Of a stretch of DNA of 34,914 nt, positions 1 through 34,914 are shown in pieces. The translations under genes were made by a program, and so were the position numbers. Every line of letters starts with the position of its first letter. Position 1 is the first letter of the stretch. The stretch comes from Deltaproteobacteria bacterium (GTDB taxonomy: Bacteria > Desulfobacterota > Binatia > DP-6): NCBI GenBank assembly GCA_005879795.1, contig VBKJ01000147.1:1-34914 (forward strand), in the 5' to 3' direction. The notes beneath the pieces are model-generated. The model was not told where the DNA came from. It did not search any database and worked only from the letters and a program-made list of their open reading frames with translations.

Positions 1-514
1 CCTCGGCGACGGCGGCCTCGACGTCGATCATGGGGACGGCGCCGATGCCGACCAGGCGCTCCGGGGACGCGGCGCAGTAGTCCCGCAGCCAGTCGTTGTA
101 GGCGCGGCAGAGGCCGCCGGCGATCCCGGGCGGCGCGTTGCCGATCGAGAGACCGATCGTCGGGTAGAGGACGGCGACGTCGATTCCCTCCGTGTCCATG
201 TCCTTCAGGCGCGCGGCGCCGTCGAAGGCGCCGGCCGGTGCGTCGTCGTAGCCGATCTTCCCGGTGAGCACGTCGTCGGCGCGCCGGCCGACCGAGCCCG
301 CGAGGCCCATGAGCCGGCCAACCGTCCCCGAGATCGGGTGCGGCCGCGTCGCCTGCGGGCTGTGCTCGGCGGGGAGGACGCGCCCGCCGATGACCTCGTC
401 GGGGACGAGGATCAGCTCGGCGAGCTTCGGGTCGAGGTAGCGCTGCCACATGCCGCGCGGCTCGAGGACGTGGCCGTCCGCGTCGATCACCGTGCCGTTC
501 GCGTCTCCTGCCAT
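1..514 (-). CDS. Amidohydrolase family protein (Amidohydro_2), N-terminal part
   Basis: The minus strand opens at an ATG ending at 514, preceded by a strong AAGGAGG ribosome site at about 522-528, and stays open to the window edge, giving about 171 residues. The product begins MAGDANGTVIDADGHVLEP. The D-x-D-G-H segment is the usual first metal-binding motif of Amidohydro_2 (ACMSD-like decarboxylase/hydrolase) proteins. A later segment, MDTEGIDVAVLYPTIGLSIG, is typical of the second strand-helix unit of the TIM barrel. Family members are cytosolic metal-dependent hydrolases or decarboxylases acting on ring-cleavage products and similar acids; the substrate here cannot be told. The gene start lies inside the 3' end of the upstream hydantoinase-B gene (28-nt overlap), so the two are probably co-expressed. 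The C-terminal half, with the remaining metal ligands, is outside the window. Confidence 0.85.
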   Translation of the reverse strand, partial: MAGDANGTVIDADGHVLEPRGMWQRYLDPKLAELILVPDEVIGGRVLPAEHSPQATRPHPISGTVGRLMGLAGSVGRRADDVLTGKIGYDDAPAGAFDGAARLKDMDTEGIDVAVLYPTIGLSIGNAPPGIAGGLCRAYNDWLRDYCAASPERLVGIGAVPMIDVEAAVAE

Positions 515-2331
515 CGTGGAGCCTCCTTCCGGCGGCGCCGCATCCCGGCGCGCCGTCGCGCCGTCGCCTGCACGTCGACCGCGAGGTCGACGCCCTCGAG
601 CGAGCCGGTCAGCACGACGCCGTAGTCCTCGCGCGCGCTGCGCGGCGAGACGTACTCGTCGAGGACGTCGTCGAGCACCCGCGCCGGATCGCGGTCGAGC
701 GGGTCGCCCCAGCCCCCGCCGCCGCCGTAGTGGTAGGCGATCGCCTCGCCCGCCTCGTGCCGCACGAGGCGGGTCGTGTTCCCCGCCTCCTCCCGCGCGC
801 CGCCGACTTTCAGCTCGAGCCGGTTCGGCGCGCCCGGCTTGCCGCCTGCGATGCCCGGCATCGGGTATTTGCGGCCGACGACGTAGGTGTAGACGGTGGC
901 CGGCGCGGTCAGCTGCTTCCGGTAGAGCGTCCCGAGCCCCCCGCGGAACTCGCCCGCCCCGCCGCTGTCCGTCTCGTAGTCGCGCGCGAGCTGGCGCTGC
1001 GGGAAGATGCTCTCGTTGATCTCGGCCGTGGCGCGGATCAGGTTCCCGAAGCTCACGTTCATCGAGCCCCAGCCATCCCGGCCCCGGACGGCGTTGCAGT
1101 GGGCGGCGATCGTGTCGGCGGAGTTGTCGATGAAGAGGCGGCCGGTGCGCGGATCGGTGCCGAAGATCACGGTCGGCATGCCGATCTTGTAGATCTGCGG
1201 GCAGCAGCGGTCGGGGATGACCGGCTCGAGCGCCTTGGCGATCGCCTCGCCGACCTCCGTGCCCGGGTGATGTGTCCCCGCGGCCACCGAGCGCCCAGGC
1301 GGCGGGTTGAGACAGCAGCCCTCAGGCACCACCAGCTCGATCGAGCGGAAGAAGCCCTCGTTCTTGGGAATCGTGGGGTCCATCATCGAGGCGAGCTGCG
1401 CCACGACGTAGCCGCGCGTGTTGCCGAAGGACGAGTAGGCCTGGATCTCGGGGCGCGCGTCGGAGCCGGTGAAGTCGATCTTCAAGCGGTCGCCGGCGAC
1501 CGTTACCGTGCAGCGAAGGTGGATGTCCGGGTTCCCCTTCGGATCGTGGTCGACGTAGACGTCCGACGCGTAGACCCCGTCGGGCCAGCGGCGGACCTCC
1601 TCGCGGAAGCGGCGGGCCGCGAGCTCGATCATCTCCTCGACCGCACGCCGGACGGTGGCCGTCCCATGGCGCGCGAGCACCTTCTTCAAGCGCCTGACGC
1701 CGAGCTGCGCCGCGCCCACCTGCGCGCGGAGGTCGCCGAGGAAGGTGGGCGTGCGGTTGTTCACCCGCATGAAGTAGGTGAGGTCCCGCCGCTCGACCCC
1801 GCGCTCGTAGAGCTTGAGCGCCGGGAAGCGCACACCCTCCGCCCAGATGTCGGGCGCGTCGGCGTTGTAGCCGCCCGGCATGCCGCCGCCGGTGTCCGCG
1901 TGGTGGCACTGGATGGAGGCGATCAGCACCAGCTCGCCGCGGTGGAAGACGGGCGCAAAGACGTTGTAGTCGGGGAGGTGGCCGCCCCCGTGGTAGGGGT
2001 CGTTGGCGACCAGCACGTCGCCGTCGTAGAGGCCGTCTCGCCCGAAGAACTCGAGCGCGAAGCGGACGGGGAGGGTGGAGGAGAGCATGAACTGCGGGAT
2101 GCCGACGCTGAGCGCCGCGAGCGCGCCCGAGCCATCCAGGACGGTCGCGTTGCGCTCGTTCGACTGGTTCAGGATCGGCGTCGTCGCGGTGAGACTCACG
2201 TGGGTCGCCATCTCGTAGGCGATCGTCTCCATGGCGCCGCGGATGATCTCGGCGGTGATGGGGTCGAGCCCACGGCGCCGGCGCGCCGCGCCGGGCGGGC
2301 TCGCGAGGTGTGCTCCCGGACGGCTCGCCAT
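487..2331 (-). CDS. Hydantoinase B/oxoprolinase family protein (HyuB-like)
   Basis: The 614-residue product has the standard HyuB opening (LDPITAEIIRGAMETIAYEM at about 22-41) and the family's GDVLVANDPYHGGGHLPDY motif near residue 104. A Gly-rich segment (YHYGGGGGWGDPLDRDP) lies near the C-terminus, so the domain is full length. HyuB-type proteins form the second subunit of ATP-dependent hydantoinases, oxoprolinases and acetophenone-type carboxylases, normally with a HyuA subunit. No hyuA is visible beside it; it may lie past the left edge. The chosen ATG leaves a short Arg-rich, poorly conserved N-terminus, so the true start could be slightly downstream. The gene is divergent from the amidohydrolase at 2373, with only 41 bases between them. 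Family assignment is firm; substrate is unknown. Confidence 0.9.
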   Translation of the reverse strand: MASRPGAHLASPPGAARRRRGLDPITAEIIRGAMETIAYEMATHVSLTATTPILNQSNERNATVLDGSGALAALSVGIPQFMLSSTLPVRFALEFFGRDGLYDGDVLVANDPYHGGGHLPDYNVFAPVFHRGELVLIASIQCHHADTGGGMPGGYNADAPDIWAEGVRFPALKLYERGVERRDLTYFMRVNNRTPTFLGDLRAQVGAAQLGVRRLKKVLARHGTATVRRAVEEMIELAARRFREEVRRWPDGVYASDVYVDHDPKGNPDIHLRCTVTVAGDRLKIDFTGSDARPEIQAYSSFGNTRGYVVAQLASMMDPTIPKNEGFFRSIELVVPEGCCLNPPPGRSVAAGTHHPGTEVGEAIAKALEPVIPDRCCPQIYKIGMPTVIFGTDPRTGRLFIDNSADTIAAHCNAVRGRDGWGSMNVSFGNLIRATAEINESIFPQRQLARDYETDSGGAGEFRGGLGTLYRKQLTAPATVYTYVVGRKYPMPGIAGGKPGAPNRLELKVGGAREEAGNTTRLVRHEAGEAIAYHYGGGGGWGDPLDRDPARVLDDVLDEYVSPRSAREDYGVVLTGSLEGVDLAVDVQATARRRAGMRRRRKEAPRWQETRTAR

Positions 2332-2372
2332 CGGCGTTCCGATAGCACGGGCGACCGTGGTATGCGCAAGGC

Positions 2373-3185
2373 ATGCCGGACCCGCCGTGGATCGTGGACG
2401 CGTGGGTGAACCTCCTGCGGCCGGCCGGCGGCGCGGAGGGGGCGAGCATCTTCGGCCGCTACGGCCAGCTCCCCGCCCTGCGCGAGGGCACGAAGCCCGA
2501 GGCGCTGGTCGCGGAGATGGATGCCGCCGGCGTCCAGCTCGCCGGGCTCTGCGGCACCGACGCCGCGTGGGTGGCCGAGACCTGCGCTCGCTGGCCGGGC
2601 CGCTTCTTCGGCATGGTGAGCCCGGACCCGCGCGACATCATGGGGTGCCTGCGCACGATCGAGACCTGTGTGCGCGAGTACGGCTTCAAGGCGGTGAAGC
2701 TCGAGCCCTTCGTGTGGAGAAGGCCGCCCACCGACCGGATGTACTACCCGATCTACGCCAAGTGCGTGGAGCTGGACGTCACGTTCACGACGCAGATCGG
2801 CCACACCGGCCCCGACGTCTTCCCCTCCGAGGTCGGCCGCCCCCTCTACCTGGACGAGGTCGCGCTCGACTTCCCCGAGCTGCGCATCGTGGGCGGCCAC
2901 ATCGGCTGGCCGTGGACCGAGGAGGCGATCGCGGTCGCCTGGAAGCACCGGAACGTCTGGATCGACACCTCGGCGCACGTGCCCAAGCACTTCCCCCCGA
3001 CCTTCGTCCACTTCATGCGGACCTTCGGTCAGGACAAGTGCCTGTTCGCGTCGGACTGGCCGCTACTGCCGATCGCGCGGCCGCTGGGTGAGCTCGACGA
3101 GCACTGCGCGTTGGGTACCGCGGTGCGCCGGAAGTTCCTGCGCGCCAACGCGGTGCGGGCGTTCAGGCTCGAGGTGGCGCCATGA
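2373..3185 (+). CDS. Amidohydrolase family protein (Amidohydro_2)
   Basis: The 270-residue protein has the Amidohydro_2 layout: VDAWVN at about 8-13 where the family usually has the D-x-H-x-H metal motif, then GGHIGWPW near 175 (metal-binding His) and FASDWPLLP near 226 (catalytic/metal Asp). This is close to the usual family length of 270-330. The first motif has lost its two histidines, which is common in the subgroup lacking the second metal site but makes the exact chemistry uncertain. The family is cytosolic and includes lactonases and non-oxidative decarboxylases. The stop overlaps the start of the pyrophosphatase gene by four bases (ATGA), implying translational coupling. It is divergent from the hydantoinase-B gene, whose operon also has an amidohydrolase, so both may serve one pathway. 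Confidence 0.88.
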   Translation: MPDPPWIVDAWVNLLRPAGGAEGASIFGRYGQLPALREGTKPEALVAEMDAAGVQLAGLCGTDAAWVAETCARWPGRFFGMVSPDPRDIMGCLRTIETCVREYGFKAVKLEPFVWRRPPTDRMYYPIYAKCVELDVTFTTQIGHTGPDVFPSEVGRPLYLDEVALDFPELRIVGGHIGWPWTEEAIAVAWKHRNVWIDTSAHVPKHFPPTFVHFMRTFGQDKCLFASDWPLLPIARPLGELDEHCALGTAVRRKFLRANAVRAFRLEVAP

Positions 3186-3805
3186 AGCCGCTCGCTTTCC
3201 GACCCCATCCCTGGCACGGCATCGAGCCCGGCCCGCGCTGCCCGGAGATCGTGACCGCCTACATCGAGATCGTGCCCACCGACGGCGTCAAGTACGAGAT
3301 CGACAAGCACTCGGGCTATCTGAAGATCGACCGGCCGCAGCGCTTCTCGACCGTCTGCCCCACGCTCTACGGCTTCGTGCCGAGGACCTTCTGCGGCGAG
3401 GCGGTTGCCGCGCACGTGGTTCCGGGCGGTCCGCCGGTCACTCGCGGCGACGGCGATCCGCTCGACATCTGCGTGCTCACCGATCGCCACGTCTCGCGTG
3501 GCGAGATCCTGCTCCAGGCGCGCCCGATCGGCGGCCTTCGCATGGTGGAGGCCGGCGAGGCGGACGACAAGATCATCGCCGTCCTGCTCGGCGACCCTAC
3601 CTTCGGCGAGCTGACCGCCATCGCCCACCTGCCGCGCGCGGTGATCGACCGGCTGAGGCACTACTTCCTCACCTACAAGGCGATCCCGGGCGAGGCGCGA
3701 GCGACGATCACCGTCGACCCCATCTACGACGCGCCCGTGGCGCGCGCGATCATCGAAGCGGCGCGCGCCGACTACCGGGGGCACTTCGGCGGCGCGACAG
3801 GCTGA
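3182..3805 (+). CDS. ppa: Inorganic pyrophosphatase (family I, soluble)
   Basis: The 207-residue product carries the family I PPase signatures in order: KYEIDK (about 37-42), TLYGFVPRTF (about 61-70), DGDPLDICVL (about 91-100, matching the D-x-D-P-x-D signature), EAGEADDKIIAV (about 122-133) and HYFLTYK (about 160-166). These correspond to E. coli residues K29/E31, D65/D67/D70, D97/D102/K104 and Y141/K142, with Glu in place of D97. It hydrolyses cytosolic diphosphate to phosphate and so pulls ligase and synthetase reactions forward. It is somewhat longer than the 175-residue bacterial norm. The ATG lies in an ATGA overlap with the preceding amidohydrolase. Being tied to a catabolic amidohydrolase is unusual for a PPase; it could be a second paralogue rather than the housekeeping enzyme. 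Confidence 0.93.
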   Translation: MKPLAFRPHPWHGIEPGPRCPEIVTAYIEIVPTDGVKYEIDKHSGYLKIDRPQRFSTVCPTLYGFVPRTFCGEAVAAHVVPGGPPVTRGDGDPLDICVLTDRHVSRGEILLQARPIGGLRMVEAGEADDKIIAVLLGDPTFGELTAIAHLPRAVIDRLRHYFLTYKAIPGEARATITVDPIYDAPVARAIIEAARADYRGHFGGATG

Positions 3806-3902
3806 AGCGGACCGCGCCCGCCGCCGCCCGGGCGCTCGCGATGCGGCGCGCTAGGACAGCACCCGCGCCCGCGGGGTATCCTCCACCGTCGTAGGAGCGA
3901 TC

Positions 3903-4118
3903 TTGCGCAACGAGTTCACCGCGGTCATCGAGCGAGACGGCGATTGGTACGTCGCATACTGCCCAGAGGTTCCGGGTGCCAACGGCCAGGGGCGAACCAA
4001 GGCTGAGGCCAAACGGAGTCTGGCGAAGGCCATCGCCCTGATCCTCGAGGACCGCCGCGCCGACGGGTTGCGGGGCGTCCCGGCGGACGCTGAGCGTGAC
4101 ACCGTCGTCGTGAAGTGA
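3903..4118 (+). CDS. hicB: HicB-family antitoxin-like protein
   Basis: The 71-residue product (RNEFTAVIERDGDWYVAYCP, then EVPGANGQGRTKAEAKRSLAKAIALIL) is the classic HicB partial RNase-H fold: a beta strand with WYVAYCPE-P, a GQG turn, and a helix with A-A-I-LIL. The start is a TTG at 3903-3905, preceded by TAGGAG with good spacing. HicB normally neutralises the HicA mRNA-cleaving toxin and represses its own promoter through a C-terminal DNA-binding domain. This short form has no such domain. The toxin gene that should follow is reduced to an 18-codon stub overlapping the hicB stop, so the antitoxin now stands alone. The family call is strong; a toxin-antitoxin function today is unlikely. Confidence 0.85.
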   Translation: MRNEFTAVIERDGDWYVAYCPEVPGANGQGRTKAEAKRSLAKAIALILEDRRADGLRGVPADAERDTVVVK

Positions 4119-4171
4119 GACGGAGCGCGCTGCTCCGGCACCTTCGTCGTCATGGGTGCTATCTCCGCTGA
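4115..4171 (+). pseudogene. hicA: Truncated hicA toxin remnant (18 codons)
   Basis: A GTG overlapping the hicB stop (GTGA) opens a short frame that translates as VRRSALLRHLRRHGCYLR and then hits TGA. This matches the start of HicA toxins (pattern K/R-R-x-x-L-x-R-x-L-x-x-H-G-C-x-L). The next conserved part, with the catalytic His (R-E-G-x-x-H), is missing. The convergent luciferase-like gene ends 13 bases later, so the rest of the toxin gene has been lost. The overlap and order (hicB then hicA) are those of an intact module. Too short for standard gene finders. Confidence 0.75.
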
Positions 4172-4183
4172 GCCGCCAATCCG

Positions 4184-5098
4184 TTACCCGGCTGACCGCT
4201 CTGGCCGTAGCCCGAGCGCCGCCGCCTGCCGCGCGAGCGCCTCCTCGGCTTCGCGCCCGCGCTGCCACGGCAGCACGACGACGCGTGCGATGCCGGCGCC
4301 CGCGTAGCGCCGCACGGCGTCCGGCTCGAGCAGGCCGCCCGCGTGGCTCACGGTCAGCTCGAAGGGCGCGGCTCCCCGCCCGGCGGCCGCGAGGAGCGCG
4401 CGCAGCTTCGTGGCCTGCACCGCCGCCGACTCGGGCGTGTGGCCGACGCCGTACCAGCCGTCGCCGAGCGCGGCGGCACGGCGGAGCGCGGCCGCCGTCT
4501 CGCCGCCGAAGACGATCGGTGGGTGCGGCTTCTGCACCGGCTTCGGCTCGAATCTGACCGGGCCGAAGGAAAAGAAGCGCCCATGGAACTCCGGCTCGGT
4601 CTCGGTCCAGAGCGTGCGCAGCGCCCGGACGCACTCGCGCGTTCGTGCAGCACGGGTCTGGAAGTCGATGCCGACGGCCTGAAACTCCTCGGCGAGCCAC
4701 CCCACGCCGACCCCGAGCGTGAGCCGCCCGCCCGAGAGCACGTCGAGGCTCAGGGCGAGGCGCGCGGTGACCAAGGGGTGGCGCAGCGGGAGGAGGTAGA
4801 CGCTCGTCCCGAGCCGGATGCGCACGGTCGCGGCTGCCACGTGCGTGAGCAGGACGAGCGGGTCGAGATGCGGGGTGTCGGGCGAGAACGGCGGGATGCC
4901 GTCGGGCGCGTAGGGGTAGCGGCTCGTGATGCGGGTCGGGAGGACCAGGTGCTCCGGGACCCACACCGACTCGAAGCCGAGCCCCTCGGCGTGGCGGGCG
5001 ACGGCCGCCGCGCGCTCGGGGCGGAGGCGGAAGAGCGCGACGCCGACCTTCACGGGGTGAGTCCTGGCCACCGGCGCGGCAGCGAGCGAGTCCTCCAT
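4184..5098 (-). CDS. LLM class F420-dependent oxidoreductase (luciferase-like)
   Basis: The 304-residue frame has the features of the luciferase-like TIM-barrel family: KVGVALFRLRPE at the N-terminus, GLGFESVWVPEHLVLP (about 40-55), IRLGTSVYLLPLRHP (about 94-108), LDVLSGGRLTLGVGVGWL (about 118-135) and KPHPPIVFGGE (about 189-199). This pattern fits the TIGR03619-type probable F420-dependent oxidoreductases, which move hydride between F420 (or FMN) and a substrate in the cytosol. The annotated ATG leaves 16 unconserved residues. A GTG at residue 17 (near 5050) would begin exactly at the first beta strand and may be the real start. The gene stands alone, convergent with hicB and divergent from the small gene at 5138. 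Substrate unknown. Confidence 0.88.
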   Translation of the reverse strand: MEDSLAAAPVARTHPVKVGVALFRLRPERAAAVARHAEGLGFESVWVPEHLVLPTRITSRYPYAPDGIPPFSPDTPHLDPLVLLTHVAAATVRIRLGTSVYLLPLRHPLVTARLALSLDVLSGGRLTLGVGVGWLAEEFQAVGIDFQTRAARTRECVRALRTLWTETEPEFHGRFFSFGPVRFEPKPVQKPHPPIVFGGETAAALRRAAALGDGWYGVGHTPESAAVQATKLRALLAAAGRGAAPFELTVSHAGGLLEPDAVRRYAGAGIARVVVLPWQRGREAEEALARQAAALGLRPERSAG

Positions 5099-5137
5099 TG
5101 CGTTTCAACTCGGCGAGCCGGCTGCTAGACTGCCGTC

Positions 5138-5347
5138 GTGACGTCGCCGGACCGCTCGACCTACCCCGTGCGCAAGCTCAGGCTCCAGGACGAAGGCGCG
5201 GACAGCGGAGTCGGCCGGTTGAGCCCGAGTGAGCGTGTCGCCATGGTGTGGCAGCTCACGGCGCAGGCCTGGACCTTCATGGAGGGGCACTGGGTTGAAC
5301 CGCGACTTCGTCGAGATGTTGTCCGCACTGTGCGCAGCCGGCGCTGA
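5138..5347 (+). CDS. Small conserved protein that accompanies a nucleotidyltransferase-like gene
   Basis: A GTG start gives 69 residues with the recognisable pattern LSPSERVAMVWQLTAQAWTF followed by EPRLRRDVVRTVRSRR. I know this arrangement as a short protein encoded just upstream of, and overlapping, AbiEii/MNT-like nucleotidyltransferase genes in several GC-rich phyla. That recognition is from memory and was not searched. Here the overlap is about 53 bases and the downstream partner is broken. The protein has no signal peptide or membrane segment; the middle is helical and the C-terminus is basic. Its function is unknown. It could be the regulatory or antitoxin-like half of a two-gene module. 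Confidence 0.6.
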   Translation: MTSPDRSTYPVRKLRLQDEGADSGVGRLSPSERVAMVWQLTAQAWTFMEGHWVEPRLRRDVVRTVRSRR

Positions 5348-5590
5348 GTTCCTCATCGTCGGCGCCCACGCGCTGGCCGCACACGGGCTCCCCCGCGCGA
5401 CCGGCGATCTCGACCTGTGACGTCGATCTCGGGGGTCGCGTTCGACGCGGCTTGGGAACGGTGGATGCCCCTCCGGATCGAAGGCCTCTCCGTGGCCTGC
5501 ATCGGCCGTGCCGACCTGCTGGCGAAGAAGCGTACGGCTGGCCGTCCGAAGGATCTCGCCGACGTGGCGACCCTGGAGGAGGAGAAGTAG
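5295..5590 (+). pseudogene. Nucleotidyltransferase-like gene with internal deletion and frameshift
   Basis: From the TTG at 5295 the frame reads LNRDFVEMLSALCAAGAEFL, then IVGAHALAAHG-PRATGDLDL, and stops at TGA 5418-5420. This is the N-terminus of a nucleotidyltransferase-like (MNT/AbiEii-type) protein up to the G-D-L-D metal motif. In another frame from 5420 the sequence continues TSISGVAFDAAWERW and ends ACIGRADLLAKKRTAGRPKDLADVATLEEEK at TAG 5588-5590. That is the normal C-terminus of the same family. Roughly the middle half is missing and the junction is out of frame, so no full product can be made. The junction sits where 'CGACCTG' could have been shared by both sides. Overlaps the small gene at 5138-5347. 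Confidence 0.75.
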
Positions 5591-5591
5591 C

Positions 5592-7127
5592 TCAGGACCG
5601 CCCCTCCCTCCGCAGGCGCGCCGCGATCCGCTCGCGCAGCACGTGCTTCTGGACCTTGCCGCTCGCCGTCGCCGGCAGCGCGTCGACCAGCTCGAGCCGC
5701 TCGGGGAGCTTCCGCCGCGACAGCTCCAGTCCCTCGAGGAAGCGCACCAGCTCGGGAAGTGTCGGCGGATCCCGTTCGTCGGCCGGGACCACGAAGGCGC
5801 ACGCGCGCTCCCCGAGGCGGGCGTCCGGCATCGGCACGAGGGCCACGCTCCGCACCTTCGGGTGCTCGAAGAGGAGGTCCTCGACCTCCTTGGCGCTGAA
5901 CTTCTCGCCGCCGCGGACGATGATGTCCTTTACCCGGCCGGTGACGGTGAGGTAGCCGTCGGCGTCGAGGACGCCCAGGTCGCCGGTGCGGAAGAAGCGC
6001 CGCTCGTCGAACGCCTCCGCGTCGAGCCGCGCGTCGCGGTAGCCGAGGAACAGCTCGGGGCCGCGCGCCCAGATCTCGCCCTCGCGGCCGGTGGCCACGG
6101 CGCGCCCGCCGGCGTCACGCAGCTCGATCTCGCCCGGCGGGATCACGGCGCCGTCCGTCTCGGCGCGCTTCGCCTCCGGGACGTCGGGGCCTGCCGAGCT
6201 GGTGATGCTCGGAAACTCGGTCGAGCCGTAGCCCCGGCCCGAGCGCACCCCGAGGCGGCGGATCGCGCCCCGGATCAGGGCGGGCGGCACGTCGGCCCCG
6301 CCGCACGGAAAGAGCCGCAGCGAGCGGAGGTCGAAGCGGTCCAGGTGCGGCAGGTCGACGACGCCTTGGAGGAACGGCGTGGCGCCGGCCGAGAAGGTGC
6401 CCCGTTCGCGCTCGACGAGCGCGCAGAAGCGCTCGGGGTCCCATACCTCCATGAGGACGCTCGTCGCCCCGAGGACGGCGGGGAGGAGGATGCCGTAGAG
6501 GAGGCCCGAGATGTGGCTGACGGGCGACGGCATGACGAGGACGTCGTCGGCGCCGAGCCGGTGGTGGCCGATCGTGGCGTGGCACTCGGCGGTGAGCGTG
6601 GTCGCGCTGTGGAGGACGCCCTTCGGCTCCGCCGTGGTGCCCGAGGTGTAAAGGATGACCGCCACCCGGTTCGGGTCGGGCCCCTCGCCGCCCGGCCCGT
6701 CCGCCTGCGGCAGCGCCTCGAGCTCGTCGACGACGAGGACGTCCCGCAGCGAGGGCACGTCCGGCCGCACGCGCGCGACGAGCGCGGGGAAGTCGACGCC
6801 GCGGAAGCGGCCCGGGACCACGACGGCGGCGCTCTCGGCCTGGCGCAGGATGAAGCGGATCTCGCGCGCGCCATAGATCGGGACGATGGGGTTCAGGACT
6901 GCGCCGAGACGGTGCGCCGCGTGGAAGAGCACCGCCGCCTCGGCCCGGTTCGGGAGCACGGACGAAACGACCTCGCCCGGGCGGACGCCGCGTGCGGCGA
7001 GTCCCGCGGCGACCCGCTCGGCGAGCCGGCCGAGCTCGGCGTACGTGAGCCGCACGCGGTCGTCGACCAGCGCGGTCTTCTCCGCATGCGCGGCCGCGTG
7101 CCCACGGAGCGTCGCGGTGAAGGACAT
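5592..7127 (-). CDS. AMP-dependent acyl-CoA synthetase/ligase (ANL superfamily)
   Basis: The 511-residue protein starts at the ATG at 7125-7127, which overlaps the stop of the upstream acyl-CoA dehydrogenase by one base (TGATG). It has the ANL core motifs in order: YTSGTTAEPKGVLHS (P-loop, about 158-172), YGSTEFPSITS (A5), RTGDLGVLDADGYLTVTGR (A7, about 395-413), VKDIIVRGGEKFSAKEVEDLL (A8 hinge) and TASGKVQKHVLRE (A10, with the adenylating Lys). It would activate a carboxylic acid to its CoA thioester with ATP in the cytosol. It is the last gene of a six-gene operon with dehydrogenases, a CoA-transferase and a crotonase, so it probably starts the same pathway. The acid is unknown. The same frame stays open far upstream, but that part is antisense shadow of other genes. 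Confidence 0.93.
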   Translation of the reverse strand: MSFTATLRGHAAAHAEKTALVDDRVRLTYAELGRLAERVAAGLAARGVRPGEVVSSVLPNRAEAAVLFHAAHRLGAVLNPIVPIYGAREIRFILRQAESAAVVVPGRFRGVDFPALVARVRPDVPSLRDVLVVDELEALPQADGPGGEGPDPNRVAVILYTSGTTAEPKGVLHSATTLTAECHATIGHHRLGADDVLVMPSPVSHISGLLYGILLPAVLGATSVLMEVWDPERFCALVERERGTFSAGATPFLQGVVDLPHLDRFDLRSLRLFPCGGADVPPALIRGAIRRLGVRSGRGYGSTEFPSITSSAGPDVPEAKRAETDGAVIPPGEIELRDAGGRAVATGREGEIWARGPELFLGYRDARLDAEAFDERRFFRTGDLGVLDADGYLTVTGRVKDIIVRGGEKFSAKEVEDLLFEHPKVRSVALVPMPDARLGERACAFVVPADERDPPTLPELVRFLEGLELSRRKLPERLELVDALPATASGKVQKHVLRERIAARLRREGRS

Positions 7128-8212
7128 CAGAGGCCCATCGCCTGCGCCACGCGCTCGTGGTGCCGGGCCGGCGATCCCCACTGGAGCTCGGCGGCCTTCG
7201 CCCGCCGCGTGAAGAGGTGGAGGTCGTGCTCGGTCGAGAAGCCGATCGCGCCGTGCACCTGGTGCGCGTGCATGAAGAGGCGCCGGAGCGCCTCGCTCCC
7301 GTACGCGACGGCCGCGCTCACCGCGAGCGGCCCCTCGCGCCCCGCCTCCAGGCTCCAGGCCGCCTGGTAGACGAGATGGCGGAGCGCGTCGAGGTCGGTC
7401 CGCATGTCGACACAGCGGTGCGCGACGGCCTGGAAGCTGCCGATCGGCTGGCCGAACTGGTGGCGGGTCCCGGCGTGGTCCACCGTCATGGCGAGGGCCC
7501 GCTCGGCCGCGCCGGCCATGTAGGCGAGGGTGGCGACGGCGCCGCGGTCGAGCGCGCGCGCGAGCGCCGGCCCGGCCGCGCCGGCGGCGCCGAGCGGCTC
7601 GCCAGGCGCGCGGTCGAGGACGACCTCGTAGACCGGATCGCCGCCGAGCGTCGCGAGCCGCGTGACCGTGACGCCCGCTGCGCCCCGCGCGAGCGCGACC
7701 AGCGACGGGCCCGCGGCGGCGACGAGGAGCAGGTCGGCGTCGGGTGCGAAGGGCACGAAGAGCTTGCGGCCCGTGAGCCGACCTCCACCGTCGGCGGGGA
7801 GCGCCGGCGTCCCCCACGGGTCGCGCCACCCGGGCTCGGCGACCGCCAGCGTCGCCACCATCTCGCCGGCGGCGATGCGGGCGAGCCAGCGCCGCTGCGC
7901 CTCGCTGCCCAGGGCGAGAATGAGCGGCGCGCACATGACGACGGTCGAGAGCATGGGGGAGGGTAGGAGGACCCGGCCCATCTCCTCGAGCACGAGCATC
8001 GTCTCGACGAACCCGAGGCCGCCCCCGCCGTAGGCCGCGGGCAGCTCCATCCCGTGCCAGCCGAGCCCGGCCATCTCGCGCCACGCGTCGGGCCGAAAGC
8101 CGCGCGGATCGCGCTCGGCGGCGCGCGTATCGGCGAGCGACCAGGCGCGAGCGAGGAAGCGCCTCGCGGCGTCGACCAGCATCGTCTGCTCGGCGGTGAG
8201 CGTCAGGTCCAT
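7127..8212 (-). CDS. Acyl-CoA dehydrogenase family protein (small-subunit type)
   Basis: The 361-residue protein has an acyl-CoA dehydrogenase N-terminal helical domain (TAEQTMLVDAARRFLAR), the conserved GLGWHGMELPAAYGGGGLGF turn near residue 49, and a C-terminal QVHGAIGFSTEHDLHLFTRRAK segment typical of FAD-binding ACADs. The middle domain is degenerate: the usual T-E-P-x-x-G-S-D motif is only AEPGWRDPWG. This shorter, divergent kind is common as the partner subunit of heteromeric ACADs (as in mycobacterial FadE pairs), and the next gene upstream encodes a full ACAD. It would act in FAD-dependent alpha,beta-desaturation of an acyl-CoA, passing electrons to ETF. Spacing is six bases to the upstream gene and a one-base overlap downstream. 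Confidence 0.9.
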   Translation of the reverse strand: MDLTLTAEQTMLVDAARRFLARAWSLADTRAAERDPRGFRPDAWREMAGLGWHGMELPAAYGGGGLGFVETMLVLEEMGRVLLPSPMLSTVVMCAPLILALGSEAQRRWLARIAAGEMVATLAVAEPGWRDPWGTPALPADGGGRLTGRKLFVPFAPDADLLLVAAAGPSLVALARGAAGVTVTRLATLGGDPVYEVVLDRAPGEPLGAAGAAGPALARALDRGAVATLAYMAGAAERALAMTVDHAGTRHQFGQPIGSFQAVAHRCVDMRTDLDALRHLVYQAAWSLEAGREGPLAVSAAVAYGSEALRRLFMHAHQVHGAIGFSTEHDLHLFTRRAKAAELQWGSPARHHERVAQAMGL

Positions 8213-8218
8213 CGTCGC

Positions 8219-9385
8219 TCAGCTGGCGCGCGGGAGGCCGAGGCCGCGGCGCGCGATGATGTTCTTCTGGACCTCGAGCGTGCCGGCGGCGATCGTGCTC
8301 GGCACGTTCCGCGCCCACTGGCGGTGGAGGAGGCCGCGGAGCGGCGCTCCGGGCGCGTCGGCCGTGAGCTGTCCGCCGAGGCCGAGGATCTCGAGGCCGA
8401 CGTGGCCCACCCGCTGCTCGAGCTGGGTGTTGTGCACGCGCGCGATCGCGGCCTCGACGCTCGGCACCTGCCCCCGCACCTGGAGCGAGATGACGCGGTA
8501 GTTGAGGAGCCGCGCCGCCTCGTGGCAAACCCGCAGCTCGGCGAGCTTCCGCCGCACGTCGGGGTCGCCCGCCAGGCCGGCGGCCTTCACGTGCTCGACC
8601 AGCAGCGCGATCACCCGCCCGGCGCGCGCATAGCGCGCGACGCCGACGCGCTCGAACGTGAGGCCGGTGGTCACGATCTCCCAGCCCTGACCCTGGGCCC
8701 CGAGGAGGCAGTCGCGCGGCACCCGGACCTCGTCGAAGAACATCTCGTTCAGCTCGTGCGGCCCCGCCATGCTGTCGATCGGCCGCACGGTGATGCCGGG
8801 CGTGCGCATGTCGACGAGCAGGATCGAGAGGCCCTCGTGCCGGCGCGCCGACGCGCTCGTGCGTGCGAGCAGGAAGCACCAGTCCGCCGGCGCGTCCGCG
8901 TAGCTGCTCCAGATCTTGTGCCCGTTCACGACCAGATGATCCCCGCGCGCCTCGGCGCGGGTCGCGACCGCGGCCAGGTCCGAGCCGGCTCCGGGCTCGG
9001 AGAAGCCCTGCGTCCAGAGCACGTCGCCCGCCGTCATCGGCGGCAGGAAGCGGCGCTTCTGCGCCTCGCTGCCGAAGCGCATGATGCACGGCCCGATGTA
9101 GTTGAGGTTCATGTACTGCGGGCCGCGCGGCTCGTCGTGCGCCCACATCTCCTCGCGGAGAATCGCCTGCTGCCAGACGCTCGCCTCCTGGCCGCCCCAC
9201 TCGCGCGGCCAGCTCAGGGCGAGCCAGCCGCGCGCCGCGAGCTTGCGGCAGAAGGCGCGCGTGAACGGGATCGCGCGCGGGTCGTCCACGAACATGCCGC
9301 GCCACCAGTCGGGAAGCTCCTCGGCCAGGAACGCGCGCAGCTCGGCCCGGAAGCGCTCCTCCTCGTCGGTGAAGGCGAAATCCAT
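8219..9385 (-). CDS. Acyl-CoA dehydrogenase
   Basis: The 388-residue protein has all three ACAD domains. It opens with MDFAFTDEEERFRAELRAFL. The flavin and substrate motif is WTQGFSEPGAGSDLAAV (about 124-140), followed by VNGHKIWSSYA. The C-terminal segment includes LTFERVGVARYARAG, the region that holds the catalytic Glu in the FadE26-like class, and ends with TLEVQKNIIARRGLG, the classic ACAD terminus. It desaturates an acyl-CoA with FAD. Together with the short ACAD encoded six bases downstream it may form an alpha2beta2 enzyme like those used on bulky steroid or isoprenoid side chains; this is inference from architecture. It lies four bases after the stop of the SDR gene in the same operon. 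Confidence 0.93.
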   Translation of the reverse strand: MDFAFTDEEERFRAELRAFLAEELPDWWRGMFVDDPRAIPFTRAFCRKLAARGWLALSWPREWGGQEASVWQQAILREEMWAHDEPRGPQYMNLNYIGPCIMRFGSEAQKRRFLPPMTAGDVLWTQGFSEPGAGSDLAAVATRAEARGDHLVVNGHKIWSSYADAPADWCFLLARTSASARRHEGLSILLVDMRTPGITVRPIDSMAGPHELNEMFFDEVRVPRDCLLGAQGQGWEIVTTGLTFERVGVARYARAGRVIALLVEHVKAAGLAGDPDVRRKLAELRVCHEAARLLNYRVISLQVRGQVPSVEAAIARVHNTQLEQRVGHVGLEILGLGGQLTADAPGAPLRGLLHRQWARNVPSTIAAGTLEVQKNIIARRGLGLPRAS

Positions 9386-9389
9386 CGCG

Positions 9390-10178
9390 CTACGGTACGG
9401 TGGGGACGATGCCGCCGTCGACGGTGAACGTGGCTCCGGTGATCCAGCTCGCGCGCGGCGAGGCGAGGAAGACGACGAGCCCGGCGACGTCGGCCGGCTC
9501 GCCCATGCGGCCGGCGGGGATCGGCCGGGCGCGCAGGGTCTCCGCGAGCACCTCCTCGACCGTCTTCCCGGTCGCCTCGGCGCTCTTCCGCGCCGCCTCC
9601 AGGACCGCCTCGGTGCGCACCAGGCCGGGGACGACGCAGTTCGCGAGAACGCCGTCCTTGGAGAACGCGTTGGCGAGGCTCTTGGTGAAGTTGATGAGCG
9701 CCGCCTTGGCGGCGGCGTAGGGCGCGAAGTAGGGGTCGGGCTGGCGGCCGACGCGCGAGGAGATGTTGACGATGCGCCCGCCGCCGCGCGCGCGCATGAG
9801 CGGCACGCAGGCGAGCGAGAGCCGGACGGCGGACATGAAGTTCAGCTCGAAGCTCGCGTGCCAGTCCTCCTCGGTCAAGTCGAGGAGGCGCTTGGGCGAG
9901 CCCTTGCCGGCGTTGTTGACGAGCACGTCGACCCGGCCGAAGCGCGCGATGGTGCGCTCGACGACCAGCGGGGCGCCGGCCTCCGTCGCCACGTCGGCGG
10001 GGACCGCCTCGACGTCCCGCCCGCGCGCGCGGATCTCGGCGGCCACCGCGTCGAGCGCCGCGCTGCCGCGCGCGTTGATCACCAGGTCGGCGCCGGCCTC
10101 TGCCAGCTCGAGCGCGATCGCGCGGCCGATGCCCCTGCTCGCGCCCGTAACGAGCGCGATGCGTCCCGCGAGGTCCAT
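9390..10178 (-). CDS. SDR family oxidoreductase (FabG-like)
   Basis: The start is the ATG at 10176-10178, which overlaps the stop of the CoA-transferase gene by one base (TGATG); an open frame extending further upstream is shadow. The 262-residue product is a classical short-chain dehydrogenase: TGASRGIG (11-18) for NAD(P) binding, NNAG (88-91), catalytic Ser141, Tyr154 and Lys158 (YAAAK), and the TGATFTVDGG C-terminus. In this acyl-CoA operon it is a good candidate for the 3-hydroxyacyl-CoA dehydrogenase step, or for oxidation of a ring hydroxyl. Substrate and cofactor preference are not decidable from the sequence. Confidence 0.92.
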   Translation of the reverse strand: MDLAGRIALVTGASRGIGRAIALELAEAGADLVINARGSAALDAVAAEIRARGRDVEAVPADVATEAGAPLVVERTIARFGRVDVLVNNAGKGSPKRLLDLTEEDWHASFELNFMSAVRLSLACVPLMRARGGGRIVNISSRVGRQPDPYFAPYAAAKAALINFTKSLANAFSKDGVLANCVVPGLVRTEAVLEAARKSAEATGKTVEEVLAETLRARPIPAGRMGEPADVAGLVVFLASPRASWITGATFTVDGGIVPTVP

Positions 10179-11362
10179 CACACGACTCCCTCCGCGCGGA
10201 GCCGCTCGATCTCGGCTGCGGACAGGCCGAGCGTCCCGCCCAGGACCTCCGCGGTGTGCGCGCCGGGAGCAGGGGCCGGCGTCGCCGCGAAGCGCTCCCC
10301 GTCGACCTTGACCGGCGTGCCGAAGAGCCGGACGTGGCCCGCGACGGGGTGATCCTGCTCGAAGAGGAGCTCGCGCGCGCGGAAGTGCGGGTCGTCGACC
10401 AGCTCGTCGGCGGTGTAGACGGGCCCGCCCGGGACGTCGTGCGCGATGAAGAGCTCGACCCATTCGGCGCGCGTCCGGGTGCGGAAGATCGCCGCCAGCT
10501 CGGCGCGCAGCGCCTCGTCGCCGCGCGCGTGGTCGCCGGCGGGCTCGCCGGGCTTCGCCTCGAACAGGTCCGGCCGGCCCACGGCGGCGCAGAAGTTCCG
10601 CCAGAACTTCCGCTCCGAGGCCTGGAGGAGGACGACCCGCTGGTCCGCGGTCCCGTAGTACTGATAGCGGACGGCGGGGATCATGTCGGGGATCGCCGAC
10701 GCGACGCCGTTCGAGGCCGCGTCGAGGTGCTCGGCCTGCCAGGTAGCGCTCACGTCGAGCTCGGCGACCTCGAGCAGCCGTCCCGTGCCGGTCGCGCGCG
10801 CCTGGACGAGCGCCGCGCAGACCGCGAGCGCCGCGTAGAGCGGTGCGGCGAGCATGCCGACGGCGGTGTACGAGGGGATGCGCGGCGAGCCGTCGGCGTG
10901 CGTCACGGGCGGCGCCAGGCCCGCGAAGGCGTCGTAGGCGACGCCATGCGTGGCGAGCGCCGCGTAGGGCCCGGAGGCGCCCGCGCCGGAGAGCGTGCAG
11001 TACACGAGCCGCGGGTTCACGGCACGGAGGGTCGCGTAGTCCGCGGCGCAGCGGGCCGCAGCACCCTGGCGGAGGCCGTCGATGAAGACGTCGGCGGTCG
11101 CCACCAGGCGGTGGAGAAGACGCTGGCCCTCGGCGCGCTTCAGATCGAGCGTCAGGCTCTTCTTGCCCCGGTTCCAGCGCAGATGCATCAGGTTCAGCCC
11201 GGCGAGCTTCCGGGCCCCGATCTCGCGCAGGTAGTCGCCGCCCGGCGGCTGCTCGATCTTCACCACCTCGGCGCCGAGGTCGGCGAGGTGCATGCCGAGG
11301 AGGTCGGGCGCCAGGAGCGCCAGCTCGAGCACGCGGACGCCGCCGAGGAGCGTGTAGGCCAC
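10178..11362 (-). CDS. CaiB/BaiF family (class III) CoA-transferase
   Basis: A GTG start at 11360-11362, one base after the crotonase stop and behind AGGGACG, gives 394 residues. Family landmarks are GVRVLELALLAPDLLGMHLADLGAEVVKIEQP (opening about 55 residues), RGKKSLTLDLKRAEG and DVFIDGLRQG. Class III CoA-transferases move CoA between acids; relatives such as AMACR epimerise 2-methylacyl-CoAs. In AMACR-like members a G-H-D motif supplies the catalytic Asp; here the aligned stretch reads ATHGVAYDAFAG, with the Asp four residues later. So the reaction, transfer or racemisation, is uncertain. It sits between the crotonase and SDR genes and probably processes the same acyl-CoA. Confidence 0.92.
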   Translation of the reverse strand: MAYTLLGGVRVLELALLAPDLLGMHLADLGAEVVKIEQPPGGDYLREIGARKLAGLNLMHLRWNRGKKSLTLDLKRAEGQRLLHRLVATADVFIDGLRQGAAARCAADYATLRAVNPRLVYCTLSGAGASGPYAALATHGVAYDAFAGLAPPVTHADGSPRIPSYTAVGMLAAPLYAALAVCAALVQARATGTGRLLEVAELDVSATWQAEHLDAASNGVASAIPDMIPAVRYQYYGTADQRVVLLQASERKFWRNFCAAVGRPDLFEAKPGEPAGDHARGDEALRAELAAIFRTRTRAEWVELFIAHDVPGGPVYTADELVDDPHFRARELLFEQDHPVAGHVRLFGTPVKVDGERFAATPAPAPGAHTAEVLGGTLGLSAAEIERLRAEGVV

Positions 11363-11363
11363 C

Positions 11364-12152
11364 CTAGCGTCCCTTGAACTCGGGCCGCCGCCGCTCGGCG
11401 AAGGCCCGCACGCCCTCCTGCGTGTCCTCGCTCTGCGCGACCAGCGTCTGCGCGAGCGCCTCCTCCTCGAGGCAGGTCTCGAGCCCGCTCTCGTAGGCGC
11501 GCTGGAGAAGGCGCTTCGACATGCCGAGCGCGAGCGTCGGGCCGCGTGCGAGCCGCTCGCCCCACTCGCGCGCCGCCGCCTCGAGTCCCGCGCGCGCCAC
11601 GACCCTGTTGCAGAGCCCGATGCGGAGCGCCTCGTCGGCGGGGAGGTCGTCGGCGAGCAGGACGAGCTCCTTCGCCTTCAGGAGGCCCACCAGGCGCGAG
11701 AGGAGGAACGCGCCCCCCGAGTCGATGGCGAGGCCGCGGCGGGCGAAGACCTCGATGAGGCGCGCCTCGGCCGCCATGATGACGAGGTCGCAGGCGAGGG
11801 CGAGGTGTGCGCCCATCCCGGCCGCGACGCCGTTGACGGCGGCGACGATCGGCTTCTCCAGCTCGAGCACGGTACGGATGAGCCGTTGCGAGTTCTGCTT
11901 CATGAGCGCCCGGGTCGCGTGCGCCGGCGGTGCGGCCTCCCGGCGCCCGCCCCACAGGTCGGCCCCGGGACAGAAACCTTCGCCGGCGCCGGTCAGCACG
12001 GCGGCGCGGATCGCCGGGTCGCCCGCGACCCGCGCGAGGGCGTCGAGGAGCGCCCGGCGCGTCTCGTCGTTGATCGCGTTGCGCGCCTCCGGGCGGTTGA
12101 GCGTGATCCAGGCGAGGCCGCCCTCCAGCCGGAAGAGGATCGTGTCGGCCAT
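11364..12152 (-). CDS. Enoyl-CoA hydratase/isomerase family protein (crotonase, PaaG-like)
   Basis: The 262-residue product has the crotonase fold landmarks: ITLNRPEARNAIND (about 16-29), the oxyanion-hole segments EGFCPGADL (about 58-66) and NGVAAGMGAHLALACDL (about 106-122), and FARRGLAIDSGGAFLLSRLVG. The last segment resembles the PaaG isomerase branch: the hydratase Glu pair is not evident and the Asp in the D-S-G-G motif is the probable acid/base. It could hydrate an enoyl-CoA or shift its double bond. It is the first gene of the six-gene operon, and its upstream region of 76 bases is shared with the divergent SDR gene at 12229. Confidence 0.93.
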   Translation of the reverse strand: MADTILFRLEGGLAWITLNRPEARNAINDETRRALLDALARVAGDPAIRAAVLTGAGEGFCPGADLWGGRREAAPPAHATRALMKQNSQRLIRTVLELEKPIVAAVNGVAAGMGAHLALACDLVIMAAEARLIEVFARRGLAIDSGGAFLLSRLVGLLKAKELVLLADDLPADEALRIGLCNRVVARAGLEAAAREWGERLARGPTLALGMSKRLLQRAYESGLETCLEEEALAQTLVAQSEDTQEGVRAFAERRRPEFKGR

Positions 12153-12228
12153 GCCGAGGCTCTAGCCCAGGACGCGGCACGCAGGCAACGTTGCAGAGCG
12201 ACCCGGACCGCGGCTAGGCTCGGTCCGC

Positions 12229-13035
12229 ATGGATCTCGGCCTGGGCGATGCGGCTGCTGTCGTGGCGGGCGGCTCCCGGGGCATGGGCCGCGCGACGGCG
12301 GAGCTGCTCGCCGCGGAGGGCTGCCGGGTCGCCATCCTGGCGCGCACCGAGGCAGACCTGCGTGACGCCGAGGCGGCGCTCCGGGTGAAGGGTGCGCGCG
12401 ACGTGCTCGCGCTGCGGGCGGATCTGCTCCAGGCCGGCCAGGTGGACGCCGCGTTCCAGGCGGTGGAGCATCGCTGGGGCGCGCTGCATGCGCTTGTGTG
12501 CGCGGCCGGCCCGACGACCGCGGGCACGCTCGAAGAGCTCTCTGACCGGGACTGGCTTCACGCCTTCGACGAGGGTGTCCTCGGCACGGTGCGCTGCGTG
12601 CGCGCCGCGCTGCCGCTGCTGCGCAGGGCGAGCTTCGCCCGCATCGTCACGCTCGCGGCCACCTCGACGCGCCAGCAGAGCCCGCGCCTGATCGGCTACA
12701 CCGCGGCCAAGGCGGCGCTCGTCAGCGTGACGAAGAACCTGGCGCGGAGCCTCGCGGGCGAAGGGATCATCGTCAACTGCGTCTGCCCCGGCTGGGTGCT
12801 CACGCCGTCGGTCGCGGCCCACCTGCGCGCCATGGCGGCCGAGGCCGGGCTGCCCGCGGACGACGTCGCGGCCGCCTATCGCTTGGGGGCCGCGAGCTTC
12901 GGCGCCGCCAACGACCTCGGGCGCATCGGCCAGCCCGAGGAGGTCGCGGCGATGGCTGTGCTCCTGTGCTCGCCGCGCACCGGCTACACGGTCGGGGCGA
13001 CGATTCCGGTCGACGGGGGTACGGACTTCTTCTAG
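12229..13035 (+). CDS. SDR family oxidoreductase with altered active site
   Basis: The 268-residue protein has the SDR cofactor motif GGSRGMG (14-20), an N-A-G-like CAAG (101-104), Tyr157 and Lys161 in YTAAK, and the C-terminal [11 protein letters not shown]. Aligned without gaps to the SDR at 9390-10178, the catalytic Ser position (13 residues before Tyr) is Ala144; the nearest Ser is 146. Activity may therefore be weak or specialised, or the alignment may slip by two residues. It is divergent from the acyl-CoA operon and its last four bases overlap the end of thiE on the other strand. Probably an accessory dehydrogenase for the neighbouring catabolic operon. Confidence 0.9.
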
Positions 13036-13646
13036 CCGAGCCGGGCGAGCGTCTCGCGCACCGCGGCTGCGGGGTCGCCCGCCCGCACCAGCGCGCCGAT
13101 CATGGCGACGGCGTCGGCGCCCGCGGCCCGCACCGCCGCCGCCGTCTCGGGCGTGATGCCGCCGATCGCCACCAGCGGGCAGCGGACGGCGGCGCGCACG
13201 GCGGAGACCAGCGCGAGGCCGCGCGGCGGGAGGGCGCCGGGCTTGGTGGCCGTCGCGTAGACCGGGCCCACGCCGATGTAGTCGGCCTCCGCGGCCTGGG
13301 CGGCACGCGCCTGGTCGAGGTCGTGGGTCGAGAGGCCGATCAGGCGGCCGGGGCCGAGCACGCGGCGCGCGGCCGGGACCGGCAGGTCGTCCTGGCCGAG
13401 GTGCACGCCGTCCGCTTCGGCGGCGCGCGCGACGTCGGGCCGGTCGTTCACCAGGAAGAGGGCGCCGGCCGCGCGCGCGAGCGGGCGGATCGCCCGCGCC
13501 GCGGCGAGGAGCTCGCGCGCGCTCGCCCCCTTCCAGCGCAGCTGCACCAGGCGCGCCCCGCCCGCGAGCAGCGCCGCCGCGAGCGCCGCCGGATCGCGGC
13601 CGGTGTCGAGCGGGTCGACGATCGCGTAGAGGGGCGGGAGGCGCAT
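13032..13646 (-). CDS. thiE: Thiamine phosphate synthase
   Basis: The 204-residue TIM-barrel protein has the ThiE motifs: [12 protein letters not shown] at the N-terminus, [15 protein letters not shown] (about 33-47), [26 protein letters not shown] (about 63-88; Asn and Asp bind the diphosphate and Mg), [28 protein letters not shown] (about 122-138) and [10 protein letters not shown] (about 154-163). It joins HMP-PP and HET-P (thiazole phosphate) to make thiamine monophosphate in the cytosol. It is the last gene of the fmdB-ntrB-ntrC transcription unit, six bases after ntrC. No other thiamine genes and no TPP riboswitch are visible here. Confidence 0.93.
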
Positions 13647-13652
13647 TGCCTC

Positions 13653-15110
13653 TTAGCGCGACGCGGTGCCCCGGCGGACCTCGATACCGAGCTCGGTGAT
13701 CTTCTTGCGCAGGGTGTTGCGGTTGATGCCGAGCATGTCGGCCGCCTTCACCTGGTTGCCGCCCGCGCGCTCGAGCACGACCTCGATGAGGGGCCGCTCG
13801 ACGGCGCTGATCAGCATGGCGTGCAGGTCGCTCGGCAGGGCGGTGGCGTCCGCCGCAAGCAGCTCGGCCAGGCGCCGGCGCACGGCCTCCTCGAGCGGGA
13901 GCACGTCGCCCGCCCCCTGCCGCGGCTGCCCGGCGAGCGCGAAGTCCTCCGGCACCAGCGTCCGCCCGCGCGCCAGCACGGCGGCGCGCAGCAGCGCGTT
14001 CTCGAGCTCGCGCACGTTGCCCGGCCAGCTGTGGTGGAGGAGGAGGTCCCGCGCCTCGGCGCTCACCCCGACCAGCGCCGTCCCGAGCTCGCGGTTCACC
14101 TTGTCGAGGAAGAACTCGATCAGCTCGGGGATGTCGGCCCGTCGGTCGCGCAACGGCGGCACCGTGATGCGGACGACGTTCAGACGGAAGAAGAGGTCTT
14201 CGCGGAAGCGCCCGGCGCGCACCGCCGCGTCGAGGTCCTGGTTGGTGGCGGCGATGATGCGCACGTCGGCCCGGATCGCATCGCGGCCGCCGACGCGCGT
14301 GAACTCGCGCTCCTGGAGCACGCGCAGGAGCTTCGCCTGGAGCGCGAGCGGCATGTCGGCGATCTCGTCCAGGAAGAGCGTGCCGCCCGCGGCGACCTCG
14401 AACTTGCCGATGCGCCGCTCGACCGCGCCCGTGAAGGCGCCGCGCTCGTAGCCGAAGAGCTCGCTCTCGAGGAGCTCGTTGGGGATGGCCGAGCAGTTGA
14501 GCGCCACGAAGGGGCCGCCGCGCGAGGAGTGGTAGTGGATGGCCTTGGCGATCAGCTCCTTGCCCGTGCCGGTCTCGCCCTCGATGAGCGCTGTCGCGTC
14601 GGTGGGAGCGACGCGCCCGATCACCTTGTAGACCTCCTGCATGGCGGGGGTGCGGCCGATGACCAGGTCATGACGCTGCTGGAGCTCGCCGCGCAGGTGC
14701 TCCAGGTCGCGCGTCAGGCGGCGTAGCTCCATGGCGCGGGCGATGAGCGCCGCCACCTGCTCGAGGTCGAAGGGCTTGGTGAGGTAGTCGTACGCCCCGC
14801 GCTTGGTCGCCTCGATGGCGTTCGCCATCGTGTTCTGCGCCGTCACGATGATGAAGAGCGTGTCGATGTGGGCCTCGCGCGCCTGCTTGAGCACGTCGAG
14901 GCCGGAGAGGTCGGGCATCCTGATGTCGACGAGCGCGACGTCGAAGGGGCGGCGGCGCAGCTGGTCGAGCGCGGCCGTGCCGCTCGCCACCGCCACCACG
15001 CTGTGCCCGTGCTGCGCGCAGGCGCGCTCCAGGACCCAGCGGATCGACTCCTCGTCGTCGGCGACGAGGATCGAGCCGGTGCCGGGCGTGCTGGCGTCGC
15101 CGGCGCTCAC
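13653..15110 (-). CDS. ntrC: Sigma-54-dependent response regulator, NtrC family
   Basis: The start is a GTG at 15108-15110 that overlaps the ntrB stop by four bases (GTGA), giving 485 residues; an open frame further upstream is antisense or out-of-frame shadow. Domains: receiver (about 13-128; LVADDEES, phospho-Asp in [10 protein letters not shown], Lys in YLTKPFD), a sigma-54 AAA+ domain (about 150-385; Walker A GETGTGKE, the sigma-54 contact loop [21 protein letters not shown]) and a Fis-type C-terminal helix-turn-helix ([20 protein letters not shown]). It would activate sigma-54 promoters when phosphorylated by the kinase encoded just upstream. The pair could control nitrogen or a related nutrient; the target is not shown by the sequence. 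Confidence 0.95.
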
Positions 15111-16270
15111 CGCGCCGTGTCCTGGCTCACGGGCAGCGTGACGCGGAAGCCGGCTCCGCCGCCGCGCGGCGGCTCGTAGCCGATCGTGCCCCCGTGCTCG
15201 CTCACGATGCGGTGGCAGACGGCGAGACCCAGGCCCGTGCCGTTCGCCCTGGTCGAGAAGAAGGGCGAGAAGAGCTGCGCCTGGTGCTCCTCGGGGACGC
15301 CCGGACCCGTGTCCTCGATCAGCACCGAGAGGAAGCGGCCGCGCCCGGAGCGGCGCCGGATGTGGAAGCGCGCCTCGAGGCGGGTCGAGAGGTGGAGCGC
15401 GCCCGTCCCGCCCAGCGCCTCGAGGGCGTTCTTCACCAGGTTCAGGAAGACCTGCGTCAGCTGCGCGCGGTCGCCCCGCACCGGGGGCAGGCTCGGGTCG
15501 AAGGCGGTACGCAGCGCGACCGCCCCCCAGGCGGGCGACTGGCGCTGGAGCGCGACCACGTCGTTCAGCACGCGGTGGATGTTGACCGCCTCGAGGCGCA
15601 GGCGGGGCGGCGTCGAGAGCTCGCGCAGCTGCTCGACGAGCCCGTCGAGGCGCTCGACCTCGTGGATGATGATGTCCGTGCAGCGCACCAGCTCGGGGTC
15701 GCTGACCGCGCCGCGCAGGAGCTGCGCCGCGCCTTTGATGCCGCCGAGCGGGTTCTTGATCTCGTGTGCAAGGCCGCTCGCCACCGTGCCGAGGGAGGCG
15801 AGGCGGTCGGCCCGCCGGGTGGTGGCCTCGAACGTGTGCTGCAGGGTCAGGTCGTGGAGCACGAGGACGGCGCCCGAGGCGCGTCCCGCGGTGTCGAGCA
15901 CCGGGGCGCAGGTTGCGCTCACCGGCACCTCGTGCCCGCGCGCGGCGAGCAGCCCCTCGCCGCGGCGGCGCGCCGCGCCCTCGACCAGCGTGCCGCGCGC
16001 CATCTCGCCCACCCACGGGCTCGTACGGAAGAGCATCCCGACCTCGGTGCCGACCGCCTGGGACGCGGACATGCCGGTCAGCTGCTCGCCGGCCGGGTTC
16101 AGACCGGTGATGCGGCCCGTGCGGTCGAGGACGATCACGCCGTCCTCGATCGAGGCGAGCACGTCGGCCCAGGGCGCCCGCGGCTCGTCGCGGAGCGGGG
16201 CGAGCGGCGTCGGTTTGGCGCCCACGGCCAACGTCAGGAGGCCGAACAGCCTCCTAGAGGTCGTCCTCAC
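15107..16270 (-). CDS. ntrB: PAS-domain sensor histidine kinase, NtrB family
   Basis: The 387-residue protein has a PAS domain (about 36-145; DGVIVLDRTGRITGLNPAGE), a HisKA dimerisation domain with the H-box GLAHEIKNPLGGIKGAAQLL (phospho-His near residue 170), an N-box QVFLNLVKNALEAL (about 277-290), and G-boxes EDTGPGVPE and NGTGLGLAVCHRIV. There is no transmembrane segment, so it is a cytosolic kinase like NtrB. It phosphorylates the NtrC-type regulator, whose gene overlaps it by four bases. Its own start overlaps the 3' end of fmdB by 17 bases, so the three genes are a single unit. Confidence 0.94.
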   Translation of the reverse strand: MRTTSRRLFGLLTLAVGAKPTPLAPLRDEPRAPWADVLASIEDGVIVLDRTGRITGLNPAGEQLTGMSASQAVGTEVGMLFRTSPWVGEMARGTLVEGAARRRGEGLLAARGHEVPVSATCAPVLDTAGRASGAVLVLHDLTLQHTFEATTRRADRLASLGTVASGLAHEIKNPLGGIKGAAQLLRGAVSDPELVRCTDIIIHEVERLDGLVEQLRELSTPPRLRLEAVNIHRVLNDVVALQRQSPAWGAVALRTAFDPSLPPVRGDRAQLTQVFLNLVKNALEALGGTGALHLSTRLEARFHIRRRSGRGRFLSVLIEDTGPGVPEEHQAQLFSPFFSTRANGTGLGLAVCHRIVSEHGGTIGYEPPRGGGAGFRVTLPVSQDTAR

Positions 16271-16616
16271 CCGTGGCGTCGTCGCCGCCGTCGTCCGGCT
16301 CGCCTCCGGCCTCCAGCTCCTCGACCATCTCGTCGAAGTCGTCGCCGGCCTCCTCGCCGAGCTCCTTCCCCATCTTGCGCATCCAGCGGGCCACGCTCTT
16401 GGGGTCCTTCTCGTCGAGCCCGGCGAGCGAGGCGTCGTCGGCGAACGAGTCGAGCCGGCTCTCCTCCGACCGTCCGAGGGCGAAGCGCGACATCAGGCGG
16501 GTGAGCGCGCGGCTGCCGCAGTGCTCGCACACCGGATCGACCGCCTCGCTGATGCGCAGCGTGAGGACCGTCACCTTCCGCTTGCAGCCCGTGCAGCGGT
16601 ACTCGTAGATGGGCAT
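16254..16616 (-). CDS. fmdB: FmdB-family zinc-ribbon protein
   Basis: The ATG at 16614-16616 gives 120 residues starting MPIYEYRCTGCKRKVTVL, the hallmark of the FmdB/putative regulatory zinc-ribbon family, with a second Cys pair in CEHCGSRALTRLMSRF. Four Cys (two C-x-x-C) would bind zinc. After about residue 55 the protein becomes very acidic (EELEAGGEPDDGGDDATGEDDL), a longer tail than the usual 70-110-residue family member. The family is widespread and its role poorly known; some members affect amidase or porin expression. It is the first gene of the fmdB-ntrB-ntrC-thiE unit and overlaps ntrB by 17 bases. Confidence 0.88.
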   Translation of the reverse strand: MPIYEYRCTGCKRKVTVLTLRISEAVDPVCEHCGSRALTRLMSRFALGRSEESRLDSFADDASLAGLDEKDPKSVARWMRKMGKELGEEAGDDFDEMVEELEAGGEPDDGGDDATGEDDL

Positions 16617-16675
16617 CCCGCGGCGATTATAGCCGCGAGCCGGCCGCAGCAGCCAGTGGCACCCTCGGCGGGATT

Positions 16676-16833
16676 GCCGGGCGCGGCTTCGCCGCGCCCG
16701 GCACGACCCGAGCGCCCGAAGGGCGCGAACGGCCACGAAGGGAGCCGCGCGCGTCAGCGCGCGGCGACGGGGGGTCCGGGGACCATCGGAGGAGCGGAGC
16801 CTGCGAAGCAGGCGAGCACCGGACGGGGCCCCC
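16676..16833. repeat. Cluster of intergenic palindromic hairpins
   Basis: Between the spoVR stop and fmdB are several close inverted repeats: a perfect 12-bp arm pair at 16676-16687/16691-16702 with loop TTC, 6-bp arms at 16712-16717/16721-16726 with loop GAA, perfect 9-bp arms at 16744-16752/16757-16765, 5-bp arms at 16773-16777/16780-16784, and 6-bp arms at 16799-16804/16808-16813 with loop GAA. No T-run follows, so it is not a simple intrinsic terminator on either strand. It may end the prkA-yeaH-spoVR transcript or be a REP-like repeat. Confidence 0.7.
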
Positions 16834-16845
16834 GGAGGCTTTGCA

Positions 16846-18273
16846 TCATTTACTTGCCTTGGCCGAGAACCCGCGCTCCCCGTAGGTGAGCACGGTACGC
16901 TTGCCGTTGACCACGGTCTCGAGGGCCACCTCCCGCCCCCACAGGCGGTGGACGTAGGCGAGGGTCTTCTCCGCGTACTCGAGCTGGAGGTCGCGCCCGT
17001 CGTGCAGGTGCGCGAGGAGGAGGGTGCGGTTGTGGTTGTGGTCCGCGTCCTCGACCCGGATCACGGGGATCGACCCCATGCCGACGCTCTTGACCAGCGT
17101 CTCCTTCACCCTCCGCCAGCCCTCCTGGTCGGAGACCTCGCTCACCACGAGGTCGTCGCCCTTGGCCTCGTAGCGGAAGAGGTCGAGGTCGCGCATGAGC
17201 GTCTCGTGAAGCCAGCGGCGCAGGAAGGAGGCGTCGCGGTCGACCTCGCGTGTCTGGAAGAGGAGGTCGCGCCCGGTCTTCCCGGGCGGCAGGTTCTCCT
17301 TCTCCTCGGGCGTCGGCCTGTCGCCGCGGCGCTCGATGTCCTCCCAGACCTTGAGCCCGAGGTGGTACGGGTTCAGCTGCCCGGGGATGGGCCGCACCAC
17401 CTGGTTGTGGCGCACGAGGAACTCGAGATGCAGCTCCTGCGGCAGCTCGAGGGCGTCGAGGATCTGCTTGTGCCAGAAGCTCGCCCAGCCCTCGTTCATG
17501 ATCTTGGTCTCGATCTGCGGGATGAAGTACTGCGCTTCCTCGTGGACGATGGTGAGCAGGTCCTTCTCCCACTCCTGCAGGAAGGGGTTGTGGTCGCGGA
17601 TGAAGAGCAGGAGGTCTTCCTCGGGTGTCGGCGGGACGCGCTTCAAGTCCGGCTCGGTCGGCTGCCGGCGGCGGTGGATGCGCTGGAAGGGGTCCTCGCG
17701 CGGGGTCGCGACGGCGATCAGGCGCTCGCGTTCCTCCTCCTGGGAGAGTTTCTTGACCGCCAGGTTGCGGCGGCACTGGAGGGAGAGCGAGTGCGCCGCG
17801 TCGAGGAAGCCCTCCACCTTTTCGAGGCCGATCGAGGGCGTGTCGACGTAGTGGCGCACGCGGTCGGCGTGCGCCTTGAAGGTGCCGATGGTGAACTCGG
17901 CGCGCGTGGTGCGGAAGGTGAAGTTGCGCTTGAAGAAGTCGTTGTGCCCGTAGACGTGCGCGATGGTGAGGATGTGGAGACAGAGCGAGTTGTCGCGCAT
18001 CAGGTAGGCGAGGGCGGGGTTCGAGTTGATGACCATCTCGTAGGGTATGCCCGACACGCCGTAGTCGTAGAGGGTCTTCAGTTTCTCGTAGGCCTTGCCG
18101 TAGGACCAGTGCGGGTAGTGCGACGGCATGCCCGAGTAGGCCATGTAGCCGAGCATCTGCGTGTGGTCGCAGATCTCGAACTCCTGGGGGAAGCAGTCGA
18201 GGCCGAACTCGGCCACCTTGTCGCGGATGCGGGCGTCCCAGTACTCGAGGTCCTTCAGCGTGTGGGCAGCCAC
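16846..18273 (-). CDS. spoVR: SpoVR family protein
   Basis: A GTG start at 18271-18273, one base after the yeaH stop, gives 475 residues. The protein matches the SpoVR/YcgB family over its length: an N-terminal LEYWDARIRDKVAEFGLDCFPQEFEI region, the strongly conserved MLGYMAYSGMPSHYPHWSYGK segment (about 40-60), ALAYLMRDNSLCLHILTIAHVYGHNDFFKRN (about 87-117) and HEEAQYFIPQIETKIMNEGWASFWH (about 245-270), whose His/Glu residues suggest a metal site. Named for a B. subtilis spore-cortex gene, it is also found in non-spore-formers with PrkA and YeaH in stress and stationary-phase operons. Its biochemical activity is not established. Confidence 0.95.
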   Translation of the reverse strand: MAAHTLKDLEYWDARIRDKVAEFGLDCFPQEFEICDHTQMLGYMAYSGMPSHYPHWSYGKAYEKLKTLYDYGVSGIPYEMVINSNPALAYLMRDNSLCLHILTIAHVYGHNDFFKRNFTFRTTRAEFTIGTFKAHADRVRHYVDTPSIGLEKVEGFLDAAHSLSLQCRRNLAVKKLSQEEERERLIAVATPREDPFQRIHRRRQPTEPDLKRVPPTPEEDLLLFIRDHNPFLQEWEKDLLTIVHEEAQYFIPQIETKIMNEGWASFWHKQILDALELPQELHLEFLVRHNQVVRPIPGQLNPYHLGLKVWEDIERRGDRPTPEEKENLPPGKTGRDLLFQTREVDRDASFLRRWLHETLMRDLDLFRYEAKGDDLVVSEVSDQEGWRRVKETLVKSVGMGSIPVIRVEDADHNHNRTLLLAHLHDGRDLQLEYAEKTLAYVHRLWGREVALETVVNGKRTVLTYGERGFSAKASK

Positions 18274-18274
18274 G

Positions 18275-19501
18275 CTACGCGCCCTGCTCGCGGCCCCGGT
18301 CCTTGGCGAGGAAGGCCTTGAACGAGGGCCAGATGTCCTCCTTGCGTTCGATGAGGACGGTCTGGAAGTTGTCCGCGTCGAGGCGGCGGAAGATGTTGAG
18401 CATCGAGCTCTCGTAGTAGCGCGAGCCGAGCGGCTTGATCTCGCCGTAGCCGAAGAGGTTGCAGACCTCGGCCAGCTCCTTGGCGGTTCTCAATGCAGCC
18501 GGATTGTCGGAATCGAAGTTGTCGCCGTCCGAGCAATGGAAGGCGTAGACGTTCCACAGGGACGGGTGGTAGCGCGCCTGGACGATCTCGAGCGTCTTCA
18601 GGTAGCCCGACGAGATGAACGTCCCGCCCGACTCGCCCTTGTGGAAGAATTCCTCCTCGGTGACCTCGTTCGCCTCGGTGTGGTGCGCGATGAAGACGAT
18701 CTCGACGTTGCGGTACTTGGTGCAGATGAACTGGTAGAGCAGGAAGAAGAAACTGCGCGCCAGGTACTTCTTCATGGTGTCCATGGACCCGGAGGTGTCC
18801 ATGATGCACACCACGACGGCGTTCGACTCCCGCTTCACGTCGGTCACCATGTGGCGGTAGATCAGGTCGTCGTCGTGGAAGGGGAAGCGCTCGCGGGAGG
18901 GTGCGAGCCCCGCGTCGGCCGGGGACTCGAGGGTGGCGTCGGCGTGGGCCCGGCGGCTCGCGAGCTTGCGCTTCACGCGCGCGCGGACGGTGCGGCGCTT
19001 GTCGAGGCGGACGCGGATGCCGACCTGACGGTAGCCCTTGCGCTTGGCGAGGCGGTAGGCCTCGATCTGGCGGAGCGCCTTGCGCTCCAGGTCGGGGAGC
19101 TCGAGGTCCTCGAACATGATGTCGATGAGTTCCTCGAGCGTGACGTCGGTCTCGTAGTAGTCGGTGCCGGGCTGGTCGCCGGCCTTGTCCTCGCCCTTGC
19201 CGGTGTGCTTCGCCTTGCCGACCACCTGGCCGGTCTGCGAATCGCCGCCTCCCTGGCCGACGCCCGGGGCGTTCTCGCCGTAGACGAACTTGTACTCGCG
19301 GATGCCGCGGATGGGGACCTTGATGATCTTCTCACGGTCCTTCCCGATGATCGACTCCTCGGCGATGATATCCGCGATGTTCTCACGGATCGACTCGCGG
19401 ACCTTCAGGCGGTGGCGAGCGCGATCCCCCGCCGAGCGGTCGCTGCGCTCGGCGCTGGAGCCTTCGAAAGGCCGGAAGATGGACTCGAGGGTGCGGTCCA
19501 C
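18275..19501 (-). CDS. yeaH: YeaH/YhbH family protein (DUF444, von Willebrand A-like)
   Basis: The frame is open far into prkA, but a GTG at 19499-19501, just after the prkA stop, gives 408 residues, close to the 390-430 of the family. The N-terminus is basic (LKVRESIRENIADIIAEESI), followed by the family's IRGIREYKFVYG segment and a Gly/Asp-rich linker. The C-terminal half holds a VWA-type MIDAS motif DTSGSMDTMKKYLARSFFFL. Together with PrkA and SpoVR it forms a conserved stress operon found in E. coli (yeaGH, ycgB) and many other bacteria; its molecular role is not known. No alternative ATG is available near this point and the ribosome site is weak. Confidence 0.9.
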   Translation of the reverse strand: MDRTLESIFRPFEGSSAERSDRSAGDRARHRLKVRESIRENIADIIAEESIIGKDREKIIKVPIRGIREYKFVYGENAPGVGQGGGDSQTGQVVGKAKHTGKGEDKAGDQPGTDYYETDVTLEELIDIMFEDLELPDLERKALRQIEAYRLAKRKGYRQVGIRVRLDKRRTVRARVKRKLASRRAHADATLESPADAGLAPSRERFPFHDDDLIYRHMVTDVKRESNAVVVCIMDTSGSMDTMKKYLARSFFFLLYQFICTKYRNVEIVFIAHHTEANEVTEEEFFHKGESGGTFISSGYLKTLEIVQARYHPSLWNVYAFHCSDGDNFDSDNPAALRTAKELAEVCNLFGYGEIKPLGSRYYESSMLNIFRRLDADNFQTVLIERKEDIWPSFKAFLAKDRGREQGA

Positions 19502-19533
19502 GGGCGGCGGGAAGGACCGACCGGCGTCGCCGG

Positions 19534-21465
19534 TCAGTCCTTCCAGAGGTTGTTGGCAGCGTACTTGAGCACGACGTCCACACAGCTCTCGCAGTAGCCC
19601 GAGTCGAGGAGGTTCTTCACCATCGCGTTGTACTTCTGCGTCTGCTCCTCGTCCCGCGTGCGCGCCTTGGTGATGATGCGGCTGATGTCGCGCACCGACG
19701 TCATGAGCTTCTTCTCGATGGCTTCCTTGAGCGGCTCGTAGGAGCGGTAGGAGACGCGCTCGCCGCGACGGCTGGACGCCCACAGGTACGCGATCACCTC
19801 TTGCCGGAAGCCCTCCGCCGCCGAGCCGATGATCGCGATCTGCTCCTCGATCGACTTGAGGAACCCCTCGTCGGCCTGCAGCTCCTCCTTGGTGTTGCGG
19901 TCCTTCACCCTGGTCTTGTTGACGAAGGCCTCGGCGTGGTCGAGGTAGTTCTGGAAGAGCGACTCGGCCTGCTCCTGGTAGGAGTAGACGAACGCCTTGG
20001 TGATCTCCTTCTCGAGCAGCTCCAGGTACTCCTTGTGCAGGACGTCCTGGAGGAACTCGAGGTACTGCTTGCGCGTGTCGTCCGGGAAGTCACCCTCTTT
20101 CACCATGTTGATGAGGGCCTCGCGGACGTTGATCGGGTTGATGCAGTTGCCGTCGACGTTGTCGGAGAGCGCGTTGTCGAGGGCCTTCATGATGAAGCGC
20201 GTCGAGATGCCGCTCATGCCCTCGCGCTTGGCGTCCTCGCGCAGCTCCTGCACGTCGATCTTCTTGGTCTTGCCCTTCTCGACGACCTCCTCGCCGTTGT
20301 AGAGCTTGAGCTTGGTGACGAGATCGCATTTGGCGTTGGGCTCGAGGCGGGAGAGGATCGCGAACATGGACGCGATCTCGAGCGTGTGCGGGGCGACGTG
20401 CGCCCGGAAGTCCGAGAGGCGGATGATCTTCTGGTAGATCTTGACCTCCTCGGACAGCCGGAGGTTGTAAGGCACCTTCACGACCACGATGCGGTCGAGG
20501 ATCGCCTCGTTGGTGTGGTCGGCCTTGAACTTCTGCCACTCCGCCTCGTTGGAGTGGGCGAGGATCACGGTGTCGACGTAGACGAGACCGTGGCGGCCCG
20601 GCGCCGGGATCACCTTCTCCTGCGTGGCGGTGATCATGGCGTGCAGGTACTCGGTCTCGTTCTTGAAGACCTCGATGAACTCGCACATGCCGCGGTTGCC
20701 GACGTTGATCGCGCCGTTGAGATCGAGGACGCGCGGGTCGCCCTCCGAGTACATGTCGAGCTTCGAGATGTCCTCGCTGCCGATCAGCACCGAGGTGTCC
20801 TGGTTGTTCGGGTCGACGGGCGGGACGACGCCGATGCCGATGCGGTTCCGCTTCGAGAAGAGGCGGGTGATGACCGGCACCTCCTCGTAGCGGCCGCCGA
20901 ACTCCTCCTTCAGGCGGAAGCGGCATACCGGGCAGAGGTCGCCCTCGATGTGCACGCCGAGCATCTTCTCGAATTCCTTTCGGAGGTGGCGAGGAATGAG
21001 GTGCAGCGGCTCCTCGGACATCGGGCAGTTCTCGATCGCGTAGAAGGACTCCGCCGCCTCGAGGCCGCGCTGGAGGCGCTCGACCAGCGAGCTCTTCCCC
21101 GAGCCGACCGGGCCCATCAGGTAGAGGACCTGGCGGCTCTCCTCGCCCTTCAGCGAGGCCGAGTGGAAGTAGCGCACGATCTGCGCAACCGTCTTCTCGA
21201 TCCCGAAGAACTCGTCGCGGAAGAAGTTGTAGACCTTGAACGACTCGTCCTTGTAGAGCCGCTTGACGCGGGAGTCGTCGGACTCCTGGATGTCCTGGGT
21301 GCCGATCCGCATGATGTTGTCGAAGATGCGGGCGTGCGCGAGCTTGGGGATGCTGGGGTCTTCGCGGACGACGTCGAGGTACTCGAGGAAGGGGCCACGC
21401 CAGACCTTCGACTCGCTGGCCGCGCGGTCCTCTTTGATCAGCTGCTCGAAGGAGGGCCTGTCCAT
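19534..21465 (-). CDS. prkA: PrkA family serine protein kinase
   Basis: The second in-frame ATG (21463-21465) is chosen: it has AGAGGAG at ideal spacing and gives 643 residues, matching E. coli YeaG (644). An earlier ATG at 21495 lacks a ribosome site. Features are an N-terminal AAA+-like domain with Walker A GPVGSGKSSL (118-127), a C-P-V-C pair (178-181) that could bind zinc, PVDPNNQDTSVLIG and the NVGNRGMCEFIEVFKNE segment, then the C-terminal PrkA domain. PrkA proteins respond to starvation and stress; reports differ on kinase versus AAA+ protease activity. It is the first gene of prkA-yeaH-spoVR, with 32 bases to yeaH. Confidence 0.95.
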   Translation of the reverse strand: MDRPSFEQLIKEDRAASESKVWRGPFLEYLDVVREDPSIPKLAHARIFDNIMRIGTQDIQESDDSRVKRLYKDESFKVYNFFRDEFFGIEKTVAQIVRYFHSASLKGEESRQVLYLMGPVGSGKSSLVERLQRGLEAAESFYAIENCPMSEEPLHLIPRHLRKEFEKMLGVHIEGDLCPVCRFRLKEEFGGRYEEVPVITRLFSKRNRIGIGVVPPVDPNNQDTSVLIGSEDISKLDMYSEGDPRVLDLNGAINVGNRGMCEFIEVFKNETEYLHAMITATQEKVIPAPGRHGLVYVDTVILAHSNEAEWQKFKADHTNEAILDRIVVVKVPYNLRLSEEVKIYQKIIRLSDFRAHVAPHTLEIASMFAILSRLEPNAKCDLVTKLKLYNGEEVVEKGKTKKIDVQELREDAKREGMSGISTRFIMKALDNALSDNVDGNCINPINVREALINMVKEGDFPDDTRKQYLEFLQDVLHKEYLELLEKEITKAFVYSYQEQAESLFQNYLDHAEAFVNKTRVKDRNTKEELQADEGFLKSIEEQIAIIGSAAEGFRQEVIAYLWASSRRGERVSYRSYEPLKEAIEKKLMTSVRDISRIITKARTRDEEQTQKYNAMVKNLLDSGYCESCVDVVLKYAANNLWKD

Positions 21466-21728
21466 GGGCAGCTCCTCTGCTAGACGTCCTGCCATGGCCC
21501 GGCGCGTACCGAAGCCGTGGGGGGTGAAGGAACCGTGTCTCGCTGCGTTGCTCGGATGGTCACGCGCTGCGTCGTCGCAAGCACCGTGCCGGGCGCGCTG
21601 GCGTGTGGGCCCCCGGCGAGGTCGGGGTGGGTGACGTGCGCGACGTACCGGGTCTCGGTTATGGGATCCTCCCGGGATCTTGTGGTCCCTGACCTCCGCT
21701 CCCCGTCCTCATCACCGCTCTGGGCGAC

Positions 21729-21748
21729 TGAACCACAGCTGCGGTTCA
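21729..21748. promoter_or_regulatory. 20-bp dyad, possible operator in the prkA leader
   Basis: Positions 21729-21748 form a near-perfect palindrome with outer arms TGAACC and GGTTCA around a central CAGCTG; only one base pair is mismatched. On the minus strand it lies about 15-35 bases downstream of the expected transcription start of the prkA promoter candidate, a usual place for a repressor site. It is about 265 bases before the prkA start. No binding protein can be named. Confidence 0.35.
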
Positions 21749-21770
21749 CCCCAACACACAAGACAAGGCG

Positions 21771-21799
21771 AGCGTATCGGCTGGGGACTACGGTGTCAA
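21771..21799 (-). promoter_or_regulatory. Candidate sigma-70 promoter upstream of prkA
   Basis: On the minus strand a perfect -35 TTGACA (21794-21799) is followed after 17 bases by TACGCT (21771-21776), a weak -10. It is the only promoter-like sequence I see between the tRNA-Glu gene and prkA, and predicts a leader of about 300 bases. The rest of 21466-21861 has no gene that I can support. Confidence 0.4.
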
Positions 21800-21861
21800 G
21801 TTTTCGATGCTTGTGACAATGCGATGGCAGTCCGCGTCTCACCGCATCGCGTGTGGAAGAG

Positions 21862-21933
21862 TGGTCCCAGGGGGAATCGAACCCCCGTTACCGACGTGAG
21901 AGGCCGGCGTCCTAGCCGCTAGACGATGGGACC
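21862..21933 (-). tRNA. tRNA-Glu (anticodon CTC)
   Basis: The minus strand folds as a full cloverleaf. The 7-bp acceptor GGTCCCA/TGGGACC uses 21927-21933 and 21863-21869, with discriminator A at 21862. The anticodon arm reads CCGGCCT-CTC-ACGTCGG, giving anticodon CTC, and the T-arm is GGGGGTTCGATTCCCCC. The 3' CCA is not encoded. It lies eight bases downstream of tRNA-Gln on the same strand, both following gltX, so the three are probably one transcript. Confidence 0.95.
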
Positions 21934-21941
21934 GGAGCGAG

Positions 21942-22014
21942 CTGAGGAGGGAGGACTCGAACCTCCAATGGCCTGATCCAGAGTCAGGTGGCTTACCAAT
22001 TAGCCGACTCCTCA
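21942..22014 (-). tRNA. tRNA-Gln (anticodon CTG)
   Basis: On the minus strand the acceptor TGAGGAG/CTCCTCA (22008-22014 and 21943-21949) has discriminator G at 21942. The anticodon stem CCTGA/TCAGG holds the loop CTCTGGA, giving anticodon CTG. The T-arm GGAGGTTCGAGTCCTCC is complete. The 3' CCA is not encoded. It lies 40 bases after the gltX stop and just before tRNA-Glu. Confidence 0.94.
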
Positions 22015-22054
22015 ACAGGGCAGGCGGCGACGCTACTCGAAGGCCTCCGGGCCG

Positions 22055-23452
22055 TCAAGGTCGCGGCATCGCGGCGGCGAGGCGCGCGAGCGTGCGCTCG
22101 CGCCCGAGCACGTCGAGCACCTCGTAGATGCCCGGGCTCACCGTGCCGCCGGTCACGGCGACGCGCACGGGCTGGGCCAGCGCGCCCAGCTTGAGCCCGT
22201 GGGCGGCGAGCGTGGCCTGGAACGCGCCCTCGATCGCGGTCGCGTCCCAGCGCGGGAGCGCGGCGAGGCGCTGGCGCAGGTCGGCGAGCGCGGGCGCGAC
22301 GGCGGCCGTCAGGTGCCTGGCGGCCGCCGTCGGGTCGGGCGTGATCGCGTCGACCAGGTAGAAGCGGCAGAACTCCGCCAGCTCGACCAGCGTCTTCGCG
22401 CGCTCGCGCAGCGTCTCCACCACGCGTGCGAGCCAGGCCCGATCGGCGGGGACGGGGAGCCCGGCGCGCTCGAGGAAGGGCGCCAGCAGGTCGGCGAGCG
22501 CCGGCGCCGGAGTCGCCTTCATGTACTGGAAGTTCACCCACTCGAGCTTCTCGGGGTTAAAGATTCCAGCCGACTTGCCGACGTTCTCCAGGGAGAAGTG
22601 GGCGATGAGCTCCTCGCGGCTGAACAGCTCCTGGTCGCCGTGCGACCAGCCCAGGCGGGCCAGATAATTGACCACCGCGTCGGGCAGATAGCCCATGTCC
22701 CGGTAGGCGAGCACCGAGGTCGCACCATGTCGCTTCGAGAGCCGATCTTTGTCGGGCCCCAGGATCTGGGGCACGTGCGCGAACTCGGGCGGCGTGGCGC
22801 CGAGGGCGCGGTAGAGGAGCACCTGGCGCGGCGTGCTGGCGAGGAGGTCGTCGCCGCGGATCACGTGCGTGATGCGCATGTCGTGGTCGTCGACCACCAC
22901 GCAGAAGTTGTAGACGGGCACGCCGTCCGAGCGCACGATGATGAAGTCGTCGAGCTCGGCGTTCTGGAACACGACCCGGTCCTTCACGTGGTCGTCGATG
23001 ACGGTCTCGCCCGCGAGCGGGGTGCGGAAGCGGAGCGCGTGGTCGGTGCGCCCGGCGGGCGGCGCCGTGCGCTCCCGGCAGGTGCGGTCGTAGATGGGCC
23101 GCCGGCCCGCGGCGCGAGCAGCCTGCCGGCGCGCCTCGAGCTCCTCCGGAGTACACCAGCAGCGATAGGCGGCTCCGGCGGCCACGAGCGCCTCGGCGCG
23201 CGCGCGGTAGAGGGCCATGCGCTCGCTCTGGTGGTAGGGGCCCTCGTCCCAGGCGAGGCCGAGCCAGCCGAGGCTCTCGAGGATGTCGCGCACCGACTCG
23301 GCCGTCGAGCGCTCGCGGTCCGTGTCCTCGATGCGCAGCACGAACGCCCCCCCGTGGTGGCGCGCGAAGAGGTAGCTGAAGAGCGCGGTGCGGACGCTCC
23401 CGATGTGGAGCGCGCCGGTGGGGCTCGGCGCGAAGCGCGTCCGGACCGACAT
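22055..23452 (-). CDS. gltX: Glutamyl-tRNA synthetase
   Basis: The 465-residue class I synthetase opens MSVRTRFAPSPTGALHIGSV (the HIGH motif appears as HIGS, about 16-19) and continues with HHGGAFVLRIEDTDRERST and the KMSKS-type loop DKDRLSKRHGATSV (near 236-249), followed by the C-terminal helical anticodon-binding domain. It charges tRNA-Glu with glutamate; a non-discriminating version would also charge tRNA-Gln for later amidation. The genes for tRNA-Gln and tRNA-Glu follow directly on the same strand. The start ATG has no Shine-Dalgarno sequence, and a -10-like element ends only seven bases before it. Confidence 0.96.
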   Translation of the reverse strand: MSVRTRFAPSPTGALHIGSVRTALFSYLFARHHGGAFVLRIEDTDRERSTAESVRDILESLGWLGLAWDEGPYHQSERMALYRARAEALVAAGAAYRCWCTPEELEARRQAARAAGRRPIYDRTCRERTAPPAGRTDHALRFRTPLAGETVIDDHVKDRVVFQNAELDDFIIVRSDGVPVYNFCVVVDDHDMRITHVIRGDDLLASTPRQVLLYRALGATPPEFAHVPQILGPDKDRLSKRHGATSVLAYRDMGYLPDAVVNYLARLGWSHGDQELFSREELIAHFSLENVGKSAGIFNPEKLEWVNFQYMKATPAPALADLLAPFLERAGLPVPADRAWLARVVETLRERAKTLVELAEFCRFYLVDAITPDPTAAARHLTAAVAPALADLRQRLAALPRWDATAIEGAFQATLAAHGLKLGALAQPVRVAVTGGTVSPGIYEVLDVLGRERTLARLAAAMPRP

Positions 23453-23458
23453 TGGGCG

Positions 23459-23488
23459 AAGCTAATCGGATGGCGTCGGGCGTGTCAA
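23459..23488 (-). promoter_or_regulatory. Candidate gltX promoter, possibly giving a leaderless mRNA
   Basis: On the minus strand TTGACA (23483-23488) is followed after 18 bases by TAGCTT (23459-23464). The expected start, six to eight bases later, falls on the gltX ATG at 23452, and the bases in between contain no ribosome-binding sequence. Confidence 0.4.
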
Positions 23489-23516
23489 ATTCCTGACGCG
23501 TCGACGCGATCGCGGT

Positions 23517-23545
23517 TTGAGAGTGGGCGTCGCCGGCAGCATACT
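23517..23545 (+). promoter_or_regulatory. Candidate promoter of the response-regulator gene
   Basis: TTGAGA (23517-23522) and CATACT (23540-23545) are separated by 17 bases, matching the sigma-70 consensus at 5/6 and 4/6 positions. The expected start near 23552 leaves about 32 bases before the ATG at 23584. It is divergent from the gltX promoter in the same 131-bp gap. Confidence 0.45.
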
Positions 23546-23583
23546 GACCGGATGGAGCGGGCGCCGGGAAGAGAGGAAGCGCG

Positions 23584-23964
23584 ATGCTGAAGAAGATCCT
23601 GGTGGTCGAGGACAACGAGGACAACCGCCGCATCCTCGTCTACCGTCTGCGCAAGATCGGCCAGTTCGACATCCGCGAGGCCGCCAACGGCCAGCAGGCG
23701 ATCGAGGCCGTGCGCGCCGATCTCCCCGACCTGATCTTCATGGACCTGAAGATGCCGGTCATGGACGGCTGGGAAGCCACCAGGCGCATCCGCGAGATGG
23801 ACGGCGGCGACAGCGTGCGCATCATCGCCCTCACCGCGCAGGCGATGGCCGGTGACGAGCAGAAGGCGCGCGCCATCGGCTGCGACGACTACCTCGCCAA
23901 GCCCGTCGTCGATCCGGACCTCGTGCGCCAGAAGCTCGAGCGCCTGATCGGCGCCGCCGCCTGA
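23584..23964 (+). CDS. Single-domain response regulator (CheY/DivK-like)
   Basis: The 126-residue protein is a receiver domain and nothing else: acidic pair in LVVEDNEDNRRIL (6-18), phospho-acceptor Asp in LIFMDLKMPVMDGWEATRRI (near residue 54), Thr in IIALTAQAM (near 85) and the conserved Lys in DDYLAKPV (near 106). AGAGGAAG lies at good spacing before the ATG. Proteins of this kind, often annotated as polar-differentiation or cell-cycle response regulators, act through protein-protein contacts in phosphorelays. No kinase gene is adjacent. A decayed RelE-type fragment follows directly in the same frame after the TGA stop. Confidence 0.93.
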   Translation: MLKKILVVEDNEDNRRILVYRLRKIGQFDIREAANGQQAIEAVRADLPDLIFMDLKMPVMDGWEATRRIREMDGGDSVRIIALTAQAMAGDEQKARAIGCDDYLAKPVVDPDLVRQKLERLIGAAA

Positions 23965-23985
23965 GAGCCGGGAGCTTCTCCCAGC

Positions 23986-24141
23986 GCGTTCGCGCGTGCC
24001 GTCGCGCTCGAAGCGTACGCTGGTCTCTACCGGCTCCGCATCGCCGGCGACTACCGCGTTGTGTGGCGCGTGGACGACACGGCGCGCACGGTGCTCGTGC
24101 TCCTGATCGGCCACCGCAAGGACGTGTACCGGAGGCTCTGA
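23986..24141 (+). pseudogene. RelE/ParE-type toxin C-terminal remnant
   Basis: The frame ending at TGA 24139-24141 reads [20 protein letters not shown] then [19 protein letters not shown]. This is the C-terminal half of RelE-family toxins (pattern GLYRLRxGDYRVxYxxDD...VLxVGHRxxVYR). No start codon or N-terminal half is present; upstream, in another frame, a few residues (LRAGSFS) resemble the preceding conserved P-x-G-S-x-x-L part. No antitoxin gene is visible. It sits in frame directly after the response-regulator stop. Confidence 0.7.
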
Positions 24142-24310
24142 CCGTGGTGCCCGTGCAGCGGGGTGTCTTGGGCATGTTGCGCGTGTGGCTTGCCAGTCCG
24201 CCCCATGCTGTCGCCGGCGTGCTGACGTTGCAGTCCTCGTCTACAGCCCACGCAGCGCGCCCGACCCATACCGACGCCGCGACGGCGCCTTGAAAGTTGC
24301 CGGCGGGCGG

Positions 24311-24520
24311 CTACTCGCATGTGAGTCCGCGTTCCTCCGCCCACCACCGCGGCACGCCGAGGCGCCCGACGTCGCCGTCGGCGGCCAGCGTGCAGTCCGG
24401 GTGCAGGATGACGACCGGGAGCGGCACGACCCGGCCCGCCACGACGCACATGAGCCGCATGTCCCGGGCCACCACGCGCGCGTCCTCGAACCATAGGTAA
24501 GCCCGTCTCCCCTCGGCCAT
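24311..24520 (-). CDS. Small conserved protein, copy A of a duplicated gene
   Basis: An ATG at 24518-24520 preceded by AAAGGAG gives 69 residues: YLWFEDARVVARDMRLMCVV near the start, then RVVPLPVVILHPDC and GDVGRLGVPRWWAEERGL. I do not recognise the family. It is short, with no signal peptide or membrane segment. A second copy at 27227-27520 is about 80% identical over 67 residues and its start codon is exactly 3,000 bp away. Both copies keep the ribosome site, the frame and about 140 bp of upstream sequence. Conservation of the frame suggests it is or was expressed. This copy lies outside the tRNA-Lys element. Confidence 0.6.
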   Translation of the reverse strand: MAEGRRAYLWFEDARVVARDMRLMCVVAGRVVPLPVVILHPDCTLAADGDVGRLGVPRWWAEERGLTCE

Positions 24521-24660
24521 GGGCAGTCTCCTTTGGAGTCCGCGCCTGGCACGCGTGGGGAGCGCCCTTTGCCACCGACCCCCTCGTCTCCCACGCCGCG
24601 CTGCGGGGCTTGTAACGGGCTTCGCTCCGGACAGTGGACCCTTCTGCGCAGCGCCGCAAG
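24327..24660. repeat. Dispersed duplicated module, copy A
   Basis: About 334 bp that recurs at 27327-27661 in the same orientation with roughly 85% identity by eye. It covers most of the small gene and about 140 bp upstream of it. The upstream part is at least as well conserved as the coding part; the exact block CTGCGGGGCTTGTAACGGGC occurs in both. No inverted ends or target duplications are seen. Confidence 0.75.
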
Positions 24661-24828
24661 TGCGTTCCGTAATTCGCGGTCATTCAAGGTGGCGTTATGC
24701 GACTTTGATTCTCACGCGGCACTTCGATGACCGGCCAGCACGCGGACTGCCTTGCCTTACCAGGTATGCTCTTTTCCCTTGCACCCCTGACCGCGACCGA
24801 GGATAAGTCCGTCATCGTCAGAGGGGGG

Positions 24829-25047
24829 ATGCGGACGGGGAATATGTCACTCCAGGAGTTCCACGACTTCGCGAACCTGACGCACGCGATCCTCTGGCGA
24901 GGGGTCGCCGCCGTCAGGCGCGCCCGATCGAGCATCGCGGACAGCCGGAGAGTCTGCGAGGAAACCCGGGAGCTGCTGGCGGCCCTGCATCAGCGGCGCA
25001 GGCGCCCTCGACGTCCCCCACCTTTGCGTGGCACGCTGACGGGGTAA
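24829..25047 (+). CDS. Hypothetical small protein
   Basis: A possible 72-residue product read from the ATG at 24829. An ATG at 24844 and a longer frame from 24727 are alternatives, and the purine-rich GAGGGGGG lies too close to the first. The middle, SLQEFHDFANLTHAILWRGV then AAVRRARSSIADSRRVCEETRELLAAL, looks like two amphipathic helices; the tail is Arg/Pro-rich. I do not recognise it. The frame looks more protein-like than its shadows, but support is weak. Confidence 0.3.
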   Translation: MRTGNMSLQEFHDFANLTHAILWRGVAAVRRARSSIADSRRVCEETRELLAALHQRRRRPRRPPPLRGTLTG

Positions 25048-25135
25048 ACACGTGGGGCTGCGTTGCGGCGACGCGCCCTCGCTGCAAAACTAGCGCACCG
25101 CCCGCGGCGGCGCCGCCCCCTGCCCAGCCACCCGC

Positions 25136-25330
25136 TCACGAGGCCAGGCGCCTACGAATGGCCGCCTCGCTGATACCCAGGAGCGCCCCCGCCTTCCGCA
25201 ACGAGCCGGTCGCCGCCAACGCCCGGCGCGCCTGGTCACCCCGCACGCGCCCCCGCCGGCCGAGCGGGAGGGCGGGACTGGCAGGGCAGAGCAGCGACGG
25301 TCGGGGACCATTCGAGCATAGGCCGAGCAC
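25136..25330 (-). CDS. Possible small Fis-type helix-turn-helix protein or fragment
   Basis: The 64-residue frame ends ARRALAATGSLRKAGALLGISEAAIRRRLAS. This resembles the Fis/HTH_8 DNA-binding unit found at the C-terminus of NtrC-type regulators (A-L-x-A-x-G-x-x-x-x-A-x-x-L-G-I-S). The first 30 residues are Pro/Arg-rich and look non-functional, and there is no ribosome site. It could be a remnant of a larger regulator or a small DNA-binding protein. It lies just upstream of, and antisense to, the tRNA-Lys region. Confidence 0.3.
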   Translation of the reverse strand: MLGLCSNGPRPSLLCPASPALPLGRRGRVRGDQARRALAATGSLRKAGALLGISEAAIRRRLAS

Positions 25331-25337
25331 AGGTTCC

Positions 25338-25366
25338 TTGCTCCGGCGCTCGCGGGCGGCTAAAAA
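25338..25366 (+). promoter_or_regulatory. Candidate tRNA-Lys promoter
   Basis: TTGCTC (25338-25343) and TAAAAA (25361-25366) are 17 bases apart, and the predicted start lies about 14 bases before the tRNA. The match to consensus is moderate, but position and spacing fit. Confidence 0.4.
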
Positions 25367-25386
25367 GGCCCGTCTTTTCCACGCCC

Positions 25387-25459
25387 GAGCCGTTAGCTCA
25401 GTCGGTAGAGCATCTGCCTTTTAAGCAGAGGGTCGCTGGTTCGATCCCAGCACGGCTCA
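25387..25459 (+). tRNA. tRNA-Lys (anticodon TTT)
   Basis: A full cloverleaf: acceptor GAGCCGT/ACGGCTC (25387-25393 and 25452-25458), discriminator A at 25459, D-arm AGCTCAGTCGGTAGAGC, anticodon stem TCTGC/GCAGA around loop CTTTTAA (anticodon TTT), and T-arm CTGGTTCGATCCCAG. CCA is not encoded. Its last 42 bases and two more are repeated exactly at 28571-28614, so the gene served as an integration site and was rebuilt intact at the left end of the inserted element. Confidence 0.97.
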
Positions 25460-25461
25460 CT
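25418..25461 (+). repeat. attL-like direct repeat inside tRNA-Lys
   Basis: 44 bp, from the anticodon loop through the tRNA 3' end plus two bases. It is identical to 28571-28614. Tyrosine integrases typically recombine within the anticodon loop or T-arm and leave this type of 3' duplication. Confidence 0.85.
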
Positions 25462-25950
25462 GATATTTCGGGCACTTAGCCACTGCTAGATCGCTAGGGT
25501 GTGCTTATCGCGCTTGCCGAGGGGACACGTGGCGGTCATGGAGTGTTCGCTTTCGTGCCCTCCTAGCAGAGGGCGCCGTTCTAGATAGCTTGTTTTAGCT
25601 AAACTGCTTGTGCCCCGCAAGGCGAAACAATCTGGCGGCCGACAGGGAGGTGACGGGGATGCACGAGGGCTCAGGCCGGGAACGCGCGCGGACCCGAGGG
25701 CGGCAATCGGCCTGTCCGCCCGTTGCCGGCCCCCGAGCCCCCTGCGTGCTCGTCAGGTAGTGGGTGGATAATACCGCGTTAGGGCGGGTGGAGCAAGGTA
25801 TCTAGGTTGACACGACCGATGGGATGCGATACAAGGGATGTTCCTGTTCTTGTCACCTCGGGCTGCGCTGGGGGGAATTGTCCCCGTAGCGTGGCCCGAG
25901 GTGTTTTGGAGCGTTGACCGCGCCATGGGGGGCGTGTAGCGGGAACGATC
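25462..25950. other. Gene-free left part of the element, with promoter
   Basis: No supported gene in 489 bp. A strong sigma-70-like promoter on the plus strand lies at 25807-25835: TTGACA, 17 bases, TACAAG. It points at the DUF2971 pseudogene whose ATG is at 25951. A 33-codon frame at 25660-25761, behind GGGAGGTG, looks random. Confidence 0.45.
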
Positions 25951-26858
25951 ATGACGGAAGGCGATGCGGGAGGAAGGCCGGCGCTCTTCTACAAGTACCG
26001 GACGGCCGCGCAGGCGCAAGAGATGCTTACCACGCGTGTGGTGTGGCGACCCTCGCCGATCGAGTTCAATGATCCCTTCGACACGCGTCACTTCTGGCGC
26101 TTCGGATTCGAGTTGGACGACACGGTACTCGCAGCCGTGACTGACCGGATCGCGCGGTTCATGCAGTGCGACGGCCCCTCCCTGAGAAGATGGGCGAGTG
26201 GTTGAAGCAAGAGGTGCGGGCGGGCCGCCAGCTGCGTGGCGAGGGACGGCTTGCCGAGGTGCCGTCCGTGAGGGAGCAGCTCAAGCCGGCCATCCCGCGG
26301 ATCGCGGCTGGACTGGAGGCGTTGCAGCGCGAGTGGAAAGAGGACCTTCCAAAGATACGCATCCTCTGCCTTAGCGGAGCCTGCGACAATCCAAGGATGT
26401 GGGTGCACTACGCCGATGATCACCGAGGCGCGGTGATCGGTTTCCAGGACATTCCGGGCAAGAACAGCGCCCTCTGCGGGGAATGCACCCGGTCACGTAC
26501 GAAGCAGACCCGCCGGCGCTCGCAGAGACCCCCGAAGACCTGGCCCTGCACATCACCGGCGAGGCGCCGATCGACGTGAGGGCGGCCTTGCACCGAGCTG
26601 TGTTCACGAAGGGTCTACGCTGGGAGCACGAACACGAATGGCGGTGGTGGACGATCGAGGACGGTGCCGAAGCGGAATGCCGTGTCCGCGTCAAGGATGA
26701 GGATTTTCGCCGCCGTCTACCTCGGCTGCCGCATGCCGGACGAAGACCGCGACGCGATCATGCGCATCGTCCGCGACGTGCTCCCGCACGTCCAGCTCTA
26801 TCAAGCCCGCCAGAGCAAGGTGGGGTTCGTGCTGGAGTTCGATCCGCTCACCGCGTAG
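25951..26858 (+). pseudogene. DUF2971 protein gene broken by three frameshifts
   Basis: Four successive frame segments join into one DUF2971-type protein of about 300 residues. The first (from 25951) reads ALFYKYRTAAQAQEML then PIEFNDPFDTRHF. The second (to about 26480) has CLSGACDNPRMWVHYADDHR followed by GAVIGF. The third (from about 26483) has VTYEADPP and WEHEHEWRWW. The fourth (to 26858) has FAAVYLGCRMPDEDRDAIMR. The characteristic order Y-K-Y-R, F-N-D-P-F-D, S-x-x-x-D-N-x-x-M-W-x-H-Y and E-x-E-W-R is clear. The breaks fall near 26175-26190, 26478 and 26708, each close to a run of C, G or T. The domain's function is unknown; it is often found in accessory genomic regions. Confidence 0.75.
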
Positions 26859-27144
26859 GCCGCGTGAAAGTAGCAAGGCGGAAAAGAGCCGACAAGAATC
26901 GGGACGGCAATCGGGACGGTCGTGGCTAAGTAGCCGATAATCACGAGCGGAGGGGGGAGATTCGAACCGCTGCGACGTGTCCGCTTGTGGCCGAGCGCGA
27001 GGCCTTACGAGCGTGAGACGGATGCGGATTATGCAGAGTTAGCTACGCGTACACAGCCATGTACACCACAATAGCCCTTGACAGCCCCATGACGCGGGGC
27101 GTAGGAGGGCGGGCAGTGCGGCTCGGGGAACGGCTGCGAAGGGG
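26859..27144. other. Intergenic segment of the element
   Basis: No supported gene. An 11-bp direct repeat AATCGGGACGG occurs at 26897-26907 and 26909-26919. A plus-strand TTGACA at 27078-27083, with TAGGAG 18 bases later, could be the promoter of the tiny frame starting at 27145. Confidence 0.35.
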
Positions 27145-27306
27145 ATGGGGGTGTTGCTGGTGCTCCTCACCGCGCTGGTGTGCGTGGTAGTCCTGGCCGT
27201 TGTCGGCCCAACCACCCGCCTACTGACTAGGCTACCACGCCACCTTCTAGGGATTCGCGCGAGAGCGCGTCCTCTCCTCCGGGGGCCGCCCAGCGCGCTA
27301 CGGTAG
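27145..27306 (+). CDS. Possible 53-residue single-pass membrane protein
   Basis: An ATG at 27145-27147 behind GCGAAGGGG starts MGVLLVLLTALVCVVVLAVV, a clean hydrophobic helix, then a short basic tail (TRLLTRLPRHLLGIRARARP). The TTGACA at 27078-27083 is positioned as a promoter. The frame ends at TAG 27304-27306 and overlaps the 3' part of the copy-B gene on the opposite strand. Small hydrophobic, basic peptides like this occur as type I toxins or phage-type membrane proteins, but no family is recognised. It could be chance in this GC-rich sequence. Confidence 0.3.
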   Translation: MGVLLVLLTALVCVVVLAVVGPTTRLLTRLPRHLLGIRARARPLLRGPPSALR

Positions 27307-27520
27307 GCCCGCCCGCGAGCAGAAGCCCGCGTTCCTCCGCCCACCATCGCGGCACCCCGAGGCGCCCGACGTCGCCGGCACCGGCCAGCCGGCAGTCGGG
27401 GTGCAGGATGACGACCGGGAGCGGGACGATGCGGCCCGCCACGACGCACAGGAGCCGCAAGCGCTCCTGCACCACGCGGGCGTCCTCGAACCACAGGTAG
27501 CCCCACCTGTCCTCCGCCAT
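27227..27520 (-). CDS. Small conserved protein, copy B of a duplicated gene
   Basis: The ATG at 27518-27520, with AAAAGGAG before it, gives 97 residues. The first 67 (YLWFEDARVVQERLRLLCVV, RIVPLPVVILHPDC, GDVGRLGVPRWWAEERGL) match copy A at about 80%. The last 30 residues differ because the copies lose homology just at the end of the shared part, so the tail here is probably read-through into unrelated DNA. Function unknown. This copy is inside the tRNA-Lys element while copy A is about 0.9 kb outside it. The retained frame and ribosome site argue for selection since duplication. Confidence 0.55.
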   Translation of the reverse strand: MAEDRWGYLWFEDARVVQERLRLLCVVAGRIVPLPVVILHPDCRLAGAGDVGRLGVPRWWAEERGLLLAGGPTVARWAAPGGEDALSRESLEGGVVA

Positions 27521-27661
27521 GGGCGCTCTCCTTTTGGAGTCCGCGCCTGGCACGCATGGGGAGCGCTCCTACCGCCGTCCCCCTCATCTCCCACGCCGCG
27601 CTGCGGGGCTTGTAACGGGCTTCGCTGCGGAGAAATAGACCCTTCTGCGAAGCGCCGCAAG
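27327..27661. repeat. Dispersed duplicated module, copy B
   Basis: Counterpart of 24327-24660 in the same orientation, with homology ending abruptly on both sides (near CCGCGTTCC on the left and GCGCCGCAAG on the right). Copy B lies within the element bounded by the tRNA-Lys repeats. Confidence 0.75.
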
Positions 27662-27760
27662 GGGGACGCTTTGAGGCACACTCGGACTTACGACAGCACC
27701 AACGGCGGTATTCGCGCTTGCGGCCGGCGAGTTGGAGGGACGCTTCATCAGATAGGACAC

Positions 27761-27781
27761 TTTTCCACAGACTGTGGAGAA
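27761..27781. promoter_or_regulatory. 21-bp dyad with DnaA-box-like arms
   Basis: Two 10-bp arms, TTTTCCACAG and CTGTGGAGAA, flank a central A with one mismatched pair. The left arm contains TTTTCCACA, which fits the DnaA-box consensus TTWTNCACA; the right arm, read in reverse (TTCTCCACA), differs at one position. It lies in the 465-bp gap between the copy-B gene and the zinc-ribbon gene. It may be an operator or a replication-linked site of the former element. Confidence 0.35.
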
Positions 27782-27985
27782 CCCGCCGCCACCCCTGATT
27801 CACGTGGCACTTCCAACCATCCAGCGGACAGCGAATGCACCGGAACACCGAGCCCAGCTCGCCAGATGCTGTCCTGGTTAGGCGCGGGGTGTCCTTAAAT
27901 TTTGGGGCTGGGTTATTGGTAATGGCGGCCCGCTAGGCTAATGCTGCTGAGCGTCGTCCACCAGCTCAACGGAAGGGAGGAGAGC

Positions 27986-28228
27986 ATGCTCTCGGAGACG
28001 CTACCTTTGGTGCGCTGCAAGAAGTGCGGGATCGGCACGATGCTGCCGCTCTCGGACTACGGGCAGGACGGCGCCGCGATCCTCTACAAGGCATGGGTCT
28101 GCGACAGTCCGACCTGCGGCTACAACCTCCGCATCGATCGGGGCCAGGTGACCTACGGCGACTTGCCCCAGCCGAAGTCGGCGCAGGAGCCCCGCCACGG
28201 GACTCTTGTTGCCAGGGCAGTTCGTTAG
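27986..28228 (+). CDS. Small zinc-ribbon-like protein
   Basis: The ATG at 27986, with AAGGGAGGAG before it, is preferred over an in-frame TTG/ATG-like start near 27941. The 80-residue product has C-x-x-C in LVRCKKCGIGTMLP and C-x-x-x-x-C in WVCDSPTCGYNLRID, a four-Cys arrangement typical of a zinc ribbon, with a hydrophilic C-terminus. No family is recognised beyond that. Such small proteins can bind DNA or RNA or chaperone a partner. It is the best-looking intact gene inside the tRNA-Lys element. Confidence 0.55.
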   Translation: MLSETLPLVRCKKCGIGTMLPLSDYGQDGAAILYKAWVCDSPTCGYNLRIDRGQVTYGDLPQPKSAQEPRHGTLVARAVR

Positions 28229-28245
28229 CTAGCTAAGATGCCCTA

Positions 28246-28427
28246 ATGACCGAGAAGCGCGAAGGGTCGAGCGACGTCCCCCGCGCGGACGAGACCGATC
28301 GCCGCGACGCCGGTCCGCGACCACGACGAACTCGAACACGATCGCGGACATGCTGGACAAGTTCGTGAAGCTCTCTCCCGCGTTCCGCTGGGTGTGGCAG
28401 GCCGCAAAGCCCCACCTCGGCCTGTAG
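28246..28427 (+). pseudogene. Short frameshifted gene at the right end of the element
   Basis: An ATG at 28246, 18 bases after the zinc-ribbon stop, opens MTEKREGSSDVPRADETDRR, and the sequence continues sensibly in another frame as NTIADMLDKFVKLSPAFRWV then WQAAKPHLGL before TAG 28425-28427. The second part looks like an amphipathic helix. One frameshift near 28315-28325 would join them into about 60 residues. Not a known family; could be coincidence. Confidence 0.25.
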
Positions 28428-28570
28428 ACTCGACGGCAGGGGGGGTGTGCTAGGGGTGTGCTGACCAGGCTCCCATCGGCACCCATCGGCTGCTCGGGTG
28501 TGAGCACGAAAAGCCAGGCATTCCGGGCAATCGGTGGGGAGCGATGGGAGGCGAGATCCTACGCGCGCCA

Positions 28571-28614
28571 CTTTTAAGCAGAGGGTCGCTGGTTCGATCC
28601 CAGCACGGCTCACT
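28571..28614 (+). repeat. attR-like partial tRNA-Lys duplicate
   Basis: An exact 44-bp copy of 25418-25461. The bases before it do not continue the tRNA (no 5' half, no D-arm), so this is a 3' remnant and not a second tRNA gene. It marks the right end of the integrated element. Confidence 0.85.
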
Positions 28615-28678
28615 CGCTGTCCTCGGCACTTACGGGTGTACTCTACTAACAAGGTAGCTTCGGATTCTGCGACGCCGT

Positions 28679-28875
28679 GTGCCAGGACGCTCAGGTCTCG
28701 ACTCCGACCTGAGCGCCTGCATCGACCGGACCGACGCGCTCAACCAGAGCGGCGACGGCATCACGGCGCCGTTCGACCGTTCGACCCGCCGGGCGCCGCC
28801 GATCCGGGGCCGTGCGAGGGGGCGTTCGGAACCGGGCGCTCGGTGCTCGACCCCTCGCGCTGCGCCGTGCGCTGA
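28679..28875 (+). pseudogene. Gene 3' remnant with an 8-bp duplication frameshift
   Basis: One frame reads LSACIDRTDALNQSGDGITAPFD up to about 28778, and another continues PPGAADPGPCEGAFGTGRSVLDPSRCAVR to TGA 28873-28875. Between them GTTCGACC is present twice in tandem (28771-28778 and 28779-28786). Removing one copy restores a single reading frame. The product is not recognised; two Cys and the Pro/Gly content suggest an exported protein's C-terminus. The rest of 28615-28973 holds no supported gene. Confidence 0.3.
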
Positions 28876-28973
28876 GTGGGATCGGTTCCGGCCGCCGGCG
28901 AGACGGGCCGGCTACACTGCTTCGGCGCGACGACGTCCGCTGGCGCGGGGGCGCGCCGCCTGCGTCCCTGCTC

Positions 28974-30443
28974 TCAGCTCGAGCTGCGCAGCGTCATCAG
29001 ATCGTGCCGCAGCTGATCGGCCGTGTTCTTCATGCCATCGAGCGCGTCGCCGGGAATCTGGTTCTGTGCCCGGCGCGAGCGCAGGCGGCCCTTGAACTTG
29101 CCGACCGACCGGCTCGCTCCTCCGAGCATCGACTTCTCACGACGCTTCTTCCCATTCGCGAGGGCCTGCTGGGCCTGCCCGGTCTGTGTCTTGGCCCTCG
29201 TGAGGATCCTGCCCAACCCGTCGCGCAGCGCGCCCGGGCCGACGGCCGTCTGCACGGTCTGGATCAATTCGTCGAGCCGACAATCGATGGATGGGAAGGT
29301 GGGGGTCTTCGGGCAACCCGGGGCCGTTCCACCGAGCTCGTATGCGCCGATATCGCACGTGGCGACGCCATCGTCGTTGCCATCCACCGGACGGGGAAAG
29401 CCGCGCTGGTCGGTGGCAGGCGGCGGACAGTCGCTGCCGCCCGCGTCGATCGCAGGGCTGCCTGGCAAAAGTGCGTGGGTCGGGGTGGGGCCACCGTTGT
29501 CCTGCAGCGGACCGAGCTGCGGGTCCATGCCGACGAGGTCCCCGGCACCCGCAAAGCCGCAGGTGTTGCCGCTGTCCAGGTTGTGCCCCTGGGAAGTCGA
29601 GGTGCCGCTGCCGGCACAGTTGTCCCCGGAAGGACTGTTCGCGACGATCACGTAGCCGAACGTAGCATCGCCGACGTTGTAGAAGCCGCCACCCATGCCC
29701 GGGGAGGCGCTGTTGTCCGCGATGGTGACGTTGGTCAACACGGCCATCGCACCGAAGGAGTCGTCGTTGGCGATGCCCCCGCCAGCATTCGCCGTATTTC
29801 CACTCACCGTGACATTTTCCAGCGTGGCCGTCGCCGGATTGTCGATGCCCCCGCCGAAGTTGGCGGCAGTGTTCCCGCTCACGACGCAGTTGGTCAGGGT
29901 GATGTCATTGTCATTTGAGATGCCGCCACCGCTGGCTGCTGCGGTATTGTTGGCGACGACCACGTTCCTCAACGTGAGCGTGCTGCTGTTGTAGAGGCCG
30001 CCCCCAAACCCATTGTCCCCCGGTCCGGGGTTCCCGTTCCGAATGGTCAGATCAGAGATCGCAACCAGCGACGCCGAGATGTCGAAAATGCGGTCGATCC
30101 CGTTCCCATCGAGGATCGTGCTGTCGGCGCCGGCGCCGGTGATGGTGACATCATCGGTGATGTCGAGGTCGCCGGTCGCGGCGACGTCCTCGCCCTGGCC
30201 GGCGATCCTCAGCAGGTAGGTGCCGGCCGGGACCATGATCGTATCGGCGCCGGCATGGGCGTTTGCCTCCTGGATCGCAGCGCGCAGGGTGCAGGTGGCG
30301 CCTGCGGTGGCACACTTGCCGTCACCGGGCGCCGCATCGACGGCGTCCGTGGTGTCGTTGACCGTGAATGTCGCCGCGGCCGCGGGAGCGACCGCGAGCA
30401 ACAGCGCGGCTACGCCGAGAAGGAAGCGGCTAACGGGAGCCAT
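28974..30443 (-). CDS. Secreted CSLREA-type beta-helix protein with basic helical tail
   Basis: The 489-residue protein has a signal peptide (MAPVSRFLLGVAALLLAVAPAAA), then the CSLREA-type domain (TFTVNDTTDAVD, KCATAGATCTLRAAIQEANA, about 24-62). A right-handed parallel beta-helix region follows, with repeated GGGI/GGGL-N and L-x-N-V-x-x-x-x-N units (about 95-270), then DNGGPTPTHALLPGSPAIDAG and ATDQRGFPRPVDG, the usual end of this fold. The last about 100 residues are different: a helical, Lys/Arg-rich domain (TQTGQAQQALANGKKRREKS). Exported, probably surface or extracellular; ligand unknown. The region before the ATG is C-rich with no Shine-Dalgarno; a TTGACA lies at 30484-30489. It is a paralogue of the gene at 30569. 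Confidence 0.88.
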   Translation of the reverse strand: MAPVSRFLLGVAALLLAVAPAAAATFTVNDTTDAVDAAPGDGKCATAGATCTLRAAIQEANAHAGADTIMVPAGTYLLRIAGQGEDVAATGDLDITDDVTITGAGADSTILDGNGIDRIFDISASLVAISDLTIRNGNPGPGDNGFGGGLYNSSTLTLRNVVVANNTAAASGGGISNDNDITLTNCVVSGNTAANFGGGIDNPATATLENVTVSGNTANAGGGIANDDSFGAMAVLTNVTIADNSASPGMGGGFYNVGDATFGYVIVANSPSGDNCAGSGTSTSQGHNLDSGNTCGFAGAGDLVGMDPQLGPLQDNGGPTPTHALLPGSPAIDAGGSDCPPPATDQRGFPRPVDGNDDGVATCDIGAYELGGTAPGCPKTPTFPSIDCRLDELIQTVQTAVGPGALRDGLGRILTRAKTQTGQAQQALANGKKRREKSMLGGASRSVGKFKGRLRSRRAQNQIPGDALDGMKNTADQLRHDLMTLRSSS

Positions 30444-30568
30444 GGAGGGGGAGGCGAAGACGAATGCCCGGTACGCGGGCGGCTGTCAAGACTGTCCGAG
30501 AGGAGGGGGGCTGCCTGCAACTGCGCCGTCGTTTCAGGCGGCGCAGATCTCACAGTGCACGGGCCGCC

Positions 30569-32158
30569 TCATGGTGGGCACGAGAATGGGAGGCACGAGA
30601 AGTTGCAGCTGATCAGTTCCACGGAGCACTGGGCCATTCTCAGTGCGTCACCGATGTTACAACCGCCGTCCCGGTTGACGTCGCAGACCTGGGGGTGACC
30701 GAAGGGCGCTAGGCCGCACGTGCGCAGATCGACGGTATACTGGGCTATGACGAGCGCGTCACCGATGTTCACCACGCCGTCCCCGTTCACGTCGCCGCAC
30801 AAGAGCGTGGTGGTCGTGGTGCTGGTCGTGGACGTCGTGCTCGTGGTGGTGGTCGGCGGCCGCGTGGTCGTCGTCGAGCTGGTCGTGGTCGACGTGGTGG
30901 TGGTGGGGAACGGGTCGGTCGACCGGTGCTCGAACGCACCGATATCGCACCGGCCGCCCGAGGGCTGCGGGCGGGATACGCTGCGCTGATCCGTCGAGGG
31001 GGGCGGACAGTCGGTACCGCCGGCGTTGATTGCCGGGCTGCCCATGACGAGGGCCTGCGTCTGGGTGGGACCGCCGTTGCTTGCGAGCGGGGCGATCCCG
31101 GGGTCGGTGTTGCTGAGATCGCCGGTGCCCGTCAGGCCACAGCTGGTGCCGACGTCGATATTGTGCCCGCCCGACGTGAACATCGTCGGATCGAAGGTCA
31201 AGTTCATGCAAGTCTCGCTCGCCGGGTCGTGCTCGAAGATGGTGTACTTGAAGGTCGCGTCCCCGAGATTGACGAAGCCCCCGCCCCCCGGCGTAGCGAT
31301 GTTGTTGCTGATGGTGACGTTGACGAGCGTCGCGGTGCCACTGTTGTGCTGCATTCCGGCGCCGGAGTCGGCACTGTTGTCGGATATCGTCACGTTGGTG
31401 AGATTCACATCGAAGTCACTCTCGAGCCCACCGCCCCCGGTCGCCGAGTTGCCGCTCAGCGTTACACGGTTCAGGGTGGCGACGCCGCCGGTCGAGTTGG
31501 AGATACCTCCGCCGGAACACGAGGTTCCAGCGCAGGTGTTGTTGCTCACCGTGACGTCCGTGAGCGACAGGATATCGGTGTTCGCGATTCCGCCACCAGA
31601 GACGCCGCCCGTGTTCTGTGTCACGACGACGTTGCTCAGGTTCAGGGTGACGGTGTCGTTGGCAGCGATAGCGCCTGTTCGGATGCCGCCGCCTTCCGCA
31701 ACTCCGGGGTTGCCGTTGCGAATCGTGACCCCCGAGATATTGACGGTGCCGTTGAAGTCGATGTCGAACACGCGATCGAGCCCGTTTCCGTCGATGATCA
31801 CGCTGCTCGCCCCGGCGCCCGTTATGTTGACCGCATCCGTGATGTCGAGATCGCCGGTCGCGGCATGGTTCTCGTTCCGGCCGGAGATGGTGAGCTTGTA
31901 GACGCCGCCTGTAGGCAGGCTGATCGTGTCGGCGCCGTTGTGCGCGTTCGACTCCTGGATGGCCGCGCGCAAGGTGCAGGCCCCGGCAGCGGTCCGGCAC
32001 ACGTTGTCGCCGATGTTCGCGTCAACCGCGTCGGCCGTGCTGTTCACGGTGTAGGTCGATGGCGCCGCCCAGGCCGGGACGCCGCCGCCCAGGAGCCAGG
32101 CGGCGCCGACGAAAACGGGGAGGAGCTTCGGTACCCGTCGCCGTCTGTGCTGTGTCAT
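30569..32158 (-). CDS. Secreted CSLREA-type beta-helix protein with Thr linker and dockerin-like tail
   Basis: The 529-residue protein has a long basic signal peptide (RRRRVPKLLPVFVGAAWLLG), then a CSLREA-type domain (STYTVNSTADAVDAN, VCRTAAGACTLRAAIQESNA, about 34-73) and a parallel beta-helix region with GGGI/GGGL repeats up to about 350. It ends the shared part with NGGPTQTQALVMGSPAINAG. A Thr/Ser/Pro linker (about 415-450) leads to two dockerin-like calcium loops: CGDVNGDGVVNIGDALVIAQ and CDVNRDGGCNIGDALRMAQC. Dockerins bind cohesins, but none is visible here. Extracellular; perhaps adhesive or glycan-binding. It precedes the paralogue at 28974 by 125 bases on the same strand. Confidence 0.9.
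   Translation of the reverse strand: MTQHRRRRVPKLLPVFVGAAWLLGGGVPAWAAPSTYTVNSTADAVDANIGDNVCRTAAGACTLRAAIQESNAHNGADTISLPTGGVYKLTISGRNENHAATGDLDITDAVNITGAGASSVIIDGNGLDRVFDIDFNGTVNISGVTIRNGNPGVAEGGGIRTGAIAANDTVTLNLSNVVVTQNTGGVSGGGIANTDILSLTDVTVSNNTCAGTSCSGGGISNSTGGVATLNRVTLSGNSATGGGGLESDFDVNLTNVTISDNSADSGAGMQHNSGTATLVNVTISNNIATPGGGGFVNLGDATFKYTIFEHDPASETCMNLTFDPTMFTSGGHNIDVGTSCGLTGTGDLSNTDPGIAPLASNGGPTQTQALVMGSPAINAGGTDCPPPSTDQRSVSRPQPSGGRCDIGAFEHRSTDPFPTTTTSTTTSSTTTTRPPTTTTSTTSTTSTTTTTLLCGDVNGDGVVNIGDALVIAQYTVDLRTCGLAPFGHPQVCDVNRDGGCNIGDALRMAQCSVELISCNFSCLPFSCPP
30806..30909 (-). repeat. Low-complexity Thr/Ser-rich coding repeat
   Basis: Imperfect ACC/ACG/AGC triplets encode the runs TTTTSTTTSSTTTTRPPTTT and TTSTTSTTSTTTTT. 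It forms the flexible, probably glycosylated linker between the beta-helix and the dockerin-like module. Its length is likely to vary between strains through slippage. Confidence 0.8.
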
Positions 32159-32420
32159 GATGCGTGATGCCGCTTCTGCATCGCTCGCTCGGGTTGCGAG
32201 TCGGGATCATTGACGCAGCTCTTGCTGGGTGTCAAGGCGAAGTTACCATTGTTGGCATATGACATAGATGATGTTCCACGGGCGCTTGCACAGCCGCAAG
32301 GTTGCGACCGGACCGATCGCGCCCGAGGCCACTGGCGTGCGCCCTGCTGGGAGCGCGAGCTGAGGCCGGAGGCGGCGAGGCGTTTGCGGAAAGGACCAGC
32401 GGCCGCGTAGAGTACACACG

Positions 32421-33135
32421 ATGGGCTCCGCGCGGACCTGCGGGCGGGCGACGGCCGCCGGGATCGCCCTGGCAGCGATGCTCGGCTGGCGCAATGCCCG
32501 GGCGGCCGACGACGCGCCGGTGCCTCTCATTGCCTATAGCAACGATGCGCTCACCGTCCGCCTGAGCGGCGTGCAAAACTCCGACATCCTCGCGGAGCTC
32601 GCCCGGCAGAGCGGCGCCGAGATCCGGGGCCAGGTGCGCGAGCCGCGCGAGGTGACCGCCGACTTCGAATCGGTGCCCTTGCCGGAGGCGCTCGCCCGTC
32701 TGCTGGGTGAGCAGAACTTCGCGCTCGTGTACGGCAAGGGTGGCCGCCTCAAGGCGGCCGTTCCCCGGCTCTCTCCCGGGGCTCATCGATCGCCATCCTC
32801 CCGTGCCGGTTACCGGCCAGCTGGCCGAGGCCCTCGGGGCGCAATCGGCGACGCTCCGGCAGCTCCTCGACTTGAGCCTCCATCATGGTGACGCCGCCGT
32901 GCGGGCCGAGGCCGTGCGCACGGGCCTCGCGACGGTCGAGGCCGAGCCCGAGCTGCGCTCCGCCGTGATCGGCGAGCTGAACAACGCGGACAGTGCCTTC
33001 CTGGGCACCCTCCTGCGCACCTCGGCCAGCGCGCAGGCCGAGGACGTCGCCATGCAGGTGTTGCGGGACTCCCGCGCGGCCGAGATCCGCGTCAAGGCGC
33101 TCTCGGTGTTGCAGAGGCTGCGCGCCGGCGGCTGA
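32421..33135 (+). pseudogene. Exported protein with STN-like and HEAT-like parts, frameshifted
   Basis: From the ATG at 32421 a signal-like start (ATAAGIALAAMLGWRNARAA) leads to LTVRLSGVQNSDILAELARQ and VTADFESVPLPEALARLLGE then QNFALVYGKGGRLKA. The second part resembles the secretin/TonB short N-terminal (STN) fold, which binds partner proteins in the periplasm. Near 32755-32790 the reading switches by one base. The other frame continues TGQLAEALGAQSATLRQLLD, then HGDAAVRAEAVRTGLATVEA and EDVAMQVLRDSRAAEIRVKA to TGA 33133-33135, a HEAT-like helical repeat. Joined, they give about 235 residues. Whether this is a real mutation or a sequencing error cannot be told here. Confidence 0.55.
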
Positions 33136-33415
33136 CCGACCCAGCGGCGGGTGGTGGCGCAGGCTCCCCATCCGTCTCTCACGGGGTCGCCGGTCTGCCC
33201 GAACCGTCAGGCAGAGGCCGACCGCTCGCGGCGGGCGTCGCGCCAGGCCTGTAACCCCGGTGTTGGACCCGGGAGCGAACGGCCCCGGGAGCCATCTCAG
33301 GTCGAGCGCTCCGCAACGAGCCTTGGGGCGGTGACGACCCCGAATGCACGGCTGGGGACACGACATCGGGTACGCTGAGATCTATGGGGAGAGCCATCGT
33401 GCGGTCGCGTCTTCA
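33136..33415. other. Intergenic stretch without a supported gene
   Basis: Frames in 33151-33378 are Arg/Pro-rich and lack ribosome sites. The segment leads into the large stem-loop at 33416. A short transcript ending at the terminator near 33504 is possible, but no promoter is evident. Confidence 0.3.
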
Positions 33416-33504
33416 CGGGCCAAATGACGAAGGTGGGAGGGAGCGCTTGCTCCCTCCCACCTTGCTGTTGGCCCGAGCCCTTCGCTGAGCTTCCGGGCTT
33501 TTTT
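33416..33504 (+). terminator. Composite stem-loop followed by an intrinsic terminator
   Basis: A perfect 15-bp stem (33430-33444 and 33449-33463, loop GCTT) is enclosed by an 8-bp outer stem CGGGCCAA/TTGGCCCG (33416-33423 and 33468-33475), with an internal loop of 6 and 4 bases. After it, AGCCC (33476-33480) pairs with GGGCT (33495-33499) and runs into T6 (33499-33504), an intrinsic terminator for plus-strand transcription. On the other side the Cys-rich gene ends at 33515, so this also separates converging transcripts. Confidence 0.6.
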
Positions 33505-33514
33505 GGCGCCTACC

Positions 33515-34914
33515 CTACGGGGTGCATGTCTTCTTGAGCGGCGGGTGAATCTGCTGGTTGCCCCGGATCAGGTCGCCACCGTCGTCGATATTCGGCGGAG
33601 GCGCTGAGATGTCCTCGGTCGTCGGATTGGCGCAGGCCACCGCCTGGCGCAGCGTCAAGCCCTCGCTGCTAGCCGGGTCCACGAACCAGATCCGCATCCG
33701 ATACCGGTCGGGAGGCGGCGGTCCATTCGTCCCCCCTGGCTCGCTGCGGTCTTCGACATCGACCCGGAACACCACGCTCCGCCTGTCGCGCTTGCCGTTG
33801 GTGAGCGCGTAGTCACCCGGGCCCGAGAAGCAGATCTTGTTGGCCGGTGCGCGCCGCGGCTCGGGGCCGCAGATGCGATCGTCCGGATTGCACAGGGCGC
33901 CGACTACACCCGGTGCATCGGGATTTTCCGGACAGGGGAGGCACGCGCATTCCAGGCTGTCGAAGCTGCGCGCGTGGAAGTTGCCGAACAGCCGCGGCCG
34001 GATGTGACGCACATGCGTCCACTCGCCGGCGATGCACGCGGAGTCTGGCGTGAACGGTGTCGCGACCCCGATCGGCGCGCCCACCTGCCCACCATGCGTG
34101 GCGTTGAGCGCCGGGCTGTCACAGGTGTCGGGCGCGCACGAGCCAGGCGTGCTGGGATCGCAGCCGGAGTCGCCCGGGCCGCACGCGTCCACCCTCCCGC
34201 CACCGGTGACGCGACATCCGAGTTGGACGCACACGTGCGTCTGGACACATTGTCCAGCCTCGCAGCCAGGCACGCACGCGTCGCCCGGAGTGGTATCCGG
34301 GCCGCACGTAGTGCTGTCCGGCTTGTTCATGTGGGAGGCGACGCAGATGCCGTGCTTGGCGTTGGCCGGGTCGATCTCGCAGCCCGGCATCTGGCAGGGA
34401 CCGGCGGTGACGTCGGGCGTGCACGTGGTGCTCGGGGGCACGGGCGTGCACATGCCGGTCGTCGGGTTGCAGCCCTGGTTGCACTGATCGGTGGGACAGT
34501 TCTCCCGCGTGTGCGCGGGCTCGCAGTGCCCCGCCAGACACCCCGGATGCGTGCAGAGGTCGTTGTCGGGCTTGTCGGCCTCGGCACTGCAGCCCGGCGG
34601 CGTCGAGCTGTCGGGCTGACTCAGATGCCCGGCAACACAGATACCGTGCTGGGCGTTCGCCGGATCGATCTCGCAGCCCGGGATCTGACACGGGTCCACG
34701 GGGCCCGTCGGCGTACAGCTCGTGCTCGCGGGCGTGGGCGTGCACAGGCCCGTCGTCGGGCTGCAGCCCTGGTTGCATTGATCGGTGGTACAGGACGTCC
34801 GCGTGTGCGCGGGCTCGCAGTGCCCCGCCAGACACCCCGGATGCGTGCAGAGGTCGTTGTCGGGCTTGTCGGCCTCGGCACTGCAGCCCGGCGGCGTCGA
34901 GCTGTCGGGCTGAC
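33515..34914 (-). CDS. Cys-rich tandem-repeat secreted protein, C-terminal part
   Basis: The frame is open from the TAG at 33515-33517 to the right edge, giving at least 466 residues; the start is outside. The N-terminal part in view consists of 98-residue repeats rich in Cys, with phrases such as DPCQIPGCEIDPANAQHGIC, NDLCTHPGCLAGHCEPAHTR and DQCNQGCNPTTGMCTPVP. After about 60% of the visible length a single C-terminal domain begins (ATHGGQVGAPIGVATPFT), with HVRHIRPRLFGNFHARSFDS, RRAPANKICFSGPGDYALTN and PDRYRMRIWFVDP, probably a beta-sandwich. The many disulfide-ready Cys imply export. Similar proteins occur in Binatia and related Deltaproteobacteria-like genomes, to my recollection. Function unknown. 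Confidence 0.75.
   Translation of the reverse strand, partial: QPDSSTPPGCSAEADKPDNDLCTHPGCLAGHCEPAHTRTSCTTDQCNQGCSPTTGLCTPTPASTSCTPTGPVDPCQIPGCEIDPANAQHGICVAGHLSQPDSSTPPGCSAEADKPDNDLCTHPGCLAGHCEPAHTRENCPTDQCNQGCNPTTGMCTPVPPSTTCTPDVTAGPCQMPGCEIDPANAKHGICVASHMNKPDSTTCGPDTTPGDACVPGCEAGQCVQTHVCVQLGCRVTGGGRVDACGPGDSGCDPSTPGSCAPDTCDSPALNATHGGQVGAPIGVATPFTPDSACIAGEWTHVRHIRPRLFGNFHARSFDSLECACLPCPENPDAPGVVGALCNPDDRICGPEPRRAPANKICFSGPGDYALTNGKRDRRSVVFRVDVEDRSEPGGTNGPPPPDRYRMRIWFVDPASSEGLTLRQAVACANPTTEDISAPPPNIDDGGDLIRGNQQIHPPLKKTCTP
34327..34914. repeat. 294-bp tandem coding repeat
   Basis: 34327-34620 and 34621-34914 are two tandem units of 294 bp (98 codons). 34505-34620 and 34799-34914 are identical over 116 bp, while the other part of the unit has diverged. 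More copies probably lie beyond the window edge. Confidence 0.85.

Follow-up and report, generated by a model that had tools for sequence, protein, structure and literature searches.

A tRNA-Lys gene with a displaced 3' end

The window, 34,914 bp long, is the entire contig C147 of a 4.1-Mb assembly (G000; 280 contigs, 3.9% contamination). On its plus strand lies an intact tRNA-Lys(TTT) gene (25387..25460), called by ARAGORN and matched by Rfam model RF00005 at 74.7 bits, which would be the regenerated target gene of an integration event. The 3' part of this gene, together with one base beyond it, forms a 44-bp attL-side repeat copy (25418..25461, plus strand) that begins at tRNA position C32, the start of the anticodon loop. 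A displaced copy on the attR side (28571..28614, plus strand) is identical at 44 of 44 positions, lies in the same orientation and is offset by 3,153 bp. A perfect 44-mer repeat of this kind is far beyond chance. Both the intact tRNA and the exact repeat had been read from the sequence in the initial annotation, and both stand; a genome search, which that annotation had proposed, found no third copy, the next-best match being a different tRNA-Lys gene on contig C127 (84%). Nor is the second copy part of a second tRNA gene, which would have spoken against integration, since it is without a 5' half and no tRNA was called there. The tRNA-Lys 3' half had no match in viral contigs.

The insert thus lies between an intact tRNA and a displaced fragment of its end, both oriented alike. 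Two other features adjoin the locus. Compared with the related genome G005, the stretch upstream of the tRNA (23965-25386) has about 1.2 kb of additional sequence and forms a second variable region, located 5' of the tRNA. Immediately beyond the far repeat (28974-32158) are two adjacent CSLREA/choice-of-anchor Q proteins.

Contents and ends of the insert

The insert itself (25462..28570) has a G+C content of 65.1%, against 70.3% for the contig, which counts for an origin as an integrated element. It is free of any integrase gene: all 11 PF00589 matches of the assembly are on other contigs, and searching the integrases and integrase remnants of relatives against the insert gave no match. The absence of an integrase, noted from the start, is therefore confirmed.

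The sole identifiable cargo gene is a member of the DUF2971 family (25951..26858, plus strand), described initially as broken. The series of reading frames here proved to be one gene in four frame pieces, separated by three frameshifts near 26175 (CCCC/CCC), 26480 (GGGG) and 26705 (TTTT), all of them short homopolymers; no in-frame stops occur within the pieces. Read through, the translation matches Pfam PF11185 (E=7.9e-6; 27.6 bits, cut-off 22) and the PADLOC model PDC-S31 (E=1.3e-40), of which it covers residues 11-296 of 301. The match extends over nearly the full length of the model, and the copy differs from an ordinary family member by being broken. The PDC-S31 family is a computationally proposed anti-phage candidate. 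Sequencing error was considered as a source of the frameshifts, but the long genes in the rest of the contig are uninterrupted, making real decay more likely, and from the homopolymer frameshifts and stop-free pieces this decay looks recent.

The right half of the insert holds two small genes. One, without family assignment (27227..27553, minus strand; 108 aa), is paralogous to a gene at 24311-24520, in the variable region upstream of the tRNA, and has a further paralogue on contig C15. The duplication noted initially is real: 24324-24660, outside the insert, and 27324-27662, inside it, form a direct repeat that is 86% identical with a spacing of 3,000 bp. The repeat overlaps a module (27319..28347) common to two other contigs of the same assembly, C15 (27319-27862, 83%) and C129 (27750-28347, 78%). 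A 44-bp core of this module (27811-27854) is found also at C15:6793-6836 and C129:111615-111658; in a search of 36 genomes these three places, all in the host genome, were the only ones, and the core was absent from the 35 relatives.

Within the module is a zinc-ribbon gene (27986..28228, plus strand), starting at the ATG at 27986 and present as the initial annotation had it. It is related, as a divergent paralogue, to a gene that 36 of 38 genomes contain and that is represented in the host genome by an orthologue on contig C213; the product of the zinc-ribbon gene had no match in NCBIfam or PADLOC. Over 27986-28163, 175 of 178 coding bases equal those of the C129 copy (L034), and the three differences are all third-position changes; in the flanks, identity drops to about 40-85%. 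With near-identical coding bases inside diverged flanks, gene conversion is the simplest reading and a likely one.

Could the locus be an artefact, a metagenome bin having fused two strains at the tRNA repeat? The draft state and contamination of the assembly, and the fact that the window is a whole contig, would allow it. However, a repeat of 44 bp is short to cause a mis-join, other contigs of the bin contain relatives of the insert's right half, and synteny upstream of the tRNA with members of the family is intact, so that such a fusion appears most improbable.

Two regulatory features proposed for the insert fared less well. No sigma-70-like promoter was found in it, which weakens the case for a promoter. 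The DnaA-box-like dyad, TTTTCCACAGACTGTGGAGAA, does hold one 9-mer match, which is kept on C15 and changed on C129; a single match, altered in one of its copies, makes no case for an origin, and that idea was rejected.

At the ends of the insert are repeated motifs that may be integrase arm sites. On its two strands together the contig has six copies of the heptamer GGGTGTG, of which five are on the same strand within less than 200 bp of the insert ends: one on the left arm at 25497, within GGGTGTGCT (25497..25505, plus strand), and four on the right arm (28390..28502, plus strand), at 28390, 28443, 28454 and 28496. When the two end zones were shuffled 5,000 times, a shared 7-mer this frequent arose only 3 times, but 27 of 430 zone pairs elsewhere in the contig had one, and with so many other pairs equally rich, the test alone is only suggestive. 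Two intact elements that occupy this tRNA in relatives served as positive controls: the one in G025 is flanked internally by TTTTGACAGCC-type repeats at its two ends, and the one in G027 has AAGTAAGCAA repeats, likewise at both ends. If the heptamers are arm sites, both attP arms would survive and the deletion would have been internal. The tandem end motif has no second occurrence elsewhere in the host genome, and hence the assembly contains no sibling element that shares these arms.

The same site in related genomes

A search of 38 relatives revealed that other families, too, have displaced tRNA-Lys ends close to the gene, and 72 usable tRNA-Lys(TTT) loci of the same bacterial class were then compared. 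A repeated 3' part lies downstream of the gene at six of them, the window and five others, a count to be read with the knowledge that G012, G025, G027 and G037, as well as G001, were picked because a repeat had already been seen, that the rest were not, and that among the 72 are loci with only a short downstream sequence and loci from a genome already represented by another stretch. The repeat distances are 3,153 bp in the window (44/44), 2,738 bp in G037 (43/44), 2,878 bp in G012 (42/44), 7,967 bp in G025 (42/44), 9,585 bp in G027 (43/44) and 9,262 bp in G052, where the left end has diverged (40/44). The arrangement is the opposite in G001, in which a 5' part (44/46) lies 10.3 kb upstream, likewise ending in the anticodon loop. 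The remaining loci have no tRNA-Lys repeat, and in many of these tRNA-Glu(TTC) is the next gene, less than 100 bp away.

In five of the six loci (the window, G012, G025, G027 and G037) the displaced fragment begins at C32. For G027 an empty site gives direct proof of integration: its left flank, displaced copy and right flank are contiguous in the same-genus genome G071 (L026 1483-1714 and 11248-14501 aligned to L186 1296-4624). This comparison covers the element of G027; the genus of the insert studied here is represented by its own genome alone in the sample. From the recurring boundary and the empty site, tRNA-Lys(TTT) emerges as a hotspot for tyrosine-integrase elements, with the putative crossover in the 7-nt anticodon loop CTTTTAA (25418-25424, plus strand). 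Site-specific integration at the tRNA, which the initial annotation had put forward, is therefore well supported, in part by the empty site of another occupant. For the window itself, members of the family do not agree in what follows the tRNA, and the ancestral junction is consequently not inferable.

The mechanism is a common one. Among 3,919 islands in the Islander catalogue, 2,083, or about half, are anticodon-centred and 3,760 have a 3' fragment, the 5'-fragment type being rare (159/3,919) (PMC4383910).

Might the second copy have arisen without integration, as a fragment left behind when the tRNA region was duplicated or rearranged, perhaps by way of the 340-bp repeats at 24324-24660 and 27324-27662? 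These direct repeats do flank the tRNA at a nearly equal spacing. On the other hand, the spacings differ (3,000 versus 3,153 bp), the similarity ends at 24660/27662 and never reaches the tRNA, the small-gene module is found elsewhere in the genome too, and the fragment starts at the very base where the displaced fragments of integrated elements start in four other lineages. Such an origin is thus very unlikely, and tandem duplication through the 340-bp repeats, largely refuted by the common C32 boundary, was rejected.

The occupants of the site are diverse. The G025 element (L027 1582-9622) is an 8-kb defence island that encodes two tyrosine recombinases along with a type IIG restriction enzyme-methyltransferase. 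The 9.6-kb element of G027 (L026 1632-11290), which encodes an integrase, a terminase, a portal protein and a head maturation protease, is satellite-like and has head and packaging genes. The G001 element (L028 2703-2748 and 12970-13049; about 10.3 kb) uses the same anticodon loop in the opposite sense, the 5' half being left upstream and the full tRNA lying at the far end, and contains terminase and integrase genes. In G012, the tRNA-Lys (L025 2930-3004) and its displaced copy (5839-5882) differ by a compensatory T-stem pair (GAAGG..CCTTC versus GTAGG..CCTAC), and the element thus seems to have brought a different 3' half. The broken DUF2971 gene is in keeping with such company: a defence cargo fits the site, given the restriction enzyme of G025, and the terminase, portal and head-protease genes of G027 are other cargo found there.

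The integrases at the site form a decay series, from intact to truncated to none. Intact integrases are found beside the tRNA in G025, beside the far copy in G027 and beside the tRNA of G001. In G012, only a truncated integrase, related to that of G025, is left adjoining the tRNA. An integrase fragment with two stops lies near, and probably just outside, the far copy in G052, and G037 and the insert described here have none. Apart from the integrase C-terminus common to G012 and G025, no cross-matches were detected between inserts of different lineages. A common family of mini-elements is not supported, as the inserts of the window, G012 and G037, integrase-less or nearly so, have no genes in common. 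A degenerate integrase was also seen on contig C42 of the host genome (L247 4379-5475), beside tRNA-Glu(TTC), with 50-76% identity in pieces to the tRNA-Lys integrase of G001.

Origin and fate of the insert

How did the insert arise? Very probably, it is an internally deleted, integrase-less remnant of an integration at tRNA-Lys, similar to a CIME and presumably immobile on its own. A temperate element would have entered tRNA-Lys(TTT) by means of a tyrosine integrase, with crossover in the 7-nt anticodon loop; a phage satellite or a defence island is the likeliest kind. The element would have provided a new 3' end for the tRNA, the original one being displaced to its far side. A later internal deletion would have taken the integrase and most of the element, the surviving candidate defence gene would then have gained its three frameshifts, and the end state would be an integrase-less remnant between attL and attR. 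The use of C32 in four other lineages with unrelated inserts supports this history, and the location of all integrase matches on other contigs, together with the decay series, fits deletion of the element's former integrase. Besides the single genome sampled for the genus and the varying sequence downstream of the tRNA, one point counts against it: the 44-bp copies are still identical, suggesting that integration or exchange was recent, in which case the integrase was either lost quickly or absent from the start.

The initial annotation had left the choice between a deletion remnant and a minimal satellite, the latter being a non-autonomous element that keeps both attachment ends and uses the integrase of another element to integrate and excise. 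Both ends do look complete, with the exact 44-bp repeat and GGGTGTG near each, as the intact elements of G025 and G027 also have repeated motifs at both ends, and the host genome encodes tyrosine integrases beside other tRNAs, namely tRNA-Asn (C5) and tRNA-Ala (C156). However, neither the repeat nor the tandem end motif has a further copy in the genome, no integrase is found at tRNA-Lys in the assembly (a check that had been suggested), the three integrase-less inserts at the site have no common content, unlike a satellite family, and the cargo gene is a pseudogene. The remnant half of the earlier proposal is favoured by the staged loss of integrases in relatives and by the decayed cargo, and the satellite half, for which no positive evidence was obtained, is unlikely. 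Unlikely, too, is that the insert is still excisable, with a functional attachment core and functional arm sites at both ends, and open to mobilisation in trans by a newly arriving tRNA-Lys-type integrase; if so, it would be a minimal non-autonomous carrier of defence genes.

Among known systems, phage satellites (PICI and P4-like) have an integrase and regulator, replication or packaging genes, which the insert does not match. No satellite-type domains or PHROGs were found in the tested reading frames (the zinc-ribbon gene was outside the PHROG search), the only PHROG match being that of a DUF2971 piece to phrog_1762, of unknown function. The nearest likeness is to a CIME (cis-mobilizable element), a decayed derivative of an integrated element (PMC5704250). 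Like a CIME, the insert keeps attL and attR and has lost the integration genes, and no transfer or conjugation genes were recognised in it. It differs in that its parent is not shown to have been conjugative, the neighbours at the site being of phage-satellite or defence type, and in that no tandem partner or cis mobilisation is seen. It also resembles the Islander islands in its intact tRNA, same-orientation displaced 3' fragment, anticodon-loop class and size above 2 kb (PMC4383910), but would fail the integrase filter, and such remnants are therefore missing from that catalogue.

The result is helpful for annotation and conceptually not new; decay of this kind is nothing unusual, and the site is occupied in related bacteria as well. 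The insert illustrates how elements decay to integrase-less stubs, which are discarded by island finders that require an integrase, at a single tRNA-Lys gene where satellites and defence islands have landed repeatedly in several families of one class.
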